From: Streptomyces sp. NBC_00286
GTDB taxonomy: Bacteria > Actinomycetota > Actinomycetes > Streptomycetales > Streptomycetaceae
Direction of reading: 5' to 3'
DNA: 64,000 bases
NCBI RefSeq assembly: GCF_036173125.1
Contig: NZ_CP108054.1
Span: forward strand, 9,493,501-9,557,500
The position numbers and the translations under genes are program-made. The notes beneath the pieces are model-generated. The model saw only the letters and a list, made by a program, of their open reading frames with translations, was not told the origin of the DNA and did no database searches. Of the stretch, positions 1-64,000 are shown in pieces (positions within the stretch are counted from its first letter, which is position 1; every line of letters starts with the position of its first letter).

Positions 1-1
1 G

Positions 2-808
2 CCCGGCACCCTCAGCTTCACCGAACTACCCGAGGGCCACAAAGACATCGAGATCTGGTTGCCGCACAACGAGACCACCGAACTCGTCGCCCTCCGCACC
101 GACGCCCCAGTCGAGCCCGTACCCGATCGAGGCCGCAAAGTCTGGCTGCACCACGGCAGTTCGATCAGCCACGGCTCCGACGCCGCTAGCCCCACCACCA
201 TCTGGCCCGCACTCGCCGCCTCCCTCGGCGGCGTGGAACTGATCAACCTCGGCCTGGCCGGCAGCGCCCTGCTCGACCCCTTCACCGCCCGCGCGATCCG
301 GGACACCCCCGCCGACCTGATCAGCCTCAAGCTCGGCATCAACGTGGTCAACGCCGACCTGATGCGCCTGCGCGCCTTCACCCCCGCCGTGCAGGGCTTC
401 CTCGACACCATCCGCGAGGGCCACCCCACCACACCACTGCTGATGGTCTCGCCCATCCTGTGCCCCATCCACGAGGACACGCCCGGCCCCGGCGCCTTCG
501 ACTTCGACGCCCTCGCCGCCGGAGAGCTGCGCTTCGTGGCCACCGGCGATCCTGCCGAGGTCCCCGCCGGGAAGCTGACGCTAGGCGTCATCCGGGAGGA
601 ACTCTCACGCATCGTGCGGCAGCGGTCGGCCGACGACCCGCACCTGCACTACCTCGACGGCCGCGACCTCTACGGCGAGCGGGACTTCGCCGAGCTGCCC
701 CTGCCCGACGACCTCCACCCCGACGCCGCCACCCACCGCCGCATCGGCGAACGCTTCGCCGACGCGGCCTTCAGCGCGGGCGGCCCCTTCACCGGCCACG
801 GCGCCTGA
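2..808 (+). CDS. SGNH/GDSL-type hydrolase, 5' end outside window
   Basis: The reading frame is already open at base 2, so the N-terminus lies upstream of the window. The visible part shows the tail of a beta-sandwich (IEIWLPHNETTEL) followed by an SGNH hydrolase domain. Block I is HHGSSISHGSDA with the presumed nucleophile serine, a GLAGSALLDPF stretch follows, and the C-terminal block PDDLHPDAATH should supply the catalytic Asp and His. This family hydrolyses esters of sugars or lipids; the substrate cannot be told from sequence. No signal peptide can be assessed because the start is missing. The two-part layout (sandwich plus SGNH) resembles carbohydrate or acyl esterases of actinomycetes. 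Confidence 0.8.
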   Translation, partial: PGTLSFTELPEGHKDIEIWLPHNETTELVALRTDAPVEPVPDRGRKVWLHHGSSISHGSDAASPTTIWPALAASLGGVELINLGLAGSALLDPFTARAIRDTPADLISLKLGINVVNADLMRLRAFTPAVQGFLDTIREGHPTTPLLMVSPILCPIHEDTPGPGAFDFDALAAGELRFVATGDPAEVPAGKLTLGVIREELSRIVRQRSADDPHLHYLDGRDLYGERDFAELPLPDDLHPDAATHRRIGERFADAAFSAGGPFTGHGA

Positions 809-1143
809 AGGCCACGTACGGTCGGGACCTCACGGACGCACAGCGGTGACGAGCCAGTAGCAGCCCGTCAGCCGTACGCCACTGTCCACGTTGCCGGGGG
901 TGGGTGGTGGGTCCGGGGTGTCCGGCGTATCCGTCGTGTCCGTCATGCCTTTCATGGTGGCGTACGGAGCGGAACCGACCTCGCTGAGCTGTGCGAATGG
1001 GCTCGTGGCCCCCGTTCGGGTGCGACTGATTCGTGAGAGGTCTCTATGAATTTCTGGGGTGTTTGAACACGGCGGGGCTCGGCTCCGTATGGGGGCAGGG
1101 GAAATTCTTGCCCGTGCCTCCGACGAACCGTAGGAGTACTCCC
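809..1143. other. intergenic region upstream of DUF1996 gene
   Basis: About 335 bases without a convincing gene. A short 12-bp palindrome GTGTTTGAACAC sits at 1059-1070 and may be an operator. On the minus strand a 38-codon frame ending at 830 is rich in Thr, Asp and Pro; it has no good ribosome binding site and is probably not coding. No clear terminator for the upstream hydrolase was found. Confidence 0.4.
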
Positions 1144-3228
1144 GTGAGACGCAACACGCGAAGACGCCCAACAGGCGCACGACGCACGACCTTTGCGGCG
1201 GCCGCGCTGATGCTGGGAGGAGGTGCGCTGGTAGCGGCGAACGTTTACGCCACGGCCACCGAGAGCGGCTCGGGTCAGCAGCCGAACCAGAACGACCAGG
1301 TACTGGCTTCGGGTGCCGCCACCATCGACTGCCCGGACGTCGGCAGTAAGTTGACGGCGGTCCCTGACCAGGCGAGGGCGGAGGTCGACAAGGAACTCGC
1401 CCTCCTCGACAAGCAGATCGCCGAGGCCTACCAGCGACTGCAGAACACGGCGCGGGCCCAGCTGCAGGACGCCGGCTTCGCCGACAACGCGATCATGAAT
1501 CCGCTGAAGGACAAGCGGACCGCGACGATCGACCGGATCGCCATCGCCATCGGACGTGTGGGGGAGAAGCCTCAGGGTCTTGAATCCCTTGCCGCCTGTA
1601 CGTTGCGCGCCACCGGGAACGAGGCCGGCGGCGGCGAGAACGGCGACCAGGGCGGCGACGGCCAGGACGCAGGCGACGCCAACCAGGGCGAACAGGGTCA
1701 GGACCAGAACCAGGGTGATGGCCAGGACCAGGACCAGGGCCAGGGCGAGCAGCAGGGCGACAACGGCGGTCAGGGCGGGAAGGCTCCCGTGGCCGCGGAC
1801 TACGTCGACATCAAGAACGTGCAGCCCAACGTGGCCCAGCCGCAGCAGCAGGCCAACGCATCCCGCGGCACCTTCACCACCAGCTGTGGCGTGAACGCCA
1901 ACGGCCTGTTCAACTCGGACAACATCATCGTGGCTCCCGGCGTCACCAACGGCGCCCACCACTTCCACGACTACATCGGCAACCAGGCCAACGACGCCTT
2001 CGCGAGCGACGAAGACCTGGCGAACGGCGAAACGACGTGCGTGGACCAGGGCGACAAGTCCACGTACTACTGGCCGGTGTTGCGTCTGCAGAACGGCGTG
2101 CAGGAGCAGGACGCGAACTCGCCGGGCGGCGGCCTCGAGGGCAACGTCGGTGAGATCGTGACGCCCAAGAAGGTGACCTTGAACTTTGTGGGTAACCCGC
2201 AGAGCAAGGTGACCGAGATGCCGCGACTGCTGCGCATCATTACCGGTGATGCCAAGGCCTTCGTCAACGGCACCGCGAACGCCAACGCCTCGTGGAGCTG
2301 CACCGGGTTCGAGGACCGGCAGCTGAAGGACAAGTACCCGCTCTGTCCCCAGGGCAGTGACGTGGTGCGCACCTTCAAGTTCCAGAGCTGCTGGGACGGC
2401 CGGAACATCGACAGCGCGAACCACCGCGCCCACGTGGCCTTCGCCGACGCCAACGGCAACTGTGGGAACGGCTTCCAGGCCATCCCGCAGCTGGTGCAGC
2501 GCATCGTCTACGACGTCGACGCGCCGAGCCTGAACGACGGCGGCCGTACGGTTCCGTTGTTCGCGGTGGACACTTTCCCAGAGCAGGTGCACAAGCCGGT
2601 CACGGACCACGGCGACTTCATCAACGTCTTCGACGAGGACCTGATGAAGGAGATGGTCGACTGCATCAACGCCGGCCGGAAGTGCGGCGTGGGCGGCGAC
2701 GCGGGTGCCGGCGGCGACGCGGGCGCAGGTGAGGAGCCGCAGGACAAGCCGACGGACAAGCCGACGGAGAAGCCTGACGACGGAGCCGGCGACAATGGCG
2801 GCGACGCCGGGAACGGCGGCAACGGCGGAGCGGATGCCGGTAACGGTGACAACGCCGGAGACGCCGGAGACAAGGACCCGCAGGAGCCGGCCACAAAGGC
2901 GCCGGACGCGGAACCCGAGGTCGGCGACGCGGCCACCAACCGCCCGGACCCCAAGGTGTACGCGACGCCCTCGCCCACCCAGGGCGATCAGGACGCGGCA
3001 CCGGCGGAGGGCTCGGACGACAACGGCAACGGAAGTGAAGGCGACTACAACAACGAGGCGCCGGACGTCAGTGGGAACGATCAGGCGGCCGGTGCAGAGA
3101 CCCAACCGCAGGGCGGTAGCGGCTCGCTCGCCGAGACGGGCACCCAGCTGTGGCCGGCCGCGGCCGGAGCGGTGCTCTTGATCTCCGGCTTCCTGCTCCT
3201 CCGCCGGATGAGGCGCAGTTCGTACTGA
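1144..3228 (+). CDS. Secreted, sortase-anchored DUF1996 protein
   Basis: Start GTG at 1144 is chosen because TAGGAG lies 7 bases upstream and the product (694 aa) then begins with a basic stretch and a hydrophobic signal segment ([20 protein letters not shown]). A low-complexity region rich in Gly, Gln, Asp and Asn follows (roughly residues 160-215), then a DUF1996 domain with [19 protein letters not shown] and [17 protein letters not shown] second Gly/Asp/Asn/Pro-rich linker leads to the sorting signal LAETG, a hydrophobic segment and [13 protein letters not shown] is the kind used by class E sortases of Streptomyces, so the protein should end up covalently bound to peptidoglycan with DUF1996 held outside by the linkers. 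DUF1996 proteins have been reported on fungal and bacterial surfaces, but their activity is poorly known. Confidence 0.85.
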
Positions 3229-3278
3229 GCACTGAGCTGAGTACTGAGCGCTGACGCCTTCGCTGGAAGGCACAGGAT

Positions 3279-3317
3279 GGCGACCGGACCTGCACCCGCA
3301 GGTCCGGTCGCCACTTT
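3279..3317 (+). terminator. Terminator after the DUF1996 gene
   Basis: A perfect 15-bp stem pairs 3279-3293 with 3298-3312 around a 4-base loop (ACCC), followed by ACTTTTCT. It starts about 50 bases after the stop codon of the DUF1996 gene and fits an intrinsic terminator. Confidence 0.85.
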
Positions 3318-3340
3318 TCTACCTTTGATCTTGGGCAGTG

Positions 3341-3359
3341 CTCCGCCCGCAGGGCGGAG
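3341..3359. repeat. Left-end hairpin of the IS element
   Basis: CTCCGCCC pairs with GGGCGGAG around the loop GCA. It lies 11 bases after the TTGAT pentamer, about where TnpA of this class binds a left-end hairpin. Confidence 0.55.
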
Positions 3360-3437
3360 GTGAAGCGCATCTGAGAACTGCTCTGACTTCGGCTGTGGGC
3401 ACGGATCCGCGCTGTTGACCGGCGCCCACGACGGCCG

Positions 3438-3866
3438 TCACACGGCGCGCTGCTGGTTCTCGATGTACTGGCGAACGACGGTCAGCGGCGCCCCGCCACA
3501 GCTTCCGGCGAAGTAGGAGTCGGATCAGAAGTGGCCGCCCCACAGGTAGCGGCGGACGTGAGCGTCGTACTCCTTGCGCAGGTAACGGGAGGAGACGCCC
3601 TTGATGGAGTTGACCAGCTTGGAGAGCTGGACCTTGGGCGGGTAGTGCACGAGCAGGTGGATGTGATCCTCTTCGCCGCTGAACTGCTTCAGTTCAGCCT
3701 CGAAGCCCTCGCAGACCTCTCGCATGATCTCTTCGCAGCGCGTCAGCATCTCACCTGTCATGGCCCCGCGCCGGTACTTGGTGACGAAGACCAAATGGAC
3801 ATGAAGATTGCAGACGACATGACGGCCAGTGCGGACATCGGTATTTGGACTCCAGCGCGGTGACAT
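3438..3866 (-). pseudogene. tnpA: IS200-type transposase TnpA, interrupted by a stop codon
   Basis: The product is a small Y1 HUH transposase. It shows RHVVCNLHVHLVFVTKYRR near the N-terminus, the metal-binding motif DHIHLLVHYPPK, and a late helix VSSRYLRKEY carrying the presumed nucleophile tyrosine. A TGA at 3525-3527 interrupts the frame after LWGGHF. The same frame continues without a break as SDSYFAGSCGGAPLTVVRQY to a stop at 3438-3440. Intact relatives read HFWSDSYFAG here, so one Trp codon (TGG) appears to have become TGA. The start is set at ATG 3866 (MSPRWSPNT, the usual family start), although the frame is open to a GTG at 3902. The truncated protein keeps the HUH and Tyr motifs, so residual activity cannot be excluded. 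Confidence 0.8.
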
Positions 3867-3981
3867 AGACGGAACGTCTTGCACCTGTACCGGATGGGCC
3901 ACGCGCTCGTCCCGGCTGCCGGAAGGGCAGTCGTCAGGCGCCCCCGCGGCGTCAAGCCCGCCACCGCAAGCTAGGAGGGAA

Positions 3982-4003
3982 TCTCCCGGCTACAGCCAGG
4001 AGA
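3982..4003. repeat. Right-end hairpin of the IS element
   Basis: TCTCCCGGCT (3982-3991) pairs with AGCCAGGAGA (3994-4003) with one mismatch, and CTTCAA follows. This looks like the hairpin usually found just after tnpB in actinobacterial IS605 elements, where the overlapping guide RNA of TnpB is made. No intact TnpB is present. Confidence 0.55.
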
Positions 4004-4014
4004 GCACTTCAAGC

Positions 4015-4842
4015 TCAGACCGGCACCGTAAGCGTGGCCGCGTAGCCCTTCTCGACGCTGCCCTCGACCGTGGCCATCTGCTGGTCGTAACCGTCGCTGA
4101 AGATCATGTCGCCCTCCAGGGAGAGCCGGCTCAGCTCCTGCACGCTCTGCTCGTAGCCGTCGCTCGCGTACACCGTGTCGCAGACGTCTTTCGGAAAGGC
4201 GAGCTGTGAAGTCGCCGTGATGGACGTGGCGTTGGTGGCGTCCTCCAGGCTGCCGTACACCTCGAAGTGGATGTGCGGCCAGCGTCCCGGGTAGCAGGCC
4301 GGGAAGATGCTGGTGAACGTGACCTTGCCCTTGGCGTCGGTCTCCTGCACGCCGCGCAGGTAGTTCTCCTCGGTGACGCCCTTGGAGTACAGCGAGTAGT
4401 TGCCCTCCCGGTCGCACTGCCAGAGGTAGACGGCCGCGCCCTCCTTCGGCGTATCGCAGCCGGAGGCGGCGTCGACGACGGTGAGCGTGATCGTCAGCGG
4501 TACGCCCTCCGCCTTGCCGCTCGCGGAGCCGAAGCTGGAGGTGATGTCCGAGCGGACGACGCCGCTTTCCTTGAGGACGTTGACGCCGTTGGACCCGTCG
4601 CCGGGGTAGGGCCCCGCCGTCTCCTCCGGGATGGTCTCGCAACTCGCCTCGGAGGTCCCCGAAGAGGCCGCCGATGGCGAGGCCGAGCTGGGTGAGGAGC
4701 CGGCGGTGGCCGGATCGTCGCTGCTGCAGCCCACCACCGGGACCAGACTCACGCCGGCCAGCAGCCGGATCATCTTGCGGCGGTGAAGCGTGGGGAGGTC
4801 GAAGGAGAGACCTCTGTCGTGGTCGTGGAGTTCTTCGCTCAT
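4015..4842 (-). CDS. Secreted intradiol ring-cleavage dioxygenase-like lipoprotein
   Basis: 275 aa. Residues 20-39 form a short signal with a basic start (HRRKMIRLL) and a lipobox ending VVGC (Cys39). A Ser/Ala/Pro-rich linker follows, then a beta-sandwich dioxygenase domain. The four expected Fe(III) ligands are visible: Tyr149 in NYSLYS, Tyr184, His190 and His192 in CYPGRWPHIHFE. The family motif YLRGVQETDAKGKV precedes them. Intradiol enzymes open catechol-type rings between the two hydroxyls using O2. The extracellular, membrane-tethered Streptomyces members act on lignin-like aromatics, so breakdown of plant phenolics is a reasonable guess. The IS element lies directly after the stop codon, so the gene's own terminator may have been displaced. 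Confidence 0.85.
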   Translation of the reverse strand: MSEELHDHDRGLSFDLPTLHRRKMIRLLAGVSLVPVVGCSSDDPATAGSSPSSASPSAASSGTSEASCETIPEETAGPYPGDGSNGVNVLKESGVVRSDITSSFGSASGKAEGVPLTITLTVVDAASGCDTPKEGAAVYLWQCDREGNYSLYSKGVTEENYLRGVQETDAKGKVTFTSIFPACYPGRWPHIHFEVYGSLEDATNATSITATSQLAFPKDVCDTVYASDGYEQSVQELSRLSLEGDMIFSDGYDQQMATVEGSVEKGYAATLTVPV

Positions 4843-4904
4843 TACTGCGCGCCTTTGCTCTTCCGTGTCGCCCGCTGGGTGTGCATGACAGTACGGGAGC
4901 CGTC

Positions 4905-5140
4905 TGTGAAGCCTCCACGAACCGCCTGTGCGTTTCCTGGGTCGGCGACTGCCGCGAGGAGGAGGTGCCCTCGCTGGTCCACAGCAGGCTCTTGCCGCCC
5001 GGGCTCCGGCGGATCGCCTCTGGGGCGACGGCCTTGGGGGCGAAGGGTTCGCCGTTGGTGTCGTTCAGCACGGTGGGGCCGTCGAGTGCGGGTTTGTCAT
5101 CGGCGAACTCGGCTCCGTCGAGCGGCAGTCGGAGGCGTTT
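4905..5140 (-). pseudogene. Fragment of an esterase-like phytase-family protein
   Basis: The minus-strand frame from about 5140 to 4919 reads LRLPLDGAEFADDKPALDGP, then GEPFAPKAVAPEAIRRSPGG and KSLLWTSEG. This resembles the 'esterase-like activity of phytase' beta-propeller proteins common in Streptomyces, which contain a similar EAIR..PDG..LWTSEG block. Only about 75 residues are recognisable. There is no start codon with a ribosome binding site, no signal peptide, and the family's remaining several hundred residues are missing. It lies between the dioxygenase and the kinase-fold gene and appears to be the relic of a deleted gene. Confidence 0.6.
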
Positions 5141-5213
5141 TGCACAACGCCCTCGCGTGACCCACCGGGGACGGTGACGCACCGGAGCCCGGTGAGCCAC
5201 CGCAAGGGGGGTC

Positions 5214-6164
5214 TCAGTAGGCCATGCCCCCGGCGAACGGCATCGTCTGCCACTGGTCGACGGACGGCTTCAAGTAGTCGAGCAGTACGGGCAATTGTGG
5301 CACCAGCGTGAGGGAGGCGATGACCCGCAGCATCCCCACGGCGTTCACGAAGCTCAGGACGTCCTCGTTCAGCGGCCTCATGCCGTTGCGCCGCGCGCCG
5401 CGGTTGTAGGCGGCTTCGAGGTCGGGCCCGAGGGCGGCCAGGTCCCACTCGACGGGGCCCAGAGTGATCAGTTCGAAGTCGGCGTAGAGGTCCCCGTCCG
5501 TCCCGGAGAAGATGTTCGCGGGCGGGGAGTCGCCGTGGACGGGCTGGAGGTCGATCCCCGGGAACCGTGTCTCGAACGCCGTGCGTGACCGCACGAGAGG
5601 CTCCAGGACCTGCCACTCGCGGCGTGCGCGGTCCAGATCGGCCGGACCGAGGAGGTCGGGGCGCTCCTCGAGCAGAGCGAGGCTTTCCTCGATGAACTGC
5701 GGTTCCGCCGACGACAGATACGACAGCCTGCCCGGGTATGCGCGCATCGCGGCATGCAGGTCGGCGGTGCTTTCCGAGTTCGCCACGTAGTCGGGCTCTT
5801 TGCCCCGGTCCTCCTCGACGAACTGCCAGAAGGTCATCGAGAACCCGTCGCGCTGAACGGGTTCCCGTGGCATGAGAGGGCTGGGAGGGATCACGGGGGT
5901 TCCCTGGTCTGCGAGCCACCGCGTCACGTCCAGTTCCGCCCGCTGGCGGCGCGCAAGGGATTCGAGGCTCGTGGAGCGCGGCAGGACGGTGGGAAGCCTG
6001 GCCACGACGGGTGAGGGCGCGAGGTGGACGACGACGGAGAAGACGTCGTGGAGGACGGAGGCATCTGTCACGGTGAGTCCGAGATCGCGGCCTGCTCCGA
6101 CCGCCGCGTCGACTGCGGCGGAGGTACGGCGGGCGGCCTGCTGTGGGGTCACGAAGTAGGTCAT
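5214..6164 (-). CDS. Aminoglycoside phosphotransferase (APH)-fold kinase
   Basis: 316 aa from ATG 6164. The catalytic loop is VHGDSPPANIF (His210, Asp212, Asn217) and the metal-binding DFG-equivalent is ADFE (Asp229), followed by GPVEWDLAAL. This is the standard APH/choline-kinase pattern. The N-lobe has a beta-rich start ([17 protein letters not shown]). Such enzymes phosphorylate small molecules: antibiotics, choline, homoserine or sugars. Nothing here identifies the substrate, so a resistance role should not be assumed. The ribosome binding site is weak. The gene is downstream of, and co-directional with, the ABC-F gene, but the two are separated by a 370-bp repeat-rich gap. Confidence 0.75.
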   Translation of the reverse strand: MTYFVTPQQAARRTSAAVDAAVGAGRDLGLTVTDASVLHDVFSVVVHLAPSPVVARLPTVLPRSTSLESLARRQRAELDVTRWLADQGTPVIPPSPLMPREPVQRDGFSMTFWQFVEEDRGKEPDYVANSESTADLHAAMRAYPGRLSYLSSAEPQFIEESLALLEERPDLLGPADLDRARREWQVLEPLVRSRTAFETRFPGIDLQPVHGDSPPANIFSGTDGDLYADFELITLGPVEWDLAALGPDLEAAYNRGARRNGMRPLNEDVLSFVNAVGMLRVIASLTLVPQLPVLLDYLKPSVDQWQTMPFAGGMAY

Positions 6165-6224
6165 GGCTCAGTCGTTCCAATCGTTGCAGGTGAATCTCTG
6201 ACGGATGGACGGGGCGAGGGGTAC

Positions 6225-6500
6225 AGAGCCCGCGTGGCGCTTGCGGGCGAGGGGCCAGGCCCCACCGGGCCAGGGCCCGCCGGGGCCAGAGCCCTGGTGC
6301 CGGCGCCCGCGTGTGCAACCCTCGCGCGGCGCTCGCGGGCGGAGGTCGCAGGCCCTACCGGGCCAGAGCCCTGGTGCCGGCGCCCGCGTGTGCGGCCCTC
6401 GCGCGGCGCTCGTGGGCGGATGCGGCCAGGGCCTTGGTCCAGGCCCGCGTGTGCGGCTCTCGCGCGGCGCTCGTGGGCGGAGGCCCACGCCTCCCGCGCC
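6225..6500. repeat. Degenerate tandem repeat array, about 63-77 bp units
   Basis: Between the ABC-F stop and the kinase start is a GC-rich array. The best two units start at 6284 and 6361 (77-bp period). Each contains GGCCAGAGCCCTGGTGCCGG, then CGCCCGCGTGTGC and CTCGCGCGGCGCTCG. A third, shorter and more diverged unit starts near 6424, and weaker traces lie at 6225-6283. The frames that stay open across it are Arg/Ala/Pro-rich by-products of the composition and are not called genes. Confidence 0.75.
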
Positions 6501-6534
6501 AGGGCACTTGCCCTCGGCCCGGCAGGGTCAGCAG

Positions 6535-8181
6535 TCAGCATCTGCGGCCGCCGCACAGCTCCAGTCGCTGTCCCGGGAACCGCTCGCGGAAGCCGCGGTC
6601 GTGCGAGACCGCGACCACCGCGCCCGGGTACTCCGCGAGTGCCGCCTCCAGGTCCTCGACCAGATCGAGCGCGATGTGGTTCGTCGGTTCGTCGAGTACG
6701 AGCAGGTCCGCGGGCCGCGTCACCAGGCTCGCGATCTGCAGCCGCCGCTGCTGCCCCGCCGACAGCGCCGCGACCGGGACGTGCAGGTCCTCCTCACGGA
6801 ACAGGCCCAGCGTCAGCAGCTGTTCGGCATACTCCTCTGACAGCCCGGGCCGCCCGTCCGCGAAGGCGGCGAGCAGCGGGAGCCGCGTCGAGCGCGCGGG
6901 CAGCTCCTGCGCCAGGTACCCGACCCGCGCGCAGCGGCGTACCGTGCCCGCGTCCGGCTCCAGGTCGCCCGCCAGGACGCGCAACAGCGTCGTCTTGCCC
7001 GCCCCGTTCTCGCCAGTGACCAGCAGCCGTTGCCCGGGCGCGATCGTCAACGGCCCGTCCAGACGCAGCCGTTCACCGACCGCTATGCCGTCGAACTCGA
7101 CGAGCGGGCTGTCGGCGGGACGCTCTCCGTCCGCCGCCGTCAGCGCCGCCGTGAACCGCAGCGGTTCCGGCGGCGCCGCCACCGGGTTGCGTCGCAGGTG
7201 GGCCAGCCGCTCCCGGACCGCCCGCACCTGCCCGCCGAGCTTCGCCTGGTGCGAGCGGCGGTGCTTGCCGAAGCCCTGCCGCGGGTCCTTGCCGGTGGTG
7301 GCCAGCCGCCTCCCGGCGGCCTCGAGCAACTCCTCGGTACGGGCCACCTCCTCGAGCCAGTCCGCGTACTCCTGTTCCGCACGGCGCCGGGCGGCGGCCT
7401 TCGCGGCGCGGTAGCCGGCCCAGCCGTTGCCGTACCGGTGCACTGTGCGCGTATCGCGGTCGACCTCGAGGATCGTGGTGGCGATGCGTTCCAGGAAGCC
7501 GCGGTCGTGGGTGACCGCGACAACGGTCCCGCGGTGCGCGCGCAGATGCTCCTCCAGCCAGTGAACCGCCGCTGCGTCGAGGTGGTTCGTGGGCTCGTCG
7601 AGGAGCAGCAGTTCGGGGGCGGCGGCCAGTACGCAGGCGAGCGCGAGCCGCGACTGTTCGCCGCCGGAGAGCGAGCCGAGCAGGCGGTCGCGGGTGATCC
7701 CGGCGAGCCCGAGCCCGTGCAGGGCGGCGTCGACGCGGGCATCCGCCTCGTATCCACCGCGTTCCTCGTACGCGGTCAACAGCTCGCCGTACGCGGCTAG
7801 TTCGTCCTCCGACGCCTCGCCGAGGTGTTCCTCCGCCGTGCGCAGCCGGCGTTCCATGCCGCGCAGTTCGGTGAGGGCGAGGTCGACGGCGTCCTGCACG
7901 GTGCAGCCCGGGTCGAGGTCGAGGGTCTGGGCGAGGTGGCCGGTGCCGCCGGGGAAACTGCCGGTGATCTCCCCGGCGTCCGGCACCTCTGCTCCGGCCA
8001 GCAGCCGCAGCAGAGTGGACTTGCCGGAGCCGTTCTCGCCGATGACGGCGGCCTTCTCGCCTGGGCGGACGGTGAAGGAGACCTGGTCGAGGATGGTCCG
8101 GGTGCCGTACGACTTGGTGACGTCCTTGACGGACAGCTGTGCCACGGGGGCGGGCACAGCGGTATGGGCGCGTTCGCGCAT
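6535..8181 (-). CDS. ABC-F ATP-binding protein, likely antibiotic resistance (ribosomal protection)
   Basis: 548 aa with two ABC domains and no membrane segments. Domain 1 has Walker A GENGSGKST, signature SLSGGEQSR and Walker [13 protein letters not shown]. Domain 2 has GENGAGKTT, ALSAGQQRR and LLVLDEPTNH. The linker between them is charged and helical (YADWLEEVARTEELLEAAGRR), as in ABC-F proteins that reach into the ribosomal exit-site tRNA region. The length and layout resemble the Streptomyces macrolide/lincosamide group (TlrC, CarA types). Which drug it protects against cannot be told. A possible inducible leader lies upstream (8185-8284). The ribosome binding site GGGAAAG at 8186-8192 is only moderate and can be sequestered by the leader RNA. 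Confidence 0.85.
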   Translation of the reverse strand: MRERAHTAVPAPVAQLSVKDVTKSYGTRTILDQVSFTVRPGEKAAVIGENGSGKSTLLRLLAGAEVPDAGEITGSFPGGTGHLAQTLDLDPGCTVQDAVDLALTELRGMERRLRTAEEHLGEASEDELAAYGELLTAYEERGGYEADARVDAALHGLGLAGITRDRLLGSLSGGEQSRLALACVLAAAPELLLLDEPTNHLDAAAVHWLEEHLRAHRGTVVAVTHDRGFLERIATTILEVDRDTRTVHRYGNGWAGYRAAKAAARRRAEQEYADWLEEVARTEELLEAAGRRLATTGKDPRQGFGKHRRSHQAKLGGQVRAVRERLAHLRRNPVAAPPEPLRFTAALTAADGERPADSPLVEFDGIAVGERLRLDGPLTIAPGQRLLVTGENGAGKTTLLRVLAGDLEPDAGTVRRCARVGYLAQELPARSTRLPLLAAFADGRPGLSEEYAEQLLTLGLFREEDLHVPVAALSAGQQRRLQIASLVTRPADLLVLDEPTNHIALDLVEDLEAALAEYPGAVVAVSHDRGFRERFPGQRLELCGGRRC

Positions 8182-8184
8182 GTC

Positions 8185-8284
8185 ACTTTCCCTGAGGATG
8201 CGAGATGTCTACGGGGCAACAGAAACGGCGCTGTTGGCCGTGCCCGGACTCAGAGAAAGTAGAAGAAAGCCATGACCTCACCAT
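8185..8284 (-). promoter_or_regulatory. Candidate translational attenuator of the ABC-F gene
   Basis: In the transcript, ACUUUCUC (complement of 8253-8260, the last sense codons of the leader ORF) can form eight consecutive pairs, one of them G-U, with GGGAAAGU (complement of 8185-8192), which contains the ABC-F ribosome binding site. Between them lies a second possible stem, CAACAG with CUGUUG, around an 8-base loop (8217-8236). A ribosome stalled on the leader would free the ribosome binding site. This is a structural inference from base pairing only. Confidence 0.5.
8250..8273 (-). CDS. Putative 7-aa leader peptide MAFFYFL
   Basis: ATG at 8273 is followed by GCT TTC TTC TAC TTT CTC TGA, ending 68 bases before the ABC-F start. 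A GGUGAGG sequence just upstream (8277-8283) can serve as a ribosome binding site. Short hydrophobic or aromatic leader peptides ahead of ABC-F, erm and similar resistance genes are known to stall ribosomes when the drug is bound. Here the aromatic run FFYF and the overlap with the anti-ribosome-binding-site strand support that role. There is no independent evidence of translation. Confidence 0.5.
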   Translation of the reverse strand: MAFFYFL

Positions 8285-8369
8285 AACAAGACGGCACGTC
8301 TCGTTCCACCTCGCGTGCGTCGCGAAGTCCGTGACCTATGCCACCCGCCCAGGGGAGGGTGGCTGTCCC

Positions 8370-9218
8370 TCACTCGCGCACCGCCCCCTTCGTGGCGTCG
8401 GCGATGAAGTTGCGGGCGAACAGGGAGAACACCAGCACCAGCGGCAGTACGGCGAGCAGTACGCCGGCCATGACCATGGCGTAGTCCTGGCGGCCGTGCG
8501 AGACGTTGAGCTGGGAGAGGGCGACTTGCAGGGTCACCCGGTCCGGGTTGACCAGGGCGACGAGCGGCCAGACGTAGTCGTTCCACGCGGCGACGAAGGT
8601 GTAGATGCCGAGGAAGGCGAGCCCCGGCCGTACGGCCGGCAATCCGACGTGCCAGTACTGCCGGAAGAAGCCGCAGCCGTCCATGCGGGCGGCGTCGATG
8701 AGTTCGTCGTGAATGGCGCCGATCATGTACTGACGCATCCAGAAGATTCCGAAGGCATTCGCTGTCGCCGGGAAGACGACGGCCTTGAGTGATCCCAGCC
8801 AGCCCAGTTCCGCCATGATGAGGTACTGGGGAATGATCGCGAGCTGGAGCGGCAGCATGAAGATGGCCATCAGCATACCGAACAGCACACGTCTGCCGGG
8901 GAATTCGTATTTGGCGAACGCGAACGCAGCCAGCGAGTCGAGAAGCAGGACGAGCGCCGTCGTACTCACGGCCACGATGACCGTGTTGAACATCGCCCCG
9001 AAGAAATCGATGCTGTCCAGCAAGCGCTGGATGTTGTCGAACAGATGAGGCCCGAAGGTGAGCTTCGGCGGGTATTTGGAGATGTCCTGCGTCGTGTTGG
9101 TCGCCATCACGATGGTCCAGTAGAACGGGAACATCGAGACCAGGACCCCGACCAACAGGATCGCGTGGAGGAGCATTCCTCTGGCGGTCCGCGGCCGGCG
9201 GACTTTGAGCGCCTTCAC
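8370..9218 (-). CDS. Carbohydrate ABC transporter permease (MalG type)
   Basis: 282 aa from GTG 9218; AAGGAG at 9225-9230 gives a 6-base spacing and the product then starts with KALKVRRPRT. It has about six membrane segments and the binding-protein-dependent permease loop EAA motif, here DAARMDGCGFFRQYWHVGLP, which docks to the ATPase. The MalG-like half of a CUT1 sugar importer fits its position. Its start overlaps the stop of the upstream permease by 4 bases (GTGA), indicating translational coupling. No ATPase gene is in the operon; such importers in Streptomyces usually borrow a shared MsiK-type ATPase encoded elsewhere. Confidence 0.9.
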   Translation of the reverse strand: MKALKVRRPRTARGMLLHAILLVGVLVSMFPFYWTIVMATNTTQDISKYPPKLTFGPHLFDNIQRLLDSIDFFGAMFNTVIVAVSTTALVLLLDSLAAFAFAKYEFPGRRVLFGMLMAIFMLPLQLAIIPQYLIMAELGWLGSLKAVVFPATANAFGIFWMRQYMIGAIHDELIDAARMDGCGFFRQYWHVGLPAVRPGLAFLGIYTFVAAWNDYVWPLVALVNPDRVTLQVALSQLNVSHGRQDYAMVMAGVLLAVLPLVLVFSLFARNFIADATKGAVRE

Positions 9219-10213
9219 CCCTTTCTCCTTCCTTGGACAAGTCGCCAGTTGATGGCCACGAACAGCAGGATGACCAGGAAGAACGCCCAGACGATCGCGG
9301 CGGCGTAACCGAAGTTGTTGTTGTCGAAAGCCTGGTGGTAGAAGTACAGAAGCGTGGTCAGTCCGGCTTGTCCCGGACCGCCGGAATTCGGATTGTTGGC
9401 CGCGTTGCTGCCGAACAGAACCTGAGGCTCCGTAAAACTCTGCAGGCCGTTGACCGTCGAGATGATCACCGTGAACAGAATGATCGGGCGCATCATCGGG
9501 ACGGTGATCGAGAAGAAGGTCCGTACCGGCCCCGCGCCGTCGAGCTTGGCGGCCTCGTAGACATCCGAGGGAATCGCCTGCAGACCGGCCAGGTAAATGA
9601 TCATGTTGTAGCCGGTCCACTGCCAGGTCATCAGCATGGCGATGACCGCTTTGATCGTCCACTCGTTGTTCAGCCAGGGGACCGACGGCACATTCACCGC
9701 CTGCAATGCCGCGTTGACGACGCCGTACCGGTCGCTGAAGGCCGAGAAGAAGAAGATGGAGACCGCGACCACAGAAGTGACGTTCGGGACGAAATAGGCA
9801 ACGCGGTAGAAGCTCGTGAGGCGGCGCGTGGAATTCAGCATGGTGGCCAGCACCAGTGCCATGAACAGCATGGGGAATGTGGAGAACACCCAGATCACCA
9901 GGGTGTTCCGCAGCGCCAGCCAGAAGGTGGGGTCCTCGAACAGGAAGCGGAACTGCTCAAGCCCGACGTAGCTCATCTCGCCGATGCCGTCCCAGCGTTG
10001 GAACGCCAGGTACAGCGAATAGATCATCGGGAAGAACAGGAAGGTCAGGAACAGCAGGAAGAACGGCGACACCGCCACGTACTGCGGCCAGAAGGACAGA
10101 AGCCGCCGCGGCCCCCGGCGCCGCCGCGGCCGTCCGGAACTCCGGTCGGTGCGGCGGTGCTTCTGAGGAACCTGGGGTGCTGCGGCGGGCCCGGCCGTGG
10201 GGGGTGCTGCCAC
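9215..10213 (-). CDS. Carbohydrate ABC transporter permease (MalF type)
   Basis: 332 aa. A Pro/Arg-rich cytoplasmic N-terminus of about 40 residues precedes six predicted membrane helices. The coupling loop reads YEAAKLDGAGPVRTFFSITVP, the EAA motif of MalF-type permeases. The GTG start at 10213 follows the stop of the binding-protein gene after a single base, so the three genes form a tight operon. The ribosome binding site is weak, in keeping with coupled translation. It should pair with the 8370-9218 permease to form the membrane channel for a sugar or oligosaccharide; the ligand is unknown. Confidence 0.9.
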   Translation of the reverse strand: MAAPPTAGPAAAPQVPQKHRRTDRSSGRPRRRRGPRRLLSFWPQYVAVSPFFLLFLTFLFFPMIYSLYLAFQRWDGIGEMSYVGLEQFRFLFEDPTFWLALRNTLVIWVFSTFPMLFMALVLATMLNSTRRLTSFYRVAYFVPNVTSVVAVSIFFFSAFSDRYGVVNAALQAVNVPSVPWLNNEWTIKAVIAMLMTWQWTGYNMIIYLAGLQAIPSDVYEAAKLDGAGPVRTFFSITVPMMRPIILFTVIISTVNGLQSFTEPQVLFGSNAANNPNSGGPGQAGLTTLLYFYHQAFDNNNFGYAAAIVWAFFLVILLFVAINWRLVQGRRKG

Positions 10214-10214
10214 T

Positions 10215-11492
10215 TCAGCTCACGCCCTGCTGCTTGCCGATCTGCTTGGCCTGCTCGACGGCGTCCTTCCAGGCGTCGTCCGGCTTCTTGCCTTTCGACT
10301 CGATGCTGGTCAGCTCGTTGTAGAACGGCACGGCCACCGCCGCGTTCGCCGGAGCCTCGTAGAAGGCCGGCACCTTCTCGGCGGCCGGGCCGAACACCTC
10401 GATCGTCTTCTGACCGCCGAAGAACGGGTCGCCTTCGGTCAGGGCGGGCAGCTCGTAGGCGGCCGGGGCGGAGGGGAACAGCGCCGCGTCCTGGAAGCCA
10501 CGGCCCTGGTTCTCTGGGCTGAGCAGCCACTTGATGATCTCGAAGGCGACTTCCGGGTTGCGGCACTCCTTGGGCAGGGCCAGGAAGGAGCCGCCCATGT
10601 TGGAGGGCCCGCCGGGCAGCGGAGCGACCCGCCATTTGCCCGCGGTGTCCGGCGCCATGTCCTTGACGTCCAGCGCCATCCAGGCGGCCCCCAGCTGGGT
10701 GGCCACGGACCCGTCGGCCACGGCGGCTTTCAGACTCTCGTCGTTGATCTTGGCGTCGGCGCCGGATTCGTAGAGCTTCACGGCGAGGTCCCAGCACGTG
10801 CGGACGTGGTCCTGGTCGCCGATGAACTTGTTGTCCTCGTCGATCATGCGCTTGCTGCCCTGACCGAGGGACATGTCGAAGACGGCCGTCATGTTGTTGA
10901 GCAGAAACGCCTTGGGGTACGCCTTCTGGATCTCGGCTCCGATCGCGAAGTAGTCCTCCCAAGTGGCTATCTCCGCGGCCACCTTGGCCGGGTCCGTGGG
11001 CAGTCCGGCCTTCGCGAACATGTCCTCGCGGTAGTACATCGCGGTCGGACCGATGTCGATCGGGAAGCCGATCTGCTTGCCGTCCTGGGTCTGTCCCTGC
11101 TTCAGCTTCCAGTCCAGGTATTCCGAGGCGATCTTGTCGGCGCCCAGGGTGTTGAGGTCGATGAACCGGCTTGCGTTGGGCAGGAAGGAGGCGATGTCCT
11201 CGCCCTTGATCCCGGTGATGTCCGGTACGAAGCTGCGGCCGTTCATCGTGGTGAGCAGCTTCTGCTTGAAGGTGCCGCCGATGATCGAGGACTTCAGCGT
11301 CACGTCCGTGAACTGCTTCTTGGCGTCCGCCACGACCTTGTCGCTGAGGCCACCGCCCCAGTACCACAGGGTCAGTTCCTTGCCGTCCTTCGTACCGCTG
11401 CTGCTGTCCGAGCCCCCGCACGCTGCGGTGACTCCGGCGCCCGCCGCGACGAGCAGCGCCGTCTGGACGAACCGTCTACGGGACAGATCCAC
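10215..11492 (-). CDS. Sugar-binding lipoprotein of an ABC transporter
   Basis: 425 aa from GTG 11492, with AGGAG at a 7-base spacing. The signal peptide starts SRRRFVQTALLVAAG and ends in the lipobox TAAC. The twin Arg followed by a hydrophobic stretch suggests possible Tat export. The mature protein is an extracellular solute-binding protein family 1 member (LTLWYWGGG, LPGGPSNMGGSFLALPK, AFEIIKWLLSPENQGR). It should catch a carbohydrate outside the membrane and hand it to the two permeases encoded directly downstream. Family 1 proteins bind oligosaccharides, sugar alcohols or glycerol phosphate; the sequence does not choose between them. Confidence 0.9.
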   Translation of the reverse strand: MDLSRRRFVQTALLVAAGAGVTAACGGSDSSSGTKDGKELTLWYWGGGLSDKVVADAKKQFTDVTLKSSIIGGTFKQKLLTTMNGRSFVPDITGIKGEDIASFLPNASRFIDLNTLGADKIASEYLDWKLKQGQTQDGKQIGFPIDIGPTAMYYREDMFAKAGLPTDPAKVAAEIATWEDYFAIGAEIQKAYPKAFLLNNMTAVFDMSLGQGSKRMIDEDNKFIGDQDHVRTCWDLAVKLYESGADAKINDESLKAAVADGSVATQLGAAWMALDVKDMAPDTAGKWRVAPLPGGPSNMGGSFLALPKECRNPEVAFEIIKWLLSPENQGRGFQDAALFPSAPAAYELPALTEGDPFFGGQKTIEVFGPAAEKVPAFYEAPANAAVAVPFYNELTSIESKGKKPDDAWKDAVEQAKQIGKQQGVS

Positions 11493-11883
11493 TTTCGTTC
11501 TCCTACTGTTCGACGTGATCGGTGACCGCGGGTGCTTCACCCGGGCACCGGGCTGCGCCAGTTCGTAGGGCAGAGCTGCCTGGTCGCAGGGCCCGAGACA
11601 TAAGCGCTCCCCTCCCCCTGAGCCGTCGACAGCGAATGGCGGCATGGTGCGTTATTGCTCAGGAAGTACCGGTGCAGTGATGACACCTGCTCGAATTACG
11701 CAGAAGCTTGCACCTGGTGCGCAGATCTGGCAAGACTTCATCGCGATCCTGCGCGAGTTTGATTGAACTTGGAGGGTGGCGTGATCTGTACGGCTCCTGC
11801 CCGGCGCCGTGAATTGATCTTGCGAGCGCCGCGCTCACCAGCGGAATCCGTCCGGACGGTGGCGCTGAACCACCGCCTCGGGG
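11493..11883. other. Promoter region of the sugar ABC operon
   Basis: About 390 bases between the DeoR gene and the binding-protein gene, both on the minus strand. Two related short motifs, GCAGAAGCTTGCA (11700-11712) and GCAGATCTGGCA (11721-11732), lie 21 bases apart. They loosely resemble GCAGAGATTTTTGCA upstream of the DeoR gene. They could be regulator half-sites, but the similarity is weak. No gene was seen. Confidence 0.35.
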
Positions 11884-12645
11884 TCACGTCCGTACGACGG
11901 TGACGCCGGCTTCCTGAAGCGTCGCGCAGGTCGCGGCGTCCGCCGCGGTGTTGGTCACGACCACATCGAGTTCCCTCGGCCCGCAGACCTGGGCCATGCC
12001 CGTGCCCGGGAACTTCCGCTCGTCGGCGAGGAGTACGACCTGTTCACTGGCGGCGATCATGGAGCGCTTGACGGGCACCTCGATGACGGTGGTGTCCATG
12101 ACCTGGCCGCCTGGGCGGACCCCGCTCGTGCCGAGGAACAGCCAGTCGGCGTGCAACTGTCGCAGATTGTCCTCGGTGAGAAAGCCGACCAACGAGCGGT
12201 ACTCGCGTCGCACCATTCCGCCGAGGAGCACCAGGGCGATGCTCTCCTCGTTCGCGAGTTCCTCGTACACCACCAGGTTGCTGGTGATCACGGTCAGTTG
12301 ACGGCCGCGCAACTGCCGGGCCAGCCGATAGGCGGTCGTTCCGATGTCGAGCAGGACCGACTGACCGTCCTCGATCATGGCGGCGGCCCGCACCGCTATC
12401 GCGTCCTTCTCGGCCACGCCCACCTCGACGACCTCTGCGAACGGCTGATCGCCCTGCTGGTCACCCTCCCCGATGACCGCTCCTCCGTGGACGCGGGTGA
12501 GGAGCCCGTCCTCTTCCAGCCGGACCAGGTCGCGCCGGACGGTCGCGGCGCTCACGCCCAGTTGCCCGCAGAGATCGGTCACCGAGGCGGGGCCGCCCGA
12601 GCGCAGAGCTCGCAGGATCAGTTGATGTCTTCGCTCAGCCAGCAC
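11884..12645 (-). CDS. DeoR/GlpR-type transcriptional regulator
   Basis: 253 aa if started at GTG 12645 (LAERRHQLILRALRSGG, the usual family start); the frame is open to a TTG at 12666. An N-terminal winged helix (ASVTDLCGQLGVSAATVRRDL, with RVHGGAV right after the wing) is followed by a DeoRC sugar-phosphate sensor domain containing DIGTTAYRLARQL, VITSNLVVYEEL and FLGTSGVRPGG. Proteins of this type usually repress sugar operons and are released by a phosphorylated sugar. Being directly upstream of, and co-directional with, the ABC sugar importer, it is the likely regulator of that operon and of itself. Confidence 0.85.
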   Translation of the reverse strand: MLAERRHQLILRALRSGGPASVTDLCGQLGVSAATVRRDLVRLEEDGLLTRVHGGAVIGEGDQQGDQPFAEVVEVGVAEKDAIAVRAAAMIEDGQSVLLDIGTTAYRLARQLRGRQLTVITSNLVVYEELANEESIALVLLGGMVRREYRSLVGFLTEDNLRQLHADWLFLGTSGVRPGGQVMDTTVIEVPVKRSMIAASEQVVLLADERKFPGTGMAQVCGPRELDVVVTNTAADAATCATLQEAGVTVVRT

Positions 12646-12690
12646 GCGGTAGACAGTACTCGTCAAAGGCGATCAGATCTATGCGCGCTC

Positions 12691-12725
12691 TTGCAGAGAT
12701 TTTTGCATTCTCTACGTATGCAATC
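12691..12725. promoter_or_regulatory. Candidate operator upstream of the DeoR-type gene
   Basis: The region holds TTGCAGAGA, TTGCAT and ATGCAA motifs in inverted arrangement: TGCAGAGA at 12692-12699, then TCTCT at 12709-12713 and TATGCAA at 12717-12723. It is A/T-rich against a GC-rich background and lies 45-80 bases from the regulator start, between divergent genes. A regulator site is a reasonable reading. Confidence 0.4.
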
Positions 12726-12834
12726 AAGCCACGATGATCGACTTGCGCGACCTCCGACGCCTCCCCGGCCGATCTCTCGCCTTCCGTGTCGCAGGGGCTG
12801 TACCAAAGGGCCATGGCCTGGTCACACTGGCAGC

Positions 12835-13692
12835 GTGGACGTGGATCACAAGCGCGACCCCGGACTCTTCGGCCCCGACTCGATCACCTGGCAACTGCAC
12901 AGCGACCCGATGATGTGGGTCGCCGGCATCCGCGCGCTCTACCTCCAGGCCCTGCACCCGCGCGCGGTACGCGGCGTCATGCAGAACTCCGACTTCCGCA
13001 AGGACGCCTGGGGTCGCCTCATGCGCACGGCCAACTTCGTCGGCACGACGACGTACGGCACCACGGAGGCGGCCGAGAAGGCGGGCGCCCGGGTCCGGAA
13101 GATCCACGCCATGCTCACCGCCACGGACCCCGACACGGGGGAGCGCTACCGGATCGACGAACCCGAGCTGCTGCTCTGGGTGCACTGCGCCGAGATCGAC
13201 TCCTACCTCGATGTCGCCCGCCGCTCCGGCATCCGCCTCACGGAAGCGCAGGCCGACCGCTATATCGGCGAACACCGCGAGAGTGCCCGCCTGGTGGGCC
13301 TCGACCCCGTGGACGTACCCGCTGACCAGGCCCAACTCGCCGCGTACTTCGAGAAGATACGGCCCGAGCTGGCCGCCGGAGAGGACGCACGGGACGTCGA
13401 GGACTTCCTGCGCCGGCCGCCGACACCCGCCCTGCTCGTCCCGGCGCGCGAACTGGTGTGGCGGGGCGTGGCGGAAGTCGCGTACGCCTCACTGCCGCCG
13501 TACGCCCATGAGCTGTATGGACGATCCGCACCCTCGCGCGAGGCCGTGAACCTTCAACTGCGTTTCACCGGCACCATGCTGCGCAGGATTCCCGCACGTG
13601 TGCGCTGGCAACTCCCGCCCAAGCACATTATCCGCGCCATGTCACGGCTCGGCCCCGGCTCCCGGCCTGCCCCGTTCAAACTCGGACGGTAG
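12835..13692 (+). CDS. DUF2236 (MpaB/Lcp-like) oxygenase-family protein
   Basis: 285 aa from GTG 12835; GTG 12841 is equally possible and neither has a good ribosome binding site. The N-terminal LFGPDSITWQLHSDPMMWVAG and the HPRAVRGV and WVHCAEIDSYL blocks are typical of the DUF2236 group, which includes the latex-clearing oxygenase Lcp and the mycophenolate-pathway enzyme MpaB. His residues in those blocks bind haem in Lcp. There is no signal peptide, so it is probably cytosolic. Most Streptomyces copies have no known substrate. It is transcribed divergently from the DeoR gene. Confidence 0.8.
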   Translation: MDVDHKRDPGLFGPDSITWQLHSDPMMWVAGIRALYLQALHPRAVRGVMQNSDFRKDAWGRLMRTANFVGTTTYGTTEAAEKAGARVRKIHAMLTATDPDTGERYRIDEPELLLWVHCAEIDSYLDVARRSGIRLTEAQADRYIGEHRESARLVGLDPVDVPADQAQLAAYFEKIRPELAAGEDARDVEDFLRRPPTPALLVPARELVWRGVAEVAYASLPPYAHELYGRSAPSREAVNLQLRFTGTMLRRIPARVRWQLPPKHIIRAMSRLGPGSRPAPFKLGR

Positions 13693-13748
13693 CTCGCCAT
13701 ACTGGACGGGCCAGGGGAGGGCACACGCGACGGGGGCGGGCGGCAGAG

Positions 13749-16046
13749 ATGGGGGAGACCAGGCTGATCCAGGGCCGGTACCGGCTGCTCGACCTGATCG
13801 GTCGCGGTGGCATGGGGGAGGTGTGGCGTGCGCGCGACGAGTCGCTGGGCAGACAGGTCGCCGTCAAGTGCCTCAAACCACTGGGCCACCATCACGACCA
13901 GTCCTTCACCCGCGTCCTGAGGGAACGCTTCCGGCGCGAGGCCCGTGTGGCCGCCGCCCTCCAGCACCGCGGGGTGACCGTCGTCCACGACTTCGGCGAG
14001 TCCGACGGCGTGCTCTATCTCGTCATGGAGCTGCTGGACGGGCGGAACCTCAGCCAGCTCCTGGAGGACAACAAGCATCATCCGCTGCCGGTCGCCGACG
14101 TCGTGGAGATCGCCGACCAGGTGTCCGCCGCGCTCGCCTACACCCACCAACAGGGCATCGTGCACCGCGACTTGAAGCCCGCGAACATCATGCGGCTCAC
14201 CGACGGCACGGTGAAGATCTGCGACTTCGGCATAGCTCGCCTCGGCCACGACATCGGTTTCACTGCCCGACTGACTGGTACGGGCATCGCGATGGGCACC
14301 CCGCACTACATGTCGCCCGAGCAGATCAGCGGCGTGACCGTCGACGAGCGCAGCGATCTCTACTCGTTCGGGTGTGTGCTGTACGAGATCGCCACCGGGG
14401 CGCCGCCGTTCGACCTCGACGACGCCTGGGCCGTACTCGTCGGACACCGGGACACGCCTCCCGAGCCGCCGCGGCGCCACCGGGCCGATCTCCCCGAGTA
14501 CGTCGAGGAGATCATCCTCGACCTGCTGGCCAAGGAGCCTGAGCAACGGCCGAGCGACGCCCGGGAGTTGAGTCACCGGATCAGTGCGGCTCGTACGACT
14601 CCGGTGTATGTGCCGACCGTGGTGTCGCCTCCTGTGCGCCGGCAGGCGCCGGAGCCGGAGCCGGATGCGGCTGCGGCTGCCGCTGCCGCTGCCGCTGCGG
14701 CTGGGGCTGCGGCTGGGGGTGCTGCTCGCGAACCGCGGTTGCCGTCCTGGACCCGTGGCATGACCACCGGTCACAAGGCGGCAGGCGCGGGGCCGCGGAG
14801 CACACCGCCGGACGCTGCGGCGGGACTGACCGGCGAGTGGATCGCCCGTACGGACAGCCGATTCGCGCCGGAGCCTGTCCAGGCAGAACGGCCTACTCCC
14901 TCACCGGAGTTGATCAGCACCCTCACCGGTCGGCACAACGCGGGCCTGAGCCTTGGGCGCCTCGGCCGCTGGGCGGAGGCCGGTGAGGTGCACCGCGCGG
15001 TCGCCGCCGAACGCGAGCACGCGCTCGGGCCGGACCATCCCGATACCCTCGCCAGCCGGTACGAGGTCGCCTTCACCCTCAGCCGTACCGGGCGCCCCGC
15101 CGACGCGTTGCGCGAGTACACGCGTGTGGCCGAGTCCAGGGAGCGGGTGCTTGGGCCGGATCATCCGGACACGCTGGCGGCGCGGCAGGAGATGGCTTAC
15201 GTGCTGGGGCAGTTGGGTCGGCACTTTGAGGCGCATCAGGTGTACACGTCGGTGCTTGCGGTCCGGGAGCGCGCCATGGGGCCCGACCATCCCGACACGT
15301 TGCGCTGCCGCCACAATCTGGCCTTCAACCTCAGCCGGCTTGGGCGGCTGGAGGATTCGTACCGTATGGCCGTGGATGTGGCCGCGGCCCGTGGACGGGT
15401 GCTCGGCGCGAACCATCCCGACACCCTCGTCACCCGGTATGAAGTGGCTTACGCGCTCGGTCAGTTGGGACGCTGGCCGGAGGCGCTCCAGACCTACCAG
15501 GAGGTCGCCGAGGCCCGGGCCGCGGCTCTCGGGCCCGACCACCCCGACACGCTCGCCGCGCGCTACGAGGTCGGTATCAGCCTTGGCCGGCTCGGGCGCA
15601 GCGCCCAGGCGCTGACGCTGTACGGCGACCTGATCGACGACCGCACCCGCGTCCACGGGGCGGCCCACCCCGAGACGCTGCGCGCCCGGCACGGCCTCTG
15701 CGTCAACCTCGGCCGGCTGGGGCGCTGGGAGGAGGCGCTGGCCGAGTCGCGCGACGTGTGCGCCATCCGTGAGCGCGTCCTCGGACCGGATCACCCGGAC
15801 ACGCTGGTCAGCCGCCGCGAGGTCGCCGTCGGGCTGGGCTGGCTCGGGCGCTGGGGGGACGCGCTGGTGGAGTACCGGCGGGTCGCCGCGGCGCGCGAGC
15901 AGGTGCTTGGTGCGGATCACCCCGATGCGCTGGCCAGTCGCAATGACGAGGCGCATTGCCTGGAGCAGTTGGGGCGGGGTGCGGAGGCGGTGGAGTTGTA
16001 CCGGCGGGTGGCGTCGCTTCGGCAGCGGCGTGCCTCTGGCGGTTGA
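13749..16046 (+). CDS. Ser/Thr protein kinase with C-terminal TPR repeats
   Basis: 765 aa. The kinase domain (about 8-280) is complete: GRGGMGEVW, VAVKCLK (ATP-binding Lys), HRDLKPANIM, DFG, GTPHYMSPEQ and DERSDLYSFG. There is no membrane segment, unlike PknB-type sensors. A linker with a long Ala run (coded by mixed GCT, GCG and GCC codons, about 14667-14727) leads to eight TPR-like repeats of about 42 residues. Each carries a version of LGPDHPDTLASRYEVA; six are close to consensus and two have HPET or HPDA. TPR arms usually bind partner proteins, so this is likely a cytosolic kinase whose substrates are picked by its repeats. The start lies 56 bases after the DUF2236 stop. Confidence 0.9.
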   Translation: MGETRLIQGRYRLLDLIGRGGMGEVWRARDESLGRQVAVKCLKPLGHHHDQSFTRVLRERFRREARVAAALQHRGVTVVHDFGESDGVLYLVMELLDGRNLSQLLEDNKHHPLPVADVVEIADQVSAALAYTHQQGIVHRDLKPANIMRLTDGTVKICDFGIARLGHDIGFTARLTGTGIAMGTPHYMSPEQISGVTVDERSDLYSFGCVLYEIATGAPPFDLDDAWAVLVGHRDTPPEPPRRHRADLPEYVEEIILDLLAKEPEQRPSDARELSHRISAARTTPVYVPTVVSPPVRRQAPEPEPDAAAAAAAAAAAAGAAAGGAAREPRLPSWTRGMTTGHKAAGAGPRSTPPDAAAGLTGEWIARTDSRFAPEPVQAERPTPSPELISTLTGRHNAGLSLGRLGRWAEAGEVHRAVAAEREHALGPDHPDTLASRYEVAFTLSRTGRPADALREYTRVAESRERVLGPDHPDTLAARQEMAYVLGQLGRHFEAHQVYTSVLAVRERAMGPDHPDTLRCRHNLAFNLSRLGRLEDSYRMAVDVAAARGRVLGANHPDTLVTRYEVAYALGQLGRWPEALQTYQEVAEARAAALGPDHPDTLAARYEVGISLGRLGRSAQALTLYGDLIDDRTRVHGAAHPETLRARHGLCVNLGRLGRWEEALAESRDVCAIRERVLGPDHPDTLVSRREVAVGLGWLGRWGDALVEYRRVAAAREQVLGADHPDALASRNDEAHCLEQLGRGAEAVELYRRVASLRQRRASGG

Positions 16047-16055
16047 GGCGGTTTC

Positions 16056-16679
16056 TTTCCCCAGCCCCGCCCCTTCCCGAAACCCCGCCAGGGGGTGGCG
16101 AGTGACACTGCGTGTCGCGGCTGCGGGTGCGTTGTGGTTGCTCGCGCAGTTCCCCGCGCCCCTTGGGTGGTTGCTGGGTGCGGGGCCGTGGTCCGGTGCG
16201 TCAGCCCGTCGCCAACAGGGCATACGGCCCCGTGCTGACACAGGGCGCAGGTATGCCCAGACCGAAGCTAAGCGACGGGCATACGACGCACCGGCCCACG
16301 TCCCCTCCCACCGGAGGGAAGCTGCCGGTAGTCGGGGGTCCAGGCTTTTCCGCGCGGGCGGGTACGGGGGCTCGGGCCCCTTCCGGGTCGCGGGCGGTAC
16401 GGGCGCGGGCCCATTCGGGCCGCGGGCTGGTTCGTGGCGCGGGCCCCTTCCGGGGCGGGGGCCTTTTCGGTTCGCTTGCTCTTCGGGGTGCGGGCAGTCG
16501 CAGGTTTTTTAGGGCGCGGGGAACTGCGCGACCAGCCACAACGAACCCGCAGCCGCGACACAACATGTCACCCACCACCCCGGTAGGCACCCACCCACCC
16601 GCCGTAGGCGCCCCACCCAGCCGGAGGCAGGGGGCCTGGGGCGCAGCCCCAGTTTCGGGAAGGGGCGGGGCTGGGGAAA
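16056..16679. repeat. Composite inverted repeat made of two Streptomyces intergenic repeats
   Basis: An outer pair of 28-bp arms, 16056-16083 and 16652-16679, is a perfect inverted match. An inner pair, 16113-16161 and 16512-16560, matches over 49 bp with 3 mismatches. The inner arms contain GTCGCGCAGTTCCCCGCG or its complement, a motif widely seen in Streptomyces intergenic DNA as a palindrome. Between the arms, 16163-16511 holds GC-rich imperfect repeats with GGGCCCCTTCCGG-type units and no convincing gene. The kinase and the flavoprotein genes on either side point the same way. Confidence 0.85.
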
Positions 16680-16717
16680 AGGAACCCCCCAAGCGCACCG
16701 CCGCCTGCCGCGTATCT

Positions 16718-18325
16718 ATGGCCGACCTAGATCACCCCGTGTTACGAAGAGGCATGCGCGCACTCAAGGGACACGAGGAATTCGACGCAGTGATCGTCGG
16801 CGGAGGCCACAACGGTCTGGTCGCCGCCGCCTACCTGGCCCGCGCGGGAAGGACCGTACTGCTACTGGAGCGCCTGCAAAACACCGGCGGCGCCGCCGTG
16901 TCCAGCCGCCCGTTCGCCGGCCTGGACGCACGCCTGTCCCGCTACTCGTACCTGGTCAGCCTTCTGCCCAGGAAGATCGTGCGGGATCTCAGCCTCGACT
17001 TCCGAGTCCGCGCCCGCACAGTGTCCTCGTACACGCCCACCGAGCGAGACGGACGCCCGACCGGCCTCCTCGTCGGCGGCGGCGAGCGCCGCACCCGAGA
17101 GGCTTTCGCGCGACTGACGGGTTCGGACCGCGAGTACAAGGCCTGGCAGCGCTTCTACGCCATGACCGGCCGCGTAGCCAAGCAGGTGTTCCCCACCCTC
17201 ACCGAACCCCTGCCGACGCGCGACGAACTGAGCCGCCGCATCGACGACCCGGAAGCCTGGCGGGTGCTCTTCGAGGAACCGATCGGCACGGTCATCGAGG
17301 AGAACTTTGCCGACGACCTCGTACGAGGCGTCGTGCTCACCGACGCACTCATCGGGACCTTCGCCGACGCCCACGACCCCTCCCTGCGCCAGAACCGCTG
17401 CTTCCTCTACCACGTGATCGGCGGCGGCACCGGCGACTGGGACGTACCGGTCGGCGGTATGGGCGCTCTCACCGACGCACTGGCCGGAGCCGCCCGCGCA
17501 GCGGGTGCCGTCATCGCGACCGGGCACGAGGTCGTGCGGGTCGAGAGCGACGGACGAGCGGCGGAGGTCACGTACCGGACGGAAGACGCGGAGGGAGTCG
17601 TCGCCGCCCGGCACGTCCTGGTGAACGCCTCGCCCCAGGAGCTCGCGAGCCTCACCGGAGAGGAGCCTCCCGCTCCCGCCGAGGGCGCCCAGCTCAAGGT
17701 GAACATGCTGCTCAAGCGGCTGCCTAGGCTCCGCGACACCTCCGTCGATCCGCGCGAGGCGTTCTCCGGGACCTTCCATATCGCCGAGGGATACGAGCAG
17801 TTGGCGACCGCACACGCTCAGGCCGCGTCCGGTGAGCTGCCTGCCGCCCCGCCCTCCGAGATCTACTGCCACTCGCTCACAGACCCCACGATCCTGGGCC
17901 CCGATCTGGTCCGGCAGGGCTACCAGACGCTCACCCTCTTCGGCCTGCACACACCGGCCCGGCTCTTCGCCCACGACAACGACGCCGTACGCGAGGAGTT
18001 GCTCAAGTCGACCCTCGCGCAACTCGACACCCACCTGGCCGAACCCCTCGCCGACTGTCTGGCCACGGATGCGGACGGTCGGCCCTGTATCGAGGCGAAG
18101 ACCCCCCTGGACCTGGAGCGCGACCTGCGGCTGCCCGGCGGCAACATCTTCCACCGCGACCTCGCCTTCCCCTACGCCCAGGAGGGCACCGGCCGCTGGG
18201 GCGTGGAGACCCGGCACGCGAACATCCTGCTGTGCGGCGCGGGCGCCGTGCGGGGCGGCGGAGTGAGCGGGGTACCGGGGCACAACGCGGCGATGGCGGT
18301 GCTGAAGGGTCAGAGGCGCGGGTAG
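16718..18325 (+). CDS. Phytoene desaturase-like FAD-dependent oxidoreductase
   Basis: 535 aa from ATG 16718; an in-frame ATG at 16754 is an alternative start. The Rossmann FAD-binding motif is at the N-terminus (DAVIVGGGHNGLVAAAYLARAG, then LERLQNTGGAA). The C-terminal block CGAGAVRGGGVSGVPGHNAA is the second FAD contact of the CrtI/phytoene-dehydrogenase family. The interior includes VIGGGTGDWDVPVGGMGALT, also common to this group. No carotenoid genes are nearby, so a desaturase of carotenoids is unlikely; members of the same fold act on many polyisoprenoid, retinoid or amine substrates. The upstream 670 bases are occupied by the composite inverted repeat. Confidence 0.8.
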   Translation: MADLDHPVLRRGMRALKGHEEFDAVIVGGGHNGLVAAAYLARAGRTVLLLERLQNTGGAAVSSRPFAGLDARLSRYSYLVSLLPRKIVRDLSLDFRVRARTVSSYTPTERDGRPTGLLVGGGERRTREAFARLTGSDREYKAWQRFYAMTGRVAKQVFPTLTEPLPTRDELSRRIDDPEAWRVLFEEPIGTVIEENFADDLVRGVVLTDALIGTFADAHDPSLRQNRCFLYHVIGGGTGDWDVPVGGMGALTDALAGAARAAGAVIATGHEVVRVESDGRAAEVTYRTEDAEGVVAARHVLVNASPQELASLTGEEPPAPAEGAQLKVNMLLKRLPRLRDTSVDPREAFSGTFHIAEGYEQLATAHAQAASGELPAAPPSEIYCHSLTDPTILGPDLVRQGYQTLTLFGLHTPARLFAHDNDAVREELLKSTLAQLDTHLAEPLADCLATDADGRPCIEAKTPLDLERDLRLPGGNIFHRDLAFPYAQEGTGRWGVETRHANILLCGAGAVRGGGVSGVPGHNAAMAVLKGQRRG

Positions 18326-18383
18326 CCCCGCTAGCTTGTCAGGCGTCGGCCAAGTTGCTGGTCCGCCGCCCGCCAGTCGCCGG

Positions 18384-20180
18384 TCAGTCGCCGGACGGCG
18401 TCCAGCCCTTCGCCTCGATTCGTGCCGCGTCCGCCGGTCTCGCCTCGTCGAAGATGACGCGGTCGTCGTCCTCTACGCGCAGACCGTCCACGTACGCGCC
18501 GCGGCCGACGTAGCGCTCGTCCGTCGTATAGCGCCACCGCAGTAGGACCTGCGGCGCCGCGACCAGGTCCGCGGTGAGCCGGTGCCAGACCCGGCCCGAC
18601 CAGCCGGTCACCGAACCGGCCGGATGCTCCTGCGTCTCCCCGCCTTGGCGCCGCGTCGTGAACGGCACCGGCTGCCACGTCGTGCCGCCGTCCGCCGAGG
18701 ACTCCAGGAACAGGGCGTCCGACCGAGGTTCGGTGTCCCACCACAGGGCGCACCGCAGCCGGCCGCCGGCGGGGACGGCGAGCGCGGGGAGCGTCAGCGT
18801 CGCGGACGTCGCGGTGGCCATGCCCGAGAACCAGGCCGTACGCCCTCGCGCGGGCCGGACCGGGACCGCCCGTGCCAGATTGTTCGCGGCGGCGACCCGG
18901 GGAGCGGAGCCGGATCGCCAACTGCGTACCGGATGAACGGAGTTGCCCAGCACGATCAGGAAGGAGTCGGTCGTGGGGTCGAGGACCATCGACGTGCCGG
19001 TGAAGCCGGTGTGGCCCGCGGTGCGTGGAGTGGCCATCGCGCCCATGTACCAGTGCTGGTAGAGCTCGAAGCCGAGGCCGTGCTCATCGCCTGGGAACGC
19101 CGTGTTGAAGTCGGTGAACATCAGGTCCACCGACTCGGGCTTCAGGATCCGGGCCCTGCCGTACGAGCCGCCGTTGAGGAGCGTGCGGCCGAGGACCGCG
19201 AGGTCCCACGCGGTGGAGAAGACGCCCGCATGGCCCGCGACCCCGCCCAGGCTGTACGCGTTCTCGTCGTGCACCTCGCCCCACACCAGGCCGCGGTCGA
19301 TCCCGGACCAGGGCTTGCGGGCGTCCTCCGTGGCGGCGATCTTCGGCTTCCAGGAGGCGGGCGGGTTGTAGCGAGTGCGGTGCATCCCTAGTGGAGCGGT
19401 GATCTCGTTTCGGAGCAGTGCATCCAGAGGGTGACCGGTGATCTGCTCCAGGACCAGTTGGAGCGAGATCAGGTTGAGGTCCGAGTAGAGGTACGCGCTG
19501 CCCGGCGGGGCGATCGGCGCCTCGTTCCAGATGAGTTGGAGCTTCTCCTCGTACGTCGGCGCGTTGTAGAGCGGTATCCAGGCGCGGAACCCGGAGGTGT
19601 GCGTGAGGAGCTGGCGGATCGTGATGTCCTGCTTTCCCGCCCGCCCGAACTCCGGCAGGTACGAGGCGACCTTCCCCTCCAGCTCCAGAGCGCCCCGCTC
19701 GATCTGCTGCACGGCCAGGATCGACGTGAACAGCTTGGAGACCGAGGCGAGGTCGAAGATCGTGTCCTCGGCCATCGGGATCTGCTGCCCGGCGGGAAAC
19801 TCCACGCCGGTGTCCGTCTTCTCGTCGTACGCGGAGTAGCGCACCGCCTTGCCGATCGGCTGATGCAGGGCGACCGTGCCGCCGCGTCCGGCGAGTAACA
19901 CGGCACCTGCGTACCAGGGGTACTTGGGGGAGGGGCCGAGGAACTTCTCCGCATCCGCGACGAGTTGGCGCAGATGGCCGGCGAGCAGGCCCGCACGCTC
20001 GGGGGTTCCGGGTCGCAGGGTCGGTCGGCTGTGCTTGGGCGCGGCCGAGGCGGGGCCCGCCGGGAAGGGTACGAGGGCCAGTGCGCCGCCCAACGCCAGG
20101 GTTTTTCCGACCAGTTGGCGACGGGTCGGCCCGCTGTCCTTGCTTTCTCTGCCCGCCTTGCCCTCTGCGCCTTCGGTCAT
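18384..20180 (-). CDS. Secreted serine hydrolase (beta-lactamase family) with C-terminal beta-sandwich
   Basis: 598 aa from ATG 20180, where GGGAGGG sits 7 bases upstream; an ATG at 20210 lacks this. A Tat-like signal (TRRQLVGKTLALGGALALVP, then PASA) begins the protein. The serine beta-lactamase/esterase domain shows SVSK (nucleophile Ser and Lys), YSDLN and GHTGFTG. The last 150 residues (from about GMATATSATLTLP) are a beta-sandwich resembling the C-terminal domain of immune-inhibitor-A-type proteases (WWDTEPRSDALFLESS, RVEDDDRVIFDEA), which may bind carbohydrate or protein. A cell-wall D-peptidase or esterase role is plausible. It is transcribed divergently from the nitronate monooxygenase-like gene. 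Confidence 0.85.
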   Translation of the reverse strand: MTEGAEGKAGRESKDSGPTRRQLVGKTLALGGALALVPFPAGPASAAPKHSRPTLRPGTPERAGLLAGHLRQLVADAEKFLGPSPKYPWYAGAVLLAGRGGTVALHQPIGKAVRYSAYDEKTDTGVEFPAGQQIPMAEDTIFDLASVSKLFTSILAVQQIERGALELEGKVASYLPEFGRAGKQDITIRQLLTHTSGFRAWIPLYNAPTYEEKLQLIWNEAPIAPPGSAYLYSDLNLISLQLVLEQITGHPLDALLRNEITAPLGMHRTRYNPPASWKPKIAATEDARKPWSGIDRGLVWGEVHDENAYSLGGVAGHAGVFSTAWDLAVLGRTLLNGGSYGRARILKPESVDLMFTDFNTAFPGDEHGLGFELYQHWYMGAMATPRTAGHTGFTGTSMVLDPTTDSFLIVLGNSVHPVRSWRSGSAPRVAAANNLARAVPVRPARGRTAWFSGMATATSATLTLPALAVPAGGRLRCALWWDTEPRSDALFLESSADGGTTWQPVPFTTRRQGGETQEHPAGSVTGWSGRVWHRLTADLVAAPQVLLRWRYTTDERYVGRGAYVDGLRVEDDDRVIFDEARPADAARIEAKGWTPSGD

Positions 20181-20286
20181 CGAGAAGCCCTCCCGTAGCG
20201 AATCGTGCATCCCGGCCCGCCCGTTGAACGTATCTTGCCCCGTTCGTAAGAGAACTGACGCCGCACCTCCCGAAGTCCGCCTCAGC

Positions 20287-20311
20287 AGAAATCTGACGCT
20301 GCATCAGAAAA
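20287..20311. promoter_or_regulatory. 25-bp palindromic motif, copy 1
   Basis: AGAAATCTGAC, six variable bases, then TCAGAAAA. Its core TCTGAC...GCATCAGA at 20292-20308 is a near-perfect palindrome. The same 25-bp pattern occurs at 32760-32784, in front of another acyl-CoA locus. This copy lies 40 bases upstream of the nitronate monooxygenase-like start and 107 bases from the divergent hydrolase start, in the promoter area. Confidence 0.7.
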
Positions 20312-20350
20312 GGTCTTCCCTCGTCCGGAGGACTGCGGCATCCTGCGGCC

Positions 20351-21460
20351 ATGCAGACGGAGCTGAGCAAGAAACTGGGAGTCGAGCACGCCATTTTCGG
20401 CTTCACGCCGTTCCCCGCCGTCGCCGCGGCCATCAGCCGGGCCGGCGGTTTCGGCGTGCTCGGCGCGGTCCGCTATACCGCCCCCGACGATCTCAAACGC
20501 GACCTCGACTGGGTCGAGAAACACGTCGACGGCATGCCGTACGGCCTGGATGTCGTCATGCCCGCCAAGAAGGTCGAGGGCGTGACCGAGGCCGATGTCG
20601 AGGCGATGATCCCCGAGGCGCACCGGCAGTACGTCAAGGACACCCTGGCCAAGTACGGCGTGCCGGAACTCCCCGAGGGCGAGGCCTCCGGATGGCGTAT
20701 CACCGGCTGGATGGAGCAGGTGGCCCGCAACCAGCTCGACGTCGCCTTCGAGTATCCGATCAAGTTGCTGGCGAACGCGCTCGGTTCACCGCCCGCCGAT
20801 GTCATCTCGCGGGCTCACGATCAGGGGGTGCTGGTCGCCGCGCTCGCGGGCAGTGCCCGGCATGCCCTTAAGCACGCGGAGGCGGGCATCGACATCGTCG
20901 TCGCCCAGGGTTACGAGGCGGGCGGGCACACCGGTGAGATCGCCTCCATGGTGCTCACGCCCGAAGTCGTGGACGCCGTCGATCCGTTGCCCGTACTGGC
21001 GGCCGGTGGCATAGGCAGCGGACAGCAGGTCGCCGCCGCGCTCGCACTCGGCGCTCAGGGGGTGTGGCTCGGCTCCCTGTGGCTGACCACCACCGAGGCC
21101 GACATGCACTCGCCTGCCGTGACCCGGAAACTGCTCGCCGCCGGGTCCGGCGACACGGTCCGCTCGCGTGCGCTGACCGGGAAACCCGCACGGCAGTTGC
21201 GTACCGAATGGACCGACGCCTGGGACGACCCGAACGGACCCGGCACGCTCCCCATGCCGCTCCAGGGCCTGTTGGTCGCCGAAGCCATCTCCCGGATCCA
21301 GAAGTACGAGGTGCAGCCGCTGCTCGGCACACCCGTCGGGCAGATCGTCGGCCGGATGAACAGCGAGCGCAGTGTCCAGGCCGTCTTCGACGACCTCACC
21401 CGCGGCTTCGAGCGGGCCGTCGACCGAATCAACCGGATCGCTGGAAGGAGCGAGGAGTGA
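20351..21460 (+). CDS. NAD(P)H-dependent flavin oxidoreductase / nitronate monooxygenase-like
   Basis: 369 aa, a TIM-barrel flavoprotein of the 2-nitropropane dioxygenase family. The FMN phosphate-binding segment VLAAGGIGSGQQVAAALALG and the loop AQGYEAGGHTGE, with the family His, are both clear. Class enzymes oxidise alkyl nitronates, but many actinobacterial members sit in lipid or steroid operons, such as the mycobacterial cholesterol-ring cluster, where they probably act as reductases. It overlaps the start of the CoA-ligase gene by 4 bases (GTGA), so the two are co-translated. A 25-bp motif 40 bases upstream suggests regulation. Confidence 0.85.
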   Translation: MQTELSKKLGVEHAIFGFTPFPAVAAAISRAGGFGVLGAVRYTAPDDLKRDLDWVEKHVDGMPYGLDVVMPAKKVEGVTEADVEAMIPEAHRQYVKDTLAKYGVPELPEGEASGWRITGWMEQVARNQLDVAFEYPIKLLANALGSPPADVISRAHDQGVLVAALAGSARHALKHAEAGIDIVVAQGYEAGGHTGEIASMVLTPEVVDAVDPLPVLAAGGIGSGQQVAAALALGAQGVWLGSLWLTTTEADMHSPAVTRKLLAAGSGDTVRSRALTGKPARQLRTEWTDAWDDPNGPGTLPMPLQGLLVAEAISRIQKYEVQPLLGTPVGQIVGRMNSERSVQAVFDDLTRGFERAVDRINRIAGRSEE

Positions 21461-23019
21461 CCCAGGCCCCCCAGGCTTCCGCCAACGGCTTCTGGGCCCA
21501 GGCAGCCGCAGACCCCGAGCGTACGGTCCTGATCGCCCCCGACGGGGAGAAGTGGACCGCCGGACGGCTGCACGCCGAGACCAACCGCCTCGTCCACGGA
21601 CTGCGGGCCGCCGGGCTCGAACGCGGCGACGCCTTCGCGGTCGTGCTGCCCAACAGTGTCGAGTTCTTCACCGCGTACCTCGCCGCCGCGCAGGCGGGCT
21701 TCTATCTCGTCCCCGTCAACCACCACCTCGTCGGCCCCGAGATCGCCTGGATCGTCTCCGACTCGGGGGCCAAGGTGCTCATCGCGCACGAGCGGTTCGC
21801 GGACGCCGCACGGAACGCGGCCGACGAGGCGAAGCTGCCCCAGGAGCGGCGGTACGCGGTCGGCGCGGTCGAGGGTTTCCGGCCGTACGCCCAACTCCTC
21901 GACGGACAGCCCGAGTCGGCGCCCAGCGACCGGACCCTCGGCTGGGTCATGAACTACACCTCGGGCACCACTGGCCGCCCGCGCGGCATCCGGCGCCCAC
22001 TGACCGGCAAGCTCCCTGAGGAGGCGTATCTCGGTGGCTTCCTCGGCATCTTCGGGATCAAACCGTTCGACGACAACGTGCACCTCGTCTGCTCGCCGCT
22101 CTACCACACGGCCGTGCTCCAGTTCGCGGGCGCGTCCCTGCACATCGGCCACCGCCTCGTCCTGATGGACAAGTGGACGCCCGAGGAGATGCTTCGCCTC
22201 ATCGACGCCCATCGATGCACGCATACGCACATGGTCCCGACCCAGTTCCATCGCCTACTGGCGCTGCCCGACGAGGTGCGGGCCCGCTATGACGTCTCCT
22301 CCATGCGGCATGCCATCCATGGCGCCGCCCCCTGCCCCGACCATGTGAAACGGGCCATGATCGACTGGTGGGGCAACTGCGTCGAGGAGTACTACGCGGC
22401 CAGCGAGGGCGGTGGAGCCTTCGCGACCGCCGAGGACTGGCTGAAGAAGCCCGGCACGGTCGGCAAGGCCTGGCCCATCAGCGAACTCGCCGTCTTCGAC
22501 GACGACGGGAACAAGCTGCCGCCCGGTGAACTCGGCACCGTCTACATGAAGATGAGCACCGGCGGCTTCTCGTACCACAAGGACGAGACCAAGACGAAGA
22601 AGAACCGCATCGGCGACTTCTTCACCGTCGGCGACCTCGGCTGTCTCGACGAGGACGGCTATCTCTTCCTCCGCGACCGCAAGATCGACCTGATCATCTC
22701 GGGCGGCGTCAACATCTACCCCGCCGAGATCGAGTCCGCGCTGCTCACCCACCCCGCCGTCGCCGACGCCGCCGCGTTCGGCATCCCGCACGACGACTGG
22801 GGTGAGCAGGTCAAGGCCGTCGTCGAACCCGCCCCCGGCTTCACACCGGGCGAGGCGCTGGCCGCCGAGATCCTCGGCCACTGTGAACGCCGACTGGCCG
22901 GCTACAAACGGCCCAAGAGCGTCGACTTCATCGAGACGATGCCGCGCGATCCCAACGGGAAGCTGTACAAGCGACGGCTGCGGGAGCCGTACTGGGAGGG
23001 CCGGGCCAGGACGGTCTGA
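21457..23019 (+). CDS. Acyl-CoA synthetase (fatty-acid or steroid-acid CoA ligase)
   Basis: 520 aa from GTG 21457, which overlaps the previous stop and follows AAGGAG. All ANL-superfamily motifs are present: the P-loop YTSGTTGRPRG, YAASEGGG, GDLGCLDEDGYLFLRDRKID, the linker ISGGVNIYP and the C-terminal catalytic Lys in PNGKLYKRRL. The protein should adenylate a carboxylic acid and transfer it to CoA. Coupled translation with the flavin oxidoreductase suggests a shared pathway in which a substrate is activated and then oxidised or reduced. The acid is not known. Confidence 0.88.
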   Translation: MTQAPQASANGFWAQAAADPERTVLIAPDGEKWTAGRLHAETNRLVHGLRAAGLERGDAFAVVLPNSVEFFTAYLAAAQAGFYLVPVNHHLVGPEIAWIVSDSGAKVLIAHERFADAARNAADEAKLPQERRYAVGAVEGFRPYAQLLDGQPESAPSDRTLGWVMNYTSGTTGRPRGIRRPLTGKLPEEAYLGGFLGIFGIKPFDDNVHLVCSPLYHTAVLQFAGASLHIGHRLVLMDKWTPEEMLRLIDAHRCTHTHMVPTQFHRLLALPDEVRARYDVSSMRHAIHGAAPCPDHVKRAMIDWWGNCVEEYYAASEGGGAFATAEDWLKKPGTVGKAWPISELAVFDDDGNKLPPGELGTVYMKMSTGGFSYHKDETKTKKNRIGDFFTVGDLGCLDEDGYLFLRDRKIDLIISGGVNIYPAEIESALLTHPAVADAAAFGIPHDDWGEQVKAVVEPAPGFTPGEALAAEILGHCERRLAGYKRPKSVDFIETMPRDPNGKLYKRRLREPYWEGRARTV

Positions 23020-23038
23020 CCTTTGGTCGCGGGTTGCG

Positions 23039-23065
23039 GGGCCGACGTCATCCTTTCGTCGGCCC
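23039..23065 (+). terminator. Stem-loop after the CoA ligase gene
   Basis: GGGCCGACG (23039-23047) pairs with CGTCGGCCC (23057-23065) around a 9-base loop. It lies 20 bases after the stop codon of the CoA ligase and 56 before the DUF418 gene. There is no U-run, which is common in Streptomyces. Confidence 0.6.
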
Positions 23066-23120
23066 TCGCCCGACCTCCGGCGGATGTCGGGTTGCGTCAC
23101 GCCCTTCCTAGCGTGGGGCC

Positions 23121-24389
23121 ATGACGATCGAGACCAAGGAAAAGCCGCTGCGCCGCGGGGCCGTGCGGTCCGAGGAGCGGGCGCTCGCCCCCGACCTCGC
23201 ACGCGGGATCATGCTGCTGCTCATCGTCCTCTCCAACACCGCCTTCCACCTCTGGGCGGCCCGGCGCGGACCCTCCGGATGGCAGCCCGTGGACGGCTCG
23301 TGGCTCGACCACGCGGTGCAGTTCACCATGATCACCATGCTGGACCTGCGGGTCTACCCGCTCTTCGCGTTCCTGTTCGGCTACGGGATGATGCAGCTCT
23401 TCCTCCGGCAGACCGGCGCCGGCGCCTCCGAGCGCGACGCCGCGAGGATCCTGCGCAGGCGCAGCCTGTGGCTGATCGTCATCGGTCTGGCGCACTCCAC
23501 CCTGCTGATGTCGGGCGACATCCTCGGCTACTACGGCGTGCTGAGTCTCCTTCTGGGCCTGGCCTTCCTCCGGCGCGGCGAACGCGCACTGAAGTGGTGG
23601 ATATGGATCGGCGTCGCACTGCTCGTGTCCTTCGCGGCCCTGCCCTTCGTCTCGGCCATGCTCCAGGGAGAGCTGGCCACGCTCGGCGACGCCGGAGCGG
23701 AACCCGGCTTCAAGGCGTTCGGTGCGGACCAGGAGAGCTGGTTCGGCGCGGCGGGCGTCCGCCTGGAGACCGGGCTGTACATCACCTTGGGGGCCGCCCT
23801 GTACGCCGTGATCGCCGGTGGGTACTTCATCTTCCTGCTCGGCTTCTGGGCGGCGCGCCGCCGCATCCTGGAGGAGCCCGGGCGTCATCTGACCCTGCTG
23901 CGCCGGACGGCGGTCATCGGCATCGCGGTCGGCTGGCTCGGCGCACTGCCCGCCGCGCTCGCCCACGTCGGCGCCCTGGATGTACCGCCCGACGCGCAGA
24001 GCGAGTCGGGCGCGCTCATGCTGCTCAGGGACGCCACCGGCAACGCCGCCGGACTCGGCTATGTCGCCGCCGTCGCGCTCTTCGCACACTGGTGGACCGG
24101 TCGGCAGGCCCGATGTGGCACCACAGCCGTGGCGGCGGTTTCCGCGGTCGGCAAGCGGTCCCTCTCCTGCTATCTCACGCACTCGCTGATCTTCGCCCCA
24201 CTGCTGGCCGCCTGGGGGCTCGGCCTGGGTGAGCATCTGAGCAGCGCGACCATGGTGCTCTTCGCGGTCGGTGTCTGGCTGGTCACGGTGGCCGGTTCCT
24301 ACGCCCTGGAGCGCGCCGGACGCCGAGGGCCCGCCGAAGCGGTGCTGCGCCGACTGATGTACGGGGCCCGGCCCGGCCGCGGGGGATGA
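23121..24389 (+). CDS. DUF418 multi-pass membrane protein
   Basis: 422 aa. About nine to ten hydrophobic helices begin with ARGIMLLLIVLSNTAFHLW, followed by YPLFAFLFGYGMMQLF, then GKRSLSCYLTHSLI near the C-terminus. These are hallmark blocks of the DUF418/YeiB group, which is related to acyltransferase-3-like and heparan acetyltransferase-like membrane proteins. Its function is unknown; some relatives sit next to genes for cell-surface polymers. ATG 23121 lacks a good ribosome binding site but is preceded by TAGCGT at a spacing that would suit a leaderless transcript. Confidence 0.8.
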   Translation: MTIETKEKPLRRGAVRSEERALAPDLARGIMLLLIVLSNTAFHLWAARRGPSGWQPVDGSWLDHAVQFTMITMLDLRVYPLFAFLFGYGMMQLFLRQTGAGASERDAARILRRRSLWLIVIGLAHSTLLMSGDILGYYGVLSLLLGLAFLRRGERALKWWIWIGVALLVSFAALPFVSAMLQGELATLGDAGAEPGFKAFGADQESWFGAAGVRLETGLYITLGAALYAVIAGGYFIFLLGFWAARRRILEEPGRHLTLLRRTAVIGIAVGWLGALPAALAHVGALDVPPDAQSESGALMLLRDATGNAAGLGYVAAVALFAHWWTGRQARCGTTAVAAVSAVGKRSLSCYLTHSLIFAPLLAAWGLGLGEHLSSATMVLFAVGVWLVTVAGSYALERAGRRGPAEAVLRRLMYGARPGRGG

Positions 24390-24393
24390 GTGC

Positions 24394-24419
24394 GGTGCCG
24401 CCACACGGGGGGCGGCACC
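24394..24419. terminator. Bidirectional terminator between convergent genes
   Basis: GGTGCCGCC (24394-24402) pairs with GGCGGCACC (24411-24419) around an 8-base loop. It lies between the stop of the DUF418 gene (plus strand) and the stop of the penicillin-acylase-type gene (minus strand), and can serve both. Confidence 0.75.
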
Positions 24420-24445
24420 ACACTCCGGCACTTCACTCATGCAAC

Positions 24446-26890
24446 TCAGCGGCGTTCGCTCACCCGGACCACCTTGAGCCTCGGCGAGGACAGGATGTCC
24501 TTCTCGCAGAAGCGCGACGTCACCCACTTCTCACCGGAGAACAGCCGCGTCTGGTCGCTGTAGTGCGGCGAGTTCGGGTTCGACGACTGGGAGTACGTGA
24601 GAAGGGTGCGCGCCACCGGGCATCGGCTGCCGTCCCAGCCGACCGCCTGGAGGTGGCTGGAGCCGAACGGCACCTCCGTATAGCCGCCGTCCGTCGCGTT
24701 CCACGTCGGCTCGAGCACGTTCCACACGCCGAGCCGCCCCGCACCGCCCGGCACCGGGATCCGCTCGCCGCCTCGGACCACGAACTGGTGGGCGCCGAGC
24801 TTCGCGTCGAGCGCGATCCCCGCGGTCCGCAGTTCCGTCACCGCGTCGGCGAGGGCCGTGGCGAAGCCGGGTGCGTCGGTGTTGAGCGTGTTCGGGGTAT
24901 GGACTGGGTCCGCCGCCGAGAACGGCACCTTCCACAGCTGTGCCGCGGGCACCGCCTGAGCCAGCTTCCGCCAGAACCGGTCGAAGAGCAGCGCTCCCCG
25001 GCTGTCGGTGTCCATGGTGCGGTCCCACGCCTTCAGCACCCCGCACGCCTCCGACACGTCAACGGCCTTGCCGTCACTGCCCGTCGCCGTACCGCCGGGC
25101 AGAGCGGTGCACGCCCGCGCCGCGTCTTCGACGGCGAGATCACCCGCGGGCACCCGGTTGGCGAACTGCTGCCGTTGCAGGTCCCGTACGGTCAGACCGC
25201 CCTTCTCGGCCATCGCCGCCACGTCCTCGATCGCGCCGCGGGTGCGCAGACCGAGCTCGGTGCCGACGGTGCCGAAGATCCGCTCGTAGCCGGTGATCGG
25301 CTGGTCGGCGTTGGTCATCCACGGAGTGCCGTTCGAGTTCTCCACGTACGGCGCGTCCTTGAGCGTCGGCATCCGTGCCGGGCCGAAGATCCCCGGCCGT
25401 ACGGCATCGGGGTCGCTGCCCAGGGCGCAGTCGCCGCGCGAGCCGTCGAGGATCGCGATGCCGGACGCCGGGTACGCGGTCCTGCCGAGCGCCGTCGAGC
25501 AGCGCTCCGCCAACTCGTCGGTTATTCGGGGGAGTACCTGCGACTGGGTGTAGAGGGAGTGTCCCGCGCGGTCGGCGGCGATCGTGTTCACCCAGGGGAT
25601 GCCCTGGTGCCGGGCCAGTGACGCGAGGACGTCGTCCGTGCTCTGCGCCTTGCTGAAGCCGAGCGAGGTGTCGGCGAAGCGGAGGTTCACGGCGTTGGGG
25701 TCGTGCAGGGCGTACGCCGTCGTGGTGGTCCACGGCAGCGGGACCTGGGCGTTGAGGGAGGTGACGACAGGGCCGTAGCGGGTCCACCACTGGGTGCGGG
25801 TCACCGGTGCGCCGTCCTTCACCGCGACCGTCACGGTCCGCTTCGTCATGCGCTCCGGTTCGCCGTCCACGAGGTACGTTGTCGGATCAGCCGGATCCAG
25901 CGTCAGCTGGTGGAAGTTGGCCGGAATGCCGGTCGAGACGGTGTGGCTCCACGCCACGTGCGCGTTGAACCCGATGGAGATCGCCGGAGTGCCGAGCAGG
26001 GAGGCACCGGAGACGTTCAGCTCGCCGGGGATCGTCTGCTGCGACTGCCAGAACCGGCGCCCGCCCTGCCACGGGTAGTGCGGGTTGCCCAGCAGCAGAC
26101 CGCGCCCGTTCGCCGTTGTGTCGCCGCGGAAGGCGACCGCGTTGGAGCCCATACCGGGGTCGCCCCACAGCTCGCGCGCCGCCCCTGCCACGGCCTTCGC
26201 GTCCGGGGTGCGGGCGGACCGGGTGGACGGGGCGCCGGAGGGGACAGCGGACGCGGTGGCGGATCCGGTCGGCGGCTGCGCGGTCGTGATCGTGTCCACG
26301 AAGCGCCCCTCGCCGGAGATCGCGGCGATGGCGTAGCCGCGGGTGGCCACGTCGAGCTCGGTGACCGGCCGGATCCAGGAGGCGTCCTTGCAGGCGGGAT
26401 CGGTGATCTTGTTCTGCTTCAGCCAGGCGTTGTAGCCGGCCGCCCAACCGCGCATCATGTCCCGGACCTTGCGGCTCGGACCCCGGGGAGCGGGCTCGGC
26501 GAGCAGCTTCTCCACCGTGCGGGTCTCGCGGACCCCGCGGAAGTACAGGTCGCTGGTGAGGTTGGTCCGGGCCGCCGAGAGCTCGCCGTCGGCGGCCGCG
26601 TCGGCGCCGAAGTACCGCGAACGCTCCCCGCGCAGGGTCACGAAGCCGTCGGCGAGCGTGCACGCCTCGTCGGCGGCCTGCGCCCAGCCTTCGCCGAAGC
26701 CGAGGTCGGCATAGTTCTTCGCGAGGATGTGCGGGATACCGTACTCGGTGTAGCGGATGACGGCGGAGTGACCGCCGTTCGAAGGGTGTTCCTGGCGGCC
26801 CTGATCGTCGGCTGCGGCGGCCGGCAAGGATCCGGCGGCGGTGAACAGGGCCGCGGCTGTGACGACGAGCTGTCTCAGGCGGGTGCGCAA
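24446..26890 (-). CDS. Secreted penicillin-acylase-family amidase (acylase)
   Basis: 814 aa from TTG 26890; GGGAGG at a 6-base spacing supports this over an upstream start. The signal peptide RTRLRQLVVTAAALFTAAG ends in AAA. It is an Ntn-hydrolase precursor: after an alpha segment with RYTEYGIPHILAKNYADLGF and a spacer, the beta chain begins at Ser in GSNAVAF, followed by GRGLLLGNPHYPWQG. Autocatalytic cleavage at that Ser should give an alpha/beta enzyme outside the cell. Size and motifs match the aculeacin A acylase / AhlM group of actinomycetes, which removes fatty acyl chains from lipopeptides, penicillin V or N-acyl homoserine lactones. It faces a CoA ligase gene divergently, which could use the released fatty acid. 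Confidence 0.88.
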   Translation of the reverse strand: MRTRLRQLVVTAAALFTAAGSLPAAAADDQGRQEHPSNGGHSAVIRYTEYGIPHILAKNYADLGFGEGWAQAADEACTLADGFVTLRGERSRYFGADAAADGELSAARTNLTSDLYFRGVRETRTVEKLLAEPAPRGPSRKVRDMMRGWAAGYNAWLKQNKITDPACKDASWIRPVTELDVATRGYAIAAISGEGRFVDTITTAQPPTGSATASAVPSGAPSTRSARTPDAKAVAGAARELWGDPGMGSNAVAFRGDTTANGRGLLLGNPHYPWQGGRRFWQSQQTIPGELNVSGASLLGTPAISIGFNAHVAWSHTVSTGIPANFHQLTLDPADPTTYLVDGEPERMTKRTVTVAVKDGAPVTRTQWWTRYGPVVTSLNAQVPLPWTTTTAYALHDPNAVNLRFADTSLGFSKAQSTDDVLASLARHQGIPWVNTIAADRAGHSLYTQSQVLPRITDELAERCSTALGRTAYPASGIAILDGSRGDCALGSDPDAVRPGIFGPARMPTLKDAPYVENSNGTPWMTNADQPITGYERIFGTVGTELGLRTRGAIEDVAAMAEKGGLTVRDLQRQQFANRVPAGDLAVEDAARACTALPGGTATGSDGKAVDVSEACGVLKAWDRTMDTDSRGALLFDRFWRKLAQAVPAAQLWKVPFSAADPVHTPNTLNTDAPGFATALADAVTELRTAGIALDAKLGAHQFVVRGGERIPVPGGAGRLGVWNVLEPTWNATDGGYTEVPFGSSHLQAVGWDGSRCPVARTLLTYSQSSNPNSPHYSDQTRLFSGEKWVTSRFCEKDILSSPRLKVVRVSERR

Positions 26891-27098
26891 GTCGAGCCTC
26901 CCAACGTCCTTGGGGGAAGGGGAAGTTGAGCGTAACAACGGGTAAGTCCCGATGCCTGTGCGTACGTTCGAATGGCGAGGAGGTTGATCCACTTCAGGCC
27001 ATGTGTGCCGGCTTCGACCCATGTGCGCGGTGCGCTTGACCCCGCTCACGCGGCGCCACGAGGATCACGCCAAGGCAAGCGGGACGAAGGAGCAGGTC

Positions 27099-28631
27099 AT
27101 GGCGGAGGCGGTGGGACCCAACGTGACGGTCGACGGGGTGCTGCGGCGCAGTGCCGGCCGTACCCCGGCCCGTGTCGCGGTCCACTACGGCGAACGGACC
27201 TGGACCTACGAGGAGTTGGACGATGCCGTCTCCCGTGCCGCCCAGGTGCTGCGCGACACGGGGCTCGCACCCGGCGACCGGGTCGGCGCCTACGGTCACA
27301 ACTCGGACGCGTATCTGATCGGCTTCCTGGCCTGCGCGCGGGCCGGTTTGGTGCACGTACCGGTCAACCAGAACCTGACCGGTGACGACCTCGCGTACAT
27401 CGTCGGCCAGTCCGGCAGCACGCTGGTGATGGCCGACCCGGACCTCGCCGCTCAACTCCCGGACGGCGTACGGGTGTTGCCGTTGCGCGACGCCGACGAC
27501 TCGCTGCTTGCGCGGCTGGCCTCGACGCCGCCGTACGACGGTGAGGAGCCGCGTACCGAGGACCTGGTGCAGTTGCTCTACACCTCGGGCACCACTGCCG
27601 CGCCGAAGGGCGCGATGATGACGCATCGCGCGCTGGTGCACGAGTACCTGAGCGCGATCGCCGCTCTCGACCTGAGCGCCGGCGACCTGCCCGTGCACTC
27701 GCTGCCGCTCTACCACTCGGCACAGATGCATGTGTTCCTGCTGCCGTATCTCGCGGTCGGCGCCGTGAACACCATCCTCGACGCGCCCGACGCCGAGCAG
27801 ATCTTCGATCTGATCGAGAGCGGTCGCGCGGACAGCCTGTTCGCCCCGCCCACTGTGTGGATCGGGCTGTCGAACCGCCCCGACTTCGCCACCCGCGACC
27901 TGAGCGGGCTGCGCAAGGCCTACTACGGGGCGTCGATCATGCCCGTGCCCGTACTGGAACGCCTGAAGGAGCGGCTGCCGAAGCTGGCCTTCTTCAACTG
28001 CTTCGGGCAGAGCGAGATCGGCCCGCTGGCCATGGTGCTCGGGCCGCACGAGCACAAGGGACGGATGGATTCCTGTGGGCGCCCGGTGCTGTTCGTCGAG
28101 GCGCGGCTCGTGGACGAGTCCGGCAAGGACGTGCCCGATGGGGAGCGGGGCGAGATCGTCTATCGCTCACCGCAGCTGTGCGAGGGCTACTGGGACAAGC
28201 CCGAGGAGACGGCCGGGGCCTTCCGTGACGGCTGGTTCCACTCCGGGGATCTCGCCGTGCGCGACGCCCACGGCTACTTCACCGTGGTCGACCGGGTGAA
28301 GGACGTGATCAACTCCGGTGGTGTACTGGTCGCTTCGCGCCAGGTCGAGGACGTGCTCTACACGCATGACGCGGTGGCCGAGGTCGCGGTGATCGGGCTG
28401 CCGGACGAGCGCTGGATCGAGGCCGTGACCGCGGTGGTCGTCCGCCGGGGAGAGCTGGCGGAGGGGGAGCTGCTCGCGTACGCCCGTGAGAAGCTCGTCG
28501 GCTTCAAGGCGCCGAAGCGGGTCCTGTTCGTGGACGAGCTGCCGCGCAACGCGAGCGGCAAGATCCTCAAGCGGGAGCTGAGGGACCGGTTCCAGGACGA
28601 GCCCGCCCGAACCATCGCCCCAGGTGATTGA
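27099..28631 (+). CDS. Acyl-CoA synthetase (long-chain fatty-acid type)
   Basis: 510 aa from ATG 27099, with AAGGAG 6-10 bases upstream. The sequence shows the ANL P-loop YTSGTTAAPKG, FGQSEIGP, the hinge GDLAVRDAHGYFTVVDRVKDVI, INSGGV and the catalytic Lys in ASGKILKREL. It forms acyl-CoA from a free acid and ATP. Because it is divergently transcribed from the secreted acylase gene, with about 210 bases between the starts, the two may be co-regulated so that released fatty acid is activated after uptake. This is an inference from position. Confidence 0.85.
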   Translation: MAEAVGPNVTVDGVLRRSAGRTPARVAVHYGERTWTYEELDDAVSRAAQVLRDTGLAPGDRVGAYGHNSDAYLIGFLACARAGLVHVPVNQNLTGDDLAYIVGQSGSTLVMADPDLAAQLPDGVRVLPLRDADDSLLARLASTPPYDGEEPRTEDLVQLLYTSGTTAAPKGAMMTHRALVHEYLSAIAALDLSAGDLPVHSLPLYHSAQMHVFLLPYLAVGAVNTILDAPDAEQIFDLIESGRADSLFAPPTVWIGLSNRPDFATRDLSGLRKAYYGASIMPVPVLERLKERLPKLAFFNCFGQSEIGPLAMVLGPHEHKGRMDSCGRPVLFVEARLVDESGKDVPDGERGEIVYRSPQLCEGYWDKPEETAGAFRDGWFHSGDLAVRDAHGYFTVVDRVKDVINSGGVLVASRQVEDVLYTHDAVAEVAVIGLPDERWIEAVTAVVVRRGELAEGELLAYAREKLVGFKAPKRVLFVDELPRNASGKILKRELRDRFQDEPARTIAPGD

Positions 28632-28730
28632 ACGGTCGAGGCCGACGAGCCGTACACATGTCGGCGGACCCGGCCACCCGGGCCCGGTCCGCCGCGCCAC
28701 CAGCGGGAAACGCACGGAAGGACCTCCGGG

Positions 28731-30749
28731 TTGTCGAGCACCACGAACTCACCTCAGCTGCCGGACACGGATCGGACAACCCCGGAAAAGGACGTGACGC
28801 CAGAGGTTCTTCCTCCAGCGGCCACCCCTGATGATGCCGTTACCGAGGCTTCTGGCGAGGACAGTGCGGCCGACGAAAGGCCCGCCGCCTCGCAGACCAC
28901 CGCTGAGGCCGCAGCCGAACCGGCTGAACCCATTGAGGCCGCCACCGAAGAGAAAGCCCCCGCTGAACGCGCCGAACCCGCTGCAGCCGCCACCGACGAG
29001 AAGGCCCCCGCGGGCGACGCCGACGCCCCCGAGGAAGCTCCGGCCGACGCCACCCCCGATGCCCCGTCCGACGCCCCGGCGGACCCCGCCACCCCCCGCC
29101 GCTGGCGCGACAGAAACCCGACCGCCGCACGCTACGTCGGCTGGACGATCACGGCCCTCTCCCTCGGCCTCGTATGCTTCGCGCTCCTCATGCCGACCTC
29201 GATGGAAGCCTTCCGGCCGGGAATCTTCGTCCGCATACCCGTGGAGGCGATCCTCGGCGCCGGCGTCCTGATCTTCCTGCCGCGCAAACCACGGCTGGTG
29301 GCGGCGGTCCTCGCCGGTCTGGGCCTCGGCGTGGTGACCGTGCTGAACATCCTCGACATCGGCTTCAACATGTTCCTCGGCCGAGGCTTCAACGTGGTCC
29401 TCGACTGGGTCCTGTTCGACGACGCGAAGGCCTATCTCGAGGACTCGATGGGCAGCGTCGGCACGATCGCCGCCGTCATCGGGGTCGTCGTCCTCGTCCT
29501 GGTCATACTCGCCGTGATGACTCTGGCGGTGCTCCGGCTGAGCAACGTCCTGGCCCGCGACCGGGACCAGGCCACCCGTACCACCGTGCTGATCGGAACC
29601 GCTTGGGTCACCTGCGCGGCGCTCGGCCTCCAGCTCGCCGGCACGCCGCTCGCCGCCAGAAGCACGGTTGCCCTGGTCGAGGACCGGGTGAAGCGGGTGC
29701 GTGCCACCATCAAGGACGAGGCGGCGTTCGCCAAGGAGGCCAAGAAGGACAAGTTCGGCAACACGCCGGGCGACCAGCTGCTCACCGGCCTGCGCGGCAA
29801 GGACGTCATTTTCACCTTCATCGAGAGCTACGGCCGCAGCGCCATCGAGGACGAGGACATCGCACCCGGCGTCAACGCGACGCTCACCGCCAAGAACGAG
29901 GATCTGGCCAAGGCCGGGTTCGCCGCCAAGAGCGGCTGGCTCAAGTCGTCGACCTACGGCGGCAACAGCTGGCTCGGCCACTCCACGTTCCTGTCGGGCC
30001 TGTGGATCAACAACCAGAACCGCTACCGCGTCGTCACCGCCGGCGAGCACCTGACCCTCACGGGGGCCTTCCAGCGCACCGGCGCCTGGCGGACGGTGGG
30101 CGTCATGCCGGGCGTCCAGAAGAACTGGCCGGAGGGCAAGTTCTACGGCCTCGACAAGGTCTACGACTCCCGGGACCTCGGCTACAAGGGCCCCAAGTTC
30201 AGCTGGTCGACGATGCCCGACCAGTACGCCCTGAAGGCCTTCGAGGAGCGGGAGCACGGCAAGAAGCAGGACAAGCCGCTCATGTCGCAGATCATCCTGA
30301 CGTCCAGCCACCAGCCCTGGGCGCCCCTGCCCGAGACGGTGCCCTGGGACCAGGTCGGCGACGGCTCCGTCTACAAGGACATCCAGAAGGCCGGCAAGAA
30401 GCCCGGAGACGTCTTCTACGACTCCGAGAAGGCGACGGAGGAGTACGGCAAATCCATCCAGTACTCCGTGACCAGCCTGATCGACTACGTCACGAAGTAC
30501 GGCAGCAAGGACACCGTGCTCGTCTTCCTCGGCGACCACCAGCCGATGGCCAAGGTCAGCGGCAGCAAGGCCAGCCGGGACGTGCCGATCTCGATCGTCG
30601 CCCAGGACAAGTCCGTACTGGACAAGATCGACGACTGGAACTGGACGGACGGCCTCAAGCCCGAAAAGGACGCCCCCGTCTGGCGGATGGACTCCTTCCG
30701 CGACCGCTTCCTGACGGCGTACGGCTCACAGCCCAACCCCTCCAAGTAG
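28731..30749 (+). CDS. Membrane sulfatase-family protein (LtaS/alkaline-phosphatase superfamily)
   Basis: 672 aa from TTG 28731. GGAAGGA lies about 8 bases upstream. The first 125 residues are an Ala/Glu/Pro/Asp-rich, disordered tail, then about four membrane helices (around residues 135-300) and an extracellular sulfatase-fold domain. IESYGRSAIED likely carries the nucleophile (Ser or Thr), with SSTYGGNSWLGHSTFLSGLW and a metal site at FLGDHQP. This layout (TM helices then sulfatase) is that of lipoteichoic acid synthase and phosphoglycerol transferases. Streptomyces has little classical LTA, so the polymer or lipid modified is unknown. It may transfer a phosphoglycerol or phosphoethanolamine-like group. 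Confidence 0.78.
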   Translation: MSSTTNSPQLPDTDRTTPEKDVTPEVLPPAATPDDAVTEASGEDSAADERPAASQTTAEAAAEPAEPIEAATEEKAPAERAEPAAAATDEKAPAGDADAPEEAPADATPDAPSDAPADPATPRRWRDRNPTAARYVGWTITALSLGLVCFALLMPTSMEAFRPGIFVRIPVEAILGAGVLIFLPRKPRLVAAVLAGLGLGVVTVLNILDIGFNMFLGRGFNVVLDWVLFDDAKAYLEDSMGSVGTIAAVIGVVVLVLVILAVMTLAVLRLSNVLARDRDQATRTTVLIGTAWVTCAALGLQLAGTPLAARSTVALVEDRVKRVRATIKDEAAFAKEAKKDKFGNTPGDQLLTGLRGKDVIFTFIESYGRSAIEDEDIAPGVNATLTAKNEDLAKAGFAAKSGWLKSSTYGGNSWLGHSTFLSGLWINNQNRYRVVTAGEHLTLTGAFQRTGAWRTVGVMPGVQKNWPEGKFYGLDKVYDSRDLGYKGPKFSWSTMPDQYALKAFEEREHGKKQDKPLMSQIILTSSHQPWAPLPETVPWDQVGDGSVYKDIQKAGKKPGDVFYDSEKATEEYGKSIQYSVTSLIDYVTKYGSKDTVLVFLGDHQPMAKVSGSKASRDVPISIVAQDKSVLDKIDDWNWTDGLKPEKDAPVWRMDSFRDRFLTAYGSQPNPSK

Positions 30750-30791
30750 CTAGCCCTCAAGGGACTTGAGCCCAAAGACCCGTACGACCGG

Positions 30792-31010
30792 TCAGGCCCC
30801 TGTCGCGCGCAGGTCCACGATCCGCTTGATCTTCCCCTCCGACCGCTCCAGCGACTCCGGTTCGACGATCTCGACCGCGACCGAGACGCCGATGCCGTCC
30901 TTCACGGCCGCCGCGATGGCGTGCGCGGCCCTGTCGCGGACCTCCGGAGTGGCGCCGGCCCGAGCCTCGGCGCGCACGGTGAGCGCGTCGAGGCGGCCCT
31001 CGCGCTCGGG
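30792..31010 (-). pseudogene. C-terminal fragment of a phenylacetate-CoA ligase
   Basis: The frame ends at 30792. It reads REGRLDALTVRAEAR, then VKDGIGVSVAVEIVEPESLE and GKIKRIVDLR. This is the C-terminal AMP-binding lobe of PaaK-type phenylacetate-CoA ligases, and its terminal Lys-rich block is intact. About 70 residues are recognisable of a protein that is normally near 430. There is no start codon with a ribosome binding site, and the fragment abuts the stop of the divergent-operon CoA ligase (31028). A deletion of the body of the gene is the simplest explanation; a frameshift within the window is excluded by the missing sequence. Confidence 0.6.
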
Positions 31011-31027
31011 TGCGGGTGACCGGGGGC

Positions 31028-32647
31028 TCAGTGGTTCGCTTCCTCCGCCACCGACCGCGCCCAGCGGTAGTCCGCCTTGCCGCTCGGGGAGCGTTGGATG
31101 GAGGCGGTGAGCACCAGTTGGCGGGGGATCTTGTAGCCGGCGAGACGGGCGCGGCAGTGGGTCTGGATGTCGTCCAGGGACAGGCGCTGCGCGCCGTCGC
31201 GCAGTTGCACCACCGCCGCCACGTGGTTGCCCCACTTCTCGTCGGGGACTCCGGCCACCAGCGCGTCGTACACGTCCGGATGGGCCTTGAGGGCCTGCTC
31301 GACCTCCTCCGGGTAGACCTTCTCGCCTCCGGTGTTGATGCACTGGGAGCCGCGGCCGAGGACGGTGACGACTCCCTCCTCGTCGACGGTCGCCATGTCG
31401 CCGAGAAGGACCCAGCGCTCGCCGTCCTTCTGGAAGAAGGTCTCGGCGGTTTTCTTGGGGTCGTTGTAATAGCCGAGCGGGACATGTCCGCGCTGTGCGA
31501 CGCGGCCCGGTTCGCCGACCGCGACCGGCTCGTACGTCGCTGGATCCACCACCTGCGTACGGGAGTTGACGCGCACCCGGAAGCCCTTGTCCGGGCCGGA
31601 GTCCTCCGTCGCCGTGCCGTTGAAGCCGGACTCCGAGGAACCGAAGTTGTTGAGCAGCATCACGTTCGGCATGAGCGCCTGGAACTGTTCGCGCACCGTG
31701 TCCGACATGATCGCGCCGGAGGACGAGACGCTGAACATGGACGAGCAGTCCGTCCCCTTCATGGGGCCGTTGAGCGCGTCGATCAGCGGCCGCAGCATCG
31801 CGTCGCCGACCAGCGACATGCTGGTGACCTTCTCCTTCTCGATGGTGCGCAGGACTTCCTCGGGCACGAACTTGCGGTGGATCACCACGCGTTGGCCGAA
31901 GTTGAAGCCGATGAAGGCGGTGAGGGTCGACGTGCCGTGCATCAGCGGTGCAGCGGGGAGGAACGTGATCCCGTCACCGCCGGCCGCGACCCGCTCGGCC
32001 AGCTCTTCCGGCTTCTTGACCGGCTCTCCGGTCGGGGCGCCGCCGCCCAAACCCGAGAAGAACAGGTCCTCCTGACGCCACATCACGCCCTTGGGCATGC
32101 CGGTCGTGCCGCCGGTGTAGATGATGAACTGGTCGTCGGCCGAGCGCGGCGCGAAGTCCCGCTCGGCGGACCCTGAGGCCTCGGCCTTGGCGAAGTCCAC
32201 CGCGGACAGGGTCGGAGCGTCCGGAGCCGGGGCCCCCACGCGCACCAGATGCCGCAGCTTCTCCGCGCGCGGCAGCGCCCCCGCCACCCGCTCGGTGAAC
32301 TCCGCGTCGAAGACCAGGGCCACCAGATCCGCGTCACGGTAGAGGTAGACCAACTCTTCTTCCACGTAGCGGTAGTTGACGTTGACCGGCACGATCCGCG
32401 CCTTCAGGCAGCCGAGCACGGTCTGCAGATATTCGACGCTGTTGTAGAGGTGCAGCCCGAGGTGCTCACCGGGGCGTACGCCGCTGTCGATCAGGTGGTG
32501 CGCGATGCGGTTGGCCGCCGCGTCCAGTTCGGCGTAAGTGAGTCGGCGCTCCGCGCCCGTGCCGGGGTGGTCGATGTACACGAGCGCCTCGCGGTCGGGC
32601 ACCACGTCGACGATCGACTCGAACAGGTCGGCAAGGTTGTACTCCAC
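31028..32647 (-). CDS. Acyl-CoA synthetase of FadD17/FadD19 type
   Basis: 539 aa from GTG 32647 (VEYNLADLFESIVD), preceded by AGGAGGA; the frame is open to 32719 but that start has no ribosome binding site. Motifs are YTGGTTGMPKGVMWRQED, NNFGSSESGF, GDMATVDEEGVVTVLGRGS, NTGGEKVYPEEVE and the Lys in SPSGKADYRWA. The variant P-loop (YTGGTTGMPKGV.WR) marks the group that includes actinobacterial steroid side-chain CoA ligases such as FadD19, though other acids are possible. It is divergent from a crotonase gene, with a 25-bp palindromic motif in the promoter region. The stop abuts the PaaK-like fragment. Confidence 0.85.
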   Translation of the reverse strand: MEYNLADLFESIVDVVPDREALVYIDHPGTGAERRLTYAELDAAANRIAHHLIDSGVRPGEHLGLHLYNSVEYLQTVLGCLKARIVPVNVNYRYVEEELVYLYRDADLVALVFDAEFTERVAGALPRAEKLRHLVRVGAPAPDAPTLSAVDFAKAEASGSAERDFAPRSADDQFIIYTGGTTGMPKGVMWRQEDLFFSGLGGGAPTGEPVKKPEELAERVAAGGDGITFLPAAPLMHGTSTLTAFIGFNFGQRVVIHRKFVPEEVLRTIEKEKVTSMSLVGDAMLRPLIDALNGPMKGTDCSSMFSVSSSGAIMSDTVREQFQALMPNVMLLNNFGSSESGFNGTATEDSGPDKGFRVRVNSRTQVVDPATYEPVAVGEPGRVAQRGHVPLGYYNDPKKTAETFFQKDGERWVLLGDMATVDEEGVVTVLGRGSQCINTGGEKVYPEEVEQALKAHPDVYDALVAGVPDEKWGNHVAAVVQLRDGAQRLSLDDIQTHCRARLAGYKIPRQLVLTASIQRSPSGKADYRWARSVAEEANH

Positions 32648-32759
32648 CGCTCCTCCTGACCCCGGCAAACGATCGACAAGACGATTCAGAGATGCATGTG
32701 TCCTTCGGTTCGACGTCATCAGAGCAAAGCCCGCCCCAACTGTGAAGGGTCCGCGCAGA

Positions 32760-32784
32760 AGAAATCTGACTGCGTGTCAGAAAA
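32760..32784. promoter_or_regulatory. 25-bp palindromic motif, copy 2
   Basis: AGAAATCTGAC, six variable bases, then TCAGAAAA, the same pattern as at 20287-20311. The core TCTGAC-5 bases-GTCAGA at 32765-32781 is palindromic. It sits 61 bases upstream of the crotonase start and about 113 bases from the divergent CoA ligase start, in the shared promoter area. Confidence 0.7.
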
Positions 32785-32844
32785 CCCTTGAACTGCCCCG
32801 GCACCTACTGCAACCTGTTCTCGTCCCGAGACAGGAGGACCGTC

Positions 32845-33645
32845 ATGGGTGGGACCGAACACCTCACCGTGCAGCGCGAAGGCGCCACACTGGTACTCAC
32901 ACTCAACAGGCCCGAGGCCAAGAACGCCCTCTCGTTGCCGATGCTGGTCGGCCTCTACGACGGCTGGGTCGAGGCCGACGAGGACGACGCGATCCGCTCG
33001 ATCGTGTTCACCGGCGCGGGCGGCACGTTCTGCGCGGGCATGGATCTCAAGGCCCTGGCCGGCAAAGGCATGGAGGGGCAGCAGTACCGGGACCGGCTCA
33101 AGGCCGACCCCGATCTGCACTGGAAGGCGATGCTGCGGCATCGCCGGCCGCGGAAGCCGGTGATCGCCGCGGTTGAGGGCCACTGTGTGGCCGGCGGTAC
33201 CGAGATGCTGCAGGGCACCGATATCCGGGTCGCGGGGGAGTCCGCGACCTTTGGGCTCTTCGAGGTGAAGCGTGGGCTGTTTCCGATCGGGGGCTCGACG
33301 GTGCGGCTGCAGCGGCAGATTCCGAGGACTCATGCGCTGGAGATGTTGCTGACCGGGCGGGCGTACTCGGCTCGGGAGGCCGCCGACATCGGGCTGATCG
33401 GGCATGTCGTGCCCGATGGAACGGCTCTGGAGAAGGCCCTTGCCATTGCCGAGCAGATCAATGCGTGTGGACCGTTGGCCGTTGAGGCGGTGAAGGCCTC
33501 TGTGTACGAGACCGCTGAGATGACCGAGGTTGATGGGCTGGCTGCCGAGCTGAAGCGGGGGTGGCCGATCTTCGATACGGCTGATGCGAAGGAGGGTTCG
33601 CGCGCCTTTGCCGAGAAGCGGCCGCCGGTGTACCGGCGAGAGTAA
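32845..33645 (+). CDS. Enoyl-CoA hydratase/isomerase (crotonase family)
   Basis: 266 aa from ATG 32845; ACAGGAGG lies 6-7 bases upstream. The CoA-binding crotonase fold shows the oxyanion hole GAGGTFCAGMDL and the second block AAVEGHCVAGGTEML. Both catalytic-region acids vary in this family, so hydratase, isomerase or retro-aldol activity is possible. The C-terminal helix (RGWPIFDTADAKEGSRAFAEKRPPVY) is usual for this group. It is divergent from the CoA ligase gene and shares the 25-bp motif, so both may act on the same acyl chain. A terminator-like Streptomyces repeat follows, which separates it from the DUF35 operon. Confidence 0.85.
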   Translation: MGGTEHLTVQREGATLVLTLNRPEAKNALSLPMLVGLYDGWVEADEDDAIRSIVFTGAGGTFCAGMDLKALAGKGMEGQQYRDRLKADPDLHWKAMLRHRRPRKPVIAAVEGHCVAGGTEMLQGTDIRVAGESATFGLFEVKRGLFPIGGSTVRLQRQIPRTHALEMLLTGRAYSAREAADIGLIGHVVPDGTALEKALAIAEQINACGPLAVEAVKASVYETAEMTEVDGLAAELKRGWPIFDTADAKEGSRAFAEKRPPVYRRE

Positions 33646-33670
33646 CTCCGTTGGTACGGCAGTCCGACAC

Positions 33671-33723
33671 CTGCGGGTTCGTTGTGGCTGGTCGCGCAGT
33701 TCCCCGCGCCCCTAATGGGGCGC
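33671..33723 (+). terminator. Streptomyces intergenic repeat / stem-loop terminator
   Basis: The segment carries the repeat containing GTCGCGCAGTTCCCCGCG, then GCGCCCC (33706-33712) pairs with GGGGCGC (33717-33723) around TAAT. It sits 26 bases after the crotonase stop and matches the copies near 16.1, 16.5 and 42.3 kb. A second GC-rich inverted stretch extends toward 33785. Confidence 0.7.
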
Positions 33724-33825
33724 TGGTCGCACCCCACGTTTCACAGCCCGCGCCGCCGACAGCCCGCGCCCCCTACGGGGCGGCCCCCTCCAAGGGCCCT
33801 GCCCCCCGTCCCCCGAGGAGACCCC

Positions 33826-34770
33826 GTGCCCGAAGTGCTCAAAGCCCCCCTCGTCGTCGAGTTTCCCTTCACCCGCTCCCTCGGCCCTGTCCAGAGCGCC
33901 TTCCTCACCGGTCTGCGCGAGCGGGTCGTCCTTGGTGTGAAGACCGGCGACGGCAGGACCCTCGTCCCGCCCGTCGAGTACGACCCCGTCACCTCCGAGG
34001 AGATCCGGAACCTCGTCGAGGTGGCTCCTACCGGCACCGTCACCACCTGGGCCTGGAACCATGCCCCTCGCCGCGGTCAGCCCCTGGACACCCCCTTCGC
34101 CTGGGTTCTGGTGAAGCTCGACGGGGCCGACGCCTCCCTCCTGCACGCTCTGGACGCCCCCGGCCCCGATGCCGTACGTACCGGGATGCGCGTCCGTATC
34201 CGGTGGGCCGAGGAACGGTCCGGCGCCATCACGGACATCGCCTGCTTCGAGCCGTACGACAGGGCGGAAGCACCCGAACCCGCCGGTCACGACGGGCAGT
34301 TCGAGGACATGGTGACCGGCATCGTCGCCCCCGCCCGCCTCGACTACACCTACTCACCCGGCCGCGCCCAGTCCGGCTACATCAACGCGCTCTCCGACCG
34401 GCGGATCGTCGGCGAACGCTGCCCGTCCTGCCGCAAGGTGTACGTCCCGCCGAGGGGTGCGTGTCCCACCTGCGGGGTGGCCACCGTGGAGGAGGTCGAG
34501 GTGGGGCCGGGAGGCACGGTCACCACGTTCTGCATCGTGAACATCAAGGCGAAGAACCTGGACATCGAAGTCCCGTACGTCTACGGGCACATCGCGCTCG
34601 ACGGCGCCGACCTCGCGCTGCACGGCCGTATCGGCGGAATTCCCTACGACCAGGTGCGCATGGGGCTGCGGGTCGAGCCGGTGTGGACGGACGGTGGCCG
34701 CTATCCCGACCACTACCGGCCGACCGGGGAGCCCGACGCGGACTACGACACGTACAAGGAGCTGGTGTGA
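33826..34770 (+). CDS. DUF35 OB-fold acyl-CoA-binding protein
   Basis: 314 aa from GTG 33826 with GAGGAG at a 5-base spacing. It has two consecutive OB-fold segments. The second includes a zinc ribbon with CPSCRKVYVPP and CPTC, the DUF35 signature. Proteins of this family bind acyl-CoA and pair with thiolase-like enzymes; the ChsH2-Ltp2 pair in actinobacterial steroid side-chain degradation is a characterised example. The gene overlaps the next thiolase gene by one base (TGATG), consistent with a complex made in equal amounts. Confidence 0.83.
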   Translation: MPEVLKAPLVVEFPFTRSLGPVQSAFLTGLRERVVLGVKTGDGRTLVPPVEYDPVTSEEIRNLVEVAPTGTVTTWAWNHAPRRGQPLDTPFAWVLVKLDGADASLLHALDAPGPDAVRTGMRVRIRWAEERSGAITDIACFEPYDRAEAPEPAGHDGQFEDMVTGIVAPARLDYTYSPGRAQSGYINALSDRRIVGERCPSCRKVYVPPRGACPTCGVATVEEVEVGPGGTVTTFCIVNIKAKNLDIEVPYVYGHIALDGADLALHGRIGGIPYDQVRMGLRVEPVWTDGGRYPDHYRPTGEPDADYDTYKELV

Positions 34771-35816
34771 TGCGTGAGATCGCCGTGGTCGCCTTCGGGC
34801 AGACCGATCACCGGCGCACCAGTGACGAGTTCTCCGAGGTGGAGATGCTCATGCCGGTGCTGCATGACGTTCTCGACCGGACGGGCATGAAGACCAGCGA
34901 CATCGGCTTCACCTGCTCCGGCTCCACGGACTATCTCGCGGGCCGCGCCTTCTCCTTCACCATGGCGCTCGACGGGGTCGGTGCCTGGCCGCCGATCTCC
35001 GAGTCGCATGTCGAGATGGACGGGGCGTGGGCGTTGTACGAGGCCTGGACGAAGCTCCTCACCGGGGACGCCGACACGGCGCTCGTGTACTCGTACGGCA
35101 AGTCCTCACCCGGCTCCGTACGCGATGTGCTGACCCGGCAGCTCGACCCGTACTACGTGGCGCCCCTGTGGCCGGACTCCGTGGCCCTGGCCGCCCTTCA
35201 GGCGCAGGCACTCATCGACGCGGGGGAGACGGACGAGCCCGCGCTCGCCTCCGTCGCCGCCCGCAGTCGTGAGGACGCGCGCGCCAACTCCCATGCCCAG
35301 CTGAGGGGTTCGGTGCCGCAGGGGGAGTACCTCGTACGTCCGCTCCGTACCGGCGACTGCCCGCCCATCGGCGACGGGGCTGCGGCCGTGATCCTCGCGG
35401 CGGGAGAGCGGGCCCGTGAGCTGTGCGAGCGGCCCGCCTGGATCCGGGGGATCGATCACCGTATCGAGGCGCATGGTCTCGGCGTGCGTGATCTGACCGA
35501 CTCACCGTCCACGCGGCTCGCCGCCGAGAAGGCGGGCGCCTTCGAACGGCCCGTCGACACCGCCGAGTTGCACGCGCCCTTCACCTCCCAGGAGGTGGTC
35601 CTGCGTAAGGCGCTGCGGCTGGGCGAGGACGTCGCGGTCAACCCCTCCGGGGGAGCGCTCGCCACCAACCCGATCATGGCCGCCGGGCTCATACGCATCG
35701 GTGAGGCCGCGGCCCGTATCCACCGCGGCGAGTCCGAGCGCGCGCTCGCGCACGCCACTTCAGGACCGTGTCTGCAGCAGAACCTGGTTGCCGTACTCGA
35801 AGGGGAGGCCCGATGA
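34770..35816 (+). CDS. Thiolase-like protein (lipid-transfer/retro-aldolase type)
   Basis: 348 aa from ATG 34770. It has a thiolase fold: the first half contains FTCSGSTDYLAG and SESHVEMDGAWALYEAWTKL, the second NPSGGALATNPIMAAGLIRIGE. Such thiolase-like proteins lacking a full set of catalytic Cys/His often act as retro-aldolases (Ltp2 type) when paired with a DUF35 partner, here encoded directly upstream. The next gene encodes a second thiolase-like protein and starts 4 bases before this one ends (ATGA). The role inferred is chain-shortening of an acyl-CoA; the substrate is unknown. Confidence 0.78.
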   Translation: MREIAVVAFGQTDHRRTSDEFSEVEMLMPVLHDVLDRTGMKTSDIGFTCSGSTDYLAGRAFSFTMALDGVGAWPPISESHVEMDGAWALYEAWTKLLTGDADTALVYSYGKSSPGSVRDVLTRQLDPYYVAPLWPDSVALAALQAQALIDAGETDEPALASVAARSREDARANSHAQLRGSVPQGEYLVRPLRTGDCPPIGDGAAAVILAAGERARELCERPAWIRGIDHRIEAHGLGVRDLTDSPSTRLAAEKAGAFERPVDTAELHAPFTSQEVVLRKALRLGEDVAVNPSGGALATNPIMAAGLIRIGEAAARIHRGESERALAHATSGPCLQQNLVAVLEGEAR

Positions 35817-36979
35817 GCAAGGAGCCCGTGGCCGTCGTCGGGGTCGGCCAGACCAAGCATGTCGCCGCGCGCCGGGATGTGTCCATTGCGGGACTCGTCC
35901 GCGAGGCCGCCCAACGCGCCCTGGACGACGCCGAGTTGACGTGGGCGGACATCGACGCCGTCGTCATCGGCAAGGCGCCCGACTTCTTCGAGGGCGTCAT
36001 GATGCCCGAGCTGTACCTTGCCGACGCCCTCGGCGCGGTCGGCAAACCCATGCTGCGCGTGCACACCGCGGGATCCGTCGGCGGCTCAACCGCGCTCGTC
36101 GCCACGAACCTGATCGCCGGACGCGTCCACGGCACCGTCCTGACCCTGGCTTACGAAAAACAGTCCGAGTCGAACGCCATGTGGGGTCTGTCCCTGCCGA
36201 TCCCCTTCCAGCAGCCGCTGCTGGCCGGCGCGGGCGGCTTCTTCGCCCCGCACGTACGCGCCTATATGCGGCGCACCGGCGCACCCGACTCCGTCGGCTC
36301 CCTGGTCGCGTACAAGGACCGCCGCAACGCGCTCAAGAACCCGTACGCGCATCTGCACGAGCACGACATCACGCTGGAGAAGGTCCAGGCCTCGCCCATG
36401 CTGTGGGACCCGATCCGCTACTCCGAGACCTGCCCGTCCTCGGACGGCGCCTGCGCGATGGTGCTCACCGACCGTGCGGGGGCGGCCCGTTCGCCCCGGC
36501 CGCCCGCCTGGATGCACGGCGGCGCGATGCGCTCCGAGCCGACCATGTTCGCGGGCAAGGACAGCGTCTCGCCGCAGGCCGGCAAGGACTGCGCGGCCGA
36601 CGTGTACCAGCAGGCGGGGATCACCGACCCGCGCCGGGAGATCGACGCCGTGGAGATGTATGTGCCGTTCTCCTGGTACGAGCCCATGTGGCTTGAGAAT
36701 CTCGGGTTCGCCGCCGAGGGCGAAGGCTGGAAACTCACCGAGTCCGGAGTGACGGAACTCGACGGGGACCTGCCCGTCAACATGTCCGGCGGTGTCCTGT
36801 CCACGAATCCGATCGGTGCGTCCGGCATGATCCGCTTCGCGGAAGCGGCCCTTCAGGTTCGCGGCCAAGCGGGAGAACACCAGGTCGACGGGGCGCGCAG
36901 GGCGCTGGGGCACGCCTACGGCGGCGGCTCCCAGTTCTTCTCGATGTGGCTGGTGGGGGCCGAACCGCCCACCTCCTGA
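35813..36979 (+). CDS. Thiolase-like protein (lipid-transfer/acetyl-CoA acetyltransferase type)
   Basis: 388 aa from ATG 35813, coupled to the upstream gene by ATGA overlap, ribosome binding site AGGGGAGG. It shows VVGVGQTKHVAARRD at the N-terminus, the segment HTAGSVGGSTAL where thiolases carry their first catalytic residue, and the C-terminal motifs MSGGVLSTNPIGASGMIRF and GHAYGGG. This belongs to the thiolase-like SCP-x/Ltp group. With the previous gene and the DUF35 protein it completes a three-gene operon, so the enzymes may form a heteromeric thiolase or aldolase. It ends 83 bases before the DUF397 gene. Confidence 0.8.
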   Translation: MSKEPVAVVGVGQTKHVAARRDVSIAGLVREAAQRALDDAELTWADIDAVVIGKAPDFFEGVMMPELYLADALGAVGKPMLRVHTAGSVGGSTALVATNLIAGRVHGTVLTLAYEKQSESNAMWGLSLPIPFQQPLLAGAGGFFAPHVRAYMRRTGAPDSVGSLVAYKDRRNALKNPYAHLHEHDITLEKVQASPMLWDPIRYSETCPSSDGACAMVLTDRAGAARSPRPPAWMHGGAMRSEPTMFAGKDSVSPQAGKDCAADVYQQAGITDPRREIDAVEMYVPFSWYEPMWLENLGFAAEGEGWKLTESGVTELDGDLPVNMSGGVLSTNPIGASGMIRFAEAALQVRGQAGEHQVDGARRALGHAYGGGSQFFSMWLVGAEPPTS

Positions 36980-37061
36980 ACTGTGGCCCTCACGTGGCCT
37001 GTGCCTGGCGGGACCCGATCGCTAGGCTGGCCGCGGACGACGAACCGGGAGGAGCACGGAC

Positions 37062-37304
37062 GTGGCCGAGAGCACCATCCAGCAGCATCCGCTCGCAGGC
37101 TGGGACAAGCCGGAGCTTGACCTCAGCAATGCCGACTGGCGCTCCAGCAGCCGTGGGCTGGGGGATGTCCAGATCGCCTTTGTCGAGGGCTTCATCGCAA
37201 TGCGCAACAGTGGCCGCCCCGAAAGCCCTTCCCTGATCTTCACGCCCGCGGAGTGGGGCGCGTTCGTGTCGGGGGCACGGGAGGGGGAGTTCGACCTCAC
37301 CTGA
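37062..37304 (+). CDS. DUF397 domain protein
   Basis: 80 aa from GTG 37062; GGGAGGAG stands 7 bases upstream. It consists of one DUF397 domain (WRSSSRGLGDVQIAFVEGF, VRD-like start replaced by MRNSGRPESP, then FTPAEWGAFVSGAR). Streptomyces genomes carry many such genes, usually beside a helix-turn-helix partner of the BldB/Scr1-like type and linked to development; none is adjacent here. Function unknown. Confidence 0.85.
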   Translation: MAESTIQQHPLAGWDKPELDLSNADWRSSSRGLGDVQIAFVEGFIAMRNSGRPESPSLIFTPAEWGAFVSGAREGEFDLT

Positions 37305-37388
37305 CGCACGGCAGAGGGATGTTTTCGTCCTCGTTCCCGGACACGCGGTCTTCTCTCCCGACCTGGGGCCATGCCTGAGTGAAGGTGG

Positions 37389-37418
37389 CTCCGGAGAACA
37401 GACGGCGTTGTTCCGGAG
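37389..37418 (+). promoter_or_regulatory. Stem-loop hiding the ribosome binding site of the stress-protein gene
   Basis: CTCCGG (37389-37394) and AACA (37397-37400) can pair with TGTTCCGGAG (37409-37418), a 10-bp stem with a 2-base bulge and an 8-base loop. The right arm contains CGGAG of the ribosome binding site 12-17 bases before ATG 37431. Translation could be adjusted by melting this stem. Based on base pairing only. Confidence 0.4.
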
Positions 37419-37430
37419 GCGAGTCATCCC

Positions 37431-38348
37431 ATGAGCACCCTGCCCGTCATCGCGGCGGTCGACGGTTCGGACGACAGCCTGCGCGCTCTGGAGTGGGCCT
37501 TTGACGCCGCCCGGATGCGCGGAGCGCCGTTGTGCGTCGTCCATGTGCGGCAGTACGCGCCCTGGGCCACGCCCGAGGTCCTGCCCGCCGCGCCGCCGGA
37601 GCCGGACGAGGACCCGGTCCTGCGAGGCGTACGCACCCGCCTGGAGAGCCGGACGGAGCGGCCGGCGACGGAGTACGCCGTACTGGAGGGCGCCCCCGCG
37701 GCGGTACTCCCCGAACTCGGCTCCGCCGCCCAGCTGTTGGTGCTCGGCTCCCGTGGCCGCGGCGGCTTCGCCAGTCTGATCCTCGGCTCGAACAGCATGG
37801 CCGCCGCGCGTGACGCGGAGTGCCCCGTCGTCGTGGTGCCCCGGCCCGGACGCCAGGTGCACGCGAACGGTCCCGCCGAACCGGGCCCGCGCGTGGTGGT
37901 CGGCCTGCACGTCGACGGCCCCGACGAGGCGAGCCTCGCCTTCGCGTTCGCCGAGGCCGCCCGCCGCGCGGCCCGCGTGCATGTGGTCGCGGCCTACGCG
38001 TGGCCGCTCCAGATGTGGGCCGTCCCCGGCGACTTCATCACCACCTCCACCATCGACCAGCAGGCCATCGAAACCGGCACCCGAACCCTGGCCGACGGCT
38101 TCGTGGCCCCGCATCGCGAACGGCACCCCGACGTCCGCGTCGATGTGCAGGTGGCACCGGGCGACGCCGCCGGACACCTGGTCGCTGCCTCCCAGGACGC
38201 CGACCTCATGGTGGTGGGCCGCCACCGCCGACGCCTACTGGCCCCCATCCGCATGATCGGCTCGGTCACCCAGGCGGTACTGCTGCATGCGGCGAGCCCG
38301 GTGGCGGTGGTGCCACCGGCCGGCGAGTCGACCGGTGAGGCAAGCTGA
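37431..38348 (+). CDS. Tandem universal stress protein
   Basis: 305 aa with two Usp domains. Domain 1 runs from VIAAVDGSDDSLRALEWAF to the ATP-binding loop GSRGRGGFASLILGSN; this G-2x-G-9x-G motif is intact, so ATP binding is likely. Domain 2 starts PRVVVGLHVDGPDEASLAFAF and ends near GRHRRRLLAPIRMIGSVTQ. Its loop is less canonical, so it may not bind ATP. Universal stress proteins act in hypoxia, nutrient or damage responses. A hairpin can cover its ribosome binding site (37389-37418). Confidence 0.88.
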   Translation: MSTLPVIAAVDGSDDSLRALEWAFDAARMRGAPLCVVHVRQYAPWATPEVLPAAPPEPDEDPVLRGVRTRLESRTERPATEYAVLEGAPAAVLPELGSAAQLLVLGSRGRGGFASLILGSNSMAAARDAECPVVVVPRPGRQVHANGPAEPGPRVVVGLHVDGPDEASLAFAFAEAARRAARVHVVAAYAWPLQMWAVPGDFITTSTIDQQAIETGTRTLADGFVAPHRERHPDVRVDVQVAPGDAAGHLVAASQDADLMVVGRHRRRLLAPIRMIGSVTQAVLLHAASPVAVVPPAGESTGEAS

Positions 38349-38357
38349 GCCGCCACC

Positions 38358-39083
38358 TCACCACAGCACGACACATCCACTCCCTTCGAGGTCCCGCCGC
38401 ACTCCGGCCGGGACCTCGACGGCGTTCCATCGCAGGTCCAGCTTTTCCAGCGACGGCAACTCCGCGATCCAGGAAGGCAGTTCGCTGATCCGATTGGCCC
38501 GCAGGTCTAGCCGCCGCAACAAGGGCAGCTCGCGCAGCGCTTCGGGCACGGCTGTGAACTCGTTCTCGCGCAGCTCGAGTTCCCGCAGTTCCCGCAGATC
38601 GCGTACGGAGTCGGGGAGCGCCGTGAGCTGATTGCCGCGCAGCCACAGCTCGCGCAGCGATGCCAACTCGCCAAGCGAGGCGGGCAGTTCGATGAGCAGG
38701 TTGTGCTGGGCGCGCAGCTCCACCAGGCCCGTCATCGATCCCAGGGACTCCGGCAGCGCGGTGAGGCGGTTCTCGCCGGCGTTGAGGTAGGCAAGCCGGG
38801 TGAGACGGCCCAACGACTCGGGCAGCGCGGTGAGTTGGTTGTCGTGCAGATAGAGGAAGCGCGTGAGGCCTGTCAGGTCACCCAGCTCGTCGGGGACCTC
38901 GGTGAGGCGGTTGTGCCCGAGATCCAGCGTGTGCAGCGTGCTGAGGGTGCCGATTCGGGCGGGCACTTCGGTGAGTGCGTTCTCCGGCAGCAGCAGGACT
39001 TCCGGTGCGGGATGCTCCCACACCTCGTCGGGTACGCGATCGAGCCGACCGCGCCAGTAGTCGAGTACACCTTGTCTGATCAT
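38358..39083 (-). CDS. Leucine-rich repeat protein
   Basis: 241 aa from ATG 39083 (IRQGVLDYWRGRLDRVPDE); the frame continues to a GTG at 39116, but neither start has a good ribosome binding site. The protein is almost entirely leucine-rich repeats of about 23 residues, e.g. LGRLTRLAYLNAGENRL and LRELRELELRENEFTAVP, with a typical LxxLPxx pattern. About eight repeats make a curved solenoid suited to protein binding. There is no signal peptide or anchor, so it is probably cytosolic. It is convergent with the stress-protein gene, with 9 bases between the stop codons. Its partner is unknown. Confidence 0.8.
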   Translation of the reverse strand: MIRQGVLDYWRGRLDRVPDEVWEHPAPEVLLLPENALTEVPARIGTLSTLHTLDLGHNRLTEVPDELGDLTGLTRFLYLHDNQLTALPESLGRLTRLAYLNAGENRLTALPESLGSMTGLVELRAQHNLLIELPASLGELASLRELWLRGNQLTALPDSVRDLRELRELELRENEFTAVPEALRELPLLRRLDLRANRISELPSWIAELPSLEKLDLRWNAVEVPAGVRRDLEGSGCVVLW

Positions 39084-39282
39084 GGCCACGGCAACTGTAG
39101 CCAGTCTCGCTGCCACTCGCTGGGGGCACGTGCTTCGTTGGGGGGCGCGGGGCTGTGACCGGCCACATCCGGCCCGCAGCGGAGAAGCGACCGGTTTCGG
39201 GGGCCAGGGGCGGTGTCCTCAGGCCTCCCCCTCCACCCGAGCGGAGCGTCGTCGCGCCCCGACTTGCACGTACCATGGCGAC

Positions 39283-39780
39283 ATGTCCTTCCTCCGCCGC
39301 CGCAGTGCTACGCCCGCCGGGCCCGACTTCGATGTTCTGGCCATGGACCCGGGGGACTGGCCGGGCAATCTCGGTGCGGGCCTGCTGCCCGCGCCCGACG
39401 GCAGTTGCCAGGGTGTGTTCCTGCGTTACGACCTCTTTGGTGGCCGTGGGCCTGCGATGATCATCGGGAATCTGCCGGAGGGCTCTCCGGCTCGGGACGT
39501 CGGCGAGGACGAGATCCCGTTCGAGGTGGCTCAGCTGCTGCTGGCGCTGGAGAACGACGAGGAGGTCACCGTCGTCGGGGCCGAGGACACGCCGGTGATG
39601 CAGGGGGACAACCTCCTGATCGTGCGCCGCCTCAAGCTATCCGAGGCGCGGATCTCCTGTGTGCAGTTCGACCGCAGCGACGGCGTCCTGGTGACCATCG
39701 CCGCCTGGGACCGGCCCATCACCGACGATCTGTACGCGCTGCTGAAGCCGCTGCCCGCGGAGCTGTTCCAGCAGGGCTGA
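39283..39780 (+). CDS. Conserved hypothetical protein (SseB-like fold possible)
   Basis: 165 aa from ATG 39283. It starts SFLRRRSATPAGPDFDVLAM and contains FEVAQLLLALENDEEVTVVG and VLVTIAAWDRPITDDLYALL. It has no signal peptide, membrane segment or recognisable catalytic motif. Codon use is like its neighbours. I know similar small acidic proteins in Streptomyces but cannot name the family with confidence; a relation to the SseB/DUF family of enhanced-serine-sensitivity proteins is only a guess. Confidence 0.6.
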   Translation: MSFLRRRSATPAGPDFDVLAMDPGDWPGNLGAGLLPAPDGSCQGVFLRYDLFGGRGPAMIIGNLPEGSPARDVGEDEIPFEVAQLLLALENDEEVTVVGAEDTPVMQGDNLLIVRRLKLSEARISCVQFDRSDGVLVTIAAWDRPITDDLYALLKPLPAELFQQG

Positions 39781-39905
39781 AATCGACGATCGACGGCCCT
39801 CTTGTCCCTCTTGTGCGGGACTTGTCCTAGCGGAGTTGTTCGGGATTCCGCACGCTGCGTCATGACTATTGTCAGCAGGTGATCGGACCTTTAGCGTCCT
39901 GAGCC

Positions 39906-42305
39906 ATGTCGCATGAGCTGCATGATTCACGTGAGTCGCATGAGATATCCCGAAGAACCACGTTGAAGACGACAGTTGGCGGGGCGGTCGGTCTGGCTCT
40001 GGGCGGGAGCCTCGTCACAGAAGGAGTGGCCGCCGCCGACTCCTCCGATGTATCGCGGCAGGAGCCGATGGGGCTGTGGTACGCCTCTCCGGCCGCCGAC
40101 TGGGAACGCGAGGCCCTGCCCATCGGCAACGGCGCCCTCGGCGCCACGGTGTTCGGCGCGCTCGCCTCCGAGCGGCTTCAGTTCAACGAGAAGACCCTGT
40201 GGACCGGCGGCCCCGGATCGGCCCAGGGTTACGACCATGGCAACTGGCGCGAGGCACGGCCGGGCGCGATCACTGCCATGCAGGACGAGCTCGACGCGAA
40301 GACCCGGCTCGACCCGGAGAGCGTTGCCGACAAGCTGGGGCAGCCGCGTGTCGGGTACGGCGCCCATCAGACCTTCGGCGATCTGTACCTCGACATCCCA
40401 GACGCGCCGACGGCCACCCCGGACTCGTACCGCCGGGAACTCGACATCTCCAACGCCGTCGCGACGGTCGTCTATACCCACCAACAGGTGCGCCACCAAA
40501 GGGAGTTCTTCGCCTCCTACCCAGACGGTGTGATCGTGGGGCGGCTCAGCGCGGACCGCCCCGGCAAGGTCACCTTCACCCTGCGCTACGCCTCGCCCCG
40601 CAGCGACTTCACGGTCACCGCGGCGGGCGGGCGGCTCACGGTGCGCGGCGCGCTGAAGGACAACGGGCTGCGCTTCGAGGCCCAGGTCCGGGTACGCAGC
40701 GAAGGCGGCACCGTCACCTCGAACGCCGACGGCACGATCACCGTGACGGGGGCCGACAGCGCCTGGTTCGTGCTGGCCGCGGGTACGGACTACGCCGACA
40801 CGTACCCCGACTACCGCGGCGAGGATCCGCACGCCGCCGTCACCCGGACCATCGACAGGGTCGGCGAGCGCTACCAGTCCCTCGTCGTCCGCCATGTCCG
40901 CGACCACCGCGCCCTGTTCAACCGGGTCACCCTGTACATCGGCCAGAGCGTCCCCGCCGATGTGCCCACGAACCGGCTCCTCGCGAACTACACCGGCGGC
41001 GCGAACTCCGCGGACCGAGCCCTGGAAGCCCTCTACTTCCAGTACGGCCGCTACCTCCTCATCGCCTCCTCGCGCCCCGGCTCACTGCCGGCCAACCTCC
41101 AGGGCGTCTGGAACAACAGCACCTCGCCCCCGTGGTCGGCGGACTACCACACCAACATCAACATCCAGATGAACTACTGGCTCGCCGAGGCCGCGAACCT
41201 CGCCGAGACGACAGCCCCGTACGACCGCTTCGTGGAAGCCCTGCGCGCACCGGGGCGCCGTACCGCCAAGGAGATGTTCGGTTCGCGCGGCTGGGTCGTG
41301 CACAACGAGACCAACCCGTACGGCTTCACCGGCGTGCATGACTGGGCGACCGCCTTCTGGTTCCCCGAGGCGGCGGCGTGGCTCACGGGGCAGATGTACG
41401 AGCACTACCGGTTCGGCGGCTCAACGGACTACCTCCGCAGGACCGCGTACCCGGTGATGAAGGAGGCCGCCGAGTTCTGGCTCGACAATCTGCGCACCGA
41501 TCCGCGCGACGGCACGCTGGTCGTCACGCCCAGCTACTCGCCCGAGCACGGCGACTTCACGGCCGGCGCCGCCATGTCCCAGCAGATCGTGTACGACCTG
41601 CTGACCAACACCCTCGAAGCGGCCGGCATCCTGGGCGACTCGCCCGCCTTCCGCCGGTCCCTCGAGAAGGCACTGGCCGAGGTGGACCCCGGCCTACGTA
41701 TCGGCTCCTGGGGCCAACTCCAAGAGTGGAAAGCCGACTTGGACGACCCGGATGACGAGCATCGGCATGTCTCGCATCTCTACGCCCTGCACCCCGGGCG
41801 GCAGATCGAGCCCGGCACCAAGTGGGCCGACGCCGCGAAGGTCTCGCTCACGGCGCGCGGTGACGGCGGCACCGGCTGGTCCAAGGCCTGGAAGATCAAC
41901 TTCTGGGCGCGGCTGCGCGACGGCGATCACGCCCACAAGATGCTCGGCGAACAGCTCAAGTTCTCGACCCTGCCGAACCTCTGGGACACCCATCCGCCGT
42001 TCCAGATCGACGGCAACTTCGGGGCCACGTCCGGGATGGTCGAGATGCTGCTGCAGAGCCAGTACGACGTGATCGAGGTGCTGCCTGCGCTGCCCGCTAC
42101 CTGGCCTGACGGCTCGGTCCGCGGTCTGCGCGCTCGTGGCGGCGCCACGGTTGATATCGACTGGGTCGATGGACGTGCGACTCGCGTCGCGTTGGTCGCG
42201 TCGCGGACGCGGCGGCTCACTGTCCGCAGTGGGCTCCTGCCGGAGGGGGAGGTTACGTTCAAAGCGGTTGCTGGGCGGCGGTATGTGTGGGGCGAGGAGG
42301 GCTGA
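39906..42305 (+). CDS. Secreted GH95 family glycoside hydrolase (alpha-L-fucosidase type)
   Basis: 799 aa with a Tat-type signal (SRRTTLKTTVGGAVGLALGG). The GH95 features are clear: WYASPAADWEREALPIGNG at the N-terminus, then LQGVWNNSTSPPWSADYHTN, a block around HDWATAFWFPEAA, and a catalytic-domain segment GGTGWSKAWKINFWARL, then FGATSGMVEMLLQS. GH95 enzymes are inverting alpha-1,2-L-fucosidases or L-galactosidases with an alpha/alpha-barrel. It should act outside the cell on plant or animal fucosylated glycans. The gene stands alone, with no linked sugar importer. Confidence 0.88.
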   Translation: MSHELHDSRESHEISRRTTLKTTVGGAVGLALGGSLVTEGVAAADSSDVSRQEPMGLWYASPAADWEREALPIGNGALGATVFGALASERLQFNEKTLWTGGPGSAQGYDHGNWREARPGAITAMQDELDAKTRLDPESVADKLGQPRVGYGAHQTFGDLYLDIPDAPTATPDSYRRELDISNAVATVVYTHQQVRHQREFFASYPDGVIVGRLSADRPGKVTFTLRYASPRSDFTVTAAGGRLTVRGALKDNGLRFEAQVRVRSEGGTVTSNADGTITVTGADSAWFVLAAGTDYADTYPDYRGEDPHAAVTRTIDRVGERYQSLVVRHVRDHRALFNRVTLYIGQSVPADVPTNRLLANYTGGANSADRALEALYFQYGRYLLIASSRPGSLPANLQGVWNNSTSPPWSADYHTNINIQMNYWLAEAANLAETTAPYDRFVEALRAPGRRTAKEMFGSRGWVVHNETNPYGFTGVHDWATAFWFPEAAAWLTGQMYEHYRFGGSTDYLRRTAYPVMKEAAEFWLDNLRTDPRDGTLVVTPSYSPEHGDFTAGAAMSQQIVYDLLTNTLEAAGILGDSPAFRRSLEKALAEVDPGLRIGSWGQLQEWKADLDDPDDEHRHVSHLYALHPGRQIEPGTKWADAAKVSLTARGDGGTGWSKAWKINFWARLRDGDHAHKMLGEQLKFSTLPNLWDTHPPFQIDGNFGATSGMVEMLLQSQYDVIEVLPALPATWPDGSVRGLRARGGATVDIDWVDGRATRVALVASRTRRLTVRSGLLPEGEVTFKAVAGRRYVWGEEG

Positions 42306-42328
42306 GCGGCCGCTTGAGTGCAGTTCGA

Positions 42329-42378
42329 CTGCGGGTCTGCTGGTCGCGCAGTTCCCCGCGCCCCTTACGGGGCGCGGG
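42329..42378 (+). terminator. Streptomyces intergenic repeat with terminator stem after GH95
   Basis: Another copy of the GTCGCGCAGTTCCCCGCG repeat, followed by the stem CCCGCGCCCC (42355-42364) with GGGGCGCGGG (42369-42378) around TTAC. It is 23-73 bases after the GH95 stop. Confidence 0.75.
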
Positions 42379-42494
42379 TCGCGCCCGGCGGCAGAACCGC
42401 ACATGTCACAGCCACGCGCCGCCTACGGGGCCCGATCGTGCACCTTGCTTGAGCAGGTGCGCGCGGCGATTGCTGGGCAAACGGCCACATCTAT

Positions 42495-42540
42495 GACGCA
42501 GTCCGCGGTGGCCTGAGCCCAGGCCACCGCGGACTGCGTC
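42495..42540. terminator. Strong bidirectional terminator
   Basis: A perfect 21-bp stem pairs 42495-42515 with 42520-42540 around AGCC. It sits between the GH95 gene (plus) and the kinase-fold gene (minus), whose stop codon at 42547 is only 7 bases away, so it can stop transcription from both sides. Confidence 0.85.
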
Positions 42541-42546
42541 CCCCGT

Positions 42547-43716
42547 TCAGCGCGTGCCCACCGCCGCCCGAACCGCCCTCCGCGCCAGCTGGCAGTCATC
42601 GTGCAGCCGCCTCAGCAGCAGCCGCTGCTCCTCTCCGGACGGCACGGCGCCCGGGTGGGCGGGGCCCGGTGGTACCGGGGTCGCCTCGTGCATCGAACGC
42701 TGCACGGCCGTCTCGTACGTACGGATCTCACGGGTCAGTACGAGCATCAGGTTCACCAGGAACGCGTCCCGTGCCGCGAGGCCCGCCTGCTGTGCGAGCT
42801 GGCTGATCTGGCGGCGGGCAACCGGCGCGTCGCCGAGGACCGACCAGAGTGTCGCCAGGTCGTAGCCCGGCAGGTACCAGCCCGCGTGCTCCCAGTCCAC
42901 CAGCACTGGACCGGCCGGTGAGATCAGGATGTTCGACAGCAAGGCGTCGCCGTGGCAGAACTGGCCCATCCCCTGGCGCCCCGCCGAGTGCGCGATGCCG
43001 TGCACGAGCTTCTGGAGATCGCCCATGTCGCGGTCGGTGAGCAGCCCCAGCTCGTGATACCGGGAGATCCGCGCCGCGTAGTCCAGCGGGGCGTCGAACG
43101 TCCCGGCCGGCGGGCGCCACGAGTTGAGCCGGCAGACCGCGCCCAGCGCCGCCCTGATGTCCGCGCGCGGCGGGGCCTCCGCCGGGTGTCGCTGCAGTGC
43201 CGCCACCCGCCCGGGCATCCGCTCGATGACCAGTGTGCAGTTGTCCGGATCCGCCGCGATCAGCCGTGGCACCCGCACCGGAGGCCGGTGCCGCACGAAC
43301 GAGCGGTATGCCGCTATCTCATGGCGGATCCGCTCGGCCCAGACTGGAGACTGGTCCAGTAAACACTTGGCGACGGCGGTGCTGCGCCCTGTCGTTCCGA
43401 CGAGGAGCACCGCACGGCCGCTGCGGCGCAGCACCTGCACCGGAGCGAACTCCGGACAGATCCGGTGCACCGAGGCGATCGCCGTGCGCAGCTGCGCGCC
43501 CTGGGGGCCGGACAAGTCGAGTCTCCCGCTGAGGGGTTGGGTACCGACCCCCGGTACGCGCTGCGTCCGGCCGGCGCCGAGCACGGGTGACCCCTGACGC
43601 GCGGGGTCCAGATAAGGGCCGCCGCCCGCCCTCGGCGACTCCCCAGCTCGAGGAGCCTGTGGACGCGGGCGCAGCGACCGGGGCGGGGCGGACACGGAGG
43701 ACGATGCTGCGTACAT
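42547..43716 (-). CDS. Aminoglycoside phosphotransferase-fold kinase-like protein
   Basis: 389 aa if started at ATG 43716, though the first 70 residues are Pro/Gly/Arg-rich and the true start may be further in. The kinase C-lobe shows [13 protein letters not shown] (catalytic HGD.....N) and [19 protein letters not shown], where Asp is the metal ligand. N-lobe features are weak ([23 protein letters not shown]). It likely phosphorylates a small molecule or is an inactive regulator. It is divergent from the NsdA-like regulator gene, an arrangement I have seen described only loosely, so no pathway is claimed. Confidence 0.72.
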
Positions 43717-43860
43717 GGGTGATACGGATCCCTTCGTGTGCCTGCGAGTTACCGCGCTACCCGCCCCGGCCGCCTCGGTGCACCCTGGGGAATGTCCCTA
43801 CGGCGACCGGGTCGGGGTGGCGCGTTCCTACCTGACACCCGATGCGCACTGGCACACCAT

Positions 43861-43890
43861 CTGGCGCACCCTGGCGAACCCTGGCGAATA
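43861..43890. repeat. Three tandem 10-bp repeats upstream of the NsdA-like gene
   Basis: CTGGCGCACC, CTGGCGAACC and CTGGCGAATA follow one another at exactly one DNA turn, 60-90 bases before the GTG start of the NsdA-like gene and between divergent genes. Such phased repeats often bind a regulator. Confidence 0.55.
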
Positions 43891-43949
43891 GTCCCGCAGC
43901 AACTGACACGGGGTTACTGTCAACTCAGCCGAGAACCTGGGGGCTTGAC

Positions 43950-45446
43950 GTGAGCGGACAACCCAACACCCGTCTGGCGGATCTGTTCGGCCTGGCCGGC
44001 TGGTCCAAAGGCGAGCTCGCGCGGTTGGTCAACCGGCAGGCGGCGGCCATGGGCCACCCCCAGCTGGCGACCGACACCTCGCGGGTGCGGCGCTGGATCG
44101 ACATGGGAGAAATCCCGCGCGATCCCGTTCCGCGGGTGCTGGCAGCGCTGTTCACCGAGCGTCTCGGCCGTGTCGTGACCATCGAGGACCTCGGTCTGGT
44201 CCGGCACGGGCGTACGGGGAAACGGCCGGGCGACGGGAGTGCGGAACATCCCGACGGAGTGCCGTGGACGCCCGAGCAGACTGCCGCGGTCCTCACCGAA
44301 TTCACGGGAATGGACCTCATGCTCAACCGACGCGGCTTGGTGGGCGCGGGCGCCGCGCTCGCCGCAGGATCCGCACTCAGCAGCGCCATGCACGACTGGC
44401 TGCACTCCGACCCGGCTCTCTCGGCCGACGCTCCCGTAATCCACGACCCCCTGCACGCCGACCCCGCCGGGTACGACCGCTATGAGGCCGCCCCCATCGG
44501 GTCACAGGAGATCGAGGAACTGGAGCGCTCGGTCGAGGTGTTCCGGGCCTGGGACGCGGCCCGCGGCGGCGGGCTGCAACGCAAGGCTGTCGTGGGACAG
44601 CTCAACGAAGTGGGCGGCATGCTCGCCTACCGACATCCCGACCATCTCCAGCGGCGCCTGTGGGGCGTCGCCGCCAACCTCGCCGTCCTCGCGGGCTGGA
44701 TGTCGCACGACGTCGGCCTGGAGCCCACGGCCCAGAAGTACTTCGTCATCGCCGCCCACGCCGCCCGTGAGGGCGGTGACCGGCCCCGCGCCGGCGAGGC
44801 GCTCTCCCGCGCCGCACGCCAGATGGTGCACCTGGGGCGGCCCGACGACGCACTCGACCTCATGAAGCTCGCCAAGTCGGGCTCCGGTGACGAGGTGCTG
44901 CCGCGCACCAAGGCCATGCTCTACACCATCGAAGCCTGGGCTCAGGCCTCGCTGGGCAAGGGCCAGGCCATGCGGCGCACCCTCGGAGAGGCGGAGGAAC
45001 TCTTCGTCTCGGACAAGAACGACGTACCGGCGCCGAGTTGGATGCAGCTCTTCGACGAGGCGGACCTGCACGGTATGCAGGCCCTGGCCTACCGGACGCT
45101 CGCTGAGCACGAGCCTGCGGCTGCCGCCATCGCACAGCGCCATGCGAAGGAGGCGCTCAAGCTGCGCGAGAAGGGCCGGGACCGGTCGCAGATCTTCGAC
45201 CACATCTCGCTCGCGTCCGCCTGCTTCATCGCCGACGACCCCGAACAGGCCGACCGGTACGCACGCCTGGCCCTGACCTCGATGGGTTCGAACTCCTCCC
45301 ATCGCACCTGGGACCGGCTGCGTGAGATGTACCGGCTGACGGGTCAGTACTCCAGCTACCCGAAGATCCAGGAACTGCGTGAGGAGATCAAACTGTCGCT
45401 GCCCAAGGGCCTGAACATCCGGGGCGGCAACAGCGCACGGGCATAG
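43950..45446 (+). CDS. NsdA-like transcriptional regulator with TPR-type repeats
   Basis: 498 aa from GTG 43950. The N-terminal block RLADLFGLAGWSKGELARLV then TSRVRRWIDMGEIPRDPVPR is a helix-turn-helix-like region. The C-terminal two thirds are helical repeats (e.g. GLEPTAQKYFVIAAHAAREGG, ADRYARLALTSMGSNSSHRT). Length and wording closely match NsdA of S. coelicolor, a negative regulator of sporulation and antibiotic production. Streptomyces has several paralogues and this locus lacks the neighbours I associate with nsdA, so the exact orthology is open. Direct repeats flank the gene at both ends. Confidence 0.78.
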   Translation: MSGQPNTRLADLFGLAGWSKGELARLVNRQAAAMGHPQLATDTSRVRRWIDMGEIPRDPVPRVLAALFTERLGRVVTIEDLGLVRHGRTGKRPGDGSAEHPDGVPWTPEQTAAVLTEFTGMDLMLNRRGLVGAGAALAAGSALSSAMHDWLHSDPALSADAPVIHDPLHADPAGYDRYEAAPIGSQEIEELERSVEVFRAWDAARGGGLQRKAVVGQLNEVGGMLAYRHPDHLQRRLWGVAANLAVLAGWMSHDVGLEPTAQKYFVIAAHAAREGGDRPRAGEALSRAARQMVHLGRPDDALDLMKLAKSGSGDEVLPRTKAMLYTIEAWAQASLGKGQAMRRTLGEAEELFVSDKNDVPAPSWMQLFDEADLHGMQALAYRTLAEHEPAAAAIAQRHAKEALKLREKGRDRSQIFDHISLASACFIADDPEQADRYARLALTSMGSNSSHRTWDRLREMYRLTGQYSSYPKIQELREEIKLSLPKGLNIRGGNSARA

Positions 45447-45458
45447 GGGGACCGTGCG

Positions 45459-45498
45459 CGGTGAACTGAACGCATGCTCGGTGAACTGAACACATGTG
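45459..45498. repeat. 20-bp tandem duplication after the NsdA-like gene
   Basis: CGGTGAACTGAACGCATGCT at 45459-45478 is repeated at 45479-45498 with 3 changes. It lies in the 61-base gap before the stop of the convergent phosphatase gene, so a role is unclear. Confidence 0.65.
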
Positions 45499-45507
45499 AA
45501 CGCGTGG

Positions 45508-46941
45508 TCAGTTGGCGACCCTGGCGATGAGTACGCAGGCGTCATCCTCGCGTTCCCGCTCGCCGAACTCCTCCACGACCGTCCGTACGCAGTCCTGTGC
45601 GGAACGCGCCTCGCCGAAGCGGGGGGCCAGGTCGAGGAGGCGGTCCACTGTCGCGTCACGACTGCGCCCGGGGACCAGTCCATCGGTGTGCAGGAGCAGC
45701 AGGTCGCCCGGTTCGAGCGGCTCTTCGGCCTGCCCATAGGCAGCGCCCGAGGTCGCGCCGAGCAGGACACCGTCGGGCGGCGTCAGCGCGCGCCCCGTCC
45801 CGTTGCGGAACAGCAGGGGGGCGGGGTGCCCCGCCTGCGCCCACACCAACGCCCGGGTGTCGGGCCGGTAGCGGCAGCACAGTGCGCTGCCCAGGGCCGG
45901 CTGGACCGAGGCGTCCAGTAACTGGTTCAGCCAGGCCATGAGTTGGCGAGGTTCGCTGCCCGCCATGGCCATGCCGCGCACCGCGCCGAGGAGCATCGCC
46001 ATGCCCGAAGTGACGGTGGTGCCATGCCCGGTGAGCTCACCCACGCTCAACATCGTTTCGCCGCCGGGCAGTTCGAGGGCGTCGTACCAGTCGCCGCCGA
46101 TCAGCGCGCTCGTCGAGGAGGGCAGATAGCGGGCGGCGACATCCAGGGCCGGCGGCCCTTGGTGCGGGAGCCGCAGGGAGCCGCGCCACGGCGGCAGCAC
46201 AGCTTCCTGCAGCTCGACCGCGAGCCGGTGCTCGGTCTGCGCGATATGCCGTTGGCGTTGCAGCGAGTCACGGGTCTCGCGCACCGTCCTTTGGCTGCGG
46301 CGCAGTTCGCTGACGTCCCGCAGCACGGCCCACATCGAGGCGGTGCTGCCGTCGGCTGCGAGCACGGGCTCGCCCATCATGTGCACGGTCCGTACGGTGC
46401 CGTCCGGGTGCACGATCCGGAACTCCCCGTCGATCGGCTTGGCGTCGATGAGGCAGTCCGTCACCATCACCGTCAGCTTCGGCCGGTCCTCGTCGAGCAC
46501 GACGGACGGCAGTTCGTCGAGGGTGAGTGCGGGGGCGGCGGGGTCGCGGCCGAGGATCTGGTAGAGCTCGCCGGACCAGCTCGCCTCGTCGGTCAGCAGG
46601 TTCCACTCGGCGCTGCCGACCCGGCTGAGCAGTGAGCCGTGCCGAGAAGGGGTCGGCACGGTCCGTACGACGGGAGCCGTCGTGTCGGGTGTCGCGGGCA
46701 CCGGCGGCGGGCCGTCCCGCAACTGCGCCAAGTGCTCGTCCAGATCGTTCAGTTGGTGCAGCGCGAGATCGTACAGCGCGCGCTGCCAGCGCCCTTCGGG
46801 GTCCGTGTCGTCCTGCTGTGCGTCACGTCGCACGGCGTCCACGTCGCCGCGCAGCCGACGCGTCTGCGAGATCAGCGCGTCGACCGAGCCGCGTGGGGGC
46901 GGCTGGGCGGCTGGGTGGTCCGCCGAGAGATGGGACGGCAT
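45508..46941 (-). CDS. PAS and SpoIIE-type (PP2C) phosphatase domain protein
   Basis: 477 aa. A helical N-terminus is followed by a PAS domain (AEWNLLTDEASWSGELYQIL to SMWAVLRDVSELRRSQRTVR), a short coiled coil, and a SpoIIE-type Ser/Thr phosphatase domain from AVELQEAVLPPW. The metal-site motif is GGDWYDALELPGG, then VGELTGHG where most active members have VGD. Thus the usual Asp is Glu. Late blocks AQAGHPAPLLF and LLLHTDGL are intact. Such proteins dephosphorylate anti-anti-sigma factors and so feed sigma-factor partner switching. The Asp-to-Glu change could weaken or alter activity; it recurs in relatives I remember, so it may be a subfamily trait. Confidence 0.83.
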   Translation of the reverse strand: MPSHLSADHPAAQPPPRGSVDALISQTRRLRGDVDAVRRDAQQDDTDPEGRWQRALYDLALHQLNDLDEHLAQLRDGPPPVPATPDTTAPVVRTVPTPSRHGSLLSRVGSAEWNLLTDEASWSGELYQILGRDPAAPALTLDELPSVVLDEDRPKLTVMVTDCLIDAKPIDGEFRIVHPDGTVRTVHMMGEPVLAADGSTASMWAVLRDVSELRRSQRTVRETRDSLQRQRHIAQTEHRLAVELQEAVLPPWRGSLRLPHQGPPALDVAARYLPSSTSALIGGDWYDALELPGGETMLSVGELTGHGTTVTSGMAMLLGAVRGMAMAGSEPRQLMAWLNQLLDASVQPALGSALCCRYRPDTRALVWAQAGHPAPLLFRNGTGRALTPPDGVLLGATSGAAYGQAEEPLEPGDLLLLHTDGLVPGRSRDATVDRLLDLAPRFGEARSAQDCVRTVVEEFGEREREDDACVLIARVAN

Positions 46942-47284
46942 GACGTACTCCGATACAGGCCCGGTACGACCAAGGCTGAGGGAAGGACCGTTACGACTCT
47001 TGCACAGCCCGCGACGCGCTGTAAGGGATTTGGCAAGACGCGATGCACTGGTGCCTGTGGCATATGCCTACGTCCTCCCGGAGTGCCCGACTCGTGCGGA
47101 TGGATTAGTCGCGGGAGTGAGTAAATCGTAGACAGGATAGGCGAGTTGGTGGAGTTGTGGCGGCGCCCGCGGACTCTTTCATTCGCGTGTTCGACGAGCG
47201 CATATGCGAGCGTCGATGCCGTGCCTCGGGCCGTGAGAGTGGGGCATATGTACGGGGCCTGCCGCGGCCCGCAGCTGACCGCGT
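46942..47284. other. Intergenic region upstream of the PAS/SpoIIE gene
   Basis: About 343 bases holding the promoter of the phosphatase gene (minus strand) and the 3' flank of the hydrolase gene. The minus strand has a TACGAT hexamer near 47124-47129 that could be a -10 element. No gene, strong hairpin or repeat was recognised. Confidence 0.3.
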
Positions 47285-48892
47285 TCAGGACGGCGGTCGC
47301 TCCTCGGCCCCGCAGGAGCTTCCGGCGTCCGCGAGCGAGCCGTACAGCAGGAAGTCGTCGACCTTCTCGTGCACGCACTTCGACGAACCGTATCCCGTGT
47401 GGCCCTCGCCCTTGTTGTCGAGCACCACGGCCGACGGGCCGAGCCGCTTCGCGGTCTCCACGGTCCAGCGGTACGGGGTCGCCGGGTCGCCGCGGGTGCC
47501 GACGAGGAGCATCTTCGGGGTGTCGACGTCGCGTACGTCCTCGCGGATGAAGTCGGTGCCCTTGGGGCGGCCGTAGCACATGAGCATCTGGGTGAGCCGG
47601 TAGCGGCCGAAGACCGGTGAGGCCTCCTCGTACTCGGCGCGCAGCCGGTCGAGGTTCCTGGTGATGCGGGCGGCGGTGGGGCGGTCGGGATCGTCCGCGC
47701 AGTTGATGGCTATGAGCGCGGACTGGAGGTTGTCCATGGGGATGTCCGCCTCGTCGACGAGCCCGCCGTTGCGGGCCGCCGCGATGCCGCCGCCGGTGAA
47801 CCGCAGGAGCCCCCGCGGGTCGCCGTCCTCGATCAGCGATCTGAGCGCCTGCGAGAGCGCCGGCCACAACTCCTTGCTGTAGAGGGCCTGTCCGAGGGCG
47901 CCCGCGAGGTCCTGGCCGGAGAAGGGGGTGCCGAACTCCGTGGGCAGGGGGTTCTCGTCCAGCGAGCGGACCAGGTCGACCATGTGCTCCCTGGCCGTGC
48001 GCGGATCCTGGCCGAACGCGCAGCTGATGTCGTCGGTGCACCAGGTGAGGAAGTCGTCCAGCGCGGTCTGCAGTCCTTCGGTGTTGGCGAGGGCCTGCTC
48101 ACTGAGCGGCTCGGTGAGGGTGTCCACGCCGTCGAGCGCCAAGCGGCCGGTCCGGTCCGGGAACTGGGCCGCGTAGACAGCGCCCAGCCGCGTCCCGTAC
48201 GAGAATCCGAGATAGTTGAGCTTCTTGTCGCCGAGGGCATCGCGCATGATGTCCAGGTCCCGGGAGACGTTGACCGTGCCGATGTGCGGCAGCACGGGCC
48301 CGGAATGCTTCTCGCAGGCGTCGGCGGACTTCCTGAGCAGCTTCAGCGCGGCTTGCGGATTGTCGCTGTCCGGTTGGGGGCTCTCGGTGGGGCCGTCCGT
48401 TGGATCCGGTGGCGGGGCCATGCCGTCACCACAGCTGACCGGTGAGCTTCTGCCGACGCCGCGCGGGTCGAAGGTCACCACGTCGTAGCCGTTCGTCAGG
48501 CCCATGAAGTCGTCGCCGCCTGCGGTGAGTTCACTGACTCCCGAGGCGCCGGGGCCGCCGAAGTTCAGCAGTACGGAGCCCCTGGAATCGCCCGTCGCCC
48601 TGAAGCGGGCCATGGCTATGTCGAGCGTTTCGCCGTCCGGTTTCGCGTAGTCGAGCGGAACGGTCACCTTGCCGCACTGCAGATCCTCGGGCACTCCCAT
48701 CCCGGCGTCCTCGCACTTGGCCCAGTCGATCTTCTGGTCGTAGAAGCGGGACAGCTCGGGCTGATCGGGCCGGTCGGCCGCGGTCACCGTCCGCACCCCG
48801 GCTCCCAGCAGAGCCTGTGGCGGCAACGCGGCTCCCAGTAGGACCAGCGTCACAGCGCCGGCGAAAGCGCAGCGGTGGTGCGTGAACAGCAT
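47285..48892 (-). CDS. Secreted alpha/beta hydrolase, tripeptidyl-aminopeptidase (SlpD/E) type
   Basis: 535 aa from ATG 48892; GGAGG at a 7-base spacing supports this start. The signal peptide is FTHHRCAFAGAVTLVLLGAA. An alpha/beta-hydrolase core has the nucleophile Ser in GFSYGTRLG, Asp in LLVGTRGDPATP and His in NKGEGHTGYG, which belongs to the TAP-like C-terminal domain (with KCVHEKVDDFL). The block VLLNFGGPGASGVSEL and DPRGVGRSSPV give the oxyanion region. Streptomyces enzymes of this type remove tripeptides from secreted proteins. It is a large secreted hydrolase, likely for peptide nutrient scavenging. Confidence 0.85.
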   Translation of the reverse strand: MLFTHHRCAFAGAVTLVLLGAALPPQALLGAGVRTVTAADRPDQPELSRFYDQKIDWAKCEDAGMGVPEDLQCGKVTVPLDYAKPDGETLDIAMARFRATGDSRGSVLLNFGGPGASGVSELTAGGDDFMGLTNGYDVVTFDPRGVGRSSPVSCGDGMAPPPDPTDGPTESPQPDSDNPQAALKLLRKSADACEKHSGPVLPHIGTVNVSRDLDIMRDALGDKKLNYLGFSYGTRLGAVYAAQFPDRTGRLALDGVDTLTEPLSEQALANTEGLQTALDDFLTWCTDDISCAFGQDPRTAREHMVDLVRSLDENPLPTEFGTPFSGQDLAGALGQALYSKELWPALSQALRSLIEDGDPRGLLRFTGGGIAAARNGGLVDEADIPMDNLQSALIAINCADDPDRPTAARITRNLDRLRAEYEEASPVFGRYRLTQMLMCYGRPKGTDFIREDVRDVDTPKMLLVGTRGDPATPYRWTVETAKRLGPSAVVLDNKGEGHTGYGSSKCVHEKVDDFLLYGSLADAGSSCGAEERPPS

Positions 48893-49021
48893 GGGAAGCC
48901 TCCAGGGACGCCCCGGTCCAGGACCGGGGATTCCCCCTGGCTCACGATAAGGGCCCACCTGCGACCACGCCTCTGGGCGAGCGTGACGTACGCAGGGCGC
49001 TTATCCTCCGCATCGAAGCGC

Positions 49022-50170
49022 TCAGCGCGTCGGCGCCGAGGCCTCTGTGACCTCTGTGGGTGCTGTGGCCTTTGTGGCCTTCTCTTTGGTGTCTCTCGGT
49101 TCGCCGAAGGCCCATGCCATCCGTGGCTCGACGACGAAGCGGAAGACGGCGCGAACCGGACCCGAGCACAGGAACGTGATGAGAGCGACGGCGGCCACCG
49201 TGACCGCCAGCTCGCCGAGCGGGGAATGCAGCCACGGGCGGTCGTACCAGTCGAAGAAGCGGGACGACTTGATGACGAAGCCGTGCAGCAGGTAGCCGTA
49301 CATCGTGCCCGCGCCCAGCGCCGTGAACCACATGTGCCGCCTGGGCACCCAGGCCAGGAAGCAGACGGTCAGCACCAGTGCCAGGGCGAGCAGCGCCGGC
49401 GTGGTGATCAGGCCCGCCCAGTGGGGCACACCCTGGCTGGCGACGCTGCTGCGGTGGTAGAACCACTTGGCGTCGAACCAGGGCGCCACCGCGTACGCCG
49501 CCCCGCACGCGGCCACGCCCACCGGCAGCGCCATCAGCCGTACGCGCCGCGTACGAATCCGCTCGAAGTGCTCGGCGCGGAGCGTGAGGCCGAGCACGAA
49601 GAAGGGCAGGAACTGCAGGGTCCGCTGGATCGAGATGTCCCCGCCGAGATCCGGTGAGACCGAGGCGAACACGGCGAGCCCCACCGCGATCGGCACCGGA
49701 CGACGCAGCGCCAGCCATACGGGAGTGGTCAGCCGCCAGATGAACAGCGCGACCAGGAACCACATCACATACCAGGGATCCAGCAGGCTGAACGGATAGG
49801 TCCAGTCGTCCTGCGCCCAGCGGTAGAAGATCGTGTACGCGCACTCGAAGACCAGGTACGGCACGACGACACCCGTCAGCAACCTGCGCACCCGGCCCGG
49901 CGCCATGTCGAAACTCCGCGAGAAGTAGCCGGAGATCAGCGCGAACGCGGGCATGTGGAACGCGTAGACCATCAGGTACGCCGCTGTCGCGAACCTGCCG
50001 CTGTGCGTCAGCGGCTCCCAGGCGTGACCGCAGCACACCAGCACGATGGTGAGGTACTTCGCGTTGTCGAAGTACGGGTCCCGACGGGCCTGCGGAGGCT
50101 TGTCCGGCGTTCTGGTCGGCGGCTCCGACACCGCCACGGGTGCGGGGGCCGACAAGTCCTGCGCCACCAT
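49022..50170 (-). CDS. Acyltransferase family 3-like membrane protein
   Basis: 382 aa from ATG 50170. Ten or so hydrophobic helices begin with DNAKYLTIVLVCCGHAWEPL, which contains the early His usual in the family, followed by YAFHMPAFALISGYF. The last 25 residues are a Lys/Thr/Ala/Glu-rich tail coded by repeated short units (AFGEPRDTKEKATKATAPTE). Family members acetylate or acylate surface sugars or exopolysaccharide. The acceptor here is unknown. The N-terminus carries a Pro/Ala-rich cytosolic tail. Confidence 0.78.
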   Translation of the reverse strand: MVAQDLSAPAPVAVSEPPTRTPDKPPQARRDPYFDNAKYLTIVLVCCGHAWEPLTHSGRFATAAYLMVYAFHMPAFALISGYFSRSFDMAPGRVRRLLTGVVVPYLVFECAYTIFYRWAQDDWTYPFSLLDPWYVMWFLVALFIWRLTTPVWLALRRPVPIAVGLAVFASVSPDLGGDISIQRTLQFLPFFVLGLTLRAEHFERIRTRRVRLMALPVGVAACGAAYAVAPWFDAKWFYHRSSVASQGVPHWAGLITTPALLALALVLTVCFLAWVPRRHMWFTALGAGTMYGYLLHGFVIKSSRFFDWYDRPWLHSPLGELAVTVAAVALITFLCSGPVRAVFRFVVEPRMAWAFGEPRDTKEKATKATAPTEVTEASAPTR

Positions 50171-50370
50171 GTCTCCAAGCCTCGACTACGTGAAACTGAT
50201 TCCTCCCGCCCGCCACTGTCACATACGGCGCGGTCGTGCGAGACGTTCACATCCGGCTCGGCAGGCACGGGTGGCTGAAACCGTGGGCCCTGGCCCGCCC
50301 GTTCGAAGCGGCCTCGGAAGTCGCACGTAATTCCGTTGCCCGGCCGGCCCCAGCGTGGTGTCGTGCCGGT

Positions 50371-51150
50371 ATGGATCATGCGGAGGTACTGGCCTTGTTC
50401 GACCGTGACATGCGCGAAGGCGCGCGGCCCGACGGCCCGGGAGCCGTGGTGGAGCGCGCCGAATCAGTCGTACGGCAGGTCGGCGCCGAGCAGGGCTGGA
50501 ACGGCATCCTCTGGTCTCGACTCGAAGCAGCCGACGTGGACGCGGCGATCACCGAGCAGGTGCGGTATTTCACAGGCCTCGGCCGCGGGTTCGAGTGGAA
50601 GCTGTACGGGCACGACCGGCCGGCGGACCTGGGCGGGCGGCTGTGCGCGGCCGGGTTCACCCCCGAGCCGGAGGAGACGCTGATGATCGCCGAGTGCGGC
50701 GAGCTCCGCCTCGACGCCGAGCCGCCGGAGGGCATCGAACTCCGCCCCGTCACCGACCGCGCGGGCGTCGACCTCATGGTGGACGTACACGAGCAGGCCT
50801 TCGGCACGGACAGCTCCCTGCTCCGCCACCAGCTGCTGGCCCAGCTCGACGCGGACCTGGACACGGTCGTCGCCGTCGTCGCCCTCGCCGGAGACGTACC
50901 GGTGAGCTCGGCCCGCATGGAACTCACGCCGGGCGCCCGGTTCGCGGGCCTGTGGGGCGGCGGCACCGTCCCGGCTTGGCGTGGCCGTGGCATCTACCGC
51001 ACCCTCGTCGCCCACCGGGCGCGCATCGCCGCCGACCGCGGCTACCGCTACCTCCAGGTCGACGCCTCCGACCAGAGCCGCCCCATCCTCGGACGACTCG
51101 GCTTCGTACCGCTGACCACGACGACGCCGTACGTGTACGACCCGCGCTGA
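50371..51150 (+). CDS. GNAT family N-acetyltransferase
   Basis: 259 aa from ATG 50371. The C-terminal GNAT domain shows the acetyl-CoA loop GGTVPAWRGRGIYRTLVAHR (Q/RxxGxG/A as WRGRGI) and a terminal strand YRYLQVDASDQSRPILGRLG. The N-terminal half is a helical domain with no GNAT motif. GNATs transfer acetyl groups to amines on small molecules or proteins; the acceptor is unknown. The stop lies 24 bases before the stop of the convergent GNAT gene. Confidence 0.82.
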   Translation: MDHAEVLALFDRDMREGARPDGPGAVVERAESVVRQVGAEQGWNGILWSRLEAADVDAAITEQVRYFTGLGRGFEWKLYGHDRPADLGGRLCAAGFTPEPEETLMIAECGELRLDAEPPEGIELRPVTDRAGVDLMVDVHEQAFGTDSSLLRHQLLAQLDADLDTVVAVVALAGDVPVSSARMELTPGARFAGLWGGGTVPAWRGRGIYRTLVAHRARIAADRGYRYLQVDASDQSRPILGRLGFVPLTTTTPYVYDPR

Positions 51151-51174
51151 ACACGGTGACAGACGGGAGGCGCC

Positions 51175-52056
51175 TCACAGATCGAGCCGGCACTCCACGG
51201 CCTTGTGTGTGGGCAGATAGCCGAGGGTGTCGTTGACGCGGCGCATGGGCGTGTTGCTGTCCGCCGTGTCGGTGAGCAGTCCGCCGAGCTCCGGGTGCCG
51301 TCGGCGGGCCAGGCGGATCGACTGGGCCTTCATCCAGCGGGCGAGGCCGTGTCCGCGGTGCTCGGGGAGTACGGCGGTTCCGTAGTGCTGGCCGTCGCCC
51401 CGCCCGTCGCCGGGCACGACCAGCTCGGAGAAACCGACCACCGCACCGTCTCGTGTGTCCACCGCGGCCACGGTGTGCAGCAGATCGCCGCGCTTGCCGA
51501 TCGCCTCCGCCGCCGACACCACGCGGTCCACGTCCCACACCACCGTGCCGTAGTCGGTGCCCTCCATCGGCATGTCGTCCATGGCCCGCCGCGAATCGGC
51601 GTACGTCCGCGCCAGTTCGGGCGGCACGGTGCCCTCCCACTCGATCAACCGGTAGTCGTCATGCGCCTGTTCGGCGATCGCGTCGATCCGGCTGAGGTCG
51701 GCGTGGGCCAGCGGCAGCCGGGCGTACGTCAGCGTCAGCACCCGGCGGAAGCCGCGCGCCGACAGGAACAGATCCCCTGGCGAGCCCTCCTCGGCCTGTG
51801 CGAGAACCGACCGCCGCCCCTCGCTGCGCGCCGCCGCGACGGCCGCGTCCAGCAGAGCGCTGCCCACGCCCCGGCGCCGCTCGGCCCGGTGCACGGTGAC
51901 TTCGAGCTCAGCGAGATGCCGCTGCCCCTCCTTCAGGAAGAGCCGCAGAAAGGCGGACCCGACTGGTACCCCCTCATCGTCGGCCGCGAGCCAGGCCGGC
52001 CGCCGGCTGGACGGGGTGGGTTCGGGGTCGGTGAGCGCGGTGATGCGAGGCGGCAC
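51175..52056 (-). CDS. Tandem-GNAT N-acetyltransferase
   Basis: 293 aa from GTG 52056, which has GGAG 5 bases upstream; the frame extends to 52119. Domain 1 has the motif EVTVHRAERRRGVGSALLDA, domain 2 TAVLPEHRGHGLARWMKAQ, giving two acetyl-CoA loops in one chain. Two-domain GNATs of this kind include the MshD mycothiol synthase group, so a role in thiol or amine acetylation is possible but cannot be shown. Confidence 0.8.
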   Translation of the reverse strand: MPPRITALTDPEPTPSSRRPAWLAADDEGVPVGSAFLRLFLKEGQRHLAELEVTVHRAERRRGVGSALLDAAVAAARSEGRRSVLAQAEEGSPGDLFLSARGFRRVLTLTYARLPLAHADLSRIDAIAEQAHDDYRLIEWEGTVPPELARTYADSRRAMDDMPMEGTDYGTVVWDVDRVVSAAEAIGKRGDLLHTVAAVDTRDGAVVGFSELVVPGDGRGDGQHYGTAVLPEHRGHGLARWMKAQSIRLARRRHPELGGLLTDTADSNTPMRRVNDTLGYLPTHKAVECRLDL

Positions 52057-52186
52057 GGGGTCTCCGTCACTGTGGCCTACGGGGGGGGTGAAGTCCCTCA
52101 GGGATCCCGCAGGAGCCAACCGTGACGGGGACCGGCGTGCAACAGGTTTTGCGCTGACGCTGATTCTGTGCGGCAGGCCGTTGTGG

Positions 52187-52450
52187 TCAGCGGCGTACCT
52201 TGGACCGGTCCAGCGCGGCGACGCCCACCGCCGCGAGGCCGATCTGGATCAGCCACTCGATCCAGTCCACCCCTTCGGTTTCCGCCACGTCGAAGGCCGA
52301 GGCGATGCCCGACCCGACGAGCGCGGCCGCGATACCGACCAGGATGGTCCACAGGACGCCGATGCGCTGACGGCCCGGGACGACGAGCCGGCCCAGCACA
52401 CCAATGATGATGCCGATCACGATGGCACTGATGATGCCCGAGATCTCCAT
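52187..52450 (-). CDS. GlsB/YeaQ/YmgE-type small membrane stress protein
   Basis: 87 aa with three hydrophobic helices: SGIISAIVIGIIIGVLGRLV, then GVLWTILVGIAAALVGSGIA and WLIQIGLAAVGVAAL. It matches the transglycosylase-associated/GlsB family by its G-R-L-V-P-G motif after helix 1. Members are linked to stress and envelope homeostasis in many bacteria, but their function is unclear. ATG 52450 is preceded by AGAGG. Confidence 0.8.
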   Translation of the reverse strand: MEISGIISAIVIGIIIGVLGRLVVPGRQRIGVLWTILVGIAAALVGSGIASAFDVAETEGVDWIEWLIQIGLAAVGVAALDRSKVRR

Positions 52451-52521
52451 CTCAGCCTCTCTTCGTCATACTCCCTACCGCTATGAGTGCCCCGTAACGG
52501 TGAGTGCACTCCCGGCTCCGA

Positions 52522-53088
52522 CTACGGGCCATCCCTGTGGTTCAGGCGCGCCCAGGTCTGCAAGGGGACCTCCCGTCCCCTCGACATGCGCAGGACCGGG
52601 TCGGTGTCGACGAGGGTGAAGCCGGTGGCCTGCGCGACCGCTCTGCTCGCCGTGTTGCCCTCCTCGATGCACAGGACCACGCGCCGGGCGTCGATGTGGC
52701 GCAGTGCGTAGTCCGCTACGAGGCGCACGGCTCTGGAGGCCAGGCCCTGGCCGCGGTGGGCGGCGCCGACGCCATAGGCGAGTTCGACGTCCCGTTCGTC
52801 TTTCTGGTTGCGGAACAGCAGGACCTCGCCGCGCGGAACGACACCGTCCGTGGTGATCGCGAACTGCACCTTGCGCCCCTGAGCACGCGCCGCGAACGCC
52901 TCGGCGAGATACGTATGAGCCGCCGCGATGTCGAACGGCGAGGCCACGGGCGTCCAGCGGGCCATCTCCGGGTCGTCGTACAGCTCGACCAGAGCGAGCA
53001 CATCGTCCTCCGACCACTCGCGGAGCCGGATCCCGTCCCCTTCGAGGCGGAGTTGTGGCGGCAGGGCAAGCGACGGTCGGATGTCCAT
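52522..53088 (-). CDS. GNAT family N-acetyltransferase (RimJ/RimL type)
   Basis: 188 aa from ATG 53088 (DIRPSLALPPQLRLEGD). It shows the RimJ/RimL pattern: GIRLREWSEDDVLALVELYD, WTPVASPFD, then YGVGAAHRGQGLASRAVRLV (acetyl-CoA loop) and NTASRAVAQATGFTLV. Such enzymes acetylate N-terminal amines of proteins or small amines. It is transcribed divergently from the ArsR-SRPBCC gene, with 117 bases between the starts. Confidence 0.83.
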   Translation of the reverse strand: MDIRPSLALPPQLRLEGDGIRLREWSEDDVLALVELYDDPEMARWTPVASPFDIAAAHTYLAEAFAARAQGRKVQFAITTDGVVPRGEVLLFRNQKDERDVELAYGVGAAHRGQGLASRAVRLVADYALRHIDARRVVLCIEEGNTASRAVAQATGFTLVDTDPVLRMSRGREVPLQTWARLNHRDGP

Positions 53089-53146
53089 GCGTGGATCATG
53101 CCGCACGCCGCGTGGGCGGCCAAGGGCGTCACCTTCAAGGCACCCG

Positions 53147-53176
53147 TTGACATGCAAGTAATTGCCTGCATAACGT
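53147..53176 (+). promoter_or_regulatory. Promoter with overlapping palindrome upstream of the ArsR-SRPBCC gene
   Basis: A -35 box TTGACA (53147-53152) and a -10-like TAACGT (53171-53176) are 18 bases apart. Between them, ATGCAAGTAATTGCCTGCAT (53152-53171) is a 20-bp imperfect palindrome (16 of 20 positions symmetrical). This is a classic operator-over-promoter layout. An ArsR-type protein, encoded next, is the obvious candidate to bind here. Confidence 0.7.
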
Positions 53177-53205
53177 TGAGTGGGCAAGCGGGGAGAGGTA
53201 AGGCG

Positions 53206-53973
53206 ATGGACCAGGTCTTCAAGGCGCTGTCGGACGGGACGCGCCGACGGCTGCTCGACAGGCTGCACGAGCACAACGGGCAGACGCTGGGGGAGTTGTG
53301 CGCCCGGATCGACATGTCGCGTCAGTCGGTGACCCAGCACCTGGCCGTTCTGGAGGCCGCCAACCTGGTCAGCACGGTGTGGCGGGGGCGGGAGAAGCTG
53401 CACTACCTCAACCCCGTACCGCTCCACGAGATCCAGGAGCGGTGGATCGACAAGTTCGAGCGCCCGCGCCTACGTGCGCTGAGTGCACTCAAGCGACGAG
53501 CCGAGGAAGACATGACCGACAAGCCGTCATACGTATACGTCACCTACATCCAGAGCACGCCCGAGAAGGTCTGGGACGCGCTCACCGACGCCGACCTGAC
53601 CGCCACGTACTGGGGCCACAGCAACGTCTCGGACTGGCGGCCCGGCTCCCGCTGGGAGCACCGCCGTACGGACGGCTCCGGCATCGCCGACGCGGTCGGC
53701 ACCGTCGTGGAGAGCGAGCGGCCCACGCGCCTGGTGCTGACCGGGGTCGCACCCGAGGACGAGGGGCAGGAGGAGAAGTACTCCCGGATCACCTTCGATA
53801 TTCAGAAGCACGAGAACATCGTTCGGCTCACTGTCACCGAGGAGGATCTGACCGACGAGGCCATGCTGGCCGATGTGTCGTCCGGCTGGCCTGCGGTGCT
53901 GTCCAACCTCAAGTCCTTCCTCGAGACTGGCAGCCCGCTGCCGGTGGAGCCGTGGACCGTGCCCACCGGCTGA
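53206..53973 (+). CDS. ArsR-type regulator fused to an SRPBCC (AHSA1-like) domain
   Basis: 255 aa from ATG 53206, ribosome binding site GGGGAGAGG. Residues 1-105 are a winged helix with MDQVFKALSDGTRRRLLDRL and GELCARIDMSRQSVTQHLAV. No ArsR metal-binding Cys cluster is seen. Residues 105-255 are a START/AHSA1-like ligand-binding domain (VYVTYIQSTPEKVWDALTDA, TYWGHSNVSDWRPGSRWEH). The two are normally separate, adjacent genes (SRPBCC beside ArsR), so this is a one-chain version that may sense a hydrophobic ligand directly. Autorepression through the palindrome just upstream is likely. It is divergent from a GNAT gene. Confidence 0.83.
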   Translation: MDQVFKALSDGTRRRLLDRLHEHNGQTLGELCARIDMSRQSVTQHLAVLEAANLVSTVWRGREKLHYLNPVPLHEIQERWIDKFERPRLRALSALKRRAEEDMTDKPSYVYVTYIQSTPEKVWDALTDADLTATYWGHSNVSDWRPGSRWEHRRTDGSGIADAVGTVVESERPTRLVLTGVAPEDEGQEEKYSRITFDIQKHENIVRLTVTEEDLTDEAMLADVSSGWPAVLSNLKSFLETGSPLPVEPWTVPTG

Positions 53974-54055
53974 GGGCGGCCGCGTACGTGCGTCGGCCGG
54001 CCCGCGACGTGTACGCGCGGACCGGCCGACCGCCCTCATCCGTGCAGACGTCCTC

Positions 54056-54508
54056 CTACCGCTGCTCGTACGCCTTCGGTGTGCTCTTCGCCGATGCGGC
54101 CGCGCACACGGCTCCCAGCACGACGGCGAGGCCGCCGATGATGACGTTGCTGACGATGACGCCCGCGTCGGGGCTCTCGCCCACCACCCACGGCGAGATG
54201 ATCAGCCACACGCCTATGGCGGACATCGCCCAGCTCAGGCCGTACATCCGTTCCGGGGCTCTGGTGAATCCGAGTGCCAGCAGGCCTATAGCGATGCCCA
54301 TGATGAGGTTGTGCGTCACGAGTGCGGGCTGGCTTGTAGTGAAGTGGAGAATCCACGGGGATGCAGCGCAGTACAGACCGAGCAGGAACACCGGTCCGTC
54401 CACGAGCGCCACATCGCGACCACCAAGCATGCGGGCGTACCGATCCCGCATTTCGCCTACGTCTGGGTGAGTGGTGATGTCACCTCTGGTGCGTGAGACG
54501 TCGGCCAT
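54056..54508 (-). CDS. SPW repeat membrane protein
   Basis: 150 aa from ATG 54508, with AAGGAG at an 8-base spacing. Four hydrophobic helices contain two SPW repeats (AASPWILHF and IISPWVVGE). An N-terminal soluble stretch (VSRTRGDITTHPDVGEMRDR) precedes them. SPW proteins are predicted integral membrane proteins with unknown function in actinobacteria and other groups. It is transcribed leftward, divergent from the next gene. Confidence 0.8.
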   Translation of the reverse strand: MADVSRTRGDITTHPDVGEMRDRYARMLGGRDVALVDGPVFLLGLYCAASPWILHFTTSQPALVTHNLIMGIAIGLLALGFTRAPERMYGLSWAMSAIGVWLIISPWVVGESPDAGVIVSNVIIGGLAVVLGAVCAAASAKSTPKAYEQR

Positions 54509-54640
54509 GACTCGTCTCCTTTGTTCTCTGCAGGCCCGACCGCTCTGGTGTGGTATGCGGTAAGCGCCGCGTACGTTCATTCTGCGCTTATTTTTTCTTT
54601 ATGTGTAGTGGTCGGCGGGACTGGAGGGGAGGGAGCAACG

Positions 54641-55066
54641 GTGGCTGACGTGCTGGCGCGGATACCCGCGGACATGTGGGCGACCCCGTACGCCGGTGCG
54701 CGGTTTCCGGGATCCGCGGCGGTACGCGACCGGCCGGGCCTCGCCCACGGCGCCAACTGCCAGCTGTTCGCGTACGCGGTTCTCGAACTGTTCGGCGTAT
54801 TCGGCCTGGAACCCGCTGCCTGGCGCTCCAGCGACCTGTGGGCCGATACCAGGCTGACGCGCCGCGTCGCGGTCGCTCAGCCCCTGGACCTGGTTCTGTT
54901 CAACGCCACCGACGAAGCGTGGGGCGCGCACGTAGGGGTCGTCGTGGGGGAGGGCCAAATCCTTCACCTGTGCGCCGAGGTCGGGCGCCCCGCCGTGTGG
55001 AGCATGGCGGAGTTCGCCGCACGGGAGCGGTACCGGACCCTGCTCGGCTTCAAGCGGATGCGCTGA
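54641..55066 (+). CDS. Cytosolic NlpC/P60-like (permuted papain fold) protein
   Basis: 141 aa from GTG 54641, supported by the polypurine GGAGGGGAGGGAG five bases upstream. GANCQLFAYAVLELFG carries the candidate nucleophile Cys and AWGAHVGVVVGEGQILHLC the candidate His; this spacing fits small NlpC/P60-related proteins. There is no signal peptide, unlike most peptidoglycan endopeptidases, so it may act on intracellular substrates. Its 3' end overlaps the end of the convergent acyl-CoA dehydrogenase gene by 17 bases. Confidence 0.65.
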   Translation: MADVLARIPADMWATPYAGARFPGSAAVRDRPGLAHGANCQLFAYAVLELFGVFGLEPAAWRSSDLWADTRLTRRVAVAQPLDLVLFNATDEAWGAHVGVVVGEGQILHLCAEVGRPAVWSMAEFAARERYRTLLGFKRMR

Positions 55067-56093
55067 ACGTCAATGAGGCGAGGTGCGCGGCCCGCGACTC
55101 GGCGGTCTGGCCCTGCACCAGCAGGAACATCGCCTCCCTGGCCAGGCGTTGGGCCTTGCTGGTCAGGGCCATCGCGCGCCCGCCTTCCGTCACCACTGCC
55201 GCGGTGGTGGCCGTGCGCATCACGTCGTAGGCCTGGGTGCGCAGAGCCAGTCGTTCGTCCAGGTGCTCGTGCGGCACCGGGTGGTCGGCCAGCGTGTAGG
55301 ACCGGCGGCGTACCTCGTCGAGGCGGGTGCGCAGCGGAGCGGCGGTGTCGTCGTCCAGCAGAGCGAGGGCCGCCTCGGTGATGCCGAACACCGCCGGTGA
55401 GGCGTTCACCGTCTTCGTGCGGTCGGTCACGGACCACCGCTCGTACGGTACCCGTAGGGCGACCGCCTCCTCCGGCACCCGCAGGCCGTCCAGCTCCATG
55501 GACACCGTGCGGGCGGCCGTGAGGGCCGCGAGCCGCATCGGCGGTGACGGGCGCAGCCCCGGCTGCTCGCGTGCCTCGGTGAAGGCGAACACCACCTCGG
55601 CCGTGTCCGTCACGCCCGCGAGCAGCATCACGTCGTTCAGCCCCCAGCCCGTGTACCAGGGCACGGTGCCGTCGAACCGCCAGCCTCCGGGCTCGGGCAC
55701 GGCCCGTACGAGAACCCGGGGAAAGGCACGGACATGGGCGTACGCGATCCCCGCCAGCAGCTCGCCCGTGGCCAGGGGACGCAGCAGCTTCTCCCGTACA
55801 GGTGAGTCGTAGGTGGCGAGCACCTTCACGGGCGTGTGGTGCTGGGTCTGCACGAACCACGTCGAGCAGCACGCCCCGGCCAGGATCTCCGCGGTCTCCC
55901 GCGCCACCGCGGCGGACGCCCCCGCCCCGCCGTACTCCGTCGGCGCGCCCACTCCGAGCAGCCCCGACCGCCTGACCGCGTCGATGTGGCTCGCGGGCAC
56001 GGTCTCCTGGTCGACCCGCTCGGCATGCGGGGCGAGAAGGTCGTGCGCGAGCCGGTGGGCACGGGCGACGAGGGGATGAGGTGCGGTGGTCAT
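55050..56093 (-). CDS. Acyl-CoA dehydrogenase-like flavoprotein
   Basis: 347 aa. N-terminal helices (LVARAHRLAHDLLAPHAERV) and GVGAPTEYGGAGASAAVA are typical acyl-CoA dehydrogenase starts. The FAD-binding middle domain shows WRFDGTVPWYTGWGLNDVML, and the C-terminal helices run from VNASPAVFGITEAAL to GQTAESRAAHLASL. The protein is about 35 residues shorter than typical members, and the catalytic Glu cannot be placed with certainty, so it might be a nitroalkane-oxidase or monooxygenase-type relative. Start ATG 56093. Not in an operon; its link to the other acyl-CoA genes is not shown. Confidence 0.78.
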   Translation of the reverse strand: MTTAPHPLVARAHRLAHDLLAPHAERVDQETVPASHIDAVRRSGLLGVGAPTEYGGAGASAAVARETAEILAGACCSTWFVQTQHHTPVKVLATYDSPVREKLLRPLATGELLAGIAYAHVRAFPRVLVRAVPEPGGWRFDGTVPWYTGWGLNDVMLLAGVTDTAEVVFAFTEAREQPGLRPSPPMRLAALTAARTVSMELDGLRVPEEAVALRVPYERWSVTDRTKTVNASPAVFGITEAALALLDDDTAAPLRTRLDEVRRRSYTLADHPVPHEHLDERLALRTQAYDVMRTATTAAVVTEGGRAMALTSKAQRLAREAMFLLVQGQTAESRAAHLASLTFSASA

Positions 56094-56191
56094 GGGAGAA
56101 ATTCTCGCGGCAGGGCGGCACGGGGTGTCGAATCGGGGGTGTGCCGTTCGTGTAGGAGGTGGAAGGACACCACGACGCCAAGGAGGCCGTG

Positions 56192-56545
56192 ATGAAGTAC
56201 TACCTGCTCAGCGTGATGCAACCGGTCGGGGGCATGCCCGCCCCCGAGGTCCTCGAGGAGATCGGCAAGAACCTCGACGTCTTCCACCAGGAGCTGCGGG
56301 AGGCGGATGCCTGGGTGTTCGCCGGGGGACTGCACGGCCCGGAGTCCTCCACCGTGCTGCGGCCTCGCGACGGTGACGTCCTGATCACCGACGGCCCGTA
56401 TGCCGAGGGCAAGGAGATGCTCGGCGGGATCTGCCTCATCAAGGCGCCCGACCTGGACGCGGCCCTGGAGTGGGGACGCAAGGCGGCCCTGGCGACGACC
56501 CTGCCGATCGAGGTGCGGCCCTTCATGGGCGAAGCCGACGGATGA
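56192..56545 (+). CDS. YCII-related (DGPF-type) protein
   Basis: 117 aa from ATG 56192, ribosome binding site AAGGAGG. The family block [20 protein letters not shown] has DGPY where the class name DGPF comes from. YCII-type domains have a conserved His-Asp pair that resembles a small enzyme active site; their function is not known. It overlaps the sigma factor gene by 4 bases (ATGA). DGPF proteins are the usual partners of ECF42-type sigma factors, so the pair acts together. Confidence 0.83.
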
Positions 56546-57729
56546 CCATGGACATCGAGGCCGTGTTCCGCGCGGAGTACGGCCGCGCCGTCTCCGTCCT
56601 CGTCCGCTTCCTCGGCGACATCGACCTCGCCGAGGAAGCGGTCCAGGACGCCTTCACCACGGCCATGCTGCGCTGGCCGGAGACCGGCGTGCCGCCCAGC
56701 CCGGCCGGATGGATCGTCACGACCGCCCGCAACCGGGCGATCGACCGGCTGCGCCGTGAGTCCTCCCGGCAGGCCCGGCACGCCGAGGCCGCCCTGCTGC
56801 ACGCCCCCGACGCACCGCCCGAGGAGGGCCCCGTGCGCGACGACCGGCTCCGCCTCGTCTTCACCTGCTGCCACCCCGCCCTCGCCCTCCAGGCCCGGGT
56901 CGCCCTGACTCTGCGGCTGCTCGGCGGGCTGACCACGGCCCAGATCGCGCGCGCCTTCCTCGTACCCGAGCCGACCATGGCCCAGCGGCTCGTCCGGGCC
57001 AAGGCGAAGATCCGCAACGCGGGGATCCCGTACCGGGTGCCGCGCGACGCCGACCTCCCGGACCGGCTCACCGGAGTGCTGGCCGTCGTCTACCTGATCT
57101 TCAACCAGGGGTACGAGGGTAGGGAGGAGCTGTGCGCCGAGGCTCTGCGTCTCGGCCGCCTCCTCGCCGAGCTCATGCCGGACGAGCCCGAGGCAACTGG
57201 CCTGCTCGCGCTGATGCTCCTCGTCGAGTCGCGCCGGGATGCCCGGCGGGACGACGACGGCGTGCTGGTGCCGCTGCCGGAGCAGGATCGCACCTGCTGG
57301 GACCGCGACCTGATCGCCGAGGGGCAGGAACTCGTCCGCCGCTGCCTGCGCCGGAACCAACCGGGCCCGTACCAGATCCAGGCCGCCATCCAAGCCGTCC
57401 ACAGTGACGCTCCGACCGGAGACGCCACGGACTGGAATCAGATCCGGCGCCTCTACGACCAGCTCCTGGATCTGGCCCCGAGCCCGGTCGTGGCCCTGAA
57501 CCGGGCCGTCGCCGTGGCCGAGACCGAGGGCCCGCGGCAGGCCCTCGGCCTCGTGGACGCCCTCGACCTCGACGACTACGGCGTCCTCCACGCCGTCCGC
57601 GCCGACCTGCTGCGCCGCCTGGGCCGCGACACGGAGGCCGTGCGGGAGTACGAGGCGGCCATCGCGTTCACCGAGAGCGCGGCGGAACGTGCGTTCCTCG
57701 ACCGTCGCCGGAGGGAACTCACACGCTGA
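56542..57729 (+). CDS. ECF42-type RNA polymerase sigma factor with C-terminal extension
   Basis: 395 aa from ATG 56542. Region 2 runs [20 protein letters not shown] to [18 protein letters not shown], region 4 from [20 protein letters not shown] to [13 protein letters not shown] 200-residue TPR-rich C-terminal extension (e.g. [20 protein letters not shown]) replaces the usual anti-sigma control and is known in ECF42 members to be needed for activity. Together with the coupled YCII-type protein it should be a self-contained regulator, with target promoters unknown. Its end overlaps the end of the convergent urtE by 11 bases. Confidence 0.88.
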
Positions 57730-58411
57730 GCGCCTCCCGCACCGCCGCCACCGACTCCTTCCCGCCCGCACCGGACGAGGTGACCCGCCCGGCCTCCAGG
57801 ACGAAGTACCGCTGCGCCGCCCGCATCGCGAAGCCCACGTGCTGCTCGACCAGGAGCACCGAGAGCCCGCCGCGGGCGGCCAGCGCCAGGATCGTCTCCT
57901 CGATCTCGGCCACGACCGACGGCTGGATGCCCTCGGTCGGCTCGTCCAGGAGCAGCAGCCGGGGCTCGGTGACCAGGGCCCGGGCGATGGCGAGCTGCTG
58001 CCGCTGGCCGCCCGAGAGCAGCCCCGCCCGCCGGTTCGACAGCGTCCGCAGCGCCGGGAACAGGTCCAGTGCCTCGGCGATCGCCGCCTTGCCGCGCTTG
58101 CGCCCGTCCGCGACCAGCTGAAGGTTCTCGGCGGTCGTGAGGTGGGGGAATGCCTGCTGGCCCTGCGGTACGTACGCCATGCCGCGCGCCACACGCTCAT
58201 GCGGTTTGCGGCGCGTGACGTCCTCGCCGTCGAAGCGGACCGCGCCGCTGGACGGGGTGAGCAGTCCGACGGCCGCCCGCAGCAGGGTGCTCTTGCCGGC
58301 ACCGTTGTGCCCGAGCACGGCGGCCACGCCGTCCTTCGGCACCTCGACCGACACCCCGTGCAGGACGCTGCTGCGGTGGTAGCCGACACGGACGTCGTCG
58401 ATCTCCAGCAT
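57719..58411 (-). CDS. urtE: Urea ABC transporter ATPase UrtE
   Basis: 230 aa from ATG 58411, with AGGAGG 5-10 bases upstream; a GTG at 58414 is possible. Walker A is GHNGAGKST, the signature [16 protein letters not shown], Walker [14 protein letters not shown] and the switch His is in [10 protein letters not shown], a branched-chain amino-acid (LivF)-like pattern. It is the last gene of a five-gene operon; its start overlaps the stop of the previous gene (TGATG). UrtE should pair with UrtD to power urea import. It ends 11 bases past the convergent sigma factor's stop. Confidence 0.85.
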
Positions 58412-59196
58412 CACGCCTCCTGTACGGCCGCGGGGGCCGCGGTGTCGAGTGCGTCCCCGGCGGCAGCGTGCCCGAGGTACACCTCCTGCACCTTGGGATC
58501 CGCCTGCACCTCGGCCACCGTTCCCTCGCTCAGCACCTTGCCCGCGTGCAGCACGCTGACGCTGCGCGCGAAGGACCGCATGAAGTCCATGTCGTGCTCG
58601 ATGACGACCACGGTCCGCTCCTCGCTGATCCGTTCCAACAGCTCGCCGGTGGCCTGCCGTTCGTCATGGCTCATCCCCGCGACCGGCTCGTCGAGCAGCA
58701 GCAGCCGTACGTCCTGCACGAGCAGCATGCCGATCTCCAGCCACTGCTTCTGCCCGTGCGCGAGCGTCCCGGCGGGGCTGTCGGCCAGCTCCGCGAGCCC
58801 CACCGTCTCCAGCGCCCGTGCCACGGACTCCGGAACGCCCTTGCGGCGCCGCAGCATCGTCAGCATCCCGCGTCCTGCGCCCGCCGCGATGTCCAGGTTC
58901 TGAAGGACGGTCAACTCCTCGAAGACCGTGGCCGTTTGGAACGTACGGCCGATGCCCGACCGGGCGATCTTGTGGACGCTGCGCCCGAGCAGCTCCTCAT
59001 CCCCGAAGAGCGCCGAACCCTCCGCCTTCACCAGACCGGTGACGGCGTCGACGAGCGTCGTCTTGCCCGCGCCGTTCGGCCCGATGAGGAAGCGCAGATC
59101 GCCCGGCTGTACGTCCAGGTCCACGCCGTCGACGGCCTTGAACCCGTCGAAGGAGACCCGCAGTTGCCGTATCCGAAGGCCTGAGAGTTCACTCAT
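58411..59196 (-). CDS. urtD: Urea ABC transporter ATPase UrtD
   Basis: 261 aa. LivG-like ATPase: Walker A GPNGAGKTT, a Q-loop at TFQTATVFEELTV, signature LAHGQKQWLEIG, Walker B LLLLDEPVAGMSH, and the His switch VVVIEHDMDF. The C-terminal tail is Ala/Asp-rich (GDALDTAAPAAVQEA). ATG overlaps the stop of urtC (ATGA). The context of binding protein, two permeases and two ATPases with urtA features makes urea or short-chain amides the likely substrate. Confidence 0.86.
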   Translation of the reverse strand: MSELSGLRIRQLRVSFDGFKAVDGVDLDVQPGDLRFLIGPNGAGKTTLVDAVTGLVKAEGSALFGDEELLGRSVHKIARSGIGRTFQTATVFEELTVLQNLDIAAGAGRGMLTMLRRRKGVPESVARALETVGLAELADSPAGTLAHGQKQWLEIGMLLVQDVRLLLLDEPVAGMSHDERQATGELLERISEERTVVVIEHDMDFMRSFARSVSVLHAGKVLSEGTVAEVQADPKVQEVYLGHAAAGDALDTAAPAAVQEA

Positions 59197-60320
59197 GCTG
59201 CTTCTCCCACAGGAAGGGCAGGTGACGGTTCCTCACTCGCATGCGACGCCCTGCGCCGCCGTACCATCCCCACCAGCGAGGCCAGACCGCCCGGCAGGAA
59301 GGCCAGGGCCACGATGAACAACAGCCCCTGGAAGTACGTCCAGGCCGCCGGGAACTCCTCCGACAACGCCGTCTTGGCCCAGGCGACCCCGATCGCGCCC
59401 AGTACCGCGCCGGCCAGGCTCGCCCGGCCGCCGACCGCAGCGCCGATGACGAACTCGATGGACGGCACGATCCCGATCATCGCGGGCGAGATGATGCCGA
59501 CGGCCGGGACGAACAGAGCGCCCGCCAGTCCCGCCATGCCCGCTGCCACGACGTACGCGACGAGCTTCACGTTCGCCGGGTCGTAGCCGAGGAAGCGCAC
59601 CCGCTCCTCCGAGTCCCGTACGGCGACGAGGAGTTCGCCGTACCGGCTGTGGATCAGCTGCCGGGCGAGCGCCATCAGGAGCAGCAGGGCGGCGGCGATG
59701 ACGAAGTACACCATCCGCTGGTTGACGGGGTCGTTGAGGTCGTAGCCGAAGAAGCCCTGGATGTCGGTGAGTCCGTTGGTGCCGCCGGTGGTGGCCTGCT
59801 GGCCGATGAGCCAGATCGCGAAGGCGGCGGTGAGCGCCTGGCTGAGGATCGCGAAGTACGCGCCCTTGACCCGGCGGCGGAAGATGAACGAACCGAGCAG
59901 CGCGGCGACCAGCATCGGCAGCAGTACGGTCGCGGCGAGCGCGAAGACGGGGTTCTCGAACGGCCGCCACCACCAAGGGAGTTCGGTGGCCGTGCCGTAC
60001 AGCTGCATGAAGTCGGGGAGGTTGCCGGGCCCGGCGTCGGCGATCTTCAGGTGCATCGCCATGGCGTAGCCGCCGAGCCCGAAGAAGACACCCTGTCCGA
60101 GCGTGAGCAGCCCGCCGCGCCCCCATGCCAGGCAGATGCCGACCGCTACCATCGCGGTGCACAGGTACTTGGCGAGCAGCCCGAGCCGGAAGTCGGAGAG
60201 GGCCAGTGGCGCCAGTCCGAAGAGGGCCACGGCGGCCGCGGCGAAACCTGCGCGCGCCCGCGCGGAGTGTCCCTTGAGCAGGGGCATACGAGTGAGAAGA
60301 GGCATACGAGAGTCGGTCAT
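59193..60320 (-). CDS. urtC: Urea ABC transporter permease UrtC
   Basis: 375 aa from ATG 60320, overlapping the urtB stop by 4 bases. About ten hydrophobic helices of a LivM-like permease. Conserved stretches are LTLGQGVFFGLGGYAMAMHL and a coupling-type loop around VAVRDSEERVRFLGYDPANV, with GAAVGGRASLAGAVLGAIGV near the end. UrtC is longer than LivM, with an extended central part that fits urea-type transporters. It should form the channel with UrtB. Confidence 0.86.
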   Translation of the reverse strand: MTDSRMPLLTRMPLLKGHSARARAGFAAAAVALFGLAPLALSDFRLGLLAKYLCTAMVAVGICLAWGRGGLLTLGQGVFFGLGGYAMAMHLKIADAGPGNLPDFMQLYGTATELPWWWRPFENPVFALAATVLLPMLVAALLGSFIFRRRVKGAYFAILSQALTAAFAIWLIGQQATTGGTNGLTDIQGFFGYDLNDPVNQRMVYFVIAAALLLLMALARQLIHSRYGELLVAVRDSEERVRFLGYDPANVKLVAYVVAAGMAGLAGALFVPAVGIISPAMIGIVPSIEFVIGAAVGGRASLAGAVLGAIGVAWAKTALSEEFPAAWTYFQGLLFIVALAFLPGGLASLVGMVRRRRASHASEEPSPALPVGEAA

Positions 60321-61213
60321 ACGAGGCTCCTCGTACGCAGGGTGTACAGCCCTTGGGGCCGCCACTGGAGGAACGCGACGATGCCCACGAGGACGAGCAC
60401 CTTCGCGACGCTGACGGTGGTGGAGTACTCGAGGACGGACTGCAGGACGCCAAGGACGAAGGCGACGATCACGGTGCCCTTGAGCTGTCCGATGCCGCCG
60501 ACCACGATCACCAGGAAGGCGTCGATGATGATGTTGGTGCCCATCGTGGGACCGATGGGACCGACCAGCGTCAGCGCGACTCCGGCGATTCCGGCGAGCC
60601 CGGACCCGATGAAGAACGCGGTCCGGTCCACGCGTTCGGTGGAGATGCCGGACACCTCGGCAAGATCGCGGTTCTGCACGACGCCGCGGATCCGTCGGCC
60701 CAGCGGGGTCAGCCGCAGGGTCAGCGACAACGCGACGACCGCCGCGATCGCCAACCCCAGAATGAACAGGCGGCTGTTGGCGACCGTGAGCGGATCGTCG
60801 CCGCCGATGAGCGTGATGTTCCCGGTGAGCAGGTCGGGCGCGCGGGTCTGCACGTTCGGCGCGCCGAAGATGTCCCGGGCGAGCTGCTGGAGCATCAGCG
60901 AGACACCCCAGGTGACGAGCAGCGTGTCGAGCGGGCGCAGATACAGGCGGCGGATCAGCAGCCACTCCAGCAGCGCGCCGAGGGCTCCCGCCACCAGGAA
61001 GGCGACGGGCAACGCGACGAGCAGCGACAGACCGGCGCTGGTGATGGACTTCTGGAGGACGTACGTGGTGTAGGCGCCGGCCATGATGAACTCGCCGTGG
61101 GCCATGTTGATCACGTTCATCTGGCCGAAGGTGAGCGAGAGACCGAGCGCGATGAGCAGCAGGACGGCACCGATGCTGATGCCGGTGAAGGTCTGACCGA
61201 GGATCACGGTCAT
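60317..61213 (-). CDS. urtB: Urea ABC transporter permease UrtB
   Basis: 298 aa from ATG 61213 (TVILGQTFTGISIGAVLLLI). LivH-like permease: LSLTFGQMNVINMAHGEFIM near the N-terminus, LRLTPLGRRIRGVVQNRDLA (the ATPase-coupling loop) and GTNIIIDAFLVIVVGGIGQL before the end. It sits 98 bases after urtA; the gap holds a stem-loop (61251-61283) that may hold back transcription so UrtA is made in excess. Confidence 0.86.
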   Translation of the reverse strand: MTVILGQTFTGISIGAVLLLIALGLSLTFGQMNVINMAHGEFIMAGAYTTYVLQKSITSAGLSLLVALPVAFLVAGALGALLEWLLIRRLYLRPLDTLLVTWGVSLMLQQLARDIFGAPNVQTRAPDLLTGNITLIGGDDPLTVANSRLFILGLAIAAVVALSLTLRLTPLGRRIRGVVQNRDLAEVSGISTERVDRTAFFIGSGLAGIAGVALTLVGPIGPTMGTNIIIDAFLVIVVGGIGQLKGTVIVAFVLGVLQSVLEYSTTVSVAKVLVLVGIVAFLQWRPQGLYTLRTRSLV

Positions 61214-61250
61214 ACGGCGGCTCCGGGAGACGGCGGCGGGGCACGGGGCA

Positions 61251-61283
61251 CCCGCTTCGAAGTCTTCAACTCCTCGAAGCGGG
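61251..61283 (-). terminator. Stem-loop between urtA and urtB
   Basis: CCCGCTTCGA (61251-61260) pairs with TCGAAGCGGG (61274-61283), a perfect 10-bp stem with a 13-base loop. Located between the binding-protein gene and the first permease, it can act as a partial terminator or mRNA stabiliser for urtA, as in many binding-protein operons. Confidence 0.6.
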
Positions 61284-61311
61284 GCCCCGCGTGGCGGACA
61301 GACAGGGATCG

Positions 61312-62568
61312 TCAGGAGAGGCCGGAGGCCCAGTCGTAGCCCTTCAGATACGGATCCGGCTTGATCGCCTTTCCGGAGTCCCACACCTGCTCGATCAGCC
61401 CATCCGTGCCGATCTTGCCGATCCGGGCGGTCTTGTAGATGTGCTGGGACGCGCCGTCGACGGTGACCTTGCCCTCAGGGGCGTCGAAGGTGATGCCGTC
61501 CGAGGCCGCCTTGACCTTCTCCGGGTCGAAGGACTTGGCCTTCTCCACCATCGCCTTCCACAGATAGACCGAGGTGTACGCGGCCTCCATCGGGTCGCTG
61601 GTCGGCTTGTCCTGGCCGTACTTGGCCTTGTACGCCTTCACGAACTCGGCGTTCGCCGCGCCCGCCGTCGTCTGGTAGTAGTTCCAGGCCGTCAACTGGC
61701 CCGCCAGATACTGCGATCCGATCGACTTGACCTCTTCCTCGGCGATCGACACCGAGACCACCGGCATGCTCGCGGCGGTCAGGCCCGCGGACTTGTACTC
61801 CTTGAAGAAGGCCACATTCGAATCGCCGTTGAGCGTGTTGAAGACCGCGTCGGCCTTCGACGCCTTCACCTTGTTCGCGATCGTGCTGAACTCTGTGGAG
61901 CCCAGCGGCGCGTAATCCTCGCCGAGCACCTTCATGCCGTTGGCCTTCGCGTAAGCCTTGATGATCTTGTTGGCGGTGCGCGGGAAGACATAGTCGCTGC
62001 CGACGAGGTAAATCGACTTCTTGCCCTGGCTCTTGAGGTAGTCGAGCCCCGGCACGATCTGCTGGTTGGTGGTGGCTCCCGTATAGAAGATGTACGGGGA
62101 CTCCTCAAGTCCCTCGTACTGCACGGGATAGAACAGCAGGGACTTGTTCTTCTCGAAGACGGGCTTTACGGCCTTGCGGCTCGCGGAGGTCCAGCAGCCG
62201 AAGGTGGCCACGACCCGGTCCTCGCGGATGAGCTTGCTCGCCTTTTCCGCGAAGGTGGGCCAGTCGGAGGCGCCGTCCTCGCTGATCGGCTGGATCTTCT
62301 TGCCGAGCACACCACCCTTGGCGTTGATCTCGTCGATCGCCAGCTTCAGCGAATCGCGTACGGTCACCTCGCTGATCGCCATCGTGCCGGACAGCGAGTT
62401 GAGCAGGCCGACCTTGACGGTGTCACCGCTGGTGTCCGCCTTGGCCGCCTTGTCGGACGAGCCGCCCGCGTCGGTCTTGGCGCCGCACGCGGACAGCGCG
62501 ACGGCAGCCGCGAGTGCGGCGGCGGCCGCCGCCATCCGGCGTCGGAAAATACTGGAACCGCTGGACAA
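61312..62568 (-). CDS. urtA: Urea-binding lipoprotein UrtA
   Basis: 418 aa from TTG 62568, with GAGGAGG at a 5-base spacing (an upstream extension of the frame lacks this). The signal [20 protein letters not shown] ends in the lipobox LSAC. The periplasmic-binding (Leu/Ile/Val-type) fold includes [19 protein letters not shown], the ligand region [11 protein letters not shown] and [14 protein letters not shown], and [20 protein letters not shown], all typical of UrtA. It is the first gene of the operon and is divergent from a MarR-type regulator with a shared palindrome between them. Confidence 0.88.
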
Positions 62569-62747
62569 ATGGACCTCCTCGTCCCATGAAGGACAAGCTC
62601 GTGAAGTGCGGTCCACAGCTTCAAGTCGCCGCGTTTCCAAGGTGTTTCCCTTGACTTTCCCGGCGGTATCTTCCAGCTCTCGGCGGAAACAAAAAATGCC
62701 CCGGGCGAAATTCTGCACATGAATTCACAGTTCGCTCAAGGCATTCT

Positions 62748-62771
62748 AGATACTTCCAGCGGGAAGTATCT
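62748..62771. promoter_or_regulatory. Palindromic operator between urtA and the MarR-type gene
   Basis: AGATACTTCC (62748-62757), AGCG, then GGAAGTATCT (62762-62771): perfect 10-bp arms. It lies 180 bases from the urtA start and 131 from the MarR gene start, in the intergenic promoter region. MarR proteins bind such palindromes as dimers. Confidence 0.75.
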
Positions 62772-62901
62772 TCGCGAAGGCGCGGTCATGTCAAGGCCGT
62801 AAATCGTGAAGATCCAGCCGGAGCCTGCGGCTGCAGGCGGGAACATCCTTCCGCGGAACGGGACTTGTACGATGGCACCGCCCCCGGGAGCGAGGAGAAG
62901 G

Positions 62902-63354
62902 ATGCCGAGCCCACCTCCGCGTCGGTCTGAGGACCTCACGCACCTTTTGACGCGGGCCGAGCGGCTGGCCGCGCGCCGGCTCCAGGAGGTCCTCGAGGAG
63001 CACGGCTGTTCACTCGACGCCTGGCGCGTTCTCTCCCTGCTCTCCGACGGCGAAGGCCACCCCATGACGGCCGTCGCCGAAGCGGCCTTCCTACCGCCGC
63101 CGACCCTCACCAAGCTGGTCGACCACCTCGTCGACCAGAACCACGTCTACCGTCGCGTCGACCCCCTCGACCGACGCCGCATCCTCGCCCACCTCACGCC
63201 ACGCGGCGAGACGTACTGGCGCCGCATCGACCGCGCGGTCCGCGACCGGTGGCCCGTACTGAGCGATGGTGACGACGAGTTGCTGGAGGCTCTGCTGCGG
63301 CGGCTGGTGGCCACGCTGGACACGGCGGCGGAGACGGAGCCGCGGCCGGCCTGA
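62902..63354 (+). CDS. MarR-family transcriptional regulator
   Basis: 150 aa from ATG 62902; GAGGAG lies 4 bases upstream. An in-frame ATG at 62872 is the alternative. The winged-helix core shows RRLQEVLEEHGCSLDAWRVL, the recognition segment MTAVAEAAFLPPPTLTKLVD and the wing RRVDPLDRRRILAHLTPRG. It is divergent from urtA and probably binds the palindrome at 62748-62771. Autoregulation and control of urea uptake are therefore likely; the ligand is unknown. Nitrogen control by GlnR could also act here, but no clear site was identified. Confidence 0.85.
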   Translation: MPSPPPRRSEDLTHLLTRAERLAARRLQEVLEEHGCSLDAWRVLSLLSDGEGHPMTAVAEAAFLPPPTLTKLVDHLVDQNHVYRRVDPLDRRRILAHLTPRGETYWRRIDRAVRDRWPVLSDGDDELLEALLRRLVATLDTAAETEPRPA

Positions 63355-63369
63355 GCCGCGAGGCTCAGG
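63350..63369. terminator. Terminator between convergent marR-type and terC-type genes
   Basis: CCTGAGCC (63350-63357) pairs with GGCTCAGG (63362-63369) around GCGA, a GNRA-type tetraloop. The stem contains the MarR stop codon and lies 37 bases from the stop of the TerC-type gene. Confidence 0.7.
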
Positions 63370-63406
63370 AAACGACTTCCGGCACGCGGCCCAGGGCGTC
63401 ACCGGT

Positions 63407-64000
63407 TCAGGCCGTGCGGTCCGGCTTACCCGCGGTGTCGGAGTCGTCCGCCTTCGGCCCAGCCGCCGTCGCCGCTTCCTCCGCAAGCGCCTGCTTCTTC
63501 GAGGCGCGCAGGCTGGTCACCGTAGTCACGGCGAGGACCAGGACGATGAAGCCGAGCGAGAACGGGATGGAGATTTCGGGTACGTGCACGCCGGACTCGT
63601 GCAGCGCGTGCAGGACCAGCTTGACGCCGATGAAGCCGAGGATGATCGACAGGCCGTAGCTGAGGTGCACCAGCCTCTTGAGCAGGCCCCCGATGAGGAA
63701 GTACAGCTGGCGCAGGCCCATCAGTGCGAACGCGTTGGCGGTGAAGACGATGTACGGGTCCTCGGTCAGACCGTAGATCGCGGGGATCGAGTCCAGCGCG
63801 AACAGTACGTCCGTGGAGCCGATCGCGAGCATGACGACCATCATCGGAGTCATCACGCGCTTGCCGTTCTCCACGATGAACAGCTTGGTGCCGTGATAGC
63901 GGTCGGCGACGCCGAAGCGCTTCTCGGCGGCCTTGAGCAGCTTGTTCTCCTCGTACTCCTCGTCGTGCTGATCGTGGCGGGCGTCCTGGACGAGCTTCCA
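63407..64000 (-). CDS. TerC-family integral membrane protein, 5' end outside window
   Basis: The frame is open from the window edge; about 197 residues are visible. The stretch GSTDVLFALDSIPAIYGLTE is the TerC metal/ion-site block with acidic residues in a helix, and NAFALMGLRQLYFLIGGLLK, then YGLSIILGFIGVKLVLHAL and VTSLRASKKQ follow. The preceding hydrophilic loop (AAEKRFGVADRYHGTKLFI) and a C-terminal Ala/Asp-rich tail are seen. TerC proteins are linked to tellurite resistance and to metal, chiefly Mn, loading of exported enzymes. Exact role unknown. Confidence 0.83.
   Translation of the reverse strand, partial: WKLVQDARHDQHDEEYEENKLLKAAEKRFGVADRYHGTKLFIVENGKRVMTPMMVVMLAIGSTDVLFALDSIPAIYGLTEDPYIVFTANAFALMGLRQLYFLIGGLLKRLVHLSYGLSIILGFIGVKLVLHALHESGVHVPEISIPFSLGFIVLVLAVTTVTSLRASKKQALAEEAATAAGPKADDSDTAGKPDRTA

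Follow-up and report, generated by a model that had tools for sequence, protein, structure and literature searches.

Leader peptides that control ribosome-protection ABC-F genes have been described in several organisms. For MsrDL (MYLIFM-UAA), the leader of the streptococcal macrolide-resistance ABC-F gene msrD, erythromycin is reported to block the release factors at the stop codon, the penultimate Phe clashing with them, and inducibility drops when UAA is replaced by UGA; the same paper mentions Leu or Ile as the third residue of macrolide-resistance pentapeptides (PMC10314930). Amongst the Streptomyces ABC-F genes, attenuators are reported for lmrC, tiaA and are5sc, all of them ARE5 (PMC8546547, PMC12421871). 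ARE4 proteins such as TlrC are linked to macrolides and streptogramin B (PMC10201436). In S. lividans, 17% of the transcripts are described as leaderless, including trpL, leuL and ilvL, and the mean distance from the TAnnnT box to the transcription start is given as 6.3 nt (PMC8079986).

The locus presented here lies in the window, which is the whole 64 kb stretch of DNA that was analysed. As claimed in the initial annotation, a short frame coding for MAFFYFL is found just 5' of an ABC-F gene, at 8273-8250 on the minus strand. Its letters are ATG GCT TTC TTC TAC TTT CTC TGA, and it lies 68 nt upstream of the ABC-F ATG (8181). The features of the locus are the following:

8339..8363, minus strand: hairpin 3' of the upstream permease gene, a possible terminator separating the units
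8289..8301, minus strand: inverted repeat AGACG-TGC-CGTCT in the promoter spacer, a possible repressor site
8280..8285, minus strand: -10 box TATGGT, separated from the leader ATG by 6 nt, with a predicted transcription start at A8273
8250..8273, minus strand: leader ORF MAFFYFL (ATG 8273-8271, stop TGA 8252-8250), with no clear Shine-Dalgarno (SD) sequence and probably at the mRNA 5' end
8249..8261, minus strand: 5' arm of the leader-SD pairing, the anti-SD UACUUUCUCUGAG, made of codons 5-7, the stop and one base (from the MFE fold and compensatory changes)
8212..8246, minus strand: central hairpin just 3' of the leader stop, with a T-rich stretch at 8225-8218, a possible weak terminator or spacer
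8184..8196, minus strand: 3' arm CUCAGGGAAAGUG, containing the ABC-F SD AGGGAAAG (8193-8186)
6535..8181, minus strand: ABC-F ATPase of 548 aa, nearest to the TlrC/CarA/OleB/SrmB family
5214..6164, minus strand: APH-type phosphotransferase (PF01636, 33.4 bits, cut-off 23.2)

Mini-ORFs of 6-11 aa with a TANNNT box 6-7 nt upstream occur only twice on both strands of the 64 kb, MAFFYFL being one of the two. No Rfam family reached its gathering score in the window. The best NCBIfam model for the ABC-F protein is NF000171 (TlrC/CarA/OleB/SrmB), with 710.9 bits; as this is below the cut-off of 800, the protein is named TlrC/CarA-like here rather than filed as a member. The cut-off of NF000355 (ribosomal protection-like ABC-F) is reached, with 405.6 bits for a cut-off of 380. 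A paralogue from the same genome (L002), which is 58% identical, passes NF000171 at 856.5.

For comparison, the best 80 of 143 confirmed ABC-F loci were taken from a protein scan of named genomes (67-90% identical). An aromatic-rich, TGA-ended leader of 6-11 residues was found in 79 of the 80 loci and in the window, using a rule without a promoter condition; choosing the leaders with promoter, residue and TGA conditions returned the same 80 leaders. A stricter leader pattern caught 73 of 80, and six of the remaining seven were read separately. In the one exception (L043), the ABC-F match begins at residue 22, and what lies upstream looks like a portion of a different gene. The "80 sequences" referred to below are thus the 79 loci and the window, with L043 left out; the relatives are not mutually independent. 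The leader peptides are MAFLFFV (26), MAFFYFL (6), MRHYFFL (6), MGSYYFFR (4), VTFYFFL (3, with a GTG start) and 28 others. When promoter spacing was the only condition, with any residues and any stop allowed, 79 of the 80 sequences yielded exactly one mini-ORF each, and the remaining one (L033) yielded two. All 79 single mini-ORFs end in TGA with Phe at position stop-2, and the pair in L033 includes its MAFLFFV leader. In the up to 1500 bases retrieved per locus, none of the 80 loci shows the sugar-transport permease gene that lies upstream of the leader in the window, so that leader and ABC-F gene stay together without this neighbour.

The combination is also present in loci of Micromonospora, Spongiactinospora, Nocardiopsis and Kitasatospora. 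Within the genus, the short-type covariance model R1 matched 33 of 295 genomes, the genome studied here included, with one match each. Of the 30 R1 loci returned, 27 are directly followed by an ABC-F match of at least 400 aa; in two others with good R1 scores (L102 and L120), the following match covers only the first 134 and 178 ABC-F residues, respectively. At a further locus (L130, in genome G049), the ABC-F gene is a decayed remnant, still preceded on its 5' side by a damaged but recognisable attenuator. Two ABC-F copies, L043 and L141, match only from residue 22, abut another gene and have no leader; for L141, this absence is read from its genome (G039), which is outside the 33 with an R1 match. 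The leader is not a trait of all ABC-Fs of the wider family: amongst 40 distant relatives (20 at 56-61%, 15 at 42-46% and 5 at 54-58% identity), 37 upstream stretches have no such mini-ORF under the rule used. One of the remaining three (L179) has a comparable leaderless-type mini-ORF, MGSL, and the other two matches do not look comparable (VPHSS before L178 and a 15-residue ORF before L197). Leaderless-type mini-ORFs were also seen upstream of two ABC-F-like genes of the same genome, L002 (MGSL*, 1363-1377) and L003 (MAILLAH*, at about 1435). The MGSL of L002 was considered as the same attenuator and rejected: the predicted full fold does not pair this leader with the SD, and L002 is therefore not claimed.

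Regarding the genes downstream, an APH homologue lies within 200 nt of the ABC-F stop in 18 of the 80 loci. The phosphotransferase gene of the window is possibly the second gene of the ABC-F unit, which would bring a second resistance-type function under the same attenuator. In the window, the gap between the two genes (~6165-6530) is about 370 nt long, compared with less than 200 nt in the 18 loci with the gene, and it is repetitive-looking, with repeated peptides in its frames.

A TANNNT box precedes the leader start codon in all 80 sequences, at a spacing of 6 nt in 59 and of 7 nt in 21, and SD-like 4-mers are found 5' of the leader start in only 4 of 80. A leaderless gene would have no SD and a -10 box at a distance of 5-7 nt from its start codon. 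The leaders conform to this (80/80 at 6 or 7 nt), although the absence of an SD is a weak test here, since the SD of the ABC-F gene itself (AGGGAAAG, placed by position and conservation) is weak, with an exact AAGGAGG 4-mer in front of the ABC-F start in just 12 of 80. A strict sigma-70 scan found no promoter at the leader. Considering the constant spacing together with the rule described for S. lividans, the mRNA most likely starts at the leader AUG, which probably places its 5' end at A8273, the leader's own start codon. The initial annotation had held that the lack of a transcription start upstream of 8284 would refute its proposal. This limit was misplaced, as a transcript beginning at the predicted position 8273, downstream of 8284, would still include the entire leader.

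The inverted repeat of the promoter spacer (AGACG-NNN-CGTCT, with up to 2 substitutions) is found in 50 of 55 short-type loci, and also upstream of the paralogue L002. A search for GACGNNNCGTCTTG as the common repressor site of a regulon gave 7 matches in the same genome and 8 for the reversed-pattern control; as the former do not exceed the latter, no regulon is claimed. Several long-type loci amongst L067-L089 are without the repeat and have an A-rich stretch (e.g. GGAAAATCCC) some 30 nt 5' of the -10 box. We take this stretch to be reminiscent of WblC/WhiB7 promoters. Further upstream, the hairpin at 8363-8339 is the first of two in a 48-nt stretch which as a whole folds at -19.4 kcal/mol; it may end the upstream transcript, and the terminator scan did not report it.

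The last leader codons had been said to pair with the ribosome binding site of the ABC-F gene over eight bases. The pairing turned out to be longer, with 10 contiguous pairs (CUUUCUCUGA:UCAGGGAAAG, one of them G-U) and 13 pairs in the predicted fold (8261-8249 with 8196-8184). In a fold that begins at the leader AUG, pairing between the leader and the SD core has a probability of 1.0; the SD core pairing probability is 0.47 when the fold begins after the leader stop. When a ribosome stalled on the last codon is mimicked, which leaves the RNA free only from 12 nt after the stop onwards, the latter probability is 0.48. The proposal that the leader sequesters and frees the ABC-F site thus stands for the sequestering, which is predicted and conserved, and for the freeing in silico, as a fall from 1.0 to 0.48 when the leader is occupied. 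The fold of the whole region is not unusual (z = -0.94, with 34 of 200 shuffles equally good), and for this reason the case is not built on folding energy. When the leader was recoded according to the codon usage of the ABC-F genes with the peptide fixed, an equally strong duplex with the SD region was obtained in 1.13% of 20,000 recodings (-15.7 kcal/mol in the window, compared with a mean of -9.8 kcal/mol across the recodings), and the SD core was this fully paired in 6 of 400 synonymous recodings. The mean SD pairing of synonymous leaders in the window is still 0.755, because a Phe-rich peptide by itself yields much pyrimidine.

Amongst the 80 sequences, the SD core is paired at 0.8 or above in 70 when the leader is present (57 of 57 for the short type), and in 68 with the leader ORF itself as the partner. 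The same RNAs without the leader ORF reach this value in only 5 of 80, and the stalled-ribosome mimics in 3 of 80. As the pairing drops when the leader is removed, the sequestration of the SD depends on the leader. The same threshold was reached in 12 of 33 usable sequences (of 40) from the distant ABC-F relatives, which are largely without such a leader, and in 3 of 16 ORFs from the window. No set of permuted partners in 5000 was as strong overall as the leaders' own duplexes with their SDs, and 1 in 5000 was when permuting within groups. In the synonymous-codon test (p<=0.05), the threshold was passed by 17/22, 4/5, 8/32 and 4/21 leaders in the four groups, two of which thus pass only weakly. 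On the sequences compared, the decisive support is comparative, with the leader and its promoter spacing in 79 of 80 loci and pairing of at least 0.8 in 70 of 80 sequences.

Comparison of the predicted folds showed that the SD core is held by two different parts of the leader. With a pair probability threshold of 0.5, its partner is the last codons and the stop in 31 sequences (the end register, to which the window belongs), codons 1-4 in 42 (the start register), and neither in 7, all of which are of the long type. The pairing in the MAFLFFV group is between AUGGCUUUCC and GGAAAGYC; where CAU follows, it extends to the base before the ABC-F ATG. The registers are accompanied by a particular choice of codons. 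At position -2, 22 of the 31 end-register leaders and 4 of the 42 start-register leaders have TTT, and GCT is used in all 34 leaders of the start register which have Ala as the second residue. This link is partly circular, the register being itself a prediction from these bases, and both groups and registers were assigned from the same sequences that were tested. Both codons are otherwise uncommon: in the ABC-F genes 2.6% of the Ala codons are GCT and 3% of the Phe codons are TTT, whereas the leaders have GCT for 35 of 39 Ala and TTT for 27 of 206 Phe (26 of the 27 at stop-2). The unusual codons are those which complete the SD pairing in the two registers.

When placed on the protein tree, sequences of the end register fall into the long-leader clade and the MRHYFFL groups; those of the start register fall into the MAFLFFV and VTF groups as well as scattered others. 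This suggests that the anti-SD moved from the end to the start register, the number and the direction of the moves being tentative because the tree has many weak forks and a midpoint root. The initial annotation had proposed to look in relatives for compensatory changes on both strands of the stem, and such changes are seen in both registers. In the end register, A-U is replaced by U-A in 5 of 22 sequences (5 unpaired), and U-A by C-G in one (L016; 4 unpaired); amongst the sister rows, L037 has A-U, L053 and L064 have U-A, and L041 is unpaired. In the start register, the first base of the leader and its partner form A-U in 25 and G-C in 5 (the five GTG-start leaders) of 56 sequences, and are unpaired in 26. 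Six pairs of this register show double changes, compared with 2.9 in shuffles (4 of 500 reach six), and its covariation score of 0.142 exceeds the 0.116 of the shuffles (0 of 500 as high) and that of all versions with the partners slid. For the end register, 85.6% of the cells are paired, more than in any slid version, and doubly changed cells number 6, a count that 0 of 500 shuffles reach. Only 2 of its pairs show double changes, however, compared with 1.2 in shuffles (117 of 500 reach this number), and its covariation score is exceeded when the partners are slid by -1 or -2; 8 of the 13 pairs in this alignment never vary. The covariation seen in these alignments is good but not overwhelming. 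A single consensus structure for all sequences was tried and rejected: RNAalifold on 56 sequences yields the central hairpin only and no leader-SD helix, which is expected when two registers are mixed in one alignment.

The peptide is constrained as well. All 80 leaders have Phe at position stop-2, encoded by TTT in 26 and by TTC in 54, and all 80 end with UGA (TGA). The last residue (-1) is Leu, Val or Arg in 78 of them, and positions -3, -4 and -5 are taken by Phe, Tyr, His or Leu in 79, 80 and 78 of the 80, respectively. As read from the aligned leaders, these residues form a signature at the level of the peptide.

While the leader, the spacing, the predicted pairing, the compensation and the conservation come from the sequence itself, we infer from them a transcription start, translation of the leader, a stall, a drug and induction. 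The best reading, which we consider likely, is that of a translational attenuator with a leaderless leader, whose ribosome would be arrested near termination, probably in a drug-dependent manner. Transcription would begin at the leader's own AUG, and the 7-codon aromatic peptide ending in Phe-X-UGA would be translated without a Shine-Dalgarno sequence. In the uninduced state, the ribosome would read the seven codons fast and leave, the leader would pair again with the SD, and little ABC-F protein would be translated. Under induction, a ribosome arrested by a drug binding to the tunnel or the PTC would hold the anti-SD strand and leave the ABC-F SD free. Since ARE4 proteins of the TlrC type concern macrolides and streptogramin B, the likeliest inducer by analogy would be a macrolide, with the arrest perhaps occurring at termination as for MsrDL. 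A wider proposal, which we put at rather less than an even chance, is that of a leaderless drug-sensing family, in which Phe-X-UGA would be kept fixed for release-factor arrest and the anti-SD would have jumped from the last codons to codons 1-4 (over the leader start codon), probably repeatedly, with the sequestration maintained.

The conserved hairpin with a T-rich tail after the leader means that transcription attenuation may act instead of, or in addition to, the control of translation. The hairpin would end transcription early except when blocked by a ribosome stalled close to the stop of the leader, and a ribosome halted at the end of the leader would indeed reach into this structure. 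The consensus hairpin (9 pairs) is nearly invariant in the 56 sequences used for RNAalifold, and a terminator-like match is found at 8241-8225; msrD, vmlR and lmrC are moreover described as transcriptionally regulated (PMC10314930; PMC8546547; PMC12421871). However, this single site has a 5-pair stem and a short T-rich tail, where 0.3 (sd 0.6) matches are expected, and the long type has a different, longer sequence in place of the central hairpin region. Transcription attenuation also leaves the double changes in the leader-SD pairs and the codon choice unexplained, and we regard it, alone or added, as possible but on the unlikely side.

The leader could also be translated without sensing any drug, the leaderless mini-ORF loading ribosomes and thereby coupling or tuning the basal translation of the ABC-F gene. 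A leaderless start and SD sequestration alone would suffice for this, but they do not account for the constraint on the peptide beyond the pairing (Phe at stop-2 in all leaders via both codons, preceded by F, Y, H or L) or for the fact that the following gene belongs to a ribosome-protection family, which makes this explanation improbable. Less probable still is an amino-acid attenuator that stalls for want of charged Phe or Tyr tRNA. While the leader is short and rich in aromatic residues, and leaderless trpL and leuL leaders are reported for S. lividans (PMC8079986), the number of Phe varies from 1 to 4 (a single one in 6 of 80) and that of Tyr from 0 to 3 (none in 32 of 80). A constant run of Phe or Tyr codons before a gene of that amino acid's pathway is accordingly not what is seen, and the following gene codes for an ABC-F protein, not for biosynthesis or a tRNA ligase. 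A chance mini-ORF with chance complementarity, for which one could cite the ordinary fold of the whole region, can practically be dismissed in view of the synonymous recoding, permuted partners, leader removal and control genes, the leader at a fixed promoter spacing in 79 of 80 loci and the finding of just one such mini-ORF in each of 79 of the 80 sequences.

Taking the translational attenuator as the preferred reading, the sort of control is a known one, from which the present locus would differ by a probable leaderless start, the use of coding bases as the anti-SD, and the presence of two registers. The leader peptides MAFFYFL, MAFLFFV, MRHYFFL, MRFFYFL and MTFYFFL were absent from, and no description of the leader family was met in, the full-text literature searched, whose scope did not extend to supplements, preprints and most subscription journals. 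The pentapeptides of macrolide resistance (E- and K-peptides) are a possible likeness to the leader peptide; their sequences were not found for comparison in the literature searched. The ermC attenuator has a longer leader and works as a multi-segment switch. At the present locus, a probably leaderless ORF of 7 codons carries the anti-SD within its own coding sequence. As in ermC, a short ORF is found upstream of a resistance-type gene (79 of 80 loci and the window), and the SD is closed with the leader free and open with the leader occupied, in silico (70/80 compared with 3/80); the opening of a hidden SD by a stall on the leader is what is described for ErmCL (PMC10219788).

Like MsrDL, the leader is short and hydrophobic with Phe directly before the last residue (80/80). 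MsrDL has a UAA stop and controls a Rho-independent terminator; the present leader has UGA (80/80) and a probable leaderless start, and is itself predicted to pair with the SD of the gene. This parallel is one of position only, and it is not favoured by UGA, which lowers the inducibility of MsrDL. Short conserved leaders also precede the ARE-ABCF genes cplR, vmlR, vmlR2 and lsaA; these have 3-4 residues (MR[I/M], MIN, MK[L/Q] and MAGN), and the SD of cplR is held in a terminator hairpin (PMC10201436). The leaders of trpL, leuL and ilvL of S. lividans resemble the present one in being peptide ORFs at the mRNA 5' end, although they are reported to sense amino acids and to act on biosynthesis or tRNA-ligase genes (PMC8079986).

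The attenuators of tiaA, are5sc and lmrC share the leader-dependent control of Streptomyces ABC-Fs, which for tiaA appears to be translational (PMC12421871, PMC8546547). The leaders of tiaA and are5sc are given there as MVGDDDISG and MLV, in 5'UTRs of 194 and 232 bp, for ARE5 proteins and LSAP drugs. The present locus has a TlrC/CarA-like ABC-F, another peptide and probably no untranslated leader sequence. If the preferred reading is correct, an attenuator for TlrC/CarA-like, macrolide-type ABC-Fs, present in 33 of 295 genomes of the genus, would be added to those known for ARE5, with a drug sensor whose leader needs no Shine-Dalgarno sequence. The leader family would further offer a natural series in which the peptide and the RNA pairing constrain the same codons.
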